From: Pseudomonadaceae bacterium
Lineage (GTDB): Bacteria; Pseudomonadota; Gammaproteobacteria; Pseudomonadales; Pseudomonadaceae
Length of the DNA: 64,000 bases
Reading direction: 5' to 3'
Assembly: GCA_019747075.1 (NCBI GenBank)
Contig: JAIERF010000009.1
Location: 22,624-86,623 of the forward strand
This document shows, in pieces, positions 1 to 64,000 of this stretch. Under the pieces are notes generated by a model. It did no database searches. It saw only the letters and a program-made list of their open reading frames with translations, and had not been told where the DNA came from. Position 1 is the first letter of the stretch, and every line of letters begins with the position of its first letter. Both the position numbers and the translations under genes were made by a program.

Positions 1-227
1 ATCGAGAACTCACGGGCAATCGGGGCAAAGGCCTGACGAAACGCGGGCAAATCAAATGGCAGAGAGTCGGCGCGAATTTCATGGCGCATAAAGAACCAGC
101 CACTGTGGCTGTCTGAATGATGGCTCGCCTCGGTAATCCAGCCGTTATAGGTGGCCAGAAAGTTACTGACCTTGGCGACGATACCTACGCCGTCCGGGCA
201 GGCTATAACCAGGCGAAAAGTGCGCAT
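1..227 (-). CDS. purU: Formyltetrahydrofolate deformylase, N-terminal part (runs off window start)
   Basis: Reverse-strand translation MRTFRLVIACPDGVGIVAKVSNFLATYNGWITEASHHSDSHSGWFFMRHEIRADSLPFDLPAFRQAF matches the PurU ACT-domain start; open at position 1. Confidence 0.85.
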   Translation of the reverse strand, partial: MRTFRLVIACPDGVGIVAKVSNFLATYNGWITEASHHSDSHSGWFFMRHEIRADSLPFDLPAFRQAFAPIAREFS

Positions 228-658
228 GCAGAAAACTCCGGAACGTGTGCAAAGGGGGGCATTCTAGCCAGAGCAGCAGAAAACTGCAGTATTACTGAAC
301 GCCACATAACCCAGGGAAAACCCACACTCATTGGTAGTTTGGCAATCACCACAGGCGCCTCGAAGCAACTCGCCAAACCCCATCTCCGGCATATTTGAAG
401 TTTTACTGGCAGGGCTATCGCGAGCAATAAGTAGCCCCCCAGGCGCCGAACAACTTAGTTTGAGCAACTACCTCACTGCTGCCTGCGGTCATATTGGCTT
501 GCCACAATGTTGCTTTACGGCGTCATTTGTATTTTTTGACATACATTTAACCGCGCCAATTGCATATAAAAATCAGCAACTATGTTTACTTGCCCAACAT
601 GCCTGTCTACTATTGCCCAACGAGCACTGCTCCCCACCCGGAATTTTAGGAAAGCCCA

Positions 659-1033
659 ATGTCCCTGATTAACGAATACCGCGCCACAGAAGAAGCCATC
701 AAAGAACTTCAAGCTCGCCTGCAAAGCCTGTCGGCTGACGACAAACTGCAGAAAGAACTGGAATTCGAAGGCAAACTGCGCGCACTGATGGCGGAATATC
801 AAAAATCCCTGCCGAGCATCATTGCCATTCTCGACCCGGAAGCAAAAAGCGGCAAAATCACCCGTGCCAGCAAAACCACTGGCACCAAGCGCGCTCGTAA
901 GATCAAGCAATACAAGAACCCTAACAGCGGCGAAGTGATTGAAACCAAAGGCGGCAATCACAAGGTGCTGAAAGAGTGGAAAGCCAAGTGGGGCTCCGAT
1001 GTAGTTGAAAGCTGGGTTACCCTGCTCGACTAA
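659..1033 (+). CDS. mvaT: H-NS family transcriptional regulator MvaT
   Basis: 124 aa MSLINEYRATEEAIKELQARLQSLSADDKLQKELEFEGKLRALM...VIETKGGNHKVLKEWKAKWG; typical MvaT length, N-terminal oligomerisation region and C-terminal DNA-binding motif. Confidence 0.95.
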   Translation: MSLINEYRATEEAIKELQARLQSLSADDKLQKELEFEGKLRALMAEYQKSLPSIIAILDPEAKSGKITRASKTTGTKRARKIKQYKNPNSGEVIETKGGNHKVLKEWKAKWGSDVVESWVTLLD

Positions 1034-1051
1034 TCGCACCACCCGCACAAT

Positions 1052-1079
1052 AAAAAACGCCAGCTTGCTGGCGTTTTTT
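1052..1079 (+). terminator. Rho-independent terminator after mvaT
   Basis: AAAAAACGCCAGCTTGCTGGCGTTTTTT, perfect stem plus T-run. Confidence 0.85.
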
Positions 1080-1101
1080 ATTGCCTGAAGAATGACCCTA
1101 T

Positions 1102-2577
1102 CTACAGCTGCAAGCGTTGCTGCAATTGCTGCCCATAGGCTTGCCAAGCCAACAGAATGGTTTGCTCACTGGCAGACGCATTGATCAGTGCATCACTCAA
1201 GGCGCTATTGAAGTCCGCCAGGGTATTGGGCGCCCCGTACTGAGGATCAGCCAAACGCTGCTGGCAAAACTGTAACCATTGCTGTGCTTCAGCATTTGAC
1301 AGGGTGTCGGCAAAGTTGCGCGCACGGTAACGAAACAGTAATTCACTCAGGCGCTGATCATCAAACGGCCACACCGCCCGCGCCAATTCTTGCGGATCGG
1401 CCCGGCGAACTTGCTCGCATAAACGCCGGTCACGCTCACCGAAAAAGCCGTCATACAGTTGCTGCTCCGGGTCTTGACTGGGAACAAATGCCTCTTCGGC
1501 ATAAACCGCCGGCAGCTTGTCGCGCCAGAGTGTTTGACTATCGCGCAGCACTGTCGCGCGTTGTTGCATCAGTGGCATATCCAGTTGCAAACGCTGTTTA
1601 TCTTCCTCGCGTAATACGCTTAACGGCGCCAATACCGGGCAGCGATTAACGTGCAATAACTTCAGGGGAATTGGCAGTTCATCGGCAGCCAACTCGTCGC
1701 GCCGGGTGTACAAGCGCTGGCGCAGGGTTTCGCTGTCCAGATCGAGCAATACCGCCGGATCGAGGTGCAAATCACAGACGATCAGGGCATTGCGATTGCG
1801 CGGGTGCCAGGCCAGTGGCAGCACCACCGCCAGATAATGCCGCGCCCCAGCAAAGCGCCCGGACACATGCAGCAGCGGTTTGAGCAATTCGATCTGCTCC
1901 AACACCCGCGGCTTACTGCGCTGTTTATAAAGAAACTCGTAGAGCTTCGGCTGCTGGCTGCGCACCAACCGCGCTAGAGCAATGGTTGCCCGCACATCCG
2001 CCAGCGCATCGTGGGCCTGGCCATGGTCGATGCCATTGGCGGCGGTCAGGCGCTCCAGCTTGAGGCTGACGCGCCCGTCTTCTTGCGGCCAGTTGATGCC
2101 TTCGGGGCGCAAGGCGTAGGCGGTACGCAGCAGATCAATCAGATCCCAGCGGGTGTTGCCGCCCTGCCACTCGCGACCATAGGGGTCGAAGAAGTTGCGA
2201 TACAGGCTGTAGCGGGTCACTTCGTCATCGAAGCGCAAACTGTTGTAACCCGCGCCACAGGTGCCAGGCACACTCATCTCGGCATGCAGGCGGGTCATAA
2301 ACTCGCCCTCAGACAACCCCCGCTCAGCCAGGCGCTGCGGGGTGATGCCAGTAATCAGGCAAGCCATGGGATGGGGCAGGATATCGTCGCTGGGCTGGCA
2401 ATACAGATTGAGCGGTTCGCCGATTTCATTCAGCGCCTCGTCGGTGCGAATGCCGGCCACCTGTAACGGCCGATCACAGCGCGGGTTGATGCCGGTGGTT
2501 TCGTAGTCATACCAGAAGATGCTGGGCGTCACGGCGAAGTCCTGAAGAGATGAACCGCGCCAGTCTAGCAGGCGCAA
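1102..2577 (-). CDS. sbcB: Exodeoxyribonuclease I (true start may be a downstream GTG near 2532)
   Basis: FWYDYETTGINPRCDRPLQVAGIRTDEALNEIGEPLNLYC... matches the SbcB DnaQ-like exonuclease motif and length. Confidence 0.92.
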   Translation of the reverse strand: MRLLDWRGSSLQDFAVTPSIFWYDYETTGINPRCDRPLQVAGIRTDEALNEIGEPLNLYCQPSDDILPHPMACLITGITPQRLAERGLSEGEFMTRLHAEMSVPGTCGAGYNSLRFDDEVTRYSLYRNFFDPYGREWQGGNTRWDLIDLLRTAYALRPEGINWPQEDGRVSLKLERLTAANGIDHGQAHDALADVRATIALARLVRSQQPKLYEFLYKQRSKPRVLEQIELLKPLLHVSGRFAGARHYLAVVLPLAWHPRNRNALIVCDLHLDPAVLLDLDSETLRQRLYTRRDELAADELPIPLKLLHVNRCPVLAPLSVLREEDKQRLQLDMPLMQQRATVLRDSQTLWRDKLPAVYAEEAFVPSQDPEQQLYDGFFGERDRRLCEQVRRADPQELARAVWPFDDQRLSELLFRYRARNFADTLSNAEAQQWLQFCQQRLADPQYGAPNTLADFNSALSDALINASASEQTILLAWQAYGQQLQQRLQL

Positions 2578-2667
2578 AAGCCTTGCAAACGCACAGTCCA
2601 GAGCACGCGGCTTGCCGGCGTGTTGCCGATACCGCTAGCATCGCGGTTTATCTGACGCAGTCTGCCG

Positions 2668-3402
2668 ATGCCCTCCACAGCCACCCCCTCCCGATTCCAG
2701 GCCAGCCCCGCGCCCAGCGAGCTGCTGGACACCCGCTATAAAGTGGAAACCCCGGAAGGCATCGACCTGATTTTGCGCCCCGCCAGCCTGCTGCCACGCG
2801 CGCTAGCGTTTGCCGTCGACCTGGCCATTCGCGGCCTGCTGCTGGGCCTACTGTTTGTCGCCTTTGCCCTGCTCGGCAAGCTGGGCATGGGCCTGGGTGC
2901 GATCGTCACCTTTCTGCTGACCTGGTGGTACATGGTGTTGTTCGAGGTACTCAACCAGGGCCGCTCGCCAGGCAAACAACTGCTGGGCCTGCGCGTGGTG
3001 CATGACGACGGCACGCCCGTCGGCTGGGCCGCTTCCCTGACTCGTAACCTGCTGCGTTTTGTCGACTTTTTACCGTTCGCCTATGGCCTGGGCATTCTCA
3101 GCTGCCTCAATCACCCAGCCTTCAAGCGCCTCGGCGATCTGGCCGCCGGCACCCTGGTGGTTTACCAGGAAACGCCGAGCCCGCGCCCACCGCTGCCGCC
3201 AGCCGAGCCACTGCCTGCACCTTTCGCCCTGAGCCTGGATGAGCAACGGGCGATCCTGGCCTTTGCCGAGCGCCAAGGCAGCTTGTCCGATGAGCGTCGC
3301 CAGGAAGTCGCCGTGCTGCTGGCTGAGCCGTTGCAGGTCGCACCCGAGCAGGCGCAAGCCCGGCTCAACGGTATCGCCCGCGGCCTATTGGGGCCGACAT
3401 GA
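2668..3402 (+). CDS. RDD family membrane protein
   Basis: RYKVETPEGIDLILRPASLLPRALAFAVDLAIRGLLLG...GRSPGKQLLGLRVVHDDG; RDD domain pattern. Confidence 0.88.
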   Translation: MPSTATPSRFQASPAPSELLDTRYKVETPEGIDLILRPASLLPRALAFAVDLAIRGLLLGLLFVAFALLGKLGMGLGAIVTFLLTWWYMVLFEVLNQGRSPGKQLLGLRVVHDDGTPVGWAASLTRNLLRFVDFLPFAYGLGILSCLNHPAFKRLGDLAAGTLVVYQETPSPRPPLPPAEPLPAPFALSLDEQRAILAFAERQGSLSDERRQEVAVLLAEPLQVAPEQAQARLNGIARGLLGPT

Positions 3403-4379
3403 AGCAGAGCCAGTTTGAAAACCGCCATCAAAGCGACTGGCACGTATTTGCCCAGCAGCTGCAAGCCCTGGAACGGGGCAAAAGCAAACCCCAACACGTG
3501 GACGAATTTGCCGGCCGTTATCGCCACCTCTGCCAACACCTAGCCCTGGCCGAAGCACGCGGTTACAGCAGCCTGTTGGTGGAGCAACTGCAGCAACTGG
3601 TGATGCGCGGCCATCAGCAGCTGTACCGCCATCGCAGTCCCTTGGGCGCCAACCTGATTCGCTTCGTGCTCGGCGGCTTTGCCCAGTTGGTCCGCCGCGA
3701 ATGGCGCAGCCTGCTGACCGCCAGCCTGTTGTTCTACGGCAGCCTGCTGGGCATGGGCTTGTTGGTCTACCTGTTCCCCGAGCTGGTCTACAGCGTGGTC
3801 GACCCCGAGCAGGTCAACCAGATGGAAGCCATGTACGACCGCGACGCCTCACGCCTGGGGCGCTTTGGCGAACGGGACTCCGGCGATGACTGGGTGATGT
3901 TCGGCTACTACATCATGAACAACATCGGCATCGCCTTTCAGACCTTTGCCAGCGGCCTGCTGTTTGGCCTGGGCAGCCTGTTCTTCCTGTTTTTCAACGG
4001 CCTGATGATCGGCGCAGTGGCCGGCCACCTGACCCAGATCGGCTCGGGACAGACGTTCTGGTCGTTCGTCATCGGCCACGGTGCCTTCGAGCTGACCGCC
4101 ATTACCCTGGCCGGTGCAGCCGGTCTCAAACTCGGCTGGGCGCTGCTCGCCCCCGGTCGCTGGCCACGCAGCGAAGCCTTGCGCCTGGCCGCACGGCAAA
4201 GCGTGCAGCTGGTGGCCGGGGCCATTCTGTTACTGCTGCTGGCCGCGTTTGTCGAAGCCTACTGGTCGTCAATGACCAGCATCGGCAGCAACATCAAATT
4301 TGCCGTTGGCGGCGGCCTGTGGCTGCTGTTGGCGAGTTACTTTGCCCTCGCCGGACGAGGTCGTCATGCGCCTGACTGA
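3399..4379 (+). CDS. SpoIIM-like (stage II sporulation protein M family) membrane protein
   Basis: MKQSQFENRHQSDWHVFAQQLQALERG... with multiple TM segments; overlaps RDD gene by 4 nt. Confidence 0.85.
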   Translation: MKQSQFENRHQSDWHVFAQQLQALERGKSKPQHVDEFAGRYRHLCQHLALAEARGYSSLLVEQLQQLVMRGHQQLYRHRSPLGANLIRFVLGGFAQLVRREWRSLLTASLLFYGSLLGMGLLVYLFPELVYSVVDPEQVNQMEAMYDRDASRLGRFGERDSGDDWVMFGYYIMNNIGIAFQTFASGLLFGLGSLFFLFFNGLMIGAVAGHLTQIGSGQTFWSFVIGHGAFELTAITLAGAAGLKLGWALLAPGRWPRSEALRLAARQSVQLVAGAILLLLLAAFVEAYWSSMTSIGSNIKFAVGGGLWLLLASYFALAGRGRHAPD

Positions 4380-5955
4380 CGCCAGCGTAACCATCCGTCC
4401 GCGCAGCGCCTGGGAGGCCTGCGACCTCGGCGTGCTGCTGGCGCGCCGGCATGCCGGGCTGCTGACCGCCAGTTGGGCGCTGCTGACCCTGCCGGTGTTT
4501 GTCCTCTGCAGCGCGCTGCTCTGGCAACAACCGAGCCTGGCCATGCTGCTGTTCTGGTGGCTCAAGCCGTTGTACGAACGCCTGCCGTTGCACATTCTCT
4601 CGCGTGCCCTGTTTGGCGCCACCCCCACCCTCAAGCAGGCATTCCAGGCCTTGCCCGGCCTGCTCAAGCCGCAACTGCTGGCCAGCCTGACATGGCGACG
4701 GCTGAGCCTGACCCGCAGCTTCGACCTGCCGGTGCTGCAGCTCGAAGGCCTCAACGGCCAGGCCCGCAGCCAACGCTTGATCGTCCTCAGCCAGCGCGAC
4801 GCGCGCCCGGCCACCTGGCTGACCATCATCGGTAGCCATGTGGAAATGGCCCTGTGGCTGGGCATGCTCAGCCTGCTGTACCTGTTGTTGCCGCAACAGT
4901 GGGAGCTGGACTGGAGCTGGAGCAACCTGATCGAACCGGACAGCGGCAGCTGGCTGTGGCTGGAGCACCTGTCCAACCTGCTGTACGCCCTGCTGCTGAT
5001 CATCTGGGAGCCGGTTTATGTGGCCTGTGGTTTCAGCCTCTACCTGAACCGCCGCAGTGCCCTCGAAGCCTGGGACATCGAACTGGCCTTCCGTCGTCTG
5101 CGCCAGCGCCTGAGTGGCATTGCGACAGTCGCACTGCTGGTCTGCGGCCTGTTTCTGCTGCCACCGGCACCCTCAGCCTGGGCCGCCAGCGACGAGGTCA
5201 GCGTCAGTTGCCCGCTGCCCCTGCCTGAGGCACCCGGCCCCGAGACCCCACGCCTGCTCCAGCAACCCCTGAACAGCCAAGCCGCGCAGAGCGCGATCAA
5301 ACAACTGCTTGAGCAACCGCCCTTCGAACACAGCGAAAGCGTGACCCGCTGGCGCTTTGCCGAGGAAGCCAGCGACAAGCCGGACGACGCGGCCAACGCC
5401 AGCAGCCTGGGCGAAGCGCTTAAGAAGCTGCTCGAACTGATGGGCCTGATGGACGGCTTCAAAACGCTGGCCCTGGCCCTCGAAGTGCTGCTGTGGACCG
5501 CCTTGTTCAGCCTGCTGCTAACCCTTATCTGGCGTTACCGCGACTGGTTGCGCACCTTCGGCGCCCGCCTGCAACGCCCGGTCAAAACCCCAGCGCCCGC
5601 ACCCACTCAACTGTTTGGCCTGCAACTGGCGCCACAGAGCCTACCCGACGACATCGCTGGCAGCGTCGAAGCGCTGTGGGCCGAACAACCGCGCGAAGCC
5701 CTCGGCCTGCTTTACCGCGCCCTGCTCAGCCGCCTGCTGCATGACCACCAGTTACCGCTGAAGAGCTCCCACACCGAGGCCGAGGTCTTGCAGCTCACCC
5801 TGCAATTGCAACACGCCGAGCTCAGCCGCTTCGCCCAAGTGTTGACCCGCCACTGGCAGAACCTGGCCTACGGTCACCAACTGCCACCGGACAACCTCAA
5901 GCGCGGCCTCTGCGAAGCCTGGCGCCGGCTGTGCACTCAACAGGTGCCGACATGA
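4366..5955 (+). CDS. DUF4129 domain-containing membrane protein
   Basis: Start at MRLTDASVTIRPRSAWEACDLG; C-terminal ALGLLYRALLSRLLHDHQLPLKSSHTEAEVLQL is DUF4129-like; in the SpoIIM-MoxR-DUF58 cluster. Confidence 0.82.
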   Translation: MRLTDASVTIRPRSAWEACDLGVLLARRHAGLLTASWALLTLPVFVLCSALLWQQPSLAMLLFWWLKPLYERLPLHILSRALFGATPTLKQAFQALPGLLKPQLLASLTWRRLSLTRSFDLPVLQLEGLNGQARSQRLIVLSQRDARPATWLTIIGSHVEMALWLGMLSLLYLLLPQQWELDWSWSNLIEPDSGSWLWLEHLSNLLYALLLIIWEPVYVACGFSLYLNRRSALEAWDIELAFRRLRQRLSGIATVALLVCGLFLLPPAPSAWAASDEVSVSCPLPLPEAPGPETPRLLQQPLNSQAAQSAIKQLLEQPPFEHSESVTRWRFAEEASDKPDDAANASSLGEALKKLLELMGLMDGFKTLALALEVLLWTALFSLLLTLIWRYRDWLRTFGARLQRPVKTPAPAPTQLFGLQLAPQSLPDDIAGSVEALWAEQPREALGLLYRALLSRLLHDHQLPLKSSHTEAEVLQLTLQLQHAELSRFAQVLTRHWQNLAYGHQLPPDNLKRGLCEAWRRLCTQQVPT

Positions 5956-7217
5956 ACCGGCGCCTGGGCTTCTTTCTCTGCGCCGGCCTGGTGCTGCTGC
6001 TCGGCTTGCTCGCCAGCTATGTGCTGTCACAAGCCACGCCCTATCAGGAGGTGGTCAAACACGGCCCAGCGCCCGAGGCGCGCGCTAATCCGTATTTGGC
6101 TGCCGAACACTTTCTGCGTAATCAGGGCCGTAAAGTGCAGCGCGCCGACAGCCTGCAAAGCCTGGCGCAACTGCCCGCCGCCGGACAGGTCCTGCTGATC
6201 CTGGGCTCACGGGAGCAGATGACACCCAAGCAGAGCGAACGTTTGCTGGCCTGGACGCGCCGCGGCGGACACCTGCTGGTGGTGGCCGAAACCCTCTGGG
6301 ACGAAGACAAAAACAGCAGCGGTGACCTGCTGCTCGACCCACTGGGCATTCAGCAATATATGAGTGACGAACTGGACGAGGACAGCGAGTCGAAGTCGGA
6401 GGCAAACGCCGACACCGACGAGAACGACAAGGCGGCCGAGACTGCGCCCAGCGACCAACCGGCTGCCGCTGCCAGTCCAAAAAAAGACACCAAGCAAGAG
6501 CCAACCCCTGCCGTCGACCTGACCCAGCTGTACCTGGAAAACGAAGACGCCCCGGCCTATATCGACTTCGATACCGACTACCACCTGTTCGACTCCAAAG
6601 ACCTGGCCCACGCCTGGGCCAACTCCGCCGACACCACCCATATGCTGCAACTCAGCCAGGGCGACGGCCTACTGACCGTGGTCACCGACAGCTGGATCTG
6701 GCAGAACGCGCATATCGGCGATTATGACCACGCCTGGCTGCTCTGGTACCTGACCCAGGACCGCGAAGTCACCCTGCTCTACCGCGCCGACCGCGATGAC
6801 CTGTTCAGCCTGCTGCTGCGGCATTTCCCCGAAGCCTTGCTGGCCTTGAGCCTGCTGCTGGCGGCCGGCCTGTGGGCCGCTGGCATGCGCCAGGGCCCGC
6901 TGCAACCGGTGCCTGAGCGCCAGCGCCGGCAGTTGCAGGAACACCTGCGCAGCAGTGCCGATTTCCTCCTCCGTCATGCCGGCCAGCGCCATCTGCTGCA
7001 AGCCCTGCAGCGCGATATCCAGCGCCGCGCCCGCCTGCGCCACCCCGGCTTCGACCGCCTCGGCGTGGCCGAACAGTGGCAAGTACTCGGCCGCATGACT
7101 CGCCTGACGCCCAGCGCGATCAGCCAGGCCATGCGCCCCATCACCGACAGACGTCTGTCGGCCAGCGAATTCACCCGTCAGGTCGCCCACCTGCAAACCC
7201 TCAGGAATGTCCTATGA
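5952..7217 (+). CDS. DUF4350 domain-containing membrane protein
   Basis: MNRRLGFFLCAGLVLLLGLLASYVLS...NPYLAAEHFLRNQGRKV...; position between DUF4129 and MoxR genes. Confidence 0.82.
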   Translation: MNRRLGFFLCAGLVLLLGLLASYVLSQATPYQEVVKHGPAPEARANPYLAAEHFLRNQGRKVQRADSLQSLAQLPAAGQVLLILGSREQMTPKQSERLLAWTRRGGHLLVVAETLWDEDKNSSGDLLLDPLGIQQYMSDELDEDSESKSEANADTDENDKAAETAPSDQPAAAASPKKDTKQEPTPAVDLTQLYLENEDAPAYIDFDTDYHLFDSKDLAHAWANSADTTHMLQLSQGDGLLTVVTDSWIWQNAHIGDYDHAWLLWYLTQDREVTLLYRADRDDLFSLLLRHFPEALLALSLLLAAGLWAAGMRQGPLQPVPERQRRQLQEHLRSSADFLLRHAGQRHLLQALQRDIQRRARLRHPGFDRLGVAEQWQVLGRMTRLTPSAISQAMRPITDRRLSASEFTRQVAHLQTLRNVL

Positions 7218-8260
7218 GCGAAGACCGCATCGAGCAACCGAGCGACGCCAGTGCAGCCATCCCGGTAGCGCCAGCAGCGCCCGCCGCCAGCCCTGCCAAC
7301 GTCCAGCGCCAGCGCGCCAGCCAGTTGGCCCAGGCCCTGCGCCAGGAACTGCAACGGGCGGTGCTCGGCCAGGACGCGGTGATCGACGATCTGCTCACCG
7401 CCCTGCTCGCCGGCGGCCACGTGCTGGTCGAAGGCGTACCAGGTTTGGGCAAGACCCTGCTGGTACGCGCCCTGGCCAGCTGCTTTGGCGGCGAATTCTC
7501 GCGCATCCAGTTCACCCCCGACCTAATGCCCAGCGATGTCACCGGCCATGCGGTCTACGACCTACAGTCCGAGCAATTCAAGCTGCGCAAGGGCCCGGTG
7601 TTCACCAACTTGCTGCTGGCCGACGAGATCAACCGCGCGCCGGCAAAAACCCAGGCGGCCCTGCTGGAAGTCATGCAGGAACGCCAGGTGACCCTGGAAG
7701 GCCGCGCCCTGCCGGTGCCACAACCGTTCCTGGTGCTGGCCACCCAGAACCCGATCGAGCAGGAAGGCACTTACCCGCTGCCGGAAGCTGAACTCGACCG
7801 TTTTATGCTCAAGCTGCGCATGGATTACCCCCAGGCCGCCGAGGAAATCAACCTGGTGCGCCAGGTAACCCGCTCAGCCAAGGCCGACATGCTCGAAGTG
7901 ACGCCGCTGCGCACCTTGCTGCAGGCCAAGGACATCCTCGCCCTACAGAAAATCGCCAGCGACCTGGCCCTCGACGAGCAAGTACTCGACTACGCCGTGC
8001 GCATCGCCCGCGCCACCCGCAACTGGCCAGGCCTGAGCATCGGCGCCGGGCCGCGTGCCTCAATTGCCCTGGTGCGCTGCGGCCGCGCCCGCGCCCTGCT
8101 GCGCGGCGGCGACTTCGTCCTCCCGGATGACATCAAGGGTTGCGCCCTGGCAGTGCTGCGTCACCGCGTACGCCTGGCCCCGGAGCTGGATATCGAAGGC
8201 ATCAGCGTCGACCAGCTGCTCCAGCAGTTGCTCGATCAGGTGCCTGCACCGCGCCTATGA
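7214..8260 (+). CDS. MoxR family AAA+ ATPase
   Basis: EGVPGLGKTLLVRALA (Walker A), LLADEINRAPAKTQAALLEVMQERQVTLEG, TQNPIEQEGTYPLPEAELDRF. Confidence 0.95.
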   Translation: MSEDRIEQPSDASAAIPVAPAAPAASPANVQRQRASQLAQALRQELQRAVLGQDAVIDDLLTALLAGGHVLVEGVPGLGKTLLVRALASCFGGEFSRIQFTPDLMPSDVTGHAVYDLQSEQFKLRKGPVFTNLLLADEINRAPAKTQAALLEVMQERQVTLEGRALPVPQPFLVLATQNPIEQEGTYPLPEAELDRFMLKLRMDYPQAAEEINLVRQVTRSAKADMLEVTPLRTLLQAKDILALQKIASDLALDEQVLDYAVRIARATRNWPGLSIGAGPRASIALVRCGRARALLRGGDFVLPDDIKGCALAVLRHRVRLAPELDIEGISVDQLLQQLLDQVPAPRL

Positions 8261-9588
8261 AACCGTCCCGTGCGCTGCTCGCCCTCCTGGCCGCGCTGCT
8301 GAGCGCAGCCATTCTGCTCGGCGCCTTGCCGGCCCTGGGCCTGCCGCTGCCTGCGAGCCTGACGCCACTGTGGTGGGGCCTGCTGCTGACCCTGCTGCTG
8401 GTCGCCGGTTGCGATGCCCTGTGGCTGCACCGCCTGCCATCGCCACGCCTGCAACGCAGTCTGCCGGGCAACCTGCCGCTGGGACGCTGGAGCGACGTGC
8501 AGCTGCATATCGAGCACGATTACTCACAGGCCATGCATCTGGAGCTGTTCGATCACCTGCCGGCGGCCATGGCCTGCGAGCAGTTGCCCCTGCACATCGA
8601 GCTACAGCCGCAGCGTCACACCGAATGCAGCTACCGGGTGCGTCCGTTGCAACGCGGGCACTTCCACTTCCCCCGCTGCGAACTGCTGCTACCCAGCCCC
8701 CTGGGCCTGTGGTGCGGTCGGCGGCTACTCGAATTACCCGGCGAAACCCGCGTCTACCCCGACTTCGCCCGTCTGCAAGGCGGGCAGATGATGGCCGTCG
8801 ATAACTGGCTCAGCCAGCTCGGCGTGCGCCAGCACCAACGCCGCGGCCTGGGTATGGAGTTTCACCAGCTGCGCGATTTTCGCGATGGCGACACCCTGCG
8901 CCAAATCGACTGGAAAGCCACCGCGCGCAAGCGCACGCCGATTGCCCGCGAGTACCAGGACGAACGCGACCAGCAGATTGTTTTCCTGCTCGATTGCGGC
9001 CGGCGCATGCGCAGCCAGGACGGCGAACTGGCGCACTTCGACCACGCCCTCAACGCCTGCCTGCTGCTCAGTTATGTGGCCCTGCGCCAGGGCGATGCCG
9101 TGGGCCTGGCGACCTTTGCCAGCGCGCAGCAACGCTTCCTCGCGCCGGTCAAAGGTCAGGCTCAGCTCAGTGCCCTGCTCAACAGCGTTTACGATTTGCA
9201 GAGCAGCCAGCAACCGGCGGACTACAGCGCCGCCATCAACCAGCTGCTGGCACGCCAGCGCCGCCGCGCCCTGGTGGTACTGGTGACCAACCTGCGCGAT
9301 GAAGATGACGAAGAGCTGCTCGGTGCGCTCAAGCGCCTCGGGCGCCAGCACCGCGTCCTGCTGGTCAGCCTGCGCGAGGAGGTGCTGGACAGCCTGCGCC
9401 AGGCACCGGTGCAGGATTACGAATCGGCCTTGGCCTATTGCGGCAGCGTGGCCTACCTGAATGCCCGCGCCAGCCTGCACGAACGCCTGGCGGCCCACGG
9501 CGTGCCAGTGCTGGATGCCCGGCCAAGCGAACTGGGGCCGGAGTTGGTCGGCCAATATCTGGCCTGGAAGAAGGCTGGGGTGCTGTAA
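8257..9588 (+). CDS. DUF58 domain-containing protein
   Basis: GLGMEFHQLRDFRDGDTLRQIDWKATARKRTPIAREYQDERDQQIVFLLDCGRRM; DUF58 signature. Confidence 0.92.
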   Translation: MKPSRALLALLAALLSAAILLGALPALGLPLPASLTPLWWGLLLTLLLVAGCDALWLHRLPSPRLQRSLPGNLPLGRWSDVQLHIEHDYSQAMHLELFDHLPAAMACEQLPLHIELQPQRHTECSYRVRPLQRGHFHFPRCELLLPSPLGLWCGRRLLELPGETRVYPDFARLQGGQMMAVDNWLSQLGVRQHQRRGLGMEFHQLRDFRDGDTLRQIDWKATARKRTPIAREYQDERDQQIVFLLDCGRRMRSQDGELAHFDHALNACLLLSYVALRQGDAVGLATFASAQQRFLAPVKGQAQLSALLNSVYDLQSSQQPADYSAAINQLLARQRRRALVVLVTNLRDEDDEELLGALKRLGRQHRVLLVSLREEVLDSLRQAPVQDYESALAYCGSVAYLNARASLHERLAAHGVPVLDARPSELGPELVGQYLAWKKAGVL

Positions 9589-9632
9589 CAAGTCGCAGAA
9601 AAGGGTCATGCGTAGATTAAGTACTGCGCACC

Positions 9633-9926
9633 TGGCCACTACCGGTTTCGCCTTTACGGCGAGTCACTTTCTCTTTGCTTGCGCGAAAGAGAAAGTAACC
9701 AAAGAGAAAGCGCACCCGGCATCCGGGTTTCGCTGCGCGAAACTCCCCTCGCTCCGGCACTGCTCCGAGGGTCGTCACGGTGGGCCATCCCTGGCCCATC
9801 GTTCCTCGTTTGGCATCCATGCCAAACGCCCCTCTACACAGCACCTCCACTCGGCCTCCTGACGGGACCGGGGGACCGAGGCGCCTGCATAATTTGTGGG
9901 AGCGGTTTTAACCGCGAAGCTTTTAA
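9633..9926 (+). repeat. Copy A of a ~294 bp multi-hairpin dispersed repeat, ending in a REP-like hairpin
   Basis: Nearly identical to the reverse complement of 30057..30348; contains palindromes at 9648-9662 and 9807-9828, and REP-like GTGGGAGCGGTTTTAACCGCGAAGC at 9896-9920. Confidence 0.93.
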
Positions 9927-9997
9927 GTCGTAGCCAGGCGCTAGGACAAATACTTCATATCAGTAAGTAGGCACATAACCTAAAAGAACAGCCCGCC

Positions 9998-10357
9998 TCA
10001 GGCCGAAGCGGCGTGGGTGCGAAAGCTGAAGTAATAACGCAACGCGTCGATCATCTCGACAAACTCGCCGGGCGGCGCCACCAGGGCGAAGCCCGAGTCG
10101 AAGCTGCCGGGGGTGACGTCTTCGCGGCACCACTGGCAGGTGGCGAAGAAGTCGATGCAATGTACCTGGCCATCCTTGCCGGGGATTTTCAGGCGCATGT
10201 CAAAACGCGCATTGACCAGCATCGGCAGCTGGCTGATCAGCATCAGGCCGTCCACGGATACGTTGCCGATGTAGCCCATCGGTTTGTCGGTGATGCGATT
10301 GAACACCTTCAGGTAATACGGCAACTGATGGCGCTCAATGCGGCGTTGAATGCGCAT
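9998..10357 (-). CDS. PilZ domain-containing protein
   Basis: MRIQRRIERHQLPYYLKVFNRITDKPMGYIGNVSVDGLMLIS; RxxxR...(D/N)xSxxG pattern. Confidence 0.88.
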   Translation of the reverse strand: MRIQRRIERHQLPYYLKVFNRITDKPMGYIGNVSVDGLMLISQLPMLVNARFDMRLKIPGKDGQVHCIDFFATCQWCREDVTPGSFDSGFALVAPPGEFVEMIDALRYYFSFRTHAASA

Positions 10358-10419
10358 GCTGGCAGATCGCTATACAGGGGGAGCTGAGTATGGTCACACA
10401 ATTGACCGATACGCCAGTT

Positions 10420-10857
10420 TCAGCGACACCGTTCGGCCACTTGCGCGCTGAGCCGGCGACGAGCGGCGTCAATTTCCTCGTCGCTGTAATAGCTGCGCCC
10501 GCCTTTGCCATCATCCTTGTAAAAGGTTCCGCCTTGGCCCAACTGCGCCTGGCTGTCGCGCAGACGCTGGCAGTCCTGAGCTTGCTTGGCCTGCTCTTGG
10601 CGATTGACGGCGGCGGCCTGTTGTTGCTCTTCGCGGCGCGCGGCAAAGAAGCGTTCGGTGCGCGCTTCACGCTCCACGGTAGCCGCATCGCGCTGGATCA
10701 CCTGGGGCTTGACCTCGACCTGCACCGCCCCGGCCTGCGGCGTTTCGCCAAAATGCACGCGGCCATTGGCGTCGGTCCAGCGGTACACCTCGGCCAACGC
10801 CAGGCTTGGTAATAACAGGGTGCATAACCACAATTGCCGCATGCTGTCGCTCTCCAT
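10420..10857 (-). CDS. DUF4124 domain-containing exported protein
   Basis: Signal peptide then EVYRWTDANGRVHFGETPQAGA; DUF4124 core. Confidence 0.85.
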   Translation of the reverse strand: MESDSMRQLWLCTLLLPSLALAEVYRWTDANGRVHFGETPQAGAVQVEVKPQVIQRDAATVEREARTERFFAARREEQQQAAAVNRQEQAKQAQDCQRLRDSQAQLGQGGTFYKDDGKGGRSYYSDEEIDAARRRLSAQVAERCR

Positions 10858-10866
10858 GACTGCTTC

Positions 10867-11137
10867 CCAGGGTCTGTTCCCGCTTCATTCGCGGCCGCGC
10901 CGGAGCCGGTTTTTGCGCGAGGCAAGGCGCGAGGAGCGCGATTTGGTTATTCCAAATAAGCGACGAGTAACGCCGCCTCGCACAAAAACAGGCCCGGCCC
11001 TTCGGGTTGCGCGAGAAATGGCCCCCGCTGTTGTTGCAGGGCTTGATAAGGGAATGACCATTATCTGCGCCCTGCGCCTAACCGGGGACCATTTCTCGCA
11101 ACAACGCGGCTCGCAATGAAACGGGAACAGCCCCTGG
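10867..11137. repeat. 271 bp nested inverted-repeat (cloverleaf-like) element, single copy in window
   Basis: Outer inverted termini CCAGGGTCTGTTCCCGCTTCATT / AATGAAACGGGAACAGCCCCTGG; arm I 10906-10923 with 10975-10992; arm II 11006-11025 with 11084-11102. Confidence 0.85.
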
Positions 11138-11189
11138 CTTATCCCTGACACTGGCGCCACGTCGCCAGTACGACCAACGGCCTGTGGTT

Positions 11190-11561
11190 TTACAGCGCCC
11201 GCGACACCTTGGCCGGCTCCGCATCACGCAGTTGCCCCAACTGCTCAAGGGTACTCAGGCGCGCCTTGGCCCGGTAGGCATACTCGGTCTGCGGGTAATG
11301 CGAAACAATAAACTGGTAGGTCTGCTGGGCGTCGACAAAAAAGTGCTCACGCTCCAGGCATTGCCCGCGCAACAGGGAAATTTCCGGCTGCAGGTAGGGC
11401 CGCGAACGAATCTGCCGCTGCGCCTGGGACAACTCCAGGGCCACGGCCGCACAGTCGCCGGCGGCGTATTGGCGGTAGGCATTGTCCAGATGGAAATCTG
11501 CCGACATACGGGTACAGGCGCCCAGTACCAGCATCAGGCTTATGACTAACAGGCTGCGCAT
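11190..11561 (-). CDS. Small lipoprotein with TPR-like repeats
   Basis: MRSLLVISLMLVLGACTRMSADFHLDNAYRQYAAGDCAAVALELSQAQRQ; lipobox LGAC, helical repeats. Confidence 0.75.
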   Translation of the reverse strand: MRSLLVISLMLVLGACTRMSADFHLDNAYRQYAAGDCAAVALELSQAQRQIRSRPYLQPEISLLRGQCLEREHFFVDAQQTYQFIVSHYPQTEYAYRAKARLSTLEQLGQLRDAEPAKVSRAL

Positions 11562-11737
11562 AACGGTGTCCTCCTCGGCTCTGCAGTGTATCGACCGCCC
11601 GCAGCAAATCTCCAGCCCCGTCAGCCGCGCACTTGCGCCCCGAGCATAACCTCCGTTGGGTCGTGGGGCCTGGGGCGCCTGCCGGCACGGGTGCGCTGCT
11701 AGACTGGCGGGCATCGTCGTCTGGCTCTGGAGTTCTC

Positions 11738-12538
11738 ATGCGTTCACTGTGTCTTGGCCTGTTGGGCCTGAGCCTGCTGGCGGGCTGCTCGCCCACCACC
11801 CCGCTGTTTATCGCCCAGATCGGCACCCAGGAAGTGGTCGAATACAAGACCCTGAAGACCAACCGCATGACCGCCGCCATCGAAGAAGACGGCGATCTGC
11901 TGACCTACAGCGCCCAGGCCATCCGCGACAACAAGAGCGCCCAAGCCGAAACCCTGTACCTCAGCGGCTACCAGGACAAGAAGCTCGGCGACCAGGTACG
12001 CGCCATCGCCCTGTACCAGATCGGCCTGATCTACATGTGCCGCTATAACGATGATCGCGACGACAACAAGGCACTCAACTATTTCTATCAGGTGCACAAC
12101 GAGTTCCCCGCCACCCTCGCCGCCCAGCGCGCCGAGGCACGCATCCAGATGATCCGCCAGCGTGCCCAGGAACCGGTGCAGCAGAACGCCCGCGAACTGC
12201 TCAAGCACTGGAAGCCCAACGACAACCTCGACCTCAACAAATCCAGCCTGGACCCGGACCTGACCCTGCTGTCGCGCCGCGCCATCCTCAAGGACCGCGT
12301 CAGCGAAGCGGAAACCCTCTACAGCCTGGCCCTGGCCGACAGCGGCGTGGCCGCCGACATCAAGGCCAAGGCCCTGTACCAGATGGCCCTGATGCACATG
12401 GCCGCCGACAACCCCCAGCCTGATCGCGCCAAGGCCATCGACTACCTGCGCCAACTGCTGGCCCAGTACCCGCACAATGAGCTGGCCGGCAAGGCCGCCC
12501 GCCACCTGGATGCGGCGCTGAACAACGGCATGCCTTAA
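11738..12538 (+). CDS. Lipoprotein with TPR/Sel1-like repeats
   Basis: MRSLCLGLLGLSLLAGCSPTTP lipobox; repeated ALYQIGLIYMCRYND / ALYQMALMHMAADNP motifs. Confidence 0.75.
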   Translation: MRSLCLGLLGLSLLAGCSPTTPLFIAQIGTQEVVEYKTLKTNRMTAAIEEDGDLLTYSAQAIRDNKSAQAETLYLSGYQDKKLGDQVRAIALYQIGLIYMCRYNDDRDDNKALNYFYQVHNEFPATLAAQRAEARIQMIRQRAQEPVQQNARELLKHWKPNDNLDLNKSSLDPDLTLLSRRAILKDRVSEAETLYSLALADSGVAADIKAKALYQMALMHMAADNPQPDRAKAIDYLRQLLAQYPHNELAGKAARHLDAALNNGMP

Positions 12539-12632
12539 CCAGGCCAGTCCCTTACACTAGGCTGATGCACATCAAGCGCCGTCTGTGGCGTTTGCGGTGC
12601 AATAGCGCATCAGCCAAGTCAAGGTGAGCCCC

Positions 12633-13547
12633 ATGCAACTGCGCCAGCTTCTGGTCGTGATCGACCCGTCCCAACCCAGCCAACCCGCACTGCAACGCGC
12701 CCACTGGCTGGCCCGCGCGACCTCGGCCAAGGTCGAGCTGCTGCTCTGCGAATACAACTCGGCCCTTAGCCACAGCCTGATTTTCGACAGCGACACCCTG
12801 ACCAGTGCCCGCGAAGCGCTGCTCGCCAGCCTGCACGCCGAATTGGAAGCCATGGCCGCACCGCTGCGCGAGGAAGGCCTGCAGGTCAGCGTGCAAGTGC
12901 GCTGGGGCAAACCGCTGGAACAGGTGATTCTGCAACTGGTAGCGGAACTGCAGCCCGACCTGCTGCTCAAGTCGACCCATCACCATCACTCGCTCAAACA
13001 GCGGCTATTGGGCAACAGCTGCTGGCAACTGCTGCGTCACTGCCCGGTGCCGCTGTGGCTGGTGCAGCACGGCGAGTGGCAATGCCGCCAGTTGTGCGCC
13101 GCCCTCGACCCGCTGCACGCCGACGACAAACCGGCGGCCCTCGACCAGCAACTGATCGCCGCCGCCCAACTGCTCAGCGACACCCTCGGCATCCAGCCGC
13201 ACTACCTGCACAGCTACGCCCCGGTGCCGCAATCGCTGCTGTTCGATAGCGCCCTGGTCAACGACTACGAGCACTACCGCCAGCTCTGCGCCACCCAACA
13301 CCGCGAGGCGTTCGAGCAACTGCTGGCGGATGCCGGCGTGCCGCGCAACCAGGCCCAGCTGCGCGAAGGCTTTGCCGAAGAGGAAATTGCCCGCTTCGTC
13401 CACGAAGAGAAAATCGACCTGCTGCTGATTGGCGCCATCGCCCGCGGCCATCTGGCCAACGCCCTGATCGGCAACACCGCCGAGCGCGTGCTGGAGAGTG
13501 TCGAGTGCGATTTGCTGATCCTCAAGACGGCCACCGCCAACGTCTGA
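12633..13547 (+). CDS. Universal stress protein, tandem Usp domains
   Basis: Two Usp-like halves; RQLLVVIDPSQPSQPAL... and C-terminal KIDLLLIGAIARGHLANALIGNTAERVLESVECDLLILK. Confidence 0.88.
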   Translation: MQLRQLLVVIDPSQPSQPALQRAHWLARATSAKVELLLCEYNSALSHSLIFDSDTLTSAREALLASLHAELEAMAAPLREEGLQVSVQVRWGKPLEQVILQLVAELQPDLLLKSTHHHHSLKQRLLGNSCWQLLRHCPVPLWLVQHGEWQCRQLCAALDPLHADDKPAALDQQLIAAAQLLSDTLGIQPHYLHSYAPVPQSLLFDSALVNDYEHYRQLCATQHREAFEQLLADAGVPRNQAQLREGFAEEEIARFVHEEKIDLLLIGAIARGHLANALIGNTAERVLESVECDLLILKTATANV

Positions 13548-13637
13548 ACAATGCCCAGGAAAGTAGTGCCGCGGAAAAATGACTACAGGGTTGCGGCATA
13601 GTAGCCTCGTGCTCTGTCTGAGAAATGGAGCCTTTGC

Positions 13638-15089
13638 ATGACCCTTCGCCGTACCAAAATCGTCGCCACCCTGGGCCCGGCCAGCAACTCGCCGGAAGTG
13701 CTGGAGCAACTGATTCTTGCCGGCCTGGATGTGGCCCGTCTGAACTTCTCCCACGGCAGCCCCGACGAACACAAAGCCCGCGCCAAGCTGGTACGTGAGA
13801 TCGCCGCCAAGCACGGCCGCTTTGTCGCCCTGCTCGGCGACCTGCAAGGGCCGAAGATTCGCATCGCCAAGTTCGCCAACAAGCGTATTGAGCTGAAAGT
13901 TGGTGACCCCTTCCGCTTCTCCATCAGCCACCCGCGCGACGCCGGCAACCAAGACGTGGTGTGCATCGACTACCCGGACCTGATCACCGACTGCAAGGCC
14001 GGCGACGAGCTGCTGCTCGACGATGGCCGGGTGGAAATGCGCGTCGACTCGGTGGGCAGCGATGAGCTGCGTTGCACCGTGCTGATCGGCGGCCCGCTGT
14101 CCGACCACAAGGGCATCAACCGCCGTGGCGGCGGCCTGACTGCGCCGGCCCTGACCGACAAGGATCGCGCCGACATCAAACTGGCGGCCGAGATGGAGCT
14201 GGACTACCTGGCCGTGTCCTTCCCCCGTGATGCTGCCGATATGCACGAAGCCCGCCGCCTGCGCGACGAAGCCGGCGGCACGGCCTGGCTGATCGCCAAG
14301 GTCGAGCGCGCCGAAGCGGTGGCCGACGACGAAACCCTCGACGGCCTGATCCGCGCCAGCGACGGCGTGATGGTCGCCCGTGGTGACCTGGCGGTGGAAA
14401 TCGGCGATGCCGAGCTGGTCGGCATCCAGAAGAAGATCATTGCCCACGCCCGCCACCTGAACAAAGTGGTGATCACCGCCACCCAGATGATGGAGTCGAT
14501 GATCAGCAGCCCGATGCCGACCCGCGCCGAAGTCTCGGACGTGGCCAACGCCGCCTTTGACTACACCGACGCCGTGATGCTCTCGGCCGAAAGCGCCGCC
14601 GGCGCCTACCCGGTAGAAGCGGTCAAGGCCATGGCCCGCGTGTGCCTGGGCGCGGAAAAGCACCCGATCAACAAGGTTTCGCGTCACCGCCTGGAAGAAA
14701 GTTTTGAGCGCTGCGACGAAAGCATCGCCCTGGCCGCTATGTACACCGCTAACCACTTCCCCGGCGTCAAGGCGATCATCTGCCTGACCGAAAGTGGCTA
14801 CACCCCGCTGATCATGTCGCGCATCCGCTCCTCGATGCCGATCTTCGCCTTCTCCCCGCACCGCGAAACCCAGGCCCGCGTGGCCCTGTTCCGCGGCGTG
14901 CAGACGGTGCCGTTCGATGCCGCCGCCCTGCCGGCCGACAAGGTCAGCCAGGCGGCCATCGACGAACTGCTCAAGCGCGGCGTGGTGCAACAAGGTGACT
15001 GGGTGATCCTGACCAAGGGCGACAGCTACCACACCATCGGTGGCACCAACACCATGAAGATCCTCCACGTCGGCGACGTCATGGTTTAA
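13638..15089 (+). CDS. pykA: Pyruvate kinase
   Basis: RRTKIVATLGPASNSPEVLEQLILAGLDVARLNFSHG; MVARGDLAVEIG; ATQMMESMISSPMPTRAEVSDVANA. Confidence 0.97.
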   Translation: MTLRRTKIVATLGPASNSPEVLEQLILAGLDVARLNFSHGSPDEHKARAKLVREIAAKHGRFVALLGDLQGPKIRIAKFANKRIELKVGDPFRFSISHPRDAGNQDVVCIDYPDLITDCKAGDELLLDDGRVEMRVDSVGSDELRCTVLIGGPLSDHKGINRRGGGLTAPALTDKDRADIKLAAEMELDYLAVSFPRDAADMHEARRLRDEAGGTAWLIAKVERAEAVADDETLDGLIRASDGVMVARGDLAVEIGDAELVGIQKKIIAHARHLNKVVITATQMMESMISSPMPTRAEVSDVANAAFDYTDAVMLSAESAAGAYPVEAVKAMARVCLGAEKHPINKVSRHRLEESFERCDESIALAAMYTANHFPGVKAIICLTESGYTPLIMSRIRSSMPIFAFSPHRETQARVALFRGVQTVPFDAAALPADKVSQAAIDELLKRGVVQQGDWVILTKGDSYHTIGGTNTMKILHVGDVMV

Positions 15090-15105
15090 GCCTGTGGGTT
15101 AAACC

Positions 15106-15132
15106 AAAAGGCCGCTCATTGAGCGGCCTTTT
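15106..15132. terminator. Terminator between pykA and the convergent metal operon
   Basis: AAAAGGCCGCTCATTGAGCGGCCTTTT palindrome. Confidence 0.8.
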
Positions 15133-15171
15133 GCGTTGCGGGCGCGTCCCGTCAGCCCATGCAAGTCACGG

Positions 15172-15606
15172 CTACTTCGGTTGCGCCAGCATGGCCGCGT
15201 GCTGATCCAGCATTTTCATCATCATGTCCATCATCGGCATGCCCATGTCCGCACCGTGCATGGCGCCGGGCATGGCCATGCCCGCGCCCATGCCGGAACC
15301 CGAGCCCATCATGCCCATGCAGCCGCCACCCGGCTGGCTGTGCATCATGGTCATGCTGGCTTTCATCGTCTGCAGGCTTTCCTGCATGGCCACCTGGCGC
15401 TCGGCCGGGGTTTTCGCCGCGGCCAGCTTGTCGTGGGCGGCCTGCATCTTGTGCATCTGTTCCTGCATGGCCTGGGAATGCATCGGTTTAGCCGCGACCG
15501 GCGCCTGGGCCGGGCTGCCGAGCGGATGGTGTTCATTGACCGCGCAGGCGCTCAGGCTACTGGCCAACAGCACAGCGGTGAGAAGGGTTTTTACTGAAGT
15601 GTGCAT
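15172..15606 (-). CDS. Met/His-rich exported lipoprotein, putative metal-binding
   Basis: MHTSVKTLLTAVLLASSLSACAVNEHH; C-terminus GGGCMGMMGSGSGMGAGMAMPGAMHGADMGMPMMDMMMKML. Confidence 0.75.
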   Translation of the reverse strand: MHTSVKTLLTAVLLASSLSACAVNEHHPLGSPAQAPVAAKPMHSQAMQEQMHKMQAAHDKLAAAKTPAERQVAMQESLQTMKASMTMMHSQPGGGCMGMMGSGSGMGAGMAMPGAMHGADMGMPMMDMMMKMLDQHAAMLAQPK

Positions 15607-15619
15607 GGCAATCTCCTGG

Positions 15620-16630
15620 TTACGGGGGGGTGACGCTTTGGTAGCTGATGCCATTCGGGCCTGCGCCCACCGGATAGGTGGCGATCACGCGACGAGTGGC
15701 GGTGTCGATCACAGCAACGCTGTCGGCCTGCATATTGCTGACGAACACATAGGCGCCGTCATTGCTGATGGCCACCCCATGGGCGCCCTTGCCGGTGACC
15801 AGGCTGGCAAGCACCTGGCGACTGTGCGGATCGACCACCGAAACACGCTCATCCGGCGCCGTGGCGCTGCCCTGATTGGCCACGTAGACCTCACGACCAT
15901 CGGCGCTGGCATACAACTGCACCGGCGTGCGACCCACCGCGACTTTGGCGCTGAGCGTGCGGCTGGCGGTATCGATGATGCCCAGGGCATTCTCGCCACT
16001 CAGCGAGACATAGGCCTGGCGCCCGTCCGCAGCGAAACCCACCTGCACCGGCGCCTTGCCGACGACGATCTGTGCGGTTTGTGCAAGCGTAGCCGTGTCG
16101 ATCAGCGACACACTGTCGCCGCCCATATTGGCCACATACAGGCTGCGGCCATCCGGGCTCAGACGCAGGCCATGGGGGAAAGTGCCGGTCGCCACCGTGG
16201 CGATCTGCTTGCGCTGAGCCAGGTCGAACACCCGCAGCAGATTGGCGGCCGAATCACTGACAAACGCCCGCTGCCCGCTCAGATCAGTGACCACATGGGC
16301 CGGATGCTCACCCGCAGGCAGGCTGAACGCCGCGTGCGCCAGCGTCGCCGTGCTGAACACCAGCAGCTGCCCGGCCGCCGCACTGCCCGCCTGATGGTCG
16401 GCGTGCGCCGGCATGCCGACCACCAGCAACCAGCGCCCATCGGGGCTGACCTGCACATTGTGCGGGGCCAGATCGAGCGCAAAAGTCTTGACCACACCGC
16501 TGGCCAGGTCGATCTGGCTGAGCGAGTGGCCCTGCTCATTGGCGGTATACAGCGTGCCGCTGGGAGCCGCCTGGGCCAGGTTCAAGGTCAGCGCCAGCGC
16601 GCTGGCCAACAGCCATTGCATAGGGTTCAT
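15620..16630 (-). CDS. YVTN/YncE-like beta-propeller periplasmic protein
   Basis: Repeated blades: LRLSPDGRSLYVANMGGDSVSLIDTATLAQ, FAADGRQAYVSLSGENALGIIDTASR, ISNDGAYVFVSNMQADSVAVIDTATRRV. Confidence 0.88.
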   Translation of the reverse strand: MNPMQWLLASALALTLNLAQAAPSGTLYTANEQGHSLSQIDLASGVVKTFALDLAPHNVQVSPDGRWLLVVGMPAHADHQAGSAAAGQLLVFSTATLAHAAFSLPAGEHPAHVVTDLSGQRAFVSDSAANLLRVFDLAQRKQIATVATGTFPHGLRLSPDGRSLYVANMGGDSVSLIDTATLAQTAQIVVGKAPVQVGFAADGRQAYVSLSGENALGIIDTASRTLSAKVAVGRTPVQLYASADGREVYVANQGSATAPDERVSVVDPHSRQVLASLVTGKGAHGVAISNDGAYVFVSNMQADSVAVIDTATRRVIATYPVGAGPNGISYQSVTPP

Positions 16631-16652
16631 GCTGATCGATCCTCCAGGCCGC

Positions 16653-17033
16653 TCACGGCAAGACAAACCGGTAGTGTTCGGCGTTCTGCCCCGGCAGCGT
16701 CAGCTTGAGCATCGCCTTGCTGCCCGCCACGGCACTGAAGGCCTCGGCCGCCATCAGCGAGTTGCCGCCGGAAGGCTGCAGGGCCAGCACCTGCTTCTTG
16801 CCGCCGCTGAGCACGGTCACTTCCGCCGTCGCCCCCTGGCTGGCAATGTCCACGCCGTCATGGTTGCGCAGGTAGACCATCAGCATGCCGCCCGCTGCAC
16901 TCAGCTCGGCATTATTGCCGGAGGCTGCCTCCGTCACCACACCAGCATGCTGGGCCGGCATCGGCGCATCCTCATGGGCACTCGCCAGCCCCGCCACCAC
17001 GCTGAGCGTGGCAATCCATAGCAACTTGATCAT
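16653..17033 (-). CDS. Small exported protein of metal-efflux operon
   Basis: MIKLLWIATLSVVAGLASAHEDAPMPAQHAG; signal peptide and His-containing mature N-terminus. Confidence 0.65.
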   Translation of the reverse strand: MIKLLWIATLSVVAGLASAHEDAPMPAQHAGVVTEAASGNNAELSAAGGMLMVYLRNHDGVDIASQGATAEVTVLSGGKKQVLALQPSGGNSLMAAEAFSAVAGSKAMLKLTLPGQNAEHYRFVLP

Positions 17034-17060
17034 GTCTGTTCCTCTGTAAGGGTATGAACG

Positions 17061-20000
17061 TTAAAAGGCGTTTTCACTCTGTTGCTCCAGCAAGCGCTGC
17101 AAAGGCGCCCGGCCAAACAGCCAGAACAGCAACGGCGTCAGCAGGCTGTCCATCAGGGTCGAGCTGACCAGCCCGCCGAAGATCACCACCGCCACCGGAT
17201 GAAGGATTTCCTTACCGGCGGCATCGGCGGCAAACAGCAACGGCAGCAGCGCCAGGGCGGCGGTCAGGGCGGTCATCAGCACCGGCGTCAGGCGTTCCAG
17301 CGAGCCGCGCACAATCAGCGCCTGGCCGAAGCATTCGCCCTCGAATTTGCACAGGTTGATGTAGTGGCTGACCTTGAGAATGCCGTTGCGGGTGGCAATG
17401 CCGGTGAGGGTAATAAAGCCCACCAGGGAGGCCACCGACAGCGAGACGCCCGCCAGCCACATGGCGATCACGCTACCGATCAGCGCCATGGGGATATTGC
17501 CCATGATCAGCAGCGCCAGCCGCGCCGACTGGTAGCGGCTGTAGAGCACCATAAAGATCAGCGCCAGAGACACCAGCGCCAACCCGGCAATCAGCCGACT
17601 GGCCGCCTCCTGAGCCTGGAACTGGCCCTCCAGGCTGACAAAGTAACCCTCCGGCAGGGACTGCGCGGCCAGCAGCGTGCGGATCTGCGCGATGATCGTG
17701 GCCATGTCCGAGCCATCGCTGTTGGCGGCAATCACCAGGCGCCGGCGGCTGTTTTCCCGGCCGACCTGATTGGGTCCATCGGCCTCCTCGATGCTCGCCA
17801 CTTGCGCCAGCGGCACCTTGCCGTGGGGCGTATCGATAAGGATATTGCCCAGGCCCATGGGGTCACGGGCCGAGTCCGGCAGGCGCACCACCAGGTCGAA
17901 GCGTTTGTTGTTGTCGATAATCTGCGTCAGCGTATCGCCTTCGGCCAGGGTCTCCAGGGTTTGCAACAGAGTGCCCGGCGCCACGCCCAACTGGGCGGCG
18001 CGGTCATAGTCGAGGCGCACCTTGATCTGTGGGATCAGCACCTGCTTCTCCACCTGCAGGTCAGTCAGGCCGGGGATCTGCGCCAGCTGCGCGTGCAGCC
18101 CGGCGGCCGTGGCGCGCAGGGTATCGAGGTCATCACCATAGATTTTCAGGGCGATCTGCGCGCGTACCCCGGACAGCAGATGGTCCAGGCGATGGGAGAT
18201 CGGCTGGCCCACCGTCACCGTGGCCGGCAGCAACGCCAGACGCTGGCGGATGTCGGCCATGATCGCCTCGCGCGAGCGCGCGGACGCCCGCAGGTCGACG
18301 TCGATCTCGCTGGAATGCACCCCTTCGGCATGCTCGTCCAGCTCGGCGCGGCCAGTGCGGCGACCCACGCTTTTGACCTCGGGCACTTGCAGCAGCAGGT
18401 TCTCCGCCAGGCTGCCGATGCGGTTGGACTCACTCAACGAGGTGCCGGGGTTAAGCAGCACACCGATGGTCAGGGTGCCTTCGTTGAACGCCGGCAAAAA
18501 AGCCCTGGGCAAAGACCCCACGCTGGCCACCGCCGCGAGCAGCAACAGCACGGCCGCGATCAGGATGCTGTGGGCATGGGCAAACGCGGCCAGCAGAATC
18601 CGCCGCTGCGCACGCTTGAGCCAGGTCACCAACGGCGAGTCGCCGTGAGCGATCTGCTGCATCCGTGGCAGCAGGTAATAACAGAGCACCGGCGTCACTG
18701 TCAGGGCCACCGCCAGGCTGGCCAGAATCGAGGTGATATAGGCCACGCCCAACGGCGCGAACAGCCGCCCTTCGATCCCCGGCAAGGCAAACAGCGGGAC
18801 AAACACCAGCACCACCACCAGAGTCGCGACGACCACCCCAGAACGCACCTCGTTGCAGGCTGCGGCGATCACCTTGAGGATGCTGAGCGCATTGCTCGGG
18901 CGCTGTTCCTTGAGGCGGCGCAGGACGTTTTCGACATCCACCAACGCATCGTCCACCAGCTCGCCAATGGCAATCGCCAGGCCGCCGAGGGTCATCACAT
19001 TGACCGACAAGCCCAGGGCCTTGAACACCAGGAAGGTGATCGCCAGCGAGAGCGGGATGGCGGTCAGGGAGATCAGCGTGGTGCGCACGTTGAGCAGGAA
19101 CAGCAGCAGGATGATCGCCACCATGATCGCCCCGTCGCGCAGGGCCTCCTGCACGTTGGCGATCGAGGCATCGATAAAATCGGCCTGGCGAAAGGACACC
19201 TGCGGCGTGCTGATGCCCGGCGGCAAGCGCGTGGCCAGGCTGTCCAGGGCCTGCTCGATCTGCCGGGTCAGGGCGATCGAGTCGGCGTTCGGCTGCTTCT
19301 GCACGCTGACGATCACCGCCGGTTTACCGGCAAAGCCGCCATCGCCACGTTTGAACGCCGGGGCGAACTTCACCACTGCCACCTGTTTAAGCAGGATCGG
19401 CTGGCCGTTGACCACCTTCACCGCCAGGCTCTGCAAATCCGCCAGGCGGGTGGTGCGGCCCATATGGCGAATCAGGTACTCGCGCGCATTCTGCTCCAGG
19501 TAGCCGCCGCTGGTGTTGCTGGAAAAGCCCTGCAGCGCGCTGCTCAGTTCGGCATAGCTGACGTCCAGCTGGGCCATCATGGCCGAGTCCGGCTCGACCC
19601 GGAATTGGCGCACTTCGCCGCCGATGGGGATCACCTGGGCCACGCCCGGAATCGACAGCAAGCGCGGGCGCAGGACGAAATCCACATACTCGCGCACGGC
19701 CATCGGGCTGACCTGGGCCGGGTCGGCCGGCAAGGCGATCAGCATGATCTCGCCCATCACCGAGGAGATCGGCCCCATCGCCGGTTTGACCCCCTCCGGC
19801 AACTGCTCGCGGACCTCGGCCAGGCGTTCGGCGATCAACTGGCGGTTGCGGTAGATATCCGAACCCCAGGCAAATTCGGCGTAGACAATCGACAAACCGA
19901 TACCGGACACCGAGCGCACGCGGGTGACGCCGGGCATGCCGTTGAGGGCAGTTTCCAGCGGGAAGCTGACCAGCTGCTCGACCTCTTCCGGGGCCATGCC

Positions 20001-20162
20001 GCCGGCTTCGCTCATGATCGTGACGGTGGGCTTGTTCAGGTCCGGGAACACATCCACCGGCATCTGCTGCGCCGTCAGGCCGCCATAGAGCAGGACGATC
20101 ACCGCAAACGCCAGGACAAACAGGCGGTTGTGCAGGCTGTGCGTGACGATCCAGTTAAACAT
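17061..20162 (-). CDS. Heavy-metal efflux RND permease (CzcA/CusA superfamily, substrate uncertain)
   Basis: [28 protein letters not shown]...[37 protein letters not shown]4 region [23 protein letters not shown]. Confidence 0.93.
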
Positions 20163-20216
20163 TCGCCCTCTCCAGGCAGGCCGCGCGGGCAGTGATGGGG
20201 TCAAAATGGTGCATGG

Positions 20217-21311
20217 CTAGCGAATCTGATTGAGCAGGCTGGCGCCGTCGCTGACCACCCGGCTGCCGGCGGGCAACTGACGGACCAGCACCCGCGCACC
20301 GTCCAGCGCCTGGGGCTGCACGGTGACCGCGCGAAACACCAGGGCCTGTTCGTGCAGCCAGACCACCGACTCATTGGCGCTATTCTTCACCACGCTGCTG
20401 ACCGGCAGCGCCACCCCGCTGAGCGGCTCACCGGTTTGCGCCAGCACCCGCACCGTCTGCCCAAGGGCCAGGGCCATGGGTTGCTCGGGGGCAAAGCGCA
20501 GGGGCAAGGCGCCATCGCGCAGCACCAGCGCACCGCCCAGGTAACGCAGCTTGACCCCGTGCAAGGAGGCGCCGCGCAAGCTGCCCACCAGCGCCGGGTC
20601 ATAGGCCAGGGCTTCGATCTGCAAACCCGCGGGGTCGATGATGCTGAACAGCACATCGCGGGGCTCGACCACCTGGCCATTGAGCACATTGCTGGCGGCC
20701 ACCACCCCGGCCACCGGCGCACGCAACGCCTCGCCCTGGCTCACCGCCGCCAACGCCGCACTGCGACCGCGCAGCGCGGCCAGCTCCGCCGCGGCCGCCT
20801 GCAGGTCTTTGCGCGGCACGCTGTTGGCCAGGGCCTGCAAGCGCTGCAGGTTTTGCCCGGCCAGGGTCAACTGGCTGCGCGTGGCTGCCAGCTCGGCCTG
20901 CTGCTGGGCCTGCTCATAGGCACTCACCGTGGGCACCAGCCAGGCCAGCAACTGGCCCTGACTAACGCGGCTGCCGAGGCTCGGCAAACCACTGGCCGGC
21001 GCGCGGATACGGCCGGCGCTGCTGGCTTGCAGCTGGCCGCCACGATTGGGGTCCATGACCACATGGCCATTCAACTCGATCACCCGCGATTGACTCGTGG
21101 CCTGCGCCACCAGGGTACGAATCCCCAGCCGGCGCTGGGCTTCCTTGGGCAGCAGCACGCGGCCATCGGCCAGGCGCTGCGGGCTGTTGCCCGGGCTGAC
21201 CACGCTGGCTGCCTCGGCATGCACCTCATCGCCATGGGCCAGGACCGCCGGACTGGCCAGTGCCGCGAGCACCAGCAACAACAGGCCGCCAGGCCGCACT
21301 TTGTGGCTCAT
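20217..21311 (-). CDS. Efflux RND periplasmic adaptor (HlyD/CzcB-type) with HGDEVH N-terminus
   Basis: MSHKVRPGGLLLLVLAALASPAVLAHGDEVHAEA...SSAGRIRAPASGLPSLGSRVSQGQLLAWLVPT. Confidence 0.88.
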   Translation of the reverse strand: MSHKVRPGGLLLLVLAALASPAVLAHGDEVHAEAASVVSPGNSPQRLADGRVLLPKEAQRRLGIRTLVAQATSQSRVIELNGHVVMDPNRGGQLQASSAGRIRAPASGLPSLGSRVSQGQLLAWLVPTVSAYEQAQQQAELAATRSQLTLAGQNLQRLQALANSVPRKDLQAAAAELAALRGRSAALAAVSQGEALRAPVAGVVAASNVLNGQVVEPRDVLFSIIDPAGLQIEALAYDPALVGSLRGASLHGVKLRYLGGALVLRDGALPLRFAPEQPMALALGQTVRVLAQTGEPLSGVALPVSSVVKNSANESVVWLHEQALVFRAVTVQPQALDGARVLVRQLPAGSRVVSDGASLLNQIR

Positions 21312-21835
21312 GCTCGTACTCCTTGTGGCTGCCGGCGCCAGGCCAACCAGCCGCACAGCGGTACGGCCAGCAGCGCCACGGCGGCGCCCAGCCAGCCGCT
21401 GCTGAGCTTGCCGGTCAGCGGCTCGGCCGCCGGCGCCGGGCTGACGCTGAGCCGGGCATCGAGCAAGTCGGACTGCTCGCCCGCCAGCACAGTGAACAGC
21501 AGCTCGTGCTGGCCCGGATGATTCAACGGCGCCGCGCTGGCCTGATAGGTACCAGGCGCAACGGCGGCGAGGGTGGCACTGAACGCAGCGCTTGCCACCT
21601 CGATGCTGGCCTCGGTCACCGGCTGGTTGTCGCTGTAGCGATCGAGGTACACCGTCAGGGTGTCGCCCTGCAGTTGCGCGACCAGCTCAAAATCCAGCGA
21701 GTGCGCCTCGGCACTGGGCAGGCTGTGGCTGCTGGCCGGCAACGGCGGCGCCTCGCCATGCACTTCGTCGCCATGGGCCAGGACCAGGCCGGGCAGCAGG
21801 CCCAGCAGCGCCAGGAAAGTTTGTGGGGCATTCAT
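21308..21835 (-). CDS. Exported protein with HGDEVH N-terminus and C-terminal TM segment, metal operon accessory
   Basis: MNAPQTFLALLGLLPGLVLAHGDEVHGEAPPL...; ATGA overlaps at both ends with tolC-like and adaptor genes. Confidence 0.72.
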   Translation of the reverse strand: MNAPQTFLALLGLLPGLVLAHGDEVHGEAPPLPASSHSLPSAEAHSLDFELVAQLQGDTLTVYLDRYSDNQPVTEASIEVASAAFSATLAAVAPGTYQASAAPLNHPGQHELLFTVLAGEQSDLLDARLSVSPAPAAEPLTGKLSSGWLGAAVALLAVPLCGWLAWRRQPQGVRA

Positions 21836-23040
21836 GGCAACACTCCGGCGGCCTGATTGAAACGGGAAATGGCGCGCCCAAGCCCATGCTCGGCGCGCTG
21901 CACCTGGGCCTCGGCGTCCAGCTGCTCCTGCTGGCTACGCAGTTGCGCCAGCAGGTCGAACTGGCCAAGCCGAAAACCCTTGTCGATCCAGGCGCTGCGC
22001 TGTGTAACCAGGGCCAGCTCGGCACTGGCCAGGGTGCGCTGCTCGCGGCTCTGGCGCAGTTCAAGCTCGGCACCCGCCAGCTCGGTGGCGATCCGCTCAC
22101 GCTCCAGCTGGCGGCGGCTTTGCGCCTCAATCCAGTCGGCATTGGCGGCGCTGATGCGCGCCTGATTGCGCGACTCGGTGCCAAACGGAATGCTGATGCC
22201 GAGCTTGACCCGGTCGCGGTAGGCGGCGCCCTGCTCATCGCGCTCCGAGCTGTAGGTCAGGGCCAGTTCCGGCGCCGTATCGCTGGCGCTGCTGGCCTGT
22301 TCCAGACGCGCCTGAGCGCTGTGGCTGCGCGCCTGCAAACTGTTTAACAGCGGGTGCTGCTCCAGGGCCACGGGCGCCGTCAGCACTTCATCCTGATCCG
22401 GCACGGCGGCGCCACGCGCAAGCAAGGCAAAGCCCTGGTCGGCCCGCTGCCAGGCCAGCGTCGCCAGGCTCTGCTGGCGCTTGGCGCGCTGCACGCCGAT
22501 GCTCGCCTGGTTGCCATCCAGGGCGGCCAACTCACCGGCCGCCACCCGCCGCTCGACCTCCTCCGCCAGTTGCTGGGCCGCCGCCAGCTGGCGCCGGGCC
22601 GTGGCCAGGTCCACCTCGGCCAAGCGCAGCGCCCACCAGCTTTCGCGCAGTTGCCCGGCCAGTTGCAGACGCTGCAGGCTGCTGTTGCCATTGAATGCCG
22701 TGCGCTGCGCCTCGGCCACCGCCACCGCCTTGGCGCGCTGCCCCGGCAACCAGATCGGCGCAGCCAGCTCGACCTCCCATTCGCGATGGCCGAGGTCGTC
22801 ATTCAACTGATCAGTGCTATTGGACAGGCCGATGGTCGGCGGTTGCGGCGTCCAGGCCTGACTGGCAACCAACTGCGCGCTGTATTGCGCCTGCCGCGCC
22901 GTCAGCGGCTCGGCCTGCGCCGCCCAGGCCTGCTCCAGCGCCTCGCGCAAAGTAGCCGCCTGAGCATTGCCGAACAGGCAAACACTGCAGAGCAGGCCAA
23001 CAGGCAACACCTGGAAAACGTTCACCACAGACAACCCCAT
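21832..23040 (-). CDS. TolC-family outer-membrane efflux protein (CzcC-like)
   Basis: ATLREALEQAWAAQAEPLTARQAQYSAQLVASQAWTPQPPTIGLS; alpha-helical OEP pattern. Confidence 0.9.
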   Translation of the reverse strand: MGLSVVNVFQVLPVGLLCSVCLFGNAQAATLREALEQAWAAQAEPLTARQAQYSAQLVASQAWTPQPPTIGLSNSTDQLNDDLGHREWEVELAAPIWLPGQRAKAVAVAEAQRTAFNGNSSLQRLQLAGQLRESWWALRLAEVDLATARRQLAAAQQLAEEVERRVAAGELAALDGNQASIGVQRAKRQQSLATLAWQRADQGFALLARGAAVPDQDEVLTAPVALEQHPLLNSLQARSHSAQARLEQASSASDTAPELALTYSSERDEQGAAYRDRVKLGISIPFGTESRNQARISAANADWIEAQSRRQLERERIATELAGAELELRQSREQRTLASAELALVTQRSAWIDKGFRLGQFDLLAQLRSQQEQLDAEAQVQRAEHGLGRAISRFNQAAGVLP

Positions 23041-23123
23041 CCCCTCAGCGCTTGGCGTTGATCGCCCGGGCCACGCACAGGGCCCACTGAGGCGTACGGT
23101 GGCATATCGGCCGGCGCCGGGTG

Positions 23124-23138
23124 ATTACATTTCTGTCA
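23124..23138. promoter_or_regulatory. Candidate response-regulator box in the divergent metal-operon promoter
   Basis: ATTACATTTCTGTCA (reverse TGACAGAAATGTAAT), imperfect dyad resembling metal two-component boxes, between the divergent efflux and regulator operons. Confidence 0.45.
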
Positions 23139-23200
23139 GCTGCTGGCTGGCCCAAGGGATTAGCGGCACACTGCGCCCACCCTCCCCATGAGTAGCGCGG

Positions 23201-23887
23201 ATGACGATTCTGGTGGTCGAAGACGAGCCGAAAACCGGCGTCTTCCTGCAGCAAGGCCTGAGCGAAGCCGGCTTTGCGGTCGAGCGCGTAACCGACGGCA
23301 CGGCAGCCCTGCAACGGGCCCTGACGACGCCCTATGAATTGCTGATTCTCGACATCATGCTGCCCGGCCTGGATGGCTGGCAGGTGCTTAGCCAGATGCG
23401 CGCGGCCGGCCAGCAAACCCCGGTGCTGTTCCTCAGCGCCCGTGACCGCATCGAGGACCGGGTTCGCGGCTTGGAGCTGGGCGCCGACGACTACCTGATC
23501 AAGCCCTTCGCCTTCGCCGAACTGCTCGCTCGGGTCAGAACCCTGCTGCGCCGCGGCAGCAGCAACACCGCCACGCTGCTGCAGATTGCCGACCTGGAAG
23601 TCGACCTGCTGTCACGCCGTGCGGTGCGCGCCGGCCAGCGCATCGAGCTGACCAGCAAGGAGTTTGCCCTGCTGGAGCTGCTGCTGCGCCGGCGCGGCGA
23701 AGTGCTGCCCAAGGCGCTGATCGCCGCCGAGGTCTGGGACATGCATTTCGACAGCGACACCAATGTGATCGAAGTGGCCATCCGCCGCCTGCGCGCCAAG
23801 ATCGACGACGATTTCAGCCCCAAGCTGATCCACACCGCCCGCGGCATGGGCTATCGCCTGGACCTGCTGGAGCTGGCCTCAACATGA
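23201..23887 (+). CDS. Heavy-metal response regulator, OmpR/CopR-CusR type
   Basis: [33 protein letters not shown]...[11 protein letters not shown]. Confidence 0.93.
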
Positions 23888-25263
23888 TGCGGATTTCCCT
23901 GACGGCGCGCCTGAGCCTGCTCTTCATGCTCGCGGTGACCGCCGTGCTGGTGCTGGCCGGGCTGAGCTTCAACCACCTCAGCCAGCACCACTTCCTGCAG
24001 CTCGACCGCCAGACCCTGGCCGAAAAACTCAGCGCCACCCGCAACATTCTCGGCCAGCTAGACGACCTCCAGCAGTTCGACCGCCTGCGCCCGCAACTGC
24101 GCGCCCTGCTCGGGGCGCACCGCGACATTACCGCACTGATCCTCGACACGGCCGGCCAGCCGCTGTTTGCCGAACCGGGCCAGCTGCCGGTGCCGGCCGC
24201 CTTGGCCAACAGCACTAGCACCGAGGTCTGGCAATGGCAGCACCACGACCACTACTTTCGCGGCCTCAGTGCGGCGGTCACGGTGCCCGCAGACAACGCA
24301 CCGCTGCGGGTGATCCTGCTGCTGGACAGCACCCCGCACATGCACTTTTTCAGCGCCGTGCAACGCTGGTTCTGGATGGCCCTGGTGCTGAGCGCCCTGT
24401 TCAGCGCCGGGCTCGGCTGGCTGGTGGCGCGCCGCGGCTTGCTGCCCCTGCGCCAGGTCACGGCGGTGGCCGCGTCGATCTCCGCCGCCTCGCTGCAAGA
24501 GCGCATCCCGTTGGCTGCCGTGCCCTTGGAGCTGCAGCAACTGGCGGCCTCGTTCAACGCCATGCTGGCGCGCCTGGACGACGCCTTTATGCGCCTGTCG
24601 AACTTCTCCGCCGACATTGCCCACGAACTGCGCACGCCGCTAAGCAACCTGATGACGCAAACCGAGGTGGTGCTGGCGCAACCACGGGACAGCGAGGCCT
24701 ATCAGGAAACCCTGTACGCCAACCTGGATGACTGCAAGCGCATGGCGCGGATGATCGATGACATGCTGTTCCTGGCCAAAGCCGATAACGGCCTGATCGT
24801 CCCCGAACAACAGCCGGTGGCCCTCGACGTCGAGGTGGAAAAGCTCTTCGAGTATTACCGCCTGCTGGCCGATGAGCGCGGCATCCGCTTGCAGCTGCGC
24901 GGCCACGCCGTGGTGCGTGGCGACGTGCTGATGCTGCACCGGGCGCTTTCCAATCTGCTCTCCAATGCCCTGCGCTACACCCCGGCCGGCGCCAGCATCC
25001 AGGTCGAACTGGAGCAAAACGCCAACGGCAGCGAGCTGCGCCTGAGTAATCCGGGGCCGACCATTGCCGGCGAACACCTGGAGCGGCTGTTCGACCGTTT
25101 CTACCGTGCCGATCCGGCCCGCCGCGAAGGCAGCCCGCACAACGCCGGCCTGGGCCTGGCGATCACCCGCTCGATCATCCACGCCCACCAGGGGCAGATC
25201 CACTGCACCTCGGTCGCCGGGAAAACCACCTTCTGTGTGCAGTTTCCAGCCGCAGCGCAGTGA
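23884..25263 (+). CDS. Heavy-metal sensor histidine kinase
   Basis: [60 protein letters not shown]; CusS/CopS-like. Confidence 0.93.
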
Positions 25264-26037
25264 TCAGAGAAACTTGGAGAAGTCCGGCTGACGGCGCTGC
25301 ATAAAGGCCGACAGGGCTTCGATGGCCTCCGGCGAGCGCAGGCGCTGGCCGAACAGCTCGCCTTCGGCAGTGATCACCTGGCGCAACTCTTCACGCCCCG
25401 GCGCTTGCATCAGTTGTTTGCTCACCGCCACCGCTGACGGTGCCAGTTGCTGGAAGCGCCGGGCCATGGCCGCGGCTTTTTCCAGGGTGGCCACGCCATC
25501 GTCGAGCACGCCGTTGGCAATGCCCCAACTGGCGGCCTGCTCACCGGTGAAGGACTCGCCCAGCAGCAACAGCTCGGCCGCCTTGGCATGGCCGAGCAGG
25601 CGCGGCAGGATCAGGCTGGAGCCGAACTCCGGGCACAGGCCGAGGCTGACAAAGGGCATCTTCAACTTGGCGCAGCGGCTGACGTAGACCAGATCGCAAT
25701 GCAGCAACAGGGTGGTGCCAATCCCCACGGCAGCACCGGCCACGGCGGCGACAATCGGTTTTTTTAGTTCGAACAGCGCGCGCATAAAGTGGAACACCGG
25801 GCTGTCCTGGCTGACCGGCGGCGCCTGGAGAAAATCCGCCACATCGTTGCCGCTGGTAAAGCACTCGGCGCCACCGGTGATCAGCACCGCGCGCACCTCG
25901 GGCTCGGCATCCGCGGCCAGCAAGGCCTCGGCCATGGCGCTGTACATGGCGCGGGTCAGGGCATTCTTCTTCTCGGGGCGATTGATGCGCAAGGTCAACA
26001 GACCGTCGGCGCGCGTCACAACTACATGCTCACTCAT
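25264..26037 (-). CDS. Enoyl-CoA hydratase/isomerase family protein
   Basis: LTLRINRPEKKNALTRAMYSAMAEALLAAD...KPIVAAVAGAAVGIGTTLLLHCDLVY. Confidence 0.92.
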   Translation of the reverse strand: MSEHVVVTRADGLLTLRINRPEKKNALTRAMYSAMAEALLAADAEPEVRAVLITGGAECFTSGNDVADFLQAPPVSQDSPVFHFMRALFELKKPIVAAVAGAAVGIGTTLLLHCDLVYVSRCAKLKMPFVSLGLCPEFGSSLILPRLLGHAKAAELLLLGESFTGEQAASWGIANGVLDDGVATLEKAAAMARRFQQLAPSAVAVSKQLMQAPGREELRQVITAEGELFGQRLRSPEAIEALSAFMQRRQPDFSKFL

Positions 26038-26067
26038 GACCTTCCTCGCGGCGCGGGCGCCTGCAAG

Positions 26068-27006
26068 TCAGGCGCGCGGCAAAAACACGTCGGCCAACAC
26101 TTGATTGCGCGGCAGACCTAACAGATAGAGCCGGCGCGCGAATGCTTCGACGCTGGCGGGGCCGCCGCAGAGTAAGGCCTGGGTTTGCCGGGAAACAAGG
26201 CGCAGTTCGGCCAAAGCAGCCGGCAACTCGGCCGCCGTCACCAGGCGGATGTGCAGCTGCGGATGCTGCGCCGCCAACGCGTGCAGCGGCGCAGCCAGGT
26301 AATGCGCGGCAGGCTCGCTGGCCAGGTGCAGCAGCTGAATCGGCCCGCGGTGCCCCTGGCGCAAAGCCTCGCGCAGGATGCCCCAGAGCGGCGCCAGGCC
26401 CGTGCCGGCCGCCAGCAAGCACAGCGGCCGTGCCTGCCAGTCTGGGTCGTAATGCAGGGCACCGCCGCGCAACTCGCCCAGGCGCAGGCTCTGGCCGAGC
26501 TGAAAACGGCGCGCCGCGGTGCTAAAGGCGCCGGGCTTGGCGCAATCGATGTGCAACTCCAGCCAGTCGTCGGCATCTGGCAGGCTGGCAAGGGAGTATG
26601 GCCGGGCAATACTCGCGTCGGCCCACAGCAGCAGATGCTGGCCGGCCTGATAGGCCAGGCGCCGCTCTGGTTGCAGGCGCAAGCGCAGTACGTCGCTGGT
26701 CAGCCAGTCGCAACCGACGATGCTCGCCGCGCGGCCGTCGCGCAGGGGATCGAAGACTTGCACAGTTAAATCGTCGGCCACCCGGCACTGGCAGGCCAGG
26801 CGCCAGCCTTGTTGGCGCTGCGCCGCACTCAAGGCGTCGGGCTGGGCATCCTCAGGTTCGCCCTGCAGACAACGCACCAGGCAGGCGTGACAACTGCCGG
26901 CGCGGCAGCTGTTGGGCACGGCAATACCGGCAGCGAGCAAGGCGTCGAGCAGGTTGCTGGCTTGCGCTACCTGGATATTCTTATCGCCGACCTTGAGCTC
27001 AGGCAT
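26068..27006 (-). CDS. 2Fe-2S ferredoxin / FAD-NAD reductase fusion
   Basis: CRAGSCHACLVRCLQGEPE...GWRLACQC (2Fe-2S cysteines), RPYSLASLPDADDWLELHI and GTGLAPLWGILREAL (FNR). Confidence 0.9.
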   Translation of the reverse strand: MPELKVGDKNIQVAQASNLLDALLAAGIAVPNSCRAGSCHACLVRCLQGEPEDAQPDALSAAQRQQGWRLACQCRVADDLTVQVFDPLRDGRAASIVGCDWLTSDVLRLRLQPERRLAYQAGQHLLLWADASIARPYSLASLPDADDWLELHIDCAKPGAFSTAARRFQLGQSLRLGELRGGALHYDPDWQARPLCLLAAGTGLAPLWGILREALRQGHRGPIQLLHLASEPAAHYLAAPLHALAAQHPQLHIRLVTAAELPAALAELRLVSRQTQALLCGGPASVEAFARRLYLLGLPRNQVLADVFLPRA

Positions 27007-28126
27007 CGCTGGCCTGCCAGGCGGCGGCACAGCGATTGCGCCCATCGCGCTTGGCCCGGTACAGGGCCTGATCGGCACGCTGCAAGGCATCGTCCAGCTC
27101 ATCGTCGCAGTGCAGCAACGTCATGCCTGCCGACAGGCTGATGCCCTTGACGTGCACGCCCACCGGCTCGGCCGCCGCAAACGCCTCGCGCAGGCGTTCA
27201 CAACAGGCACTGAACTGGTCAATGCTGGTGTCCGGCAACAGCAGCACGAACTCCTCACCACCGTAACGGGCGAGGATATCGCCATCCCGCAGGCAGGCTC
27301 GCGCCACCGCGGCAAAGGTCTGCAGCACCCGGTCACCGACGGCATGGCCGTAGCTGTCGTTGACCTGCTTGAAATGGTCGAGGTCGATCAAGGCCAAGCC
27401 ATGCACCTGCCCTGGCGCCAGCATGGCCAACTCATTGGCCGCCAGGGCCAGAAAGTGGCGGCGATTGAACAGCCCGGTCAGCTCATCGGTGGCGGCCAGG
27501 CTTTCCAGCTGGCGCATCATCCCGCGCAGGGTGTCCTGGTGCGCCTGCAGGGCGAAGCGGCGCTTGCGCATGCGCTGGCTCAGGGCCTGCAGGTAGCTAG
27601 CGAATAGGTACAGCCAGCAGAGTACGAAGAACAACGCCGCCACCTGCAGCAAGACCAGCGCTGGATCTTGCAACTTCTGCTGCGAGGCTTCCCACAGGTT
27701 GAGGCCGAGAAAACTGCAGAAGGCAAAGGCCGCGCAACGGGCGAAGACCCGCGGCGGCAACTGGAACACGCCGAACAACAGGATCAGCACATAGAACATC
27801 AGCAGGGTGCCACGGCCGCTGTCGAGCAGAGCCAGCAGATAGGTCAGCCAGCTACAGCCGACCAATACCTGTGCTTCAGTCATGCTCGGATCACGAAAGC
27901 GCAGGTTGTAGTCGCTGCGCAGCAAGGCAAAGAACAGCAGCTGACTGAGCACCACCAGCACGCTACTGACCAGCGCCACGTTCAGCGGCGCCGGCAGCAG
28001 GTCGAAACTCACGGCCAGCCAGAACAGCGTCATGGCAATGCCGTAAGTGGCCACAGCCATGGCAAAACGGCGTAACAGCAAGTGCTGTAACGAACGCCTG
28101 TTCACTGGTTGCTTGCTGGCACTCAT
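26999..28126 (-). CDS. Membrane-anchored GGDEF diguanylate cyclase
   Basis: ATDELTGLFNRRHFL...RDGDILARYGGEEFVLLLPD; GGEEF active site with RxxD I-site five residues upstream; N-terminal TM helices. Confidence 0.92.
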   Translation of the reverse strand: MSASKQPVNRRSLQHLLLRRFAMAVATYGIAMTLFWLAVSFDLLPAPLNVALVSSVLVVLSQLLFFALLRSDYNLRFRDPSMTEAQVLVGCSWLTYLLALLDSGRGTLLMFYVLILLFGVFQLPPRVFARCAAFAFCSFLGLNLWEASQQKLQDPALVLLQVAALFFVLCWLYLFASYLQALSQRMRKRRFALQAHQDTLRGMMRQLESLAATDELTGLFNRRHFLALAANELAMLAPGQVHGLALIDLDHFKQVNDSYGHAVGDRVLQTFAAVARACLRDGDILARYGGEEFVLLLPDTSIDQFSACCERLREAFAAAEPVGVHVKGISLSAGMTLLHCDDELDDALQRADQALYRAKRDGRNRCAAAWQASDA

Positions 28127-28347
28127 GGGGATCCGTCCCGTGGGGGCAATTAGCCAGCACTGTACCCTGGCGCCTGGAGAAAACCCAGCATCGGCAGCAG
28201 CAACCGCAGAGACTGACCAGTCTACTTTTGCACGCTGTGCCAGCCCTCTGCTGCAGGTTATACTGCGCCGCCATTTTTGCTCTAACGCGCGCCGGGTCGT
28301 GGCCCTGCGCCCCTCCAAGTTCCTGCCCAAATAAAGGAGCGCGCCCC

Positions 28348-29871
28348 ATGACCGTGATCAAACAGGACGACCTGATTCAGAGCGTCGCCGACGCCCTGCA
28401 GTTCATCTCCTACTACCACCCCGTGGACTTTATCCAGGCCATGCACGAGGCCTACCTGCGTGAAGAGTCGCCCGCCGCACGCGACTCCATGGCGCAGATC
28501 CTGATCAACTCGCGCATGTGCGCCACCGGCCACCGGCCGATCTGCCAGGACACCGGCATCGTCACCGTGTTCGTCCGCGTCGGCATGGATGTGCGCTGGG
28601 ATGGCGCGACCATGAGCGTCGACGACATGATCAACGAAGGCGTACGCCGCGCTTACAACCTGCCGGAAAACGTCCTGCGCGCCTCGATCCTCGCCGACCC
28701 AGCGGGCGCACGGAAAAACACCAAGGACAACACCCCGGCCGTTATTCACTACTCCGTGGTGCCCGGTGACAAGCTGGAAGTGGACGTCGCAGCCAAAGGC
28801 GGCGGCTCGGAAAACAAATCCAAGATGGCGATGCTCAACCCGTCCGACTCGATCGTCGACTGGGTACTGAAAACCGTGCCGGAAATGGGCGCTGGCTGGT
28901 GCCCACCGGGCATGCTCGGCATCGGCATCGGCGGCACCGCCGAAAAAGCGGCGGTAATGGCCAAGGAAGTGTTGATGGACTCCATCGACATCCATGAGCT
29001 GAAAGCCCGCGGCCCGCAGAACAAGCTGGAAGAAATGCGTCTGGAGCTGTTCGACAAGGTCAACCAGCTGGGCATCGGCGCCCAAGGCCTCGGCGGTCTG
29101 ACCACCGTGCTCGACGTCAAGATCATGGACTACCCGACCCACGCCGCCAGCCTGCCGGTGTGCATGATCCCCAACTGCGCCGCCACCCGTCACGCTCACT
29201 TCGTGCTGGATGGCTCAGGCCCGGCCGAGCTGGAAGCACCGGATCTGGACGCCTACCCGGAAATCGTCTGGGAAGCCGGCCCGAGCGCCCGCCGCGTCAA
29301 CCTCGACACCCTCACCCCGGAAGACGTGCAGAGCTGGAAGCCGGGCGAGACTGTACTGCTCAACGGCAAGATGCTCACCGGCCGGGATGCTGCGCACAAG
29401 CGCATGGTCGACATGCTGAACAAGGGCGAAACCCTGCCGTTCGACCTCAAGGGCCGCTTTATCTACTACGTTGGCCCGGTCGATCCGGTGCGTGACGAAG
29501 TGGTTGGCCCAGCCGGCCCGACCACCGCTACGCGGATGGACAAGTTCACCCGGCAGATCCTGGAAAGCACCGGTCTCTTGGGCATGATCGGCAAGTCCGA
29601 GCGCGGCCCGATCGCCATCGAAGCAATCAAGGACAACAAGGCCGTGTACCTGATGGCTGTCGGCGGCGCCGCTTACCTGGTCGCCCAGGCGATCAAAAAA
29701 TCGCGCGTGGTGGCCTTTGCCGAACTGGGCATGGAAGCCATCTACGAGTTCGAGGTCAAAGACATGCCAGTGACCGTGGCCGTCGACACCAAGGGCGAGT
29801 CGGTACACATCACCGGCCCGGCCATCTGGCAGAAAAAGATTCACGACAGCCTGGCCGTCGAAATCAAGTAA
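28348..29871 (+). CDS. Class I fumarate hydratase
   Basis: RMCATGHRPICQDTGIVTVFVRVGMDVRWDG; GGLTTVLDVKIMDYPTHAASLPVCMIPNCAATRH. Confidence 0.93.
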   Translation: MTVIKQDDLIQSVADALQFISYYHPVDFIQAMHEAYLREESPAARDSMAQILINSRMCATGHRPICQDTGIVTVFVRVGMDVRWDGATMSVDDMINEGVRRAYNLPENVLRASILADPAGARKNTKDNTPAVIHYSVVPGDKLEVDVAAKGGGSENKSKMAMLNPSDSIVDWVLKTVPEMGAGWCPPGMLGIGIGGTAEKAAVMAKEVLMDSIDIHELKARGPQNKLEEMRLELFDKVNQLGIGAQGLGGLTTVLDVKIMDYPTHAASLPVCMIPNCAATRHAHFVLDGSGPAELEAPDLDAYPEIVWEAGPSARRVNLDTLTPEDVQSWKPGETVLLNGKMLTGRDAAHKRMVDMLNKGETLPFDLKGRFIYYVGPVDPVRDEVVGPAGPTTATRMDKFTRQILESTGLLGMIGKSERGPIAIEAIKDNKAVYLMAVGGAAYLVAQAIKKSRVVAFAELGMEAIYEFEVKDMPVTVAVDTKGESVHITGPAIWQKKIHDSLAVEIK

Positions 29872-29909
29872 GTCGTGTAGCCGTGCCCGCGGTCTGCATG
29901 GACCGCCCA

Positions 29910-29942
29910 GACAATCCCCGCCACGTGCGGGGATTGTCGTTT
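29910..29942 (+). terminator. Hairpin terminator after fumarase
   Basis: GACAATCCCCGCCACGTGCGGGGATTGTCGTTT. Confidence 0.6.
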
Positions 29943-30056
29943 CTGCAGCAGCCAATCGCACCAACCCGCGGCCGGCAAGGCAATAAGGCTATGTACCCGT
30001 TACGTGTTGCAAGGTATTCGTCCAGTTGCGTTTGACACAGCAGTGAGCTGGCGCGG

Positions 30057-30348
30057 TTAAAAGCTTCGCGGTCAAGACCGCTCCCACGGATTTGCAGACG
30101 CCTCTGTCCCTGGTCCCGTCAGGAGGCCGAGTGCAGGTGCTGTGCAGAGGGGCATTTGGCCGGGATGCCAAATGAGGAACGATGGGCCATGGATGGCCCA
30201 CCGTGACGACCCTCGGAGCAGTGCCGGAGCGAGGGAAGTTTCGCGCAGCGAAACCCGGATGCCGGGTGCGCTTTCTCTTTGGTTACTTTCTCTTTCGCGC
30301 AAGCAAAGAGAAAGTGACTCGGCGTAAAGCCGAAACCGGTAGTGGCCA
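30057..30348 (-). repeat. Copy B (inverted) of the ~294 bp multi-hairpin dispersed repeat
   Basis: Reverse complement aligns end to end with 9633..9926; REP-like hairpin at 30063-30087. Confidence 0.93.
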
Positions 30349-30382
30349 AGCGCGCAATACATAACTGATACAGCACCAAAAC

Positions 30383-30423
30383 AAAAACGCCAACGCCCCA
30401 TCACTGGGGCGTTGGCGTTTGTT
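30383..30423 (-). terminator. Terminator downstream of peroxiredoxin gene
   Basis: AAAACGCCAACGCCCCATCACTGGGGCGTTGGCGTTTGTT. Confidence 0.8.
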
Positions 30424-30472
30424 CTGCCGTGCTCAGGCCATGGCGCTGTGCCAGGCCTGCGGCACATCAGGC

Positions 30473-31075
30473 TTACAGGCTGCTGGCGTTCTCGCTCAGG
30501 TAAGCCGCAACACCTTCCGGCGAAGCGGTCATGCCTTTGTCGCCCTTCTTCCAGTTGGCCGGGCAGACTTCACCGTGCTCTTCGGTGAACTGCAGGGCAT
30601 CCACCAGACGCAGCAGTTCGTCCATGCTGCGACCCAGCGGCAGGTCGTTGACGATCTGCGCCCGCACCACGCCATTCAGGTCGATCAGGAACGCACCGCG
30701 GTAAGCCACGCCGCCTGCAGCTTCAACGTCGTAAGCCTTGCAGATTTCGTGGGTGATGTCGGCCGCCAGAGTGTATTTGACCTGGCCGATACCGCCGGCA
30801 TTGATCGGGGTGTTGCGCCAGGCGTTGTGGGTGAAGTGCGAGTCGATCGACACGCCGATCACTTCCACGTTGCGCGCCTGGAAGTCAGGAATGCGGTGAT
30901 CCAACGCGATCAGCTCGGACGGGCAGACAAAGGTGAAGTCCAGCGGGTAGAAGAACACCAAGCCGTATTTGCCCTTGATCGCCGACGCCAGGTTGAAGTC
31001 TTCAACGATTTCGCCATTGCCCAGCACGGCCGCAACGGTGAAATCCGGGGCTTGTTTACCGACGAGTACGCTCAT
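30473..31075 (-). CDS. Typical 2-Cys peroxiredoxin (AhpC/Prx1 type)
   Basis: FFYPLDFTFVCPSELIALDHR and HGEVCPANWKKG. Confidence 0.95.
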   Translation of the reverse strand: MSVLVGKQAPDFTVAAVLGNGEIVEDFNLASAIKGKYGLVFFYPLDFTFVCPSELIALDHRIPDFQARNVEVIGVSIDSHFTHNAWRNTPINAGGIGQVKYTLAADITHEICKAYDVEAAGGVAYRGAFLIDLNGVVRAQIVNDLPLGRSMDELLRLVDALQFTEEHGEVCPANWKKGDKGMTASPEGVAAYLSENASSL

Positions 31076-31273
31076 TTATATCTCCTTGAAAAATGGGGGG
31101 ATGTGGCCCTGTTCAGGCACGCCAACGGCAGGCACCTGCTCCACAAGACAAGTCATCATACACCGCGTTTTTCACCCTCGCCCATCGCTTTTTAGCCGCG
31201 GCGAAATGAGCCTAAGCGATTGTAATTATTGGCTATTTACAGTCTGTAGAAAGAATCGGAATCCAGATCATTT

Positions 31274-31292
31274 GACAATCATTATCATTACT
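31274..31292. promoter_or_regulatory. Candidate Fur box upstream of bfd
   Basis: GACAATCATTATCATTACT, close to the GATAATGATAATCATTATC consensus. Confidence 0.7.
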
Positions 31293-31339
31293 ATTACGAT
31301 CCATTCCAGCTAATCACAACCTGCAGCGAAGCCCAGCCC

Positions 31340-31555
31340 ATGTATGTCTGCCTCTGCCAAGGTGTCACCGACAGCCACATCCGCGACGCCATCTACGAAG
31401 GGTGCTGCAGCTACCGCGACGTGCGCGAAAGCCTCGGCGTCGGCAGCCAGTGCGGCAAGTGCGCCTGCCTGGCCAAGCAGGTGGTGCGTGAAACCCTGAG
31501 TGACCTGCAAGGCGCGCAAGCCAGTCAGGCGGCGCAGTTGTTTAGCCCAGCCTAA
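31340..31555 (+). CDS. bfd: Bacterioferritin-associated ferredoxin
   Basis: MYVCLCQGVTDSHIRDAIYEGCCSYRDVRESLGVGSQCGKCACLAKQVV; C-x-C...C-x2-C. Confidence 0.95.
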   Translation: MYVCLCQGVTDSHIRDAIYEGCCSYRDVRESLGVGSQCGKCACLAKQVVRETLSDLQGAQASQAAQLFSPA

Positions 31556-31581
31556 ATAGCGCACGCAGCCGCGGCCAAACG

Positions 31582-31606
31582 AAACCGGACCTTGTCCGGT
31601 TTTTTT
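31582..31606 (+). terminator. Terminator after bfd
   Basis: AAACCGGACCTTGTCCGGTTTTTTT. Confidence 0.85.
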
Positions 31607-31761
31607 GTGCCTGCAAATCAACAGCTTGGCACTGGCATGCACGTCAATGCGTCCAGAGGCGCAAACAATATCCTTTTGCATCAATGGCTTGAGTTTGACA
31701 GTCAGGAGCCCTGAAGCCAGACTCGATGATCTCTCAACACCCCACGCGGACGAGGCGACTT

Positions 31762-32232
31762 ATGAAAGGCGACAAGAAAGTCATCCAGCACCTGAACAAG
31801 ATCCTCGGCAATGAACTGGTCGCGATCAACCAGTACTTTTTGCATGCACGGATGTATGAAGACTGGGGTCTGAAAAAGCTCGGCGAGCACGAATATCACG
31901 AGTCGATCGACGAGATGAAGCACGCCGACAAACTGATCAAGCGCATCCTGTTTCTCGAAGGCCTGCCCAACGTGCAGGACCTGGGCAAGCTGCATATCGG
32001 CGAAAACACCGCAGAAATGCTCGCCTGCGACCTGAAGATCGAACACAAGGCCCACGTCGACCTGAAAGAAGCCATCGCCTATTGCGAGAGCATCGCCGAC
32101 TACGCCTCGCGGGATTTGCTGCGCGAAATCCTCTGCTCCGAAGAAGAGCATATCGACTGGTTGGAAACCCAGCTGGGCCTGATCGACAAGGTCGGCCTAC
32201 AGAACTACCTGCAATCGCAGATGGACGAATAA
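31762..32232 (+). CDS. bfr: Bacterioferritin
   Basis: [56 protein letters not shown]. Confidence 0.95.
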
Positions 32233-32249
32233 GGCCTCACCGGCGCAAT

Positions 32250-32276
32250 AAAAAACCCGCACTCGGCGGGTTTTTT
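32250..32276. terminator. Bidirectional terminator between bfr and grxD
   Basis: AAAAAACCCGCACTCGGCGGGTTTTTT. Confidence 0.85.
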
Positions 32277-32293
32277 ATTGCAGGTACGACGAC

Positions 32294-32620
32294 TCAGGCG
32301 TTGGCCTTGCTGGTCGCGTCCTTGATCATGGTTTGCAGCTCGCCGCTTTCATACAGCTCAACCATGATGTCGCTGCCGCCAACCAGCTCACCGGCTACCC
32401 ACAGCTGCGGGAAGGTCGGCCAGTTGGCGTACTTCGGCAGGTTGGCGCGGATTTCCGGGTTTTGCAGGATGTCGACGAAGGCAAACTTCTCGCCGCAGCC
32501 CATCACTACCTGCGCGGCCTTAGCCGAGAAACCGCACTGCGGCGCGTTCGGCGAACCCTTCATGTACAGCAGAACGGTGTTCTTGCTGATCTGGTCTTTG
32601 ATCGTTTCGATGATATCCAT
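32294..32620 (-). CDS. grxD: Monothiol glutaredoxin (Grx4 family)
   Basis: MDIIETIKDQISKNTVLLYMKGSPNAPQCGFSAKAAQVV; variant active-site loop APQCGFS. Confidence 0.95.
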   Translation of the reverse strand: MDIIETIKDQISKNTVLLYMKGSPNAPQCGFSAKAAQVVMGCGEKFAFVDILQNPEIRANLPKYANWPTFPQLWVAGELVGGSDIMVELYESGELQTMIKDATSKANA

Positions 32621-32724
32621 GGAGCACCTCGCTTGAGCTTTCCCGGACTCTCACCGGGCACGATGGCGGCGATTCTAACCCAAACCCGAGCATATTTCTC
32701 GGTCATTGGGCGGGCAAAAAACCC

Positions 32725-33363
32725 TTAAAAAGTCTGTCCAAGGGCGGCCTTGGTCGTGCCTATCCACACCAGCGCCTGCAACTTGAACAACGCCCAACGG
32801 TCACCACTTTGCAGTTCTGGCTCGCCACAGCGGGGGTCGGAGCGCTGCAGGGCGCCGGTCATTTGCCGACTGACGGGGATGGCCTCGCAGCCATGGCTGT
32901 CTTCGCAGACGAAGTCCCAGGGCTGACGCGCCGGCGCATGGCAGGCAAAGCAATTGCCGCCAAAACGGTTGTTAACCTCGGCAAAACCACGGGCGCGGAT
33001 GGTGGTTTGCTTGCCATCGACCGCCAACTCAAAGAATTCCCAATCACCCGTGGCCGGGCTGAAGCCGGCCTCGCGCTTGACCATCGCCTCGGTGGGCACC
33101 AACTGGATCACCGAACCCGGCGGGTACACCGCGCCGCCCGGCGCATTCGCCGCCGCCAGGGTGGCGGGCAAATTGCCGAGGACGTTGTCGACGTAAAAGT
33201 GCCGAACTGGGGTCATCTCACGGATGCAGCGAAAGCTCTGCGCATCGATGGCCAACGCACCTGACGGCACCTCGGCAGCGGTCAACACACCGGGCAACGC
33301 AGCCGGTAACAACAGCGCCGACAGGACGAGGGCTTTGGGCAGATGAGAAATACGCATTGGCAA
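32725..33363 (-). CDS. Exported c-type heme protein, possibly cytochrome P460-like
   Basis: Signal peptide plus GNCFACHAPARQPWDFVCEDSHGC (single CXXCH). Confidence 0.65.
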   Translation of the reverse strand: MPMRISHLPKALVLSALLLPAALPGVLTAAEVPSGALAIDAQSFRCIREMTPVRHFYVDNVLGNLPATLAAANAPGGAVYPPGSVIQLVPTEAMVKREAGFSPATGDWEFFELAVDGKQTTIRARGFAEVNNRFGGNCFACHAPARQPWDFVCEDSHGCEAIPVSRQMTGALQRSDPRCGEPELQSGDRWALFKLQALVWIGTTKAALGQTF

Positions 33364-33381
33364 CCACTACTCCAGGAACAA

Positions 33382-35490
33382 TTAAGCAGAAAGGACTTCA
33401 ACCGGCACACCATTGAGCGCCGCATTGCCGGACAGCGCGTCCAGCAGGCGTTCATCAGTCAGGTCGTTGGCACTGGCGCCGGGCTGGGCGCGGGCAATGG
33501 CCAGCTGCACCCCCTGGCGACCATGGCCCCAACCGTGGGGCAGGCTGACGACGCCGGGCATCATATCGCTGCTGCTGGCGACCTCCACCTTAAGGCTGCC
33601 GACGCGCGAGCGCACGCGTACCCGCTGACCATCGGCCAGGCCACGGGCGACCAGGTCATCCGGGTGCATCAGCAACTGGTGACGCGGCTTGCCCTTCACC
33701 AGGCGGTGGTAGTTGTGCATCCAGGAATTGTTGCTGCGCACATGGCGGCGGCCGATCAGCAACAGCTGCTCGGGGTTGCCCACCGGCGCGTCGGCCAAAC
33801 GCTGCAGGTCGGCCAACAACAAGGCCGGCGCCGCCTCGATGGTTTTACTCGCGGTCTTCAGGCGTGCCGCCAAGTTGGCCTTGAGCGGCCCCAGGTCCAG
33901 GCCATGGGGCTGCTCGCGCAGGGCGGCCAGGGAGAGTTTGTGCGCAGATTTGTCGCCATAGGGGCCAAAACGCAGGCCCATGTCGATCATCTGCTCCGGG
34001 GCTATGGTCGACTTCAGCTCAGCACCGGTGTGCGCGGCAAACGCCTTGGCCAAGCCGACAAAAATCTCCCAGTCGTGCAGCGTACCCTCGGGTTTGGCCA
34101 ACACCGCCTCGTTGAAGCGGGTGACGTTGCGCACCGCGAAGGCATTAAAAGTGGTGTCGTAGTGATCGTGTTCCAGGGGCCCGGTGGGCGGCAGGATCAG
34201 GTCGGCGAAGCGGCTGGTCTCGTTGATGTAAAAATCCAAGCTGAGCATAAACTCCAGACCGCCCAACGCCTGCTCCAACTGCCGACCATTGGGCGTCGAC
34301 AGCACCGGGTTGCCGGCCACGGTGACTAGGGCGCGAATCTGCCCCTCACCCGGAGTGAGCATTTCTTCCGCGAGGGCCGCCACCGGCAGTTCGCCGCTGT
34401 ATTCCGGCAGGCCGGACACACGGCTTTGCCAACGGTTGAAATGGCCGCCCGAGGTGGCCGCGACGATATCCACCGCCGGCTCGGTGCAGAGCACGCCACC
34501 CACCCGATCGAGGTTGCCGCTGACCAGGTTGATCAGCTGCACCAGCCACTGGCACAAGGTACCGAAGGCCTGGGTGGAAACCCCCATACGGCCGTAGCAC
34601 ACCGCCTTATCGGCGCTGGCGAAATCCCGCGCCAGTTGGCGAATGGTCGCCGCTGGCACGCCACAGCGGGCGCTCATGGCCTCGGCGGTAAAGCCGGCAA
34701 TGGCGCTGCGTACGGCGTCCAGATCACTGACCGGCAAATGGCTGGCGCGGGTCAGGCCCTCGTCAAACAGGGTATTGAGCAACCCGCAGAGCAGCGCAGC
34801 ATCTTCGCCGGGGCGGACAAACACGTGCTGGTCGGCAATAGCCGCCGTCTCGCTGCGCCGCGGATCGACCACCACCAGCTTGCCACCGCGCTTCTGGATG
34901 GCCTTCAGGCGTTTCTCCACGTCCGGCACGGTCATGATGCTGCCGTTGGAAGCCAGCGGGTTGCCGCCGAGAATCAGCATGAAATCGGTGTGATCGATAT
35001 CGGGGATCGGGATCAGCAAGCCGTGGCCGTACATCAGGTGGCTGGTCAGGTGGTGAGGCAGCTGGTCCACCGAGGTGGCGGAAAAACGGTTGCGGGTTTT
35101 CAACAAGCCAAGGAAGTAGTTGCTATGGGTCATCAGCCCATAGTTGTGCACGCTGGGGTTGCCCTGATACACCGCCACCGCGTTCTGCCCGTGGCGCGCC
35201 TGAATATCGGCCAGGCGCTCGGCCACCAGATTGAACGCCTCGTCCCAGCCTAGCGCCTGCCACTCGCTGCCGATCCGACGCATCGGTTGGCGCAAGCGGT
35301 CGGGGTCACTCTGGATATCCTGCAGGGCCACGGCCTTGGGGCAGATATGGCCACGACTGAAGCTGTCTTCAGCGTCGCCCTTAATCGACACGATCTGCAC
35401 CTGGCCAGCAGCGTCGGCCTCGGTCTGGATGGTCAGGCCACAGATGGCCTCGCACAGGTGGCAGGCGCGGTGATGCAGGGTTGTGCTCAT
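33382..35490 (-). CDS. Molybdopterin-dependent oxidoreductase with N-terminal Fe4S4 motif
   Basis: HHRACHLCEAICGL...RGHICPKAVALQDIQSDPDRLRQPMRRIGSEWQALGWDEAFNLVAERL. Confidence 0.92.
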   Translation of the reverse strand: MSTTLHHRACHLCEAICGLTIQTEADAAGQVQIVSIKGDAEDSFSRGHICPKAVALQDIQSDPDRLRQPMRRIGSEWQALGWDEAFNLVAERLADIQARHGQNAVAVYQGNPSVHNYGLMTHSNYFLGLLKTRNRFSATSVDQLPHHLTSHLMYGHGLLIPIPDIDHTDFMLILGGNPLASNGSIMTVPDVEKRLKAIQKRGGKLVVVDPRRSETAAIADQHVFVRPGEDAALLCGLLNTLFDEGLTRASHLPVSDLDAVRSAIAGFTAEAMSARCGVPAATIRQLARDFASADKAVCYGRMGVSTQAFGTLCQWLVQLINLVSGNLDRVGGVLCTEPAVDIVAATSGGHFNRWQSRVSGLPEYSGELPVAALAEEMLTPGEGQIRALVTVAGNPVLSTPNGRQLEQALGGLEFMLSLDFYINETSRFADLILPPTGPLEHDHYDTTFNAFAVRNVTRFNEAVLAKPEGTLHDWEIFVGLAKAFAAHTGAELKSTIAPEQMIDMGLRFGPYGDKSAHKLSLAALREQPHGLDLGPLKANLAARLKTASKTIEAAPALLLADLQRLADAPVGNPEQLLLIGRRHVRSNNSWMHNYHRLVKGKPRHQLLMHPDDLVARGLADGQRVRVRSRVGSLKVEVASSSDMMPGVVSLPHGWGHGRQGVQLAIARAQPGASANDLTDERLLDALSGNAALNGVPVEVLSA

Positions 35491-35513
35491 GGCGAACCTC
35501 GGGATTATTGTTT

Positions 35514-35659
35514 TAGCAGGCCGTTGAAAAACGTAGGCGAGGCAGGCAAGACAAGGCAAAAACAGGCGAGGAAGCGGAGTTTACGAGCGGTAAATGAGCA
35601 TTCCGAGCCTGTTTTTAACGCCGTATTGCCAACGCAGGTAGTTTTTAAACAGCCTGCTA
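35514..35659. repeat. Copy 1 of a 146 bp long-hairpin (MITE-like) repeat
   Basis: TAGCAGGCCGTTGAAAAAC ... GTTTTTAAACAGCCTGCTA; same length and closely similar to 55638..55783. Confidence 0.92.
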
Positions 35660-35914
35660 GTCGACCGGTCAGGTCGCACCACTATGGCGACTGCCGGGCA
35701 CCGGCGCCAGCAGCCTTAGTGCCATGAATCAGGCATCATCAGCGTCAAGCACAGGCGCCCTCGCCCCCTGGCAATTTGCGCCTATGCGTAACTTCCTTAT
35801 AAGATCGCGCCTCCCCTATTCGTCGCACTGAGCGGCCCACGCCGCTGGTTACCTAGGCTTTTCCCTGAAAAACCTGCTTCAAGGTCCAGCGTGTTGTTGT
35901 AACTAAGGTAGTTA

Positions 35915-36838
35915 ATGATGAGCGCAAGGCACTTTCTCTCCCTGTTGGACTGTACGCCCGCAGAGTTGAGCAGCCTGATCCGCCGAGGTGTCGAACTGAA
36001 AGCCCTGCGCAACCGCGGCGGCCTGTTCGAACCGCTGAAAAACCGCGTGCTCGGCATGATTTTCGAAAAAGCCTCGACCCGCACCCGCCTGTCCTTCGAA
36101 GCCGGGATGATTCAACTGGGCGGCCAGGCGATTTTTCTTTCGCCGCGCGACACCCAGCTGGGCCGTGGCGAGCCGATCGGCGACTGCGCGATTGTCATGT
36201 CGCGCATGCTCGACGCGGTGATGATCCGCACCTTCGCCCACAGCACCCTGACCGAATTTGCCGCCCATTCGCGCGTCCCAGTGATCAACGGCCTGTCCGA
36301 TGACCTGCACCCGTGCCAGTTGCTGGCCGACATGCAGACCTTCCTCGAACACCGCGGCGCCATTCAGGGCAAGACCGTGGCCTGGATCGGCGACGGCAAC
36401 AACATGTGCAACAGCTATATCGAAGCCGCGCTGCAGTTCGACTTCCAGCTGCGCGTGGCCTGCCCCGAGGGTTACGAGCCCGACCAACGCTTCCTGGCCC
36501 TGGCCGGCGAGCGTGTACAGATCGTCCGCGACCCGCGCGAAGCCGTGGCCGGCGCCCACCTGGTGAGCACCGACGTATGGACCTCCATGGGCCAGGAAGA
36601 AGAAACCGCCCAGCGCCTCAAGCTGTTCGCGCCCTATCAGGTGACCCGCGAACTGCTCGACCTGGCCGCCAGCGACGTGCTGTTTATGCACTGCCTGCCG
36701 GCCCACCGCGGCGAGGAAATCAGCCTCGACCTGCTCGACGACCCACGTTCTGTAGCCTGGGATCAGGCCGAGAACCGTCTGCACGCGCAAAAAGCGCTGC
36801 TGGAAATGCTCGTCGAGCCGGCTTACCACCACGCATGA
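35915..36838 (+). CDS. argF: Ornithine carbamoyltransferase (anabolic)
   Basis: [54 protein letters not shown]. Confidence 0.96.
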
Positions 36839-37881
36839 GCCAACCCCTGCTGCTCAGCCTGCGCAATCTGGGTTGCGGCTACCGCGGCCAGGCGGTGGTC
36901 AGCGACCTCAACCTGCACCTCAATGCCGGTGATATCGGTTGCCTGCTCGGCCCTTCCGGCTGTGGCAAGACCACCACCCTGCGCGCGATTGCCGGCTTCG
37001 AGTCGGTGCAGCAAGGCGAGATCAGCCTGGCCGGTGAGGTCATCTCCCGCGCCGGTTTCACCCTGGCGCCGGAGAAACGTCGGGTCGGCATGGTGTTTCA
37101 GGATTACGCCCTGTTCCCGCACCTGACTGTGGCGCAGAACGTGGCCTTTGCCATCCGCCAGCATCCGCAACGGGAGCAGATCACCCGTGAGCTGCTGGAG
37201 CTGGTCAAGCTGGAAACCCTCGGCCAGCGCTACCCCCACGAGTTGTCTGGCGGCCAGCAGCAGCGCGTGGCCCTGGCCCGCGCCCTGGCGCCAGACCCGC
37301 GCTTATTGCTACTGGACGAGCCGTTTTCCAACCTCGATGGCGAACTGCGCCGCAAGCTCAGCCAGGAGGTTCGCGAGATCCTCAAGGCCCGCGGCATCAG
37401 CGCCATCCTGGTCACCCACGACCAGCAGGAAGCCTTTGCCGTCAGCGATCACGTCGGCGTGTTCAACGAAGGTCGCCTGCAGCAGTGGGACACGCCCTAC
37501 AACCTATACCACGAACCGCTGACGCCCTTTGTCGCCAGCTTTATCGGCCAGGGGTATTTCATTCGCGGCCAGTTGCTGTCACCCGACACGGTGCAGACCG
37601 AACTCGGCGTGATCCGCGGCAACCGCGCGTATCAATGGCCCACCGGCAGCGCCGTGGATGTGCTGCTGCGTCCGGATGACATCGTCTACGCCCCCGGCAG
37701 CGAGCTGCAGGCACGCATCGTCGGCAAGACCTTCCTCGGTGCCGCCACCCTCTATCGCCTGCAACTGGCGACCGGCAGCCTGCTGGAATCAATCTTCCCC
37801 AGCCATGCCGACCTCGAACCCGGCAGCCACGTCGGCATCCGCATCGCTGCCGACCATCTGGTGGTCTTTCCCGCCCACTGA
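36835..37881 (+). CDS. ABC transporter ATP-binding protein (FbpC/PotA-like)
   Basis: [53 protein letters not shown]-terminal TOBE-like; ATGA overlap with argF. Confidence 0.93.
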
Positions 37882-37900
37882 CATCGCCCGCCGACGCGGC

Positions 37901-38689
37901 TCAGGCCGTGCCTAGCCACAGCCGGCCGCTGGCCACCAGCCGGGCATGCCCACCAATTTTCACCCGCTCGCCCTCCAGCCGGCAGTGCAGCTCGCCCCCG
38001 CGCCGGGAGCACTGGTAGGCGGACAGCATCGACTTGTTCAGGCGCTGCGCCCAATAAGGGATCAGGCTGCAATGGGCCGAACCGGTGACCGGGTCTTCGT
38101 TGATGCCGATGGCCGGGGCAAAAAAGCGCGAGACAAAATCATGGCTGTCACCGCGCGCGGTGATGATCACACCTTGCCAGGGCAAACGCGCCAGCGCGGC
38201 AAAGTCCGGACGGCAAGCGCGCACGCTGCGTTCGTTATCCAGCACCACCAGCAACTTGTCGGCCGCAAGGGCGGTAACCACACTTACGCCCAGGGCCTGC
38301 TCCAGCTCCAGGCTAACCGCCACCGCTTGCGGCATCAGCGCCGGGAAATCCAACACCAACAGCCCCTCTTCACGGCTGACACTCAGGGCTCCGGACTTGC
38401 AGCTAAAAGCGATCCCCTCACCCGGCTCGCCGTACACCTCGAATAACACCTGGGCCGCCGCCAGCGTGGCATGACCACACAAGGGCACCTCGGCCGCCGG
38501 CGTGAACCAGCGGATATGCCAGTGGCTGCCCTCTTTGACCATAAAAGCCGTCTCGGCCAGGTTGTGTTCCGCGGCGATCTGCTGCATCAGCTCATCGCCC
38601 AGCCAAGTGTCCAGGCGATAGACCATCGCCGGATTACCGCGAAACGCGTGTTTGCTAAACGCATCGACCTGATGAAAATCCAGTTGCAT
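37901..38689 (-). CDS. PhzF family protein
   Basis: MQLDFHQVDAFSKHAFRGNPAMVYRLDTWLGDELMQQIAAEHNLAETAF; EDPVTGSAHCSLIPYW. Confidence 0.93.
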   Translation of the reverse strand: MQLDFHQVDAFSKHAFRGNPAMVYRLDTWLGDELMQQIAAEHNLAETAFMVKEGSHWHIRWFTPAAEVPLCGHATLAAAQVLFEVYGEPGEGIAFSCKSGALSVSREEGLLVLDFPALMPQAVAVSLELEQALGVSVVTALAADKLLVVLDNERSVRACRPDFAALARLPWQGVIITARGDSHDFVSRFFAPAIGINEDPVTGSAHCSLIPYWAQRLNKSMLSAYQCSRRGGELHCRLEGERVKIGGHARLVASGRLWLGTA

Positions 38690-38900
38690 GAGCCTGCCTC
38701 CTCGCCATTGATGCCTGCAGTGTGGCCGCAGCGGTGCACGGCCGCCCGTTACAGCGGAAGCTTTTTCCACAATCACAGTTCGTCAACTGCACTGCCCTGG
38801 GTCCACCCTGCACACACGGGCGCCACGGCAGTGCAGCCCGCGTCATAAAAACCACGCAAAACTGTAACAATTTCATTGAAAATCAACACACTAGGAAAAA

Positions 38901-38916
38901 TGGCACGCTCCCTGCT
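38901..38916 (+). promoter_or_regulatory. Candidate sigma54 (RpoN) -24/-12 promoter
   Basis: TGGCACGCTCCCTGCT; GG-N10-GC spacing, one mismatch to TGGCACG-N4-TTGCW. Confidence 0.7.
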
Positions 38917-38926
38917 AAGACCCATC

Positions 38927-39017
38927 CCGGTCAGCACAAAGGCGTGTCTGCCAACCCGACAACGACGTCACGAAGCCTCGCATCTAACGGATGCAGCGGC
39001 TCGTGACGTTTTTTTTT
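38927..39017 (+). ncRNA. Candidate ~90 nt sigma54-dependent sRNA or attenuated porin leader
   Basis: Expected sigma54 start about 12 nt after the GC; ends in an intrinsic terminator. Confidence 0.45.
38965..39017 (+). terminator. Strong intrinsic terminator hairpin just upstream of porin start codon
   Basis: ACGTCACGAaGCC-TC-GCATC-TAACG-GATGC-AGC-GGCTCGTGACGT followed by a T-run. Confidence 0.85.
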
Positions 39018-39042
39018 GCGTTTTGGCACAAGGAATACCGAC

Positions 39043-40326
39043 ATGCGTATCCACACTCTTTCTGTTCTTTCTCTGGCCGTTTGCGGCGCCTTTAGCAGCA
39101 TTACCATGGCCGCCGAGGACCTCGCCAACCTGGTCGACTACGGCAAGGTCAGCGTCGATGCCCGCTACCGCTACGAGAACGTCGACCAAGACAACACCCT
39201 CAACAATGCCAACGCCCAGACCCTGCGCACCCGTATCGGCGTGCAGAGCGGCAAGTGGTATGGCCTTTCCGGCCTGGTTGAGGTCGACAATGTCAGTCGT
39301 ATCGGTGATGCCTCTTACAACAACACCCGCGACGGTCAGAAGGACTTCTCCGTGGTCGCCGACCCGGATGGCACCGAGTTCAACCAGGCCCTGCTGCGCT
39401 ATGACTACAAATACGGCAACGCCGTGGCCGGCCGTCAGCGCATCAACCTCGACAACCAGCGCTTCGTCGGTGGCGTGGCCTGGCGCCAAAATGAACAGAC
39501 CTATGACGGTGTACTCGGCCAGATCAAGCCGATCACCGGCATGACCCTGACCTACAGCTACCTCGACAACATCAACACCATCTTCGGTCCAGACAACGGC
39601 CGCTACGACAATAAGACCAACCCGGCCAACATCGAAGGCCACAGCCACCTGTTCAATGCCCAGTACATTCTCCTGCGTGATCGCCGTGGCGCACCGCAAC
39701 TGACCCTGACCGGCTACAGCTACCAACTCGGCCTGGACAACATCGCAGTAACCGCTGCCGCCCCGGTGGGCAGCCTTTCCAGCCGCACCAACGGCGTACG
39801 TGCCACTGGCGCCATCGGCGCCTTGAGCATCGTCGGTGAATACGCGCAACAGGAAGACTACGCCGATAACCCGCAGGAACTGGACAGCGACTACTACCTG
39901 GCCGAACTGGGCTACACCTGGCAGGGCATCGTGTTCAAGGGCGGCTACGAGGTACTCGGCGGTGACGACGGCGTCGGCAACCGCGCCTTCCAGACCCCGC
40001 TGGCGACCAAGCATGCTTTCCAGGGCTGGGCCGACGTGTTCCTTACCACCCCGGCCGATGGTATCGAGGATACCTACGTCGGTGTCACCGCACCGCTATG
40101 GGGTGGCCAGTTGCAGGCCTGGTACCACGACTTCGACGCCGAGCAGAACAGCACCCGCTACGGCGACGAGATCGACCTTTCCTACGGCCACCCCATTCCA
40201 GCCGTTCCGGGCCTGACCGCGCTGGTGAAATACGCCAGCTACGATGCCGACACCGCAGTGCTGCGCGGCAACGTGGCCAACGTCGACACCGACAAGCTCT
40301 GGCTACAACTGCAGTACGTCTACTGA
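39043..40326 (+). CDS. Outer-membrane beta-barrel porin-like protein (alginate-export-like family)
   Basis: Signal peptide MRIHTLSVLSLAVCGAFSSITMAAED; alternating beta-strands; terminal aromatic LQLQYVY. Confidence 0.75.
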   Translation: MRIHTLSVLSLAVCGAFSSITMAAEDLANLVDYGKVSVDARYRYENVDQDNTLNNANAQTLRTRIGVQSGKWYGLSGLVEVDNVSRIGDASYNNTRDGQKDFSVVADPDGTEFNQALLRYDYKYGNAVAGRQRINLDNQRFVGGVAWRQNEQTYDGVLGQIKPITGMTLTYSYLDNINTIFGPDNGRYDNKTNPANIEGHSHLFNAQYILLRDRRGAPQLTLTGYSYQLGLDNIAVTAAAPVGSLSSRTNGVRATGAIGALSIVGEYAQQEDYADNPQELDSDYYLAELGYTWQGIVFKGGYEVLGGDDGVGNRAFQTPLATKHAFQGWADVFLTTPADGIEDTYVGVTAPLWGGQLQAWYHDFDAEQNSTRYGDEIDLSYGHPIPAVPGLTALVKYASYDADTAVLRGNVANVDTDKLWLQLQYVY

Positions 40327-40449
40327 CCAAGCGTGCCCCGGCGCGCCCGCGCCCAGGGGCACCACATCCGCGCCGCCGGTAGCCCTGCCGGCGGCGCGCA
40401 CTCAGCCGGGATGCCTAACCGTCCCGCCGCTTGCCCAAGGAGATGCCCC

Positions 40450-41235
40450 ATGCGTCTATCCCTGCGCCACCTGTTTCTCACTACCCTGCTCAGCCTAACC
40501 AGTCAGCCCAGTTGGGCTGTCATCAGTGATGCCGAAGCGATGAACCTGTCCGGCATGCAACGCATGCTCAGCCAGCGCCTGGCCAAGACTTATCTGATGA
40601 TCGGCTCCGGCGTGCGCGCCGAGGTCGCCAATGAGCAATTCGATCAGAGCCTGGCCAAGTTCGAGAGCAACTACCAAGCCCTCAATGACTATGCCCCCAA
40701 CGATGCCATTCGCCAGGAACTGGCGCACGCCGGCGACCTCTGGCACACCTACCGGCAATTGCTGCTCACCAGCCCCAGCCGCCAAACTGCACCGCAGGTG
40801 CTGCTGGTCAGCGACCAGTTACTGGCGCCGTGCGAGAAAGTCGTGCAATTGATTCAACAACACACCGGCAGCACCTCAGCGCTGCTGGTCAATCGCAGCG
40901 GCCGCCAGCGCATGCTCAGCCAGCGGATTGCCAAGCTCTACCTGGCACAGAGCTGGCACCTACCGGTCGCGGGGCTGGACCAGCAGTTCCAGCAGGCCGT
41001 CGAGGAGTTCGACAAGGCCCTGGGCGAACTGCAAAACGCCGAGCAGAACACCCCGGCCATCAAGCAGGCACTGCAGAAAGCCGAAGCACAATGGAGTTTC
41101 TCCCGCGCGGGCTTTCGCCTGTCCGGCGACGCGCGTTATGTGCCGACCCTGATCACCACCACCACCGAAACCCTGCTGCGGCAAATGCAAGACCTCACCA
41201 GCGCCTATGAAGGGGTGATGCTGGCCGGCTCTTAA
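40450..41235 (+). CDS. Exported stand-alone protein with tandem PilJ/NarX-type sensor modules
   Basis: Signal peptide; two P-box-like motifs LSGMQRMLSQRLAKTYL and RSGRQRMLSQRIAKLYL; no HAMP or kinase domain. Confidence 0.82.
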   Translation: MRLSLRHLFLTTLLSLTSQPSWAVISDAEAMNLSGMQRMLSQRLAKTYLMIGSGVRAEVANEQFDQSLAKFESNYQALNDYAPNDAIRQELAHAGDLWHTYRQLLLTSPSRQTAPQVLLVSDQLLAPCEKVVQLIQQHTGSTSALLVNRSGRQRMLSQRIAKLYLAQSWHLPVAGLDQQFQQAVEEFDKALGELQNAEQNTPAIKQALQKAEAQWSFSRAGFRLSGDARYVPTLITTTTETLLRQMQDLTSAYEGVMLAGS

Positions 41236-41247
41236 GACCGGGCCACC

Positions 41248-42735
41248 TCAGCCTTCGCTGCGCACTCGTTTGACCGCATCCAGCCAGCCGGCATACAGCT
41301 TGCTGCGGTGCTCACCTGCCATGCGCGGGGTGAAGCGCCGCTGCAGGTGCCAGTGACTGGCCACCTCTTCCAGGCTGGCATACCAGCCAACCTGCAGGCC
41401 AGCCAGATAGGCGACGCCCAGGGCCGTGGTTTCAGTCACCTCGGGGCGCTCCACCGGCACGCCGAGGATGTCGGCGAGAAACTGCATGACCCAGTTGTTT
41501 TCCACCATGCCGCCGTCCACCCGCAAGGCGCTGGGCGCCGCGGCGCCGTCCTGGCGCATGGCTTCAAGCAGGTCGCAAGTCTGGTAACACACCGACTGCA
41601 GGCCGGCGGTGACGACTTCCTTGATCCCGGTATCACGGGTCAAACCGAAGATCGCCCCGCGCGCTTTCGGGTCCCAGTAGGGTGCGCCAAGGCCGGTAAA
41701 GGCCGGCACCAGGTACACGCCGCAGGCATCACCGGTTTGCTCGGCCATGGCCTCGCTGTCGCGGGCGTGGCTGATCAGTTTGATGCCGTCACGCAGCCAC
41801 TGCACGGCCGCGCCAGCAACGAAGATGCTGCCCTCCACCGCATAGCTGACCTCGCCCTTGAGCCGGTAGCCGACGGTAGTCAGCAAACGGTGCTGGGAGG
41901 TTACTGGCGTGGCGCCGGTGTTCTGAATCATGAAGCAGCCGGTGCCGTAGGTGCTCTTGACCATGCCAGGGCTAAAACAGGCCTGACCGATCAGCGCTGC
42001 CTGCTGATCGCCGGCCATGCCCAGCACCGGAATGCTGGCACCCAGCAACTCAGGCGTGGTGTGGCCAAAGTCGGCGGCGCAATCGAGCACCTCCGGCAGC
42101 AGGCTGCGAGGGATGTCGAACAATGCCAGCAACTCGTCATCCCACTGCTGGCTGTGGATATTAAACAGCAGGGTGCGCGAAGCGTTGGTGGCATCGGTCT
42201 TGTGCGACTGGCCACCCGTCAGGCGCCAGAGCAGGAAGCTGTCGACCGTGCCAAAGCGCAGCTCGCCGCGCTCGGCGCGTTCACGAGCGCCGGGCACCTG
42301 CTGGAGAATCCAGCGCAGTTTGGTGGCGGAAAAGTATGGATCAATCAGCAGCCCGGTCTTGGCGGCCACCGCAGCTTCATGGCCGGCGGCTTTTAGCTCG
42401 GCGCAATAGTCAGCGGTGCGCCGATCCTGCCAGACGATGGCCGGATGAATCGGCATGCCGCTTTGCGCATCCCACACCAGGGTCGTTTCGCGCTGATTGG
42501 TGATGCCGATGGCAGCAATGTCGCCGGCGCTTAGCCCACCGCTCTGCAGCGCCTCACGGCAGACCTTCAACGTGCTCAGCCACAGTTCTTCGCCATCATG
42601 CTCAACCCAACCATCCTGGGGAAAATACTGCTTGAACTCCTGCTGCGCGCTGGCCACCGGCAGGCCATGGGCGCTGAACACGATGGCACGGCTGCTGGTA
42701 GTGCCCTGGTCGATGGCAAGAAGGTAGTTAGGCAT
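41248..42735 (-). CDS. glpK: Glycerol kinase
   Basis: [55 protein letters not shown]. Confidence 0.97.
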
Positions 42736-42781
42736 AAAACATGTCCTTTATTGTTCTTCTAGATAACGGTAATCAACGGGC

Positions 42782-43252
42782 TTATTCGCGGCCAATCGCG
42801 GCGAACTGGGCCTGAGTGTGTTCGGCCAGGGTGGCGGAGCTCAGCTCCACTTCCAGACCACGACGGCCAGCACTGACAAAAATGCTCTCGTGCAACTGCG
42901 CCGAATTATCGATAAAGGTGCGCAGGCGCTTCTTCTGCCCCAAAGGACTGATTCCCCCGAGCAGATAACCGGTGCTGCGCTGCGCCGCCTGAGGGCCGGC
43001 CATCTCGGCCTTCTTAACCCCAGCTGCGTGGGCCAGGGCCTTGAGGTCGAGACTGCCGGCCACCGGCACCACCGCCACCAGTAACTCGCCCTTCTCGCTG
43101 GCGGCCAGCAGGGTCTTGAACACCCGCTCAGGCGGCAACTGCAGTTTTTCCGCCGCCTCCAGGCCATAGGACGCGGCCTTGGGGTCGTGCGTGTAGCTGT
43201 GCACCTGGTGCACCGCTCGGGCTTTTTTCAACAGATCGATGGCTGGTGTCAT
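42782..43252 (-). CDS. ybaK: YbaK/EbsC family Cys-tRNA(Pro) deacylase
   Basis: MTPAIDLLKKARAVHQVHSYTHDPKAASYGLEAAEKLQLPPERVFKTLLA; GGISPLGQKKRL. Confidence 0.92.
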   Translation of the reverse strand: MTPAIDLLKKARAVHQVHSYTHDPKAASYGLEAAEKLQLPPERVFKTLLAASEKGELLVAVVPVAGSLDLKALAHAAGVKKAEMAGPQAAQRSTGYLLGGISPLGQKKRLRTFIDNSAQLHESIFVSAGRRGLEVELSSATLAEHTQAQFAAIGRE

Positions 43253-43465
43253 GTTCGATAACGAAAATAGAGAAAAAGTGCGCGTACATTAACGGAAAAA
43301 ACTGCCGGGAGCAGTTTTTAACGTCCCGCAACGACGGCCCGCAGGGTGGCCGCCATGGATGGCAGGCCATAAAATTCGGCCGCCGGCCCAGCATAAGCCT
43401 TACCGCGACGCTGCTCCACACGGCCCGTTGGCCGTTATACTGCCGCCCATTCCCAGGGAGATCCC

Positions 43466-44224
43466 ATGAGCCTAGCCCCGCGCCAACAAAGCATTCTCGA
43501 ACGTGCCCGCGAACAAGGTTATGTGAGCATCGACGAGCTGGCCCAGGCCTTTGCCGTGACCCCGCAGACCATCCGCCGCGACATCAACCAGCTGGCCGAC
43601 CAGGGTTTGCTGCGGCGCACCCACGGCGGCGCGGCCAGCGTTGGCTCAAGCATCCAGAACACCGCCTACGCCATGCGCGCCGGGCTGATGCGCGACGAGA
43701 AGCAACGCATCGCCGAGGCCATCGCCGCGCAGATCCCCGACCACGCCTCGCTGTTCATCAACATCGGCACCACCACCGAAGCCATTGCCCGCGCCCTGCT
43801 CAACCACAGCGGCCTGAAGGTCATCACCAACAACCTGCACGTGGCCGCCCTGCTTAGCGCCAAGGCCGATTTCGAAGTGCTACTGGCCGGCGGTACGGTG
43901 CGCAGCGACGGCGGTGTGGTCGGTCAGGCGGCGGTGGATTTCATCCGCCAGTTCAAGGTCGACTTCGCCCTGGTGGGCATCAGTGGCATCGACGAAGACG
44001 GCAGCCTGCTCGACTTCGACTACCAGGAAGTGCGCGTCTCCCAGGCCATCATCGACAACGCCCGCCAGGTGTTCCTGGCCGCCGATTCGAGCAAGTTCGG
44101 CCGCAACGCCGTGGTACGCCTGGGCCCCATCAGCCTGGTCGACAAGGTGTTCACCGACCACGCCCCCAGTGCCGCCATCAGCCGCCTGCTGCACGAGCAG
44201 AAGATCCAGCTCGAACTGCACTGA
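43466..44224 (+). CDS. glpR: DeoR-family glycerol-3-phosphate regulon repressor
   Basis: [51 protein letters not shown]; adjacent to glpD. Confidence 0.93.
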
Positions 44225-44313
44225 GCCAACACCCGCCTTCTAAACTGAACTGACCACCCGGCGCGCCAACGCAGATCGGGGTGGTCAGACTGCACGCTTT
44301 CGTCTAGCATATT

Positions 44314-44340
44314 TTCGAAATTGAACATTCAGCGTTCGAA
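44314..44340. promoter_or_regulatory. Candidate GlpR operator upstream of glpD
   Basis: TTCGAAATTGAACATTCAGCGTTCGAA: two TTCGAA palindromes with starts 21 bp apart, within 50 nt of the glpD start. Confidence 0.4.
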
Positions 44341-44359
44341 TCTGATTAGCGGTGCCGCC

Positions 44360-45892
44360 ATGACCACACCCCCAGCAAGCTCCGACCCTCTCGCCGAAGT
44401 CTATGACCTGGCTGTCATCGGCGGCGGCATCAATGGCGCGGGGATCGCCGCCGACGCCGCCGGCCGTGGCCTGTCGGTGTTCCTTTGTGAAAAGGACGAC
44501 CTGGCCCAGCACACCTCCTCGGCCAGCAGCAAACTGATCCACGGCGGCCTGCGCTACCTCGAACACTATGAATTCCGCCTGGTGCGCGAAGCCCTGGCCG
44601 AGCGCGAAGTGCTGCTGGCCAAGGCACCGCATATCGTCAAGCCGCTGCGCTTTGTCCTGCCGCACCGTCCGCACCTGCGCCCGGCGTGGATGATTCGCGC
44701 CGGGCTGTTCCTCTACGACCACCTCGGCAAGCGGGAAAAACTGCCCGGCTCGCGCAGCCTGCGCTTCGGTGCCGGCAGCCCGCTGAAGGCCGAGATCAGC
44801 CACGGTTTTGAATACTCCGACTGCTGGGTCGATGACGCCCGCCTGGTGGTGCTCAACGCCATGAGCGTGCGCGAGCACGGCGGCCATGTGCACACCCGCA
44901 CCCGCTGTGTCAGCGCGCGGCGCAGTAAAGGATTGTGGCACCTGCATCTGGAGCGCAACGACGGCAGCCGCTACTCGATCCGCGCCCGCGCCCTGGTGAA
45001 TGCCGCCGGCCCCTGGGTGGCACGCTTTATCCAGGACGACCTCAAGCAGAAGTCGCCCTACGGCATCCGCCTGATCCAGGGCAGTCATCTGGTCGTGCCG
45101 CGCCTGTTCGACGGTGAGCAGGCGTACATCCTGCAGAACGAGGATGGCCGCATCGTCTTCGCCATTCCTTACCTGGAACGCTTCACCCTGATCGGCACCA
45201 CCGACCGTGAATACCAGGGCGACCCGGCCCAGGTGAAAATCACCGACCCGGAAATCGACTACCTGCTGGCCGTGGTCAACAGCCACTTCAAGCAGCAGAT
45301 CGCCCGCGGCGACATCCTGCACACCTACGCCGGCGTGCGCCCGCTGTGCGATGACGAGTCGGACCAGCCGTCGGCCATCACCCGCGACTACACCCTGGCA
45401 CTGTCCGGCCACCCTGGCGAAGCGCCGCTGCTGTCGGTGTTCGGCGGCAAACTGACCACCTACCGCAAGCTGGCCGAATCGGCGCTCAGCCAGTTGGCGC
45501 CGTACTTCAGCCACCTGCAAGCCAGCTGGACCGCCAGCGCGCCACTGCCCGGTGGCGAGCAGATGAGCAGCGTCGCTGAACTCAGCGAGCGTCTCTGTCA
45601 GCAGTTTGGTTGGCTGCCCCTGAGCCTGGCCAAGCGCTGGGCCAGCAGCTATGGCAGCCGCACGTGGCGACTACTGGAGGGCGTGAACACCCTCAGCGAC
45701 CTGGGCGAACACCTGGGCGCCGGCCTCTACAGCCGCGAAGTGGATTACCTGTGCCGCGAAGAGTGGGCGCAGAGCAGCGCCGACATCCTCTGGCGGCGCA
45801 GCAAGCTCGGCCTGTTTATGACCCCAGGCCAGCAAACCAAGCTTGAGCACTACCTGCACACCCGCAACACCGCAGGCGCCGACGCCGCCTGA
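44360..45892 (+). CDS. glpD: Aerobic glycerol-3-phosphate dehydrogenase
   Basis: VYDLAVIGGGINGAGIAADAAGRGLSVFLCEKDDLAQHTSSASSKLIHGGLRYLEHYEFRLVREAL. Confidence 0.97.
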   Translation: MTTPPASSDPLAEVYDLAVIGGGINGAGIAADAAGRGLSVFLCEKDDLAQHTSSASSKLIHGGLRYLEHYEFRLVREALAEREVLLAKAPHIVKPLRFVLPHRPHLRPAWMIRAGLFLYDHLGKREKLPGSRSLRFGAGSPLKAEISHGFEYSDCWVDDARLVVLNAMSVREHGGHVHTRTRCVSARRSKGLWHLHLERNDGSRYSIRARALVNAAGPWVARFIQDDLKQKSPYGIRLIQGSHLVVPRLFDGEQAYILQNEDGRIVFAIPYLERFTLIGTTDREYQGDPAQVKITDPEIDYLLAVVNSHFKQQIARGDILHTYAGVRPLCDDESDQPSAITRDYTLALSGHPGEAPLLSVFGGKLTTYRKLAESALSQLAPYFSHLQASWTASAPLPGGEQMSSVAELSERLCQQFGWLPLSLAKRWASSYGSRTWRLLEGVNTLSDLGEHLGAGLYSREVDYLCREEWAQSSADILWRRSKLGLFMTPGQQTKLEHYLHTRNTAGADAA

Positions 45893-45914
45893 CCAACCGA
45901 GCAAGTCCCCTTTG

Positions 45915-45939
45915 GCCCCGCAATTGCGGGGCTTTTTTT
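45915..45939 (+). terminator. Terminator after glpD
   Basis: GCCCCGCAATTGCGGGGCTTTTTTT. Confidence 0.9.
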
Positions 45940-45977
45940 GAACGCCATAACGAAACAGTAGGTTTAGGCGCTGAAGC

Positions 45978-47069
45978 TCAGAGCAGATGCCGCTGGGCGT
46001 ACACCTGCTGCCACTTGGCGTCCTGGCGCTGGCTGATCTCGCTGTCGAAGTAGTACTTCAGGCGGCGGCGGTCCTCGGGTTTGTCCTTCAGCGCGGTGCC
46101 GATGATGAAGTGCACCAGGTCCTCGGCGCGCATCTGGTCGTTGCTGTAGTAGTGCGCATGCACGCACATGGCGTGTGCCACATGGATGGCCTCGGCGGTG
46201 GACAGCGCCGCGCCGGCCATGCGGTGGGTACTGCGGCCGTCCAGGCTCTGACCGCTGCGCAGCTCGTGGAACAGGGTCACCAGCACCTCGATGATTTCAC
46301 CATCGGGCTCGATCTGCAGACCGAGATTGGCATTCAGTTGGCGCAGTTCGGCCTGCACCACACCGATTTCATCCTCGATGCGCGGAATCGGGCGGATGGT
46401 CTCGAAGCTCAACCGGCGCTTGAGCGCCGCACTCATGCTGTGGATGCCCTCGTCGACGTTGTTGCTGGTGGCGATCAGGTTGAAGCCCTGGCGGGCATAG
46501 AGAATGCCGTGCTCACCAGCCAGTTCGGGAATCAGGATGATCCGTTCGGAGAGCACCGCCAGCAGCGAATCCTGCAGCGCCAGCGGGCAGCGCGTCAGCT
46601 CCTCGAAGCGCAGCAGCTGGCCGGCCTGCATGGCCCGGTACAAGGGCCCCGGCACCAGCGCCTCGGGACAGGGACCATGCTGTGCCAGCACACCGGGATT
46701 CCAGCTGTAGAGCATCTGCTGCAGGCTGGAAATGGCGTTGCCCTGAATGGTCAGGGTCGAGTTGCCGCAGATGGCCGCGGCCAGCAGCTCCGACAGCCAG
46801 GACTTGGCCGTGCCCGGCTCACCGGTGAGCAGACAGCTGCGGTTGGCGCACAGGGAAATAATGGTACGCCGCAGCTGGCCGCTTTCGCCGACGAACTTGC
46901 GCGCGATGCCCAGCGCCGGGTCGCCATCGATAAAGCGCTCCACCGCAATCGGCGACAGGCGCCAGCCCGGTGGCACCTCGTGGCTGTCGGTTGCGGCCAG
47001 GCGCCGCAGCTCCTCGGCAAAGCGCACCTCGGCCGGAACCCGCTGAACCTTCTGCCCTGGCGTGCTCAT
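45978..47069 (-). CDS. MoxR-like AAA+ ATPase
   Basis: LLTGEPGTAKSWLSELLAAAICGNSTLTIQGNA; LRFEELTRCPLALQDSLLAVLSERIILIPEL; NLIATSNNVDEGIHSMSAALKRRLSFE. Confidence 0.88.
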   Translation of the reverse strand: MSTPGQKVQRVPAEVRFAEELRRLAATDSHEVPPGWRLSPIAVERFIDGDPALGIARKFVGESGQLRRTIISLCANRSCLLTGEPGTAKSWLSELLAAAICGNSTLTIQGNAISSLQQMLYSWNPGVLAQHGPCPEALVPGPLYRAMQAGQLLRFEELTRCPLALQDSLLAVLSERIILIPELAGEHGILYARQGFNLIATSNNVDEGIHSMSAALKRRLSFETIRPIPRIEDEIGVVQAELRQLNANLGLQIEPDGEIIEVLVTLFHELRSGQSLDGRSTHRMAGAALSTAEAIHVAHAMCVHAHYYSNDQMRAEDLVHFIIGTALKDKPEDRRRLKYYFDSEISQRQDAKWQQVYAQRHLL

Positions 47070-49390
47070 TCGCTACTCCTTATACCGCCACGCTGCTCGG
47101 GCGCCAGGCGCTCCTCGGGGAGGATGCGCGGCAACTCGGACAGCGGAATCACGCCCTGCAGCACCAGCTCCAGAGCGCTGTCGCGCATGGTCACCAGGCC
47201 GGCATCCAGCGCCCGCCAGCGCAATTCGCCGAGCGGCGGCTGACGGCTGATGACATCGCGCAGCTCGCCATTGATCTGCAGAAACTCCACCACCGCCGTG
47301 CGCCCACGGGTGCCACGGCCGTTGCACTGCGGGCAGCCTTGGCCGACGAAGCAACGGAAGTTGTCCGGCACCTGCTGCGGGAACAGCTCGCGCAGAATCT
47401 GCGGGTCTGGCTCGGCGGGCACCTTGCAGTCCGGGCAAATGCGCTTGGCCAGGCGCTGAGCCATGATCGCCAGCAGCTCGCTGGCCAGCGAGTTGCGGTG
47501 CAGGCCGAGGTCGAACAAACGCTGGATGGCATCCACCGAATCGTTGCAGTGCAAAGTCGAGAGCACCAGGTGGCCGGTCTGCGAGGCGCGCACCGCCTCC
47601 AGCGCAGTTTCGCCGTCGCGGATCTCGCCGACCAGAATCACGTCCGGGTCCTGGCGGACGAAACTGCGCATGGCATCGGCAAAGGTGAAGCCGATGTTGT
47701 TGCGCACGCGGGTCTGCTGGATGTTGTCGATGGCGTATTCGATCGGGTCCTCGACGGTGATCACCTTGCGCGTGCCGTCATCGGCCAGCTCCTGCAAGCC
47801 TGCCGACAGCGTGGTGGTCTTGCCTGAGCCGGTCGGGCCGACGATCAGCACCAGCCCCGACGGGTTGTCGAGCAACCGCCGGTACTGGCGGGTGAGCCCC
47901 GGCGACAGGCCCAGATCCTTGAGTGTCAGGGCATGGCCGCTCTGCGGCAGCAGGCGGATCACCACATGCTCGCCATGCAGCGACGGCTGGGTCTGGATGC
48001 GCAGGTCGTAACTGGTCTCGCCGACCTTCAGCCGCGAGCGCCCGCCCTGGGGCAAGCGGTGTTCGGCGATATCCAACTGGGCGCGGGTCTTGATCACGTT
48101 GATCACCCCGGCCAGTTCCGCCGGGGTCAACTGGTAGTGGTTGAGGTCGTACAGATCGCCGTCCACCCGCAGGCGGATGCGCACGCGCTGCTGGTAGCGC
48201 TCGATGTGCACGTCGCTGGCCTTCTCGCTGACCGCATCGAACAGGATCGCCTCGTAGATCGCCACCAGATAGGGGCTGACCTGGTTGTCCAGTTCGGCGG
48301 CAAAAGCCTCCTGCTCACCGGCCAGGGCCTGGGTCGGCGGCGGCACATAGCCGTCGCTTTTGCCGCTGATATTGAGCACCGACCACAGGCGGCGGAAGTC
48401 GTTGCTGGTCACCAGCACCTTGTCCACGCCGGCGCAGGGGTGCATCTGTTCGAGCACCTCGCTCTTCACGTCCGGGTTGTCCGAGGCGATCACCAGGCGG
48501 CCGTCACGCTTGCACACCGGCAGCAGGCGGTGATGGTCGAGAAAGGTGCGCGAGAAGCTCTGGAAGAACTGCTTGTCCAGTTCCTTGAACAGCTCGTCGG
48601 CCTCGGCGTAACGGATACCCAGACGCTGGGCCAGGGCCCTGTAGGTGTTGATGTTGTCGATATCGACATGGCGCAGGATCGAGTGCAGCACTGGCTTCTT
48701 GAGAATCCGCGCCTCGGTGCGCGCCACTTCCACCACCTTTTCGTCGACCAGGCCGAGGTCGATCAGCGCTTCCGAGGAGTCGCGGCTGAAATCAATCAGA
48801 CCGAGCTTGCTGGTCTGCACCCGCCCCTCGGCATCCCGCGCGCACATCATCAGGTTGGCCCAGGGCCCATTGCGCCCGCCCAGGTAATAGACGGCGCCGC
48901 CGGGGCTCAGTTGCGCCAGCAGCGGTTCGGCATCGCCCAGTTCGCAACTGCTGATGATCAGATCATAGGGCGCCAGTTGGGCCAGGCCCTGGCGGCCATC
49001 ACCGCTGTGCAGGTGCAGATTGGTCGGCATCAGCTTGGTGATATTGGCCCGAGCGATGGCGAGGATCTGCGGGTTGTTCTCGATCACCTGCACCTGGCGC
49101 ACCAGGCGCGCCAGAATCACCGGCAGGTAGCCGGAGCCGGCGCCGATCAGCAGCACCTGCTCGCGGCCGCTCAGCGCCGGCAGGTAACCGAGCAGGGTGC
49201 GCACCACCAGGGTCGAGGGGATGCTGTGGCCGGACAGCTGGGCGCTGAGGTCCGGCGAAGCGACAAATTGGGCGCGCGGGGTTTCTTTCAGCGCCTGCAA
49301 AGCGAGTGGGTCGAGTGCTCTCATGAACGTCCCGTGGGCCGACTGCGCGAGAAATACCGCCGAGCGCTTGCCCGGCGACTGCAGGGACAT
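47066..49390 (-). CDS. PCMT-like methyltransferase / GspE-type secretion ATPase fusion
   Basis: N-term PRAQFVASPDL...VLLIGAGSGYLPVILARLVRQVQVIENN...GDGRQGLAQLAPYDLII; C-term GPTGSGKTTTLSAGLQEL, VEDPIEYAIDNIQQTRV, GEIRDGETALEAVRASQTGHLVLSTLH, CPDC...CPQC. Confidence 0.9.
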   Translation of the reverse strand: MSLQSPGKRSAVFLAQSAHGTFMRALDPLALQALKETPRAQFVASPDLSAQLSGHSIPSTLVVRTLLGYLPALSGREQVLLIGAGSGYLPVILARLVRQVQVIENNPQILAIARANITKLMPTNLHLHSGDGRQGLAQLAPYDLIISSCELGDAEPLLAQLSPGGAVYYLGGRNGPWANLMMCARDAEGRVQTSKLGLIDFSRDSSEALIDLGLVDEKVVEVARTEARILKKPVLHSILRHVDIDNINTYRALAQRLGIRYAEADELFKELDKQFFQSFSRTFLDHHRLLPVCKRDGRLVIASDNPDVKSEVLEQMHPCAGVDKVLVTSNDFRRLWSVLNISGKSDGYVPPPTQALAGEQEAFAAELDNQVSPYLVAIYEAILFDAVSEKASDVHIERYQQRVRIRLRVDGDLYDLNHYQLTPAELAGVINVIKTRAQLDIAEHRLPQGGRSRLKVGETSYDLRIQTQPSLHGEHVVIRLLPQSGHALTLKDLGLSPGLTRQYRRLLDNPSGLVLIVGPTGSGKTTTLSAGLQELADDGTRKVITVEDPIEYAIDNIQQTRVRNNIGFTFADAMRSFVRQDPDVILVGEIRDGETALEAVRASQTGHLVLSTLHCNDSVDAIQRLFDLGLHRNSLASELLAIMAQRLAKRICPDCKVPAEPDPQILRELFPQQVPDNFRCFVGQGCPQCNGRGTRGRTAVVEFLQINGELRDVISRQPPLGELRWRALDAGLVTMRDSALELVLQGVIPLSELPRILPEERLAPEQRGGIRSSE

Positions 49391-49448
49391 TCTGTGGCGC
49401 CACCTGCTGCACTGACAATAGAGCCAGATCAAGCCGGCGCCAAAGAAA

Positions 49449-49470
49449 ACGGCCTCACTCAGGAGGCCGT
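49449..49470 (-). terminator. Terminator downstream of BrnQ-like gene
   Basis: ACGGCCTCACTCAGGAGGCCGT with T-run on the minus strand. Confidence 0.7.
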
Positions 49471-49499
49471 TATGTTCAGCGCGCCAACCCTTGGCCGCC

Positions 49500-50813
49500 C
49501 TACTCGACTTGCAACTGGACAGTGCCGCGCAGACGGTCGATACCGGCAGCCAGCAGCAGGGTGAGGGCCACCGGCAACAGCCAGCCGAGCCCCTCGGCGG
49601 CCAGCGGCAGGTGGCTGCACGCGGCCGGCACCCAGTTTTTCAAGCCGGCAGCATTGAGGCCATCGAACAGGCCGAACACCAGGGTGACCGCCATCACCGG
49701 CACAAACACCCGGTTCGACTCGCACCACAGGCGGTCGGCCAGGCTCAGGGCCACCAGCACGATGGCCAGCGGATACAGGCCAACCAACACCGGCACCGAC
49801 ACGCTGATCAACTGGGTCAGGCCCTGATTGGCCACCAGCAGGCTGAACACGCCAAGGGCGATCACCACCGTGCGGTAGGACAGCGGCAACAGCTTGCTGA
49901 AGAACTCGCCACAGGCGGTCAACAGGCCCACCGCCGTGGTCAGGCAAGCCAGGGTGATGACCACCGCCAGCAACAGGCTGCCGGCGGCGCCAAAGGTGTG
50001 CTGCACGTAGCTGGAAAGGATCTGCACACCGTTCTGCGCCTCGCCGGCAATGCCCTGGCTGGTGGCGCCAAGGTAGAACAGTGCGAGATAGACCAGCGAC
50101 AGCCCCACGGCGGCAATCATCCCGGCGCTGACCGCATAGCGGGTGATCAGCGCTTCGTTGCTGACGCCGCGATCACGGATGGCGGTGGCAATCACGATGC
50201 CGAACACCAGGGCACCGAGGGTATCCATGGTCAGGTAGCCCTGCAAAAAGCCCTGCACCAGCGGTGCGCTTTGGTAGGCTGGGGTCGTCGTGCCGATAGC
50301 ACCTGCGGGCACCAGCAGCGCCGCGCCGCCGAGCACCAGCAAGGCACTCAGCAGCACCGGGGTGATCCACTTGCCGATGCGGTCCACCAGTTGCCCGGGG
50401 TTGAGCGAGAGGAACAGCACCGCGGCGAAATACACCAGGGTATACAGGCCCAACGCCAGATCACTGCTGCCGCTGAAAGGCGCCATGCCCATCTCGAAGG
50501 CCACCACGGCGGTGCGCGGCGTGGCAAACAGCGGGCCGATGGCGAGGTACACGACAATCGCAAACAACCCGCCAGCCTTGACGCCCAGGGGCGCGGTCAG
50601 GCGAGGCAAACCACCCCCAACCCGCGCCAGGGCAACCACGGTCAGCAGCGGCAAACCGACACCGGTGAGCAGAAAGCCCGCCGCCGCCAGCCACACTTGC
50701 TCACCAGCCGCGAGGCCGACACTGGGGGGGAAGATGATATTGCCGGCACCCAGAAACAGGGCAAAGGTCATAAACCCAAGGGCCAGCAGGTCGGAACGGG
50801 TCAAGCGTTGCAT
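49500..50813 (-). CDS. brnQ: Branched-chain amino acid transport system II carrier protein
   Basis: MQRLTRSDLLALGFMTFALFLGAGNIIFPPSVGLAAGEQVW; 12-TM LIVCS family. Confidence 0.93.
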   Translation of the reverse strand: MQRLTRSDLLALGFMTFALFLGAGNIIFPPSVGLAAGEQVWLAAAGFLLTGVGLPLLTVVALARVGGGLPRLTAPLGVKAGGLFAIVVYLAIGPLFATPRTAVVAFEMGMAPFSGSSDLALGLYTLVYFAAVLFLSLNPGQLVDRIGKWITPVLLSALLVLGGAALLVPAGAIGTTTPAYQSAPLVQGFLQGYLTMDTLGALVFGIVIATAIRDRGVSNEALITRYAVSAGMIAAVGLSLVYLALFYLGATSQGIAGEAQNGVQILSSYVQHTFGAAGSLLLAVVITLACLTTAVGLLTACGEFFSKLLPLSYRTVVIALGVFSLLVANQGLTQLISVSVPVLVGLYPLAIVLVALSLADRLWCESNRVFVPVMAVTLVFGLFDGLNAAGLKNWVPAACSHLPLAAEGLGWLLPVALTLLLAAGIDRLRGTVQLQVE

Positions 50814-51062
50814 GAGGTCACCACAGCAGAGAAATCGGCAGAGGTTTCCCACGGGGATGCTGGGGGAAACGCCAGGCGCAGCAGTTGCCCGGCAGGCGCG
50901 GCAAGCCTCTTGTGAAGGCCCTCGCGCGCAAGGGCAGCCACCTTAAAGCAAGCCGCTGCCGACCACACGGGCCGCCTGGCAGCTGGTCGGCAGGACAACT
51001 GAGGATGTCGCCATTATGAAATTTTCTGACCGTTTAGCCAAGCTGAGCGCCTCCCAACGCTC

Positions 51063-52085
51063 TCAGCGTACAACCTGAGCCCCTGGCGTCACCGGTAAGC
51101 TGGCCAGTTGCTGGCCGCTCAGGTGTTCACGCTGCAAGTACGGCATCAGCGCATCCAGCAGGGGTTGCTTGAAGGCCGTTTGAAAGCGATGGGCCAAGCC
51201 GGGGATCAGTACCAGCTGGCTGCCGCGGATCTGCGCCGCCAGGTGTACGCCGTGCATCACCGGCAACAACGGGTCGGCGGTGCCGTGAATCACCAGGGTC
51301 GGCACCTGCAAACGGCGCAGCAATTCGACCCGGCTCGGCTCAGCCAGAATCGCCAGCAACTGGCGCTCCACCCCGGCCGGATTGAACGCCCGGTCGTAGC
51401 TGCGCGCGGCCTGGCGCAACAACTCGCTGCGCTCATCCTGCACCCGCGGGCTGCCGAGGGCCGCCAGCAGATCCGCCTGTTGTTCCAGGGCCAGGGCCCG
51501 ACTGGGCGCCTCGCGCCGGGCCAGCAACTCCAGCAGCGCCTGCTTGGGCGCAGGCAAACCCTGGGCGCTGGAGCTGCTCATCAACAGGGTCAGGCTGAGC
51601 ACCCGTTGCGGTGCCAGGTCCGCCAGGTGCTGGGCGATCATGCCGCCCATGCTCGCACCGAGCAGATGAAAGCGCTCGATCTGCAGGCTGCTCATCAACT
51701 GCAAAGCATCGCCGGCCATGTCACGCAGGTGGTACGGCGCCGTCACCGGCAAGCCCAGCTTGTAGCGCAACACGCCCAGGGCCAGGTTGGCCTCGGGCGC
51801 GCCCTGGGGCCAGGCCGACAGGCCGACGTCGCGGTTATCGAAACGGATCACCCGCAGGCCTTGCTGACACAGGCGCGTAAGCACCGCATCAGGCCAGTCG
51901 ATCAGTTGGCCACCGACGCCCATCACCAGCAGCAAGGCCGGATCGGTGGGGCGACCGATGCTTTGGTAAGCCAGGCGCACGTCGCCCACCACCTGGGTTT
52001 CGGTGGGGACGCGCACATCACAGGAAGAGGCCGCAAAACACGGCAGGCCGCACAACAAGGCGGCGCAGAAAAGCAAGGCACGCAT
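51063..52085 (-). CDS. Exported alpha/beta hydrolase
   Basis: PALLLVMGVGGQLIDWPDAVLTRLCQQGLRVIRFDNRDVGLS; HLLGASMGGMIAQHLADLAPQ. Confidence 0.9.
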   Translation of the reverse strand: MRALLFCAALLCGLPCFAASSCDVRVPTETQVVGDVRLAYQSIGRPTDPALLLVMGVGGQLIDWPDAVLTRLCQQGLRVIRFDNRDVGLSAWPQGAPEANLALGVLRYKLGLPVTAPYHLRDMAGDALQLMSSLQIERFHLLGASMGGMIAQHLADLAPQRVLSLTLLMSSSSAQGLPAPKQALLELLARREAPSRALALEQQADLLAALGSPRVQDERSELLRQAARSYDRAFNPAGVERQLLAILAEPSRVELLRRLQVPTLVIHGTADPLLPVMHGVHLAAQIRGSQLVLIPGLAHRFQTAFKQPLLDALMPYLQREHLSGQQLASLPVTPGAQVVR

Positions 52086-52275
52086 GGCAAGATCCGCTGC
52101 TAAGACTCGGCAAAGAGCGGAGTCTGACCAAGCCCGCGCGACAGCGCTGCCACAAAGCCGTGACAGTTTGATGAACTTAGCCGAACGGTCGTGACTCGCC
52201 TGGAACGGCAGGAGTGTCGGCTGTAACGGTTGAGCTGGCCGCGGCGCGACTCAGCCCAAGTGAACAAGCGTGCTA

Positions 52276-54564
52276 TCAGGCCAATTCACTCCGTAACTGC
52301 CGAGCCGCTGCTACCATGTTCACCAGCGCCGCTTCGGTTTCTGCCCAGGCACGGGTTTTCAGGCCGCAATCGGGATTGACCCACAGGCGCTCGACGGGGA
52401 TGCGCTGCGCCGCCTGGCGCAACAAGTTGGCCATTTCGTGGCTGTCCGGCACCCGCGGCGAGTGAATGTCGTAGACCCCTGGACCGATGTCGTTGGGGTA
52501 GGCAAAGGCCTCGAACGCCTCCAGCAACTGCATGTCCGAGCGCGAGGTTTCGAGGGTGATGACGTCGGCATCCATGGCGGCGATCGACTCGATCACGTCG
52601 TTGAACTCGCTGTAGCACATGTGCGTGTGGATCTGGGTTTCGTCGCGCACGCCCGAGGCGCACAGGCGGAACGCCTCGGTGGCCCAGTTCAGGTAGTCCT
52701 GCCATTGTGCCCGGCGCAGCGGCAGGCCTTCGCGGAAGGCTGCTTCGTCGATTTGAATAACCTTGATCCCGGCCGCCTCCAGGTCCAGCACCTCGTCACG
52801 CAACGCAAGGGCCAACTGGCGCGCCTGCTGCTCGCGGGAAATATCATCGCGCGGGAAGGACCACATCAGCATGGTCACCGGGCCGGTGAGCATGCCCTTC
52901 ATGACCTTTTTAGTCAGGGTCTGGGCATAACTGATCCACTCCACCGTCATGGCCTTGGGCCGGCTCAGGTCGCCATAGATCACCGCCGGTTTGACGCAAC
53001 GCGACCCGTAGCTCTGCACCCAGCCAAAGCGGGTAAAGGCATAGCCGTCGAGCTGTTCGGCGAAGTATTCGACCATGTCGTTACGCTCGGCTTCGCCGTG
53101 CACCAGCACATCCAGGCCAAGGTTTTCCTGCACCTGCACCGCGTGGCGAATCTCGCGGTGCATGGCTGCGCTGTAGTCGGCCGGCGACAGCGTGCCGGCC
53201 TTGAAGGACTGTCGGGCCAGGCGGATGGCCGCCGTCTGCGGAAAGGAGCCGATGGTGGTGGTCGGCAACGCCGGCAACTGCAAACGCGCCCGCTGCTGTT
53301 CGATACGCTGCCCGAACGGCGATTGCCGCTGGCTGTCGGCCGCCGTGATCGCAGCCAGACGGGCCTGCACGGCGGGTTTATGGATACGCGGCGACTGCGC
53401 ACGGCTGACCTGCACCTTGGCACTGTAGGCCAGGGCGGCCTGCACCTCTGCCGCCTCCGGCTGGTTGATGGCCTGGGTCAGCACGGCGACCTCGGCGCAC
53501 TTCTGCACGGCAAAGGCCAGCCAGCTGTGCAGCTCGGCATCCAGTTGTTCTTCGCGGGCCAGGTCCACCGGGCTGTGCAAAAGAGAGCAAGACGGTGCCA
53601 GCCACAAGCGCTCGGCAAAACGAGCATGGGCGTCCTCGACCAATTCCAGCGCGGCGGCCAGGTCGGTACGCCAGACATTGCGGCCATCGACCAGGCCGAG
53701 GGACAACACCTTGTAGTTGGGCAGGCGATCGAGCAGCAGAGGCAGTTGCTCCGGCGCCCGCACCAGGTCCACATGCAGGCCATCCACCGGCAAGTGAACC
53801 ACCAGCCCGAGGTTGTCCTGCAGGCCGCCAAAATAGGTGGCCAGGAGCTTTTTCAGCGGCGCATGCTGCAGCAGGTTGTAGGCGCGCTCGAAGGCATTCT
53901 TCCAGTCCTGGGGCAAATCCAGCACCAGGATCGGCTCGTCAATCTGCACCCACTCCACCCCCTGGGCCGCCAGGCGGCCTAGGATCTCGCCATACACTGG
54001 CAGCAGGCGTTCGAGCAGTTCCAGCTTGTCGAATGCCTCGCCCTTGACCTTGCCCAGCCACAGGTAAGTCAGCGGGCCGATCAGCACGGGCTTGACCTTG
54101 TGCCCCAGGCTGTGGGCCTCGGCCACTTCCTCGAATAGCTGCTCCCAACTCAGCTGGAATTTTTGCTCGGCGCTGAATTCCGGGACCAGGTAGTGGTAGT
54201 TGCTGTCGAACCACTTGGTCATTTCTTGGGCGTGGGCCCCACCGCAGCAGCTGTTGCTGACGCCACGGGCCATGCCAAACAGGGTGTCGAGAGTCGGCTG
54301 GCCACTGGGCGGGCGGAAGCGCTCGGGAATCACGCCGAAGGTCAGCGAGTGAGTCAGCACCTGGTCGTACCAGGCGAAATCACCGACCGGCAGCAACTCG
54401 ATGCCAGCCTCTTGCTGCAACTGCCAGTGGGCGGCACGCAGCTGGCGGCCAACGGCCTCCAAGCCGGCTTGATCCAGCTCGCCTTTCCAGTAGGCCTCCA
54501 GGGCTTTTTTCAATTCACGGTCGCGACCGATGCGCGGGAAACCAAGGGAATGGGACAAGGCCAT
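52276..54564 (-). CDS. metE: Cobalamin-independent methionine synthase
   Basis: [62 protein letters not shown]. Confidence 0.97.
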
Positions 54565-54716
54565 GTCAGAACGCTCCAGAAGATCAATACGATGGAGGCT
54601 ATTCTCGGCAGTGCGCCTGAGTGAGACAAACTCAACCTATTCGCCTTGATCTATAGAATTACTCATGTTCTGCTAGCCCATACCCACAGCAGATCTGCGC
54701 CACAGCGAGGCTCCCC

Positions 54717-55637
54717 ATGCTTGAGTTACGCCACCTGAAAACCCTGCATGCCCTGCGCGAAACCGACAGCCTGGTACTGGCCGCCGAACGCCTGCACCTG
54801 ACCCAGTCGGCGTTGTCGCACCAGTTCAAAGAGCTAGAGGAACGCCTCGGCCTGTCGCTGTTTATGCGCAAGACCAAACCCGTGCGCTTCACCAGCGCCG
54901 GCCTGCGCCTGCTGCAACTGGCCGATAGCCTGCTGCCACAACTGCGCAGCGCCGAACGGGACATGGCACGTCTGGCCGGCGGCACCGCCGGGCGCCTGCA
55001 TATGGCGATCGAATGCCACAGTTGCTTCCAGTGGCTGATGCCGACCATCGACCAGTTCCGCGATGCCTGGCCCGAGGTCGAACTGGACCTGGCCTCGGGG
55101 TTTTCCTTTGCCCCGCTGCCGGCCCTGGCGCGCGGCGACTTGGACCTGGTAGTGACCTCCGACCCGATCGAAATGGCCGGCATCACCTATGTGCCGCTGT
55201 TCACCTACGAAGCTTTGCTGGCGGTGGCCAACCAGCATCCGCTGGCGAGCAAGGCGTTTATCCATGCCGAAGACCTGAGCACAGAAACCCTGATCACCTA
55301 CCCGGTGGAGCGCGACCGTCTGGATATCTTCACCCGCTTTCTCGAACCCGCCGACGTGGAGCCGGCCCAGGTGCGCACCTCGGAACTGACAGTGATGATG
55401 ATGCAGCTGGTGGCCAGCGGCCGTGGGGTTTGCGGCCTGCCCAACTGGGCATTGCACGAATACAGCTCGCGCGGTTACGTGACGGCCAAGCGCCTAGGCG
55501 ACAAGGGCCTGTTCGCCACCCTGTTTGCCGGGGTGCGCACCGACATGCTGGATGCGCCCTTTATGCGCGACTTCCTGCTGACGGCCAAGGACACCTCGTT
55601 CGCCAATCTGGAAGGGGTTAGCGTGGCGCGCGCATAG
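54717..55637 (+). CDS. metR: LysR-family regulator of methionine biosynthesis
   Basis: MLELRHLKTLHALRETDSLVLAAERLHLTQSALSHQFKELEERLGLSLFMRKTKP; divergent from metE. Confidence 0.93.
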   Translation: MLELRHLKTLHALRETDSLVLAAERLHLTQSALSHQFKELEERLGLSLFMRKTKPVRFTSAGLRLLQLADSLLPQLRSAERDMARLAGGTAGRLHMAIECHSCFQWLMPTIDQFRDAWPEVELDLASGFSFAPLPALARGDLDLVVTSDPIEMAGITYVPLFTYEALLAVANQHPLASKAFIHAEDLSTETLITYPVERDRLDIFTRFLEPADVEPAQVRTSELTVMMMQLVASGRGVCGLPNWALHEYSSRGYVTAKRLGDKGLFATLFAGVRTDMLDAPFMRDFLLTAKDTSFANLEGVSVARA

Positions 55638-55783
55638 AACAGTGCCGTTGAAAAACGTAGGCGAGACAGCCGAGACAAGGCAAAAACAGGCGAAGAAGCG
55701 GAGTTTACGAGTTGTAAATGAGCATTCTGAGCCTGTTTTTAACGCCGTATCGGCAACGTAGGTAGTTTTTCAATGGCACTGTT
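55638..55783. repeat. Copy 2 of the 146 bp long-hairpin repeat, immediately after metR stop codon
   Basis: AACAGTGCCGTTGAAAAAC ... GTTTTTCAATGGCACTGTT; aligned with 35514..35659. Confidence 0.92.
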
Positions 55784-55869
55784 AGTACGCCACGCAGCAA
55801 CCGGCATATAGTGCGCACATGTCAGCAGGGCTGCTGACAGCCACCCCCTTTTACCCGCAAGGAATTCCC

Positions 55870-56163
55870 ATGAAACGCGCGTTTTGTGCTCTGGCCCTCC
55901 CCCTGATGTTGTTGGCCGCGGACGCCTCCGCCGCGACCTTTCGCTGCGGCAGCAAGCTGGTCAGCGACGGTGATCGCACCAGCGAAGTCGAGAACAAATG
56001 TGGCGCGCCGGTTAACCGCAGCATGGTCGGTTATACCGAAACACCCAACGGCAACATCGGCCTGCAGGTCGAGGAATGGGTCTACGGCCCTACCAACGGC
56101 ATGACCTACTATCTGCGCTTCGAAGGTGGTCGCCTAAGCTCGGTGGAAAGCAAGCGCCAGTAA
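55870..56163 (+). CDS. DUF2845 domain-containing exported protein
   Basis: ATFRCGSKLVSDGDRTSEVENKCGAPVNR...VEEWVYGPTNGMTYYLRFEGGRL. Confidence 0.88.
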   Translation: MKRAFCALALPLMLLAADASAATFRCGSKLVSDGDRTSEVENKCGAPVNRSMVGYTETPNGNIGLQVEEWVYGPTNGMTYYLRFEGGRLSSVESKRQ

Positions 56164-56172
56164 CGCTACAGC

Positions 56173-57516
56173 TCAACCCTGCGGGGTGCTGCGCTTGCTG
56201 CCGGCGCCCCGACTCAGCTCAATCGCCACCCGCAAGCCACCCAAGGGACTGTCCTGCAACTGCAGGCTGCCGCCCCAGGCCTCGACACTGTCGCGCACCA
56301 CGCCCAGGCCCAACCCATGCCCGGCCACCTGCTCATCCAGGCGGGTGCCGCGCTCCAGCACCGCGTCGCGCTGGGCGACGGCAATCCCCGGCCCATCATC
56401 GTCCACCCACAGGCAATAGCGTCCGTCCGCCACGCTGATCTGCAGCTGCACGCGGCTGGCCGCCCATTTGCAGGCGTTATCCAGCAGGTTACCGAGCACT
56501 TCCAGCAAGTCCTCACGGTCCCACGGCAGGCGCAAGCCCGGTGGAGCCTGCCAGCTCAGCTGCAGATCACGGGGATGGATCAGCGCCAGGGTGCTGAACA
56601 GCCCCGGCAACTCGGCGGCGCATTCAAACTGCGCACCGGGCAGCACCTCGCCGGACAAACGCGCCCGCGCCAGCTCGCGGGCCAGGCGCTGATTGATCTG
56701 CGCCAGCTGCTCGCGCAGGGTCGCCTGCAACTCGGGATGGGCATTCAGCTCCGCGCGCCCGGCCAGGCTGAGCAGTACCGCCAGCGGGGTTTTCAGGGCA
56801 TGGCCGAGGTTGCCGAGGGCATGCCGCGAACGGGTCAGGGTGTCGCTGGTATGGCTGAGCAGATGGTTGATCTGCGCCACCAGCGGCTCCAGCTCCTGCG
56901 GCACCTGGGTCTCCAGTTGCGCCCGCTGGCCATCCTGCAACTGGGCGATCTGCTGGCGTGCCTGCTCCAGCGGCCGCAGCGCATTGCGCACAGTAAGGCG
57001 CTGCAGGAATAACACCAGCAGCAACGCCGCCAGGCCCAGGCCCAGGCCGATGTATTGCACCCGGCGAAAGCTGCTCAGCAGCGGGCTGTAATCTTCCGCC
57101 ACGGTAATCGACAAGGGCTGGCCAAAGCGCCGGTAATCACCGCGCAGCACCAGCAGTTGCTGGCCCTGGGGGCCGTCGGCCAACGCTTTCTGCAGACCGG
57201 GCCGGGCCGGCTTGGCCAGTTCGTGATCCCACAATGAGCGCGAACGCCAGACCTGCCCCGCCGCCTCGACCCGAAAATAGTGCCCGGACAACGGCCGGCC
57301 ATAGCTGGGCGTCAGCCGCTGCGGGTCGAGTTGCAGGCCGGCGCTGCCACGGTTGATGGACACCAGCAAACCTTCCGCTTCGTTGCGCAGGCCCACTTCC
57401 AGATAGCGGCGCAGGCCCAGCTCGAACAGCCACAGGCTGGTTTGCGCCAGCAACAGGCCGACCACCAGCAATACACCGAACAAGCCCAGGCTCAAGCGCC
57501 GCTGGATCGACTTCAT
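56173..57516 (-). CDS. Two-component sensor histidine kinase
   Basis: [63 protein letters not shown]. Confidence 0.93.
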
Positions 57517-58181
57517 CCGCCGACACCGGTAAACCGATACCCCTGGCCACGCTTGGTTTCGATCACCTCACGGCCGAGCTTGCCGCGCAGGCGATTGACC
57601 TGCACTTCCAGCACGTTGGAATCACGCTCGGTCTCGCCGTCGTACATATGCTCGGCCAGGTGGCTTTTGGACAACAGCTGCTGCGGGTGCAGCATGAAAT
57701 AGCGCAACAGACGAAACTCGGCGGCGGTCAGCTCGATCACCTCGGCACCGCGACTGACGCACTGACGGCTTTCATCCAGTTGCAAGCCGGCGGCCTGTAG
57801 CTGCGGCTGATTGGCCAGGCCATGGGCACGGCGCAGCAAACCCTGGATGCGCAACAGCAACTCTTGCGGGTGAAAAGGTTTGCTCAAGTAATCGTCGGCG
57901 CCGGTCTGCAGCCCCTCGATGCGCTCCGCCCAGGAGCTGCGCGCGGTGAGGATCAGCACCGGAGTAACCAGACCACCGGCGCGCCATTCACGCAACACCT
58001 CAAGCCCCGGTTTGCCAGGCAAGCCGAGGTCGAGAATGATCAAGTCATAGGGTTCGGTAGCGCCCTGGTAAGCCGCATCACGGCCATCGGCCAACCAGTC
58101 CACGGCGTAGCCTTGCTGGGTCAGGCTGGCGAGTAACTCGTCCGCCAACGGCACATGGTCTTCCACCAACAGCAGGCGCAT
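57513..58181 (-). CDS. OmpR-family response regulator
   Basis: [38 protein letters not shown]...; C-terminal w[13 protein letters not shown]. Confidence 0.94.
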
Positions 58182-58501
58182 CAGTCGTCTTCCTTGTCGC
58201 GCAGGATGCGACCATCGCGGGCATCCACATCCAGTTCACGGGCCACGCCGTCGACCGTCAGCAGCTCGATGTCATAGCGGTACTGACCATGTTTTTCTTC
58301 CAGCTCAGCCTCCAGCAACTCGGCCCCGGGGTAACGCCCCAAGGCCGATTGCAGCACCTGCTCCAGGCCCAGAATGGCACCGCTCTGGCGCAGGCGCAGA
58401 GCTTCATCCTGATTCAGGTCGCGGGCAAAAGCCCGCGTACTGAGCAGCAGAACCGCCAGCACCAGCACGGTGATACCGCTATAGCGCACGAGCCATTTCA
58501 T
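58181..58501 (-). CDS. PepSY domain protein (second of pair)
   Basis: [75 protein letters not shown]. Confidence 0.88.
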
Positions 58502-58809
58502 CAGTTGTCTTGATGGTCCTTGAGTACCTGGCCATTAGTGGCATCCAGCTCCAGATCCCATTGCACACCCTGGGCATCGCGCAGGTCCAGTTCGTAGATG
58601 TAACGACCATTCTCCTGCTCCAGGTCGGTCTCTTCAATAACGCCGCCTGGGTGTTTGGCCAGGGCTGCGGCATTCAGCTTCTCGAAGCTCTGAATGGTGC
58701 CGGCGTCACGCAGTTTCAGCGCTTCATCCGGGCCCAGGTCACGGGCTTGGGCGATACCGGCAGTGGCGGTCAGGGCAGCAATGGCGAACAGCGTAGTGAG
58801 CTTTTTCAT
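58501..58809 (-). CDS. PepSY domain protein (first of pair)
   Basis: ARDLGPDEALKLRDAGTIQSFEKLNAAALAKHPGGVIEETDLEQENGRYIYELDLRDAQGVQWDLELDATNGQVL. Confidence 0.88.
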   Translation of the reverse strand: MKKLTTLFAIAALTATAGIAQARDLGPDEALKLRDAGTIQSFEKLNAAALAKHPGGVIEETDLEQENGRYIYELDLRDAQGVQWDLELDATNGQVLKDHQDN

Positions 58810-58897
58810 GGTGGTTTCCTTGGTTTGCAGAAGCGTGATTGCTTTCGATGGGATCAAGATAACCGCGCAGACTTAACTGAAACTGAATCTCAATACC

Positions 58898-59467
58898 TCA
58901 CAAGCCGTCGGCCAACCGCGCGGCCTTGACCAACCAGCTCGCACGCTGCGCCGGTGAACTGGAAATCAGCGGCCCAAAGGCTGCCACCTTGACCGGGGCA
59001 ATGCCGCAAAACTCCAGGGTAGTCTTCTTCAGCTGCACAATCCCCGGCATGCGATAGACCCAACGAAAATACCAGGGCGGCGTGTCCATGCTTACCAGTA
59101 ACTGCGCCGAGCGGCCACGCAGCAACTGCTCGGGGAAGGCCTTGCCAGGGCGGTATTTGAAGGCAAAGCCGGGCAACAGGATGCGGTCCAGAAAGCCCTT
59201 GAGCAGCGCCGGCACACTGCCCCACCAGATCGGGTAGGCGATCACCAGGTGTTCGGCCCACGCCAGCGTGGCCTGCGCCGCCAGCAAGTCCGGCTCCAGA
59301 GCCTGAATCTGCCGATAGCCTGCATGCAGGCTCGGATCAAAATCCAGCTGCGCCATGCGCACCTCATGGCCACCCGCGCGGGCCGCCGCGGCATAGCTGT
59401 CCGCCAGGGCCCCGCACCAACTGTCTGCCGCCGGATGCCCGACGATCACCGCTACTCGCTTGCCCAT
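58898..59467 (-). CDS. NAD(P)H-quinone oxidoreductase, flavodoxin-like fold
   Basis: VIVGHPAADSWCGALADSYAAAARAGGHEVRMAQLDFDP; LVIAYPIWWGSVPALLKGFLDRILLPGFAF. Confidence 0.9.
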   Translation of the reverse strand: MGKRVAVIVGHPAADSWCGALADSYAAAARAGGHEVRMAQLDFDPSLHAGYRQIQALEPDLLAAQATLAWAEHLVIAYPIWWGSVPALLKGFLDRILLPGFAFKYRPGKAFPEQLLRGRSAQLLVSMDTPPWYFRWVYRMPGIVQLKKTTLEFCGIAPVKVAAFGPLISSSPAQRASWLVKAARLADGL

Positions 59468-59524
59468 GTTGCCTGCTCCTGTGCTGTCGAGCAGCCAGCC
59501 TGAGGCTTGCCCCTAGGGGCAGAG

Positions 59525-59935
59525 TCAAGCCTCGCTCAACACCCGAGCGGGCGGCGCCAGATCGCACTGCGCCAGCACGGCGGGAGCCGTCTCCAGGCAA
59601 GCGAGAATCTCCTCACTGACCGCTTGCAGACGCTGGTCCAGCGCCTGCAAACGCGCCACCTCGCCGGCAATGCTGGCGCGCTTGCGGGCCATCGCCTGAG
59701 CCAGCGCCAACCAGTCCGGTTCGCCCGTGCACCCACCGAGCAATGCCACCAGCTCGGCCAGGCGAAAGCCCAGGCCCTGCGCTTGGCGGATCAGCTGAAC
59801 CTGCTGCAACTCAGCCTGCCGGTAATGCCGATAGGCGCCGGCACGTTCGACCCGGCCAAGCAGCCCCAAGCTCTCGTAATGACGAATCGCCTTGGCTGAG
59901 GCACCGGTCAAACGCGCGATCTCACCGATATACAT
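59525..59935 (-). CDS. MerR-family transcriptional regulator
   Basis: MYIGEIARLTGASAKAIRHYESLGLLGRVERAGAYRHY. Confidence 0.94.
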   Translation of the reverse strand: MYIGEIARLTGASAKAIRHYESLGLLGRVERAGAYRHYRQAELQQVQLIRQAQGLGFRLAELVALLGGCTGEPDWLALAQAMARKRASIAGEVARLQALDQRLQAVSEEILACLETAPAVLAQCDLAPPARVLSEA

Positions 59936-59941
59936 GGCGGC

Positions 59942-60154
59942 TTACATGCGGTGCAGCTGGATATACAACGCCTCGACCTTGTCCCGCGCCCATGGCGTCT
60001 TGCGCAGAAAGGACAGGCTCGACTTGATGCTAGGGTCGTTCTTGAAGCAGCGCACATCCACCCGCTGCGCCAGCCCGTCCCAGCCATAGTGGGCCACCAG
60101 CTGGGTCAACAGGGCTTCGAGGGTGATCCCATGCAGGGGGTTCTTGGCGTTCAT
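59942..60154 (-). CDS. VF530 (DUF2132) family DNA-binding protein
   Basis: [65 protein letters not shown]. Confidence 0.88.
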
Positions 60155-60316
60155 CGACGGATACCTTGGCAAAAATGACAGAAGCGCAACAGGCCGCCAG
60201 CTTACCTGCTGTGGGAAAAGAGCGCATTCCGCCCGGCGCCGGTTCAACGTAAGCTTGCTTATCCGCCGTTTTCGGCCCGCCGTTGCGCGCCACGCGCCGC
60301 TCCCTGAGGACCCGCC

Positions 60317-61144
60317 ATGACCAATCGCCAAGCAGAAATCGCCGCCGCCCTGGACGTAGTGCCGCCCTTTAGCGATGAGGCCGCGCTGCTGGCCGAAGTC
60401 GCCAGGCGCAAGGCCTTTATCAAGCAATGCCTGCGTAACGCCGGCCTGAAAGTGCTGGTACTGGGCATCAGCGGCGGCGTCGATTCGCTGACCGCCGGGC
60501 GCCTGGCGCAACTAAGCGTCGAAGAGCTGCGCGAAGAAACCTGCGATGCTGACTACCGTTTTATCGCCGTACGCCTGCCCTACAACGTCCAGCATGACGA
60601 ACAGGATGCTCAGGACTCGCTGCGTTTTATCCGCGCCGACGTCGACGACTGCGTGAATATCGCCGCCAGCGTGCAAGGCCTGAGCGCTGCGGTCAGCGAC
60701 CTGCAAGCGTTGAGCGACGCACGCCGCGATTTTGTGATCGGCAATATCAAGGCACGCATGCGCATGGTCGCCCAGTTCACCATCGCCAACGCCCACAATG
60801 GCCTGGTGATCGGCACCGACCACGCCGCCGAAGCGGTGATGGGTTTCTTCACCAAATTCGGTGATGGCGCCTGCGACCTGGCGCCCCTCAGCGGCCTGGT
60901 CAAAGGCCAGGTACGCGCCATCGCCAAGCACCTCGGTGCGCCGGAACACCTGGTGTTCAAGGTGCCGACAGCGGACCTGGAAGAACTGCGCCCCGGCAAG
61001 CCAGACGAGGAATCCCACGGCGTCAGCTATGCCGAAATCGATGCCTTCCTGCACGGCCAGCCGGTCAGCGACGAGGCTTACGCCATCATCGTGCGCACCT
61101 ACGACAACAGCCGCCACAAGCGCGAACTGCCACTGGCGCCTTGA
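60317..61144 (+). CDS. nadE: Ammonia-dependent NAD+ synthetase
   Basis: [62 protein letters not shown]. Confidence 0.95.
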
Positions 61145-61452
61145 GCCGCCAACTGGACCTAAAGGGCGGACTGAACAACCTCCGAGCACGCCGGGCATGC
61201 GGCGGCTCGGGCCGCCGTCGATGGCCGTAAAAACCCTCTGCTACCCTTAAAATGCCGCACGAAAAACTCATGTCATCGAGAAACCACTCTGCCGGGCGCG
61301 CGGCCCTAGCGGAGCGCTATTTCCACCGGCGCAGCGTCGCTGCCAACTTGCCGCGCAACAGATGACCCAGAGCAAGAACGATGCTCGGGGGCTGCAGCAA
61401 AATGTGAAAAAGGGCAACTGCCTACACGCCCTCACAGCGACGCCACCATGCC

Positions 61453-62679
61453 ATGGAAGCCGAAATGAAGCCCTTACTCGACAAGCCGACGCTGTCTGAA
61501 AACTTCACCCGTGAGCCGGCTGACTTTTCGCTGGTTTTGGGCGGACCGCTGTACCAACTTTTTCGCCGCGCCCACCTGTCTGGAGATACGCTCGAACTGC
61601 TGCGCAAGCGCATCCTCATTATCGCCCTGCTTGCCTGGTTGCCGCTGCTGCTGCTCTCGACGTATGAAGGTCGCTTGCTGGGCAGCGGGGTGTCGGTGCC
61701 CTTTCTCCTCGACTTTGAAGTTCATATCCGCTTTCTCCTTGCGCTGCCGTTGTTGATCATTGCTGAACTCATCGTGCATCAGCGAATCCGCCCGGTCGTC
61801 ACACAATTCATTGAACGCAAGATGATTGCGCCCGACGCGCGGGCAAGGTTCGACGCAGCCATTGGCTCGGCCGTCCGGCTGCGCAACTCGGTGCTTGCCG
61901 AGGTGCTGCTGATCGCCTTTGTTTATGGCTTTGGCGTGCTGGTGGTCTGGCGCAACTTCGCACTCGACGCCGCCTCATGGTATGCGCTGCCGAGCGACTC
62001 GGGGCTTGAGCTGTCGCTGGCCGGCATGTGGTACGGCTACGTCAGCCTGCCGATCTTCCAGTTCCTGCTGATTCGCTGGTATTGGCGGATATTCATCTGG
62101 GTGCGTTTTCTCTGGCAGGTATCACGCATCAAGATGAGCCTGGTGCCGACCCATCCGGACCGGGTTGGCGGCCTGGGCTTTCTCGCAAACTCGGCCTATG
62201 CCTTTATGCCACTGGCGCTGGCCCACGGCGCACTGCTGGCCGGCATGCTGGCCAATCGGATTATCTACCTCGGCGCCACGCTGCCCGAGTTCAAGGCCGA
62301 GATCGCCATGCTGGTGATGTTCATCGAATGCCTGGTGCTGGCCCCGCTACTGGTCTTCACGACTCAACTGGCCCTCGCGAAACGAGTCGGCCTGCGCGAA
62401 TACGGCATGCTGGCGATGAATTACGTGCGCGCCTTCGATAGCAAATGGCTGCGTGATGCTCCGCCCCCGGATGCGCCCTTGCTGGGCAGCGGCGATATCC
62501 AATCACTTGCGGACCTCGGCAACAGCTTCGCGGTGGTGCAGGAGATGCGCCTGGCACCGATCACCAAGGATGTCATCCTGCGCCTCGCCATTGTCACACT
62601 GCTGCCGCTGGCGCCGCTGTTGCTCACCATCATGCCGCTTGAAGAGCTGCTGAAAAAACTCCTGGGCATTGTTTTCTAA
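61453..62679 (+). CDS. Multi-pass membrane protein of unknown function
   Basis: 408 aa with about 6-8 hydrophobic segments; no family recognised. Confidence 0.75.
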   Translation: MEAEMKPLLDKPTLSENFTREPADFSLVLGGPLYQLFRRAHLSGDTLELLRKRILIIALLAWLPLLLLSTYEGRLLGSGVSVPFLLDFEVHIRFLLALPLLIIAELIVHQRIRPVVTQFIERKMIAPDARARFDAAIGSAVRLRNSVLAEVLLIAFVYGFGVLVVWRNFALDAASWYALPSDSGLELSLAGMWYGYVSLPIFQFLLIRWYWRIFIWVRFLWQVSRIKMSLVPTHPDRVGGLGFLANSAYAFMPLALAHGALLAGMLANRIIYLGATLPEFKAEIAMLVMFIECLVLAPLLVFTTQLALAKRVGLREYGMLAMNYVRAFDSKWLRDAPPPDAPLLGSGDIQSLADLGNSFAVVQEMRLAPITKDVILRLAIVTLLPLAPLLLTIMPLEELLKKLLGIVF

Positions 62680-62735
62680 TAGCGCTGCGTTGCAGGTGCG
62701 AGCGGGCTTGTGCAGGCGCGGCTTGATCCTCGCCA

Positions 62736-62752
62736 TTCGCGGCTAAGCCGCG
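62736..62752. repeat. Degenerate REP-like hairpin
   Basis: TTCGCGGCTAAGCCGCG stem-loop in intergenic sequence. Confidence 0.4.
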
Positions 62753-62777
62753 TAGCCAAGCGCTCAGCGCTCAGCGC

Positions 62778-63194
62778 TCAGCGCTCGATGATCTGCCCAC
62801 GCATTGGCGCCAGGCGCGCCAACAAGCGGTTCTGTACGGGCACCGGCACGCCCTGGGTTTCCATGGCGGCGATCAGGTCTTCCACCAGGGCATTGAAGTC
62901 GCTGCGGGTCAGTTTCAGGCCCTTGTGCACCTCCTCCATGCTGTCGCCGCTGCGCTGGCAGGGGCCGCCGGTTTCGACGCACAACTGCTGCACCAGCTTG
63001 TCACGCAACAGGGTGATATCGACGTTGGCAAAGTGGCCGACGATACGCGGGTCCTTGGCGATATTCAGCAACATACCTTCGACAATCCGCGTCAGCCCGG
63101 CCTGCTCGCCCAGGCTCTGGTACAGGCTCACATCCCGTTCTGGCATAGCGCTGCAGGCGCTGAGCAACAGGCCGATCAACAGCACACAGCGCAT
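62778..63194 (-). CDS. Truncated-hemoglobin (group I) lipoprotein
   Basis: Lipobox LLSACSAMP; SLGEQAGLTRIVEGMLLNIAKDPRIVGHFANVDI; SMEEVHKGLKLTRSDFNALVEDLIAAM keeps the proximal-His motif. Confidence 0.82.
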   Translation of the reverse strand: MRCVLLIGLLLSACSAMPERDVSLYQSLGEQAGLTRIVEGMLLNIAKDPRIVGHFANVDITLLRDKLVQQLCVETGGPCQRSGDSMEEVHKGLKLTRSDFNALVEDLIAAMETQGVPVPVQNRLLARLAPMRGQIIER

Positions 63195-63196
63195 GT

Positions 63197-64000
63197 TTAA
63201 AAACTCCCCTGCACAGATAAATACGGACCGTTCTGGTTACTCTGCCCGGCGATATCGCCCAGCTGCGCCCAGGCCAGCACCAGCGCCAGGTGCTTGTTGG
63301 GGAAATAGCCGACGAACACATCGGACCAGTCATTCTCCTGGGCAAACCCCAGGTTGTCGGGTTTCTGCCGGTATTCCACGCCCAGCACCCAACGCGGGTT
63401 GAACAACACCGCCAAGGAGGCTTCCGCCAGCACCTCGTGCTGATCGTTGGCATCGCCACCAAAACCCAGCAAACCCAGCTGATTGGCCCGGCTGTAGCGC
63501 ACCCCACCGTTGAGCAGCAGGTTGTAGCCAAAGGCGCCGCCGAGCAGCAGCCGACTGGCCTGCACATACGCCTCGGTGTCCTGGTCGCGGCGGGCGCCGA
63601 CCAGTTCGGGAATCAGAAAATTCTGCTGTTGCTTGTGCTGCACACCCAGCGACACCTGCGGCAACTGGTCATACAAGAGGTCGCCGAACAGGCGCAGCTT
63701 GAGACCGAAAACATCCTGATTGAGGCTGCTGTCGGGCAGGTGCAGGCTGCTGATATCCAGGCGCTGACGGGCGAAGGACAGCTCCACACGGTTGTCCCAG
63801 GCCAGCGCGGCACCCGTCACATCCAGGCGGTAATCCTGGCTGTCGACGTGGGTAGCAAAGGCCGTGGCGCCCCACTCGCCGGCCTCGCCATAACCGGCCA
63901 GCACCGCCCAGGGGGTAATCCCACCACCCGCGGCGCCCTCAAGGCTGCTGGCGCCCCCCGTGGCCAGCAACCGACCGTCAGCGGCGGCAAGCAGCGGCAG
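63197..64000 (-). CDS. DUF3034 family outer-membrane protein (5' end outside window)
   Basis: GRLLATGGASSLEGAAGGGITPWAVLAGYGEAGEWGATAFAT...; frame stays open to the window edge. Confidence 0.85.
   Translation of the reverse strand: MPLLAAADGRLLATGGASSLEGAAGGGITPWAVLAGYGEAGEWGATAFATHVDSQDYRLDVTGAALAWDNRVELSFARQRLDISSLHLPDSSLNQDVFGLKLRLFGDLLYDQLPQVSLGVQHKQQQNFLIPELVGARRDQDTEAYVQASRLLLGGAFGYNLLLNGGVRYSRANQLGLLGFGGDANDQHEVLAEASLAVLFNPRWVLGVEYRQKPDNLGFAQENDWSDVFVGYFPNKHLALVLAWAQLGDIAGQSNQNGPYLSVQGSF

Follow-up and report, generated by a model that had tools for sequence, protein, structure and literature searches.

A motor ATPase of the GspE/PilB type, fused to a PIMT-like methyltransferase domain and encoded directly upstream of a MoxR AAA+ ATPase, forms a conserved stand-alone gene pair in at least eight bacterial genera. 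As far as could be found, this arrangement is undescribed; a literature search of partial coverage, with most subscription journals outside it, returned no description of the fusion. Motors of this kind are usually investigated within the envelope machines, for secretion or pilus assembly, to which they belong; in the inspected loci the pair lies apart from recognized pilus and secretion genes. We favor its assignment as an accessory motor for assembly or regulation, active under certain conditions, that would act on the type IV pilus (T4P) or type II secretion (T2SS) platform of its host, with a SAM-binding, SAM-sensing head and under the control of the MoxR protein, a reading to which we give a probability of about 0.4.

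The gene pair and its domains

The window, the whole 64-kb stretch of DNA that was analyzed, carries the pair on its minus strand between glpD and brnQ, with glpR, an alpha/beta hydrolase gene, and metE also in the flanks. The fusion gene (47066..49390), read as one ORF from an ATG, encodes 774 residues in which Pfam, PDB, and fold comparisons define a PIMT-like domain, an MshEN-type domain, and a T2SSE (GspE/PilB-type) ATPase. The second gene (45978..47069) encodes a 363-residue AAA+ protein and shares a 4-nt overlap, ATGA, with the first; both reading frames and the overlap are confirmed at the positions given by the first-pass annotation. Because brnQ ends in a terminator-like hairpin (49448..49471, minus strand), the pair is probably transcribed as a unit of its own, and no RNA element was found near it. 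Its GC content equals that of its flanks, so composition gives no sign of recent transfer, and a plasmid search returned no match covering 80% of the fusion. The flanks in the window contain no GspF, secretin, or pilin gene, in agreement with the first-pass annotation. In the closest named pair-bearing relative of the source genome, Pseudomonas fluvialis S00202, a 932-aa autotransporter-like gene (L056:14227-17025) separates the pair from glpD; in the window no gene stands between the two.

The PIMT-like domain occupies residues 25-205 (48776..49318, minus strand). Pfam PCMT (PF01135) aligns to residues 30-168 with an E value of 7.3e-22, and a PDB sequence search with the N-terminus retrieves PIMT crystal structures (1jg1, E 7e-12, as well as 4l7v and 3lbf), matches that bear out the methyltransferase-type N-terminus proposed at the outset. 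The predicted SAM-binding loop, GAGSGY (residues 83-88; 49127..49144, minus strand), corresponds to motif I, the SAM-binding motif of the PIMT fold, and its GxGxGY positions G83, G85, G87, and Y88 are invariant in an alignment of 20 homologues. The substrate side of the domain differs. The sequence GHSIP (residues 54-58; 49217..49231, minus strand) aligns to the GQTISQP substrate-pocket motif of true PIMTs, and in 20/20 homologues the QTISQP of the isoaspartate pocket is replaced by G.S[IV]P, with G54, S56, and P58 invariant and the TIS element missing. The GDG motif is variable among the same homologues, sampled g22 genomes included, and lost in several. Scores fall below both NCBIfam PIMT cut-offs (78.8 against 188 and 73.3 against 159). 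From these sequences we infer that the cofactor pocket has been kept and the isoaspartate pocket has not; the domain probably binds SAM, to judge from motif I.

The degenerate MshEN/N1E-type domain that follows (residues 206-350; 48341..48775, minus strand), which the first-pass annotation overlooked, gives a Pfam MshEN match over residues 264-337 (E 1.5e-7). MshEN domains that bind c-di-GMP carry two RLGxx...LxxxLxxQ motifs (PMC5013675). RLG is absent from both motif positions in 20/20 homologues, and on the loss of both motifs we reject the fusion as a c-di-GMP receptor.

The C-terminal portion is a T2SSE core (residues 375-760; 47111..48268, minus strand) with Walker A (GPTGSGKT, residues 518-525; 47816..47839, minus strand), Asp box, His box, and a CxxC...CxxC zinc site. 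Pfam T2SSE (PF00437) aligns to residues 377-753 with an E value of 1.5e-110, scoring 369.8 bits against a cut-off of 24.9. Walker A, Asp box, and His box are kept in the 20 homologues, the zinc cysteines are present in nearly all, and the alignment shows retention of the features of assembly-type motors, namely N2, the zinc site, and the second half of the MshEN/N1E domain. The ATPase retrieves GspE and PilB structures in a PDB sequence search. In an AlphaFold2 model of the fusion (mean pLDDT 80), it superposes on PilF/PilB, the best match being Thermus thermophilus PilF (5oiu) with a TM score of 0.90 of the target. The Pfam match, motifs, and fold together confirm the earlier identification of a complete GspE-type ATPase. 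Assignment to a known family of such motors fails, with scores of 414.8 against 630.25 bits for the GspE equivalog (TIGR02533), with no T2SS genes nearby; 413.7 against 675.65 bits for PilB (TIGR02538), with no T2SSF neighbor; and 337.8 against 850 bits for TfpB (NF053534).

The AAA+ partner, described at first only as MoxR-like, can be placed in the YehL subfamily by full-length similarity, fold, and tree. It matches Pfam AAA_5 (E 7.8e-29) and is 45% identical to Escherichia coli YehL over its full length of 363 residues, and the closest PDB folds to its model (pLDDT 89) are NorQ and CbbQ2. The paired AAA+ proteins make up their own clade (100/100), sister to the E. coli YehL clade (92/88) rather than within it. 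In E. coli and Iodobacter the yehL gene is clustered with DUF4132, DUF5682, VWA, and SWIM genes. In other Pseudomonas genomes (L048-L054), YehL-like AAA+ genes adjoin DUF5682 and DUF4132 or DUF5691, in sets that are widespread. DUF5682 (PF18934) is absent from all three pair-bearing genomes checked (G000, G796, and G768), on which ground we reject the pair as part of a YehL-DUF5682-VWA-SWIM system. Given the DUF5682 neighbors of its relatives, a YehL-class MoxR protein has thus exchanged its former partners for the fusion. As a rule, MoxR ATPases mature protein complexes together with a VWA cofactor (PMC3893208); the operon of the fusion and the AAA+ gene encodes no VWA protein.

Distribution, descent, and constraint

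A search of 394 sampled Pseudomonadales genomes with a profile built on the N-terminal 320 residues gave 30 matches. Two of these, G948 and G1220, were dropped because they encode an ordinary PIMT, its QTISQP intact, joined to an erythromycin esterase; this leaves the fusion in 28/394 genomes that span seven genera and seven families; one further case (G768) belongs to another gammaproteobacterial order. Such esterase fusions with an intact pocket motif were seen at L130:6576-8573 and L131:8675-10666, in two Pseudomonadales genomes. Within the genus of P. fluvialis the pair is rare, occurring in 2 of 400 sampled genomes.

In 20/20 intact loci inspected, the fusion is followed directly, on the same strand, by the AAA+ gene, and most of these loci show the ATGA overlap or a spacing of ≤18 nt; an apparent 113-nt overlap at L126 reflects a long start choice. 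This obligate adjacency strongly supports the coupling to a MoxR-like ATPase that was first proposed. The fusion is carried in one unbroken frame in 20 complete loci, so that a local oddity, an assembly error, or a frameshift can be discarded as its origin. One genome, G1490 (L119, on contig G1490:C11), holds a decayed pair: a 333-aa ORF preserves the N-terminal half, and what is left of the ATPase runs, across an internal deletion, into the C-terminal half of the AAA+ protein. Most loci in genus g22 share a chemotaxis and/or ccm neighborhood by descent; outside g22 the neighbors are unrelated metabolic genes. No GspF-like, prepilin-like, or second GspE-like gene was found near the pair in the 20 intact loci, and the possibility that the genes elsewhere always belong to a T2SS or T4P locus is contradicted in every one.

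In phylogenetic analysis the fused ATPases form a clade with 100/100 support, and a long branch separates them from GspE, PilB, TfpB, and an MshE-like ATPase. The protein from G768 nests with that of P. fluvialis in this tree, suggesting transfer between orders. Across 20 loci, distances in the fusion domains and in the AAA+ protein correlate with r of 0.94-0.96, of which shared ancestry alone would give some part. Between the window and P. fluvialis, dN/dS is lowest in the ATPase (0.009), intermediate in MshEN (0.08) and the AAA+ protein (0.09), and highest in the PIMT-like domain (0.16), and the mean fraction of homologues with the majority residue is 0.55, 0.60, and 0.83 for the PIMT-like, MshEN, and ATPase domains, respectively. 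These figures identify the motor as the fixed core of the fusion and the N-terminal domain as its variable part.

Possible functions

The most economical model, inferred from these data, is a ring motor that carries a SAM-binding head and has a MoxR remodeler of its own. The fusion would form a hexameric ring like its structural relatives, with the motor as conserved core, as its intact motifs and the very strong constraint on the ATPase domain indicate. The PIMT-like domain would bind SAM or SAH and would either methylate some protein substrate, isoaspartate excepted, or act in regulation, gated by its cofactor. The MoxR ring may load, activate, or reset the motor, with the fusion taking the place held by a VWA-type partner in other MoxR systems. 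The motor would most likely dock on a host PilC or GspF protein, the platform of the T4P or T2SS, in the manner of TfpB, an orphan extension motor that is encoded away from pilB-pilC and drives T4P (PMC8213720). A link between MoxR/GvpN-like ATPases and T4P loci has been drawn in archaea (PMC4858521).

The host genome supplies candidate platforms. The first-pass annotation had described the operon as lacking secretion genes, which holds locally and fails genome-wide: the source genome (2.88 Mb, 78% complete) also carries, on other contigs, GspE, PilB, TfpB, two T2SSF platform loci, and an MshE-like ATPase, making an accessory role on the GspE/GspF, PilB/PilC, or TfpB machinery possible. Its TfpB scores 963.2 bits for the TfpB equivalog. 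The contigs that carry the TfpB gene (L003) and the MshE-like gene (L004), G000:C386 and C395, contain no T2SSF match, and the MshE-like ATPase appears to have MshEN motifs of the c-di-GMP type. T2SSF platform proteins of T4P or T2SS are present elsewhere in 5/5 fusion genomes checked, a co-occurrence that says little in itself because Gammaproteobacteria nearly always have a T4P or T2SS. The assignment as an accessory motor is supported by the invariable AAA+ adjacency, the correlated divergence, and the single clades formed by both partners, and by the retained assembly-type features, the platform proteins in the five genomes, and the TfpB precedent. It is weakened by the lack of pilus genes in every inspected neighborhood, the distant, long-branch position of the ATPase clade, scores below all equivalog cut-offs, the variable GDG motif, and the missing VWA partner.

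The first two of these weaknesses favor a role independent of pili, in which the GspE-type ring would be an ATP-driven scaffold for the PIMT-like domain in a cytoplasmic protein-modification machine; the domain would methylate Asp or another residue of substrates that the MoxR AAA+ protein unfolds or hands over. PIMT homologues in RiPP pathways do methylate residues other than isoAsp (PMC13001092), the SAM loop is invariant, a dN/dS of 0.16 in the P. fluvialis comparison signifies purifying selection on the domain, and both the separate ATPase clade and the pilus-free surroundings of 20 loci agree with such a role. A core catalytic function, however, predicts the reverse of the observed pattern, in which the PIMT-like domain is the least conserved and its GDG varies, and the pair has neither a precursor peptide gene nor another substrate gene linked to it. 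We regard this explanation as a serious competitor that is nonetheless unlikely. The broader proposition that the pair is an ATP- and SAM-dependent machine of a new class, in which a hexameric motor of the pilus type has been freed from pilus and secretion systems and provided with its own MoxR ring, is tentative and somewhat doubtful; a cytoplasmic target would then be modified or remodeled under the control of the PIMT-derived SAM domain.

Defense and isoaspartate repair, both raised at first, are less likely than either a pilus-platform or a pilus-independent role. Cassettes with a MoxR gene occur commonly among predicted conflict systems, and a module for phage defense or conflict that uses its fast-evolving N-terminal domain as a sensor beside a conserved motor would suit the patchy distribution and probable transfer between orders. 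PADLOC, however, reports only partial mad2/mad8/mad3 cross-hits, in which the methyltransferase domain matches mad2 and the rest is P-loop noise, and gives nothing for the AAA+ protein. Since these cross-hits do not amount to the component set of any system listed by PADLOC, we reject assignment to a known defense system. The neighbors are housekeeping rather than defense genes, the pair occupies one place in most sampled g22 genomes, and no effector domain is present, leaving a defense role without support and a novel conflict module improbable. A working Pcm-type repair enzyme coupled to a chaperone and a motor is the least credible proposal: the PCMT family match and a PIMT core present as far as the last strands speak for it, whereas the replacement of QTISQP in all homologues, which makes isoaspartate repair unlikely, the scores under the PIMT cut-offs, and a separate Pcm-like gene in the source genome (G000:C390) stand against it.

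If the pair works as proposed, it would reveal either a new SAM- and chaperone-based control of pilus and secretion motors or the redeployment of one for work in the cytoplasm. In addition, YehL-class MoxR proteins, which are still poorly understood, would gain a single, defined partner that can be purified and tested.

Relation to known systems

The fusion shares with GspE, PilB, TfpB, and MshE ATPases a complete T2SSE domain, Walker A, Asp and His boxes, a zinc site, and the PilF fold, and with TfpB also its location away from pilC. It differs from them in its PIMT-like N-terminus, lost c-di-GMP motif, and MoxR AAA+ partner, and its ATPase stands in a separate clade below every equivalog cut-off. 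Relative to Pcm/PIMT enzymes, the N-terminal domain belongs to the same fold family by sequence and keeps the SAM loop, the acidic residue after strand 2, and the N-terminal PR..F, but it has a G.S[IV]P pocket, a variable GDG, and an attached motor.

On the side of the AAA+ protein, the nearest system is the YehL cluster, to which 45% identity and a sister-clade position relate it; the paired proteins nonetheless form their own fully supported clade, and their neighbor is the fusion rather than DUF5682. NorQ and CbbQ are MoxR proteins that remodel target complexes. NorQ and CbbQ2 resemble the AAA+ partner most closely in fold, and in both a MoxR gene lies beside that of its working partner. 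The partners in NorQ/NorD, CbbQ/CbbO, and RavA/ViaA are VWA proteins, whereas here the partner is another ATPase.
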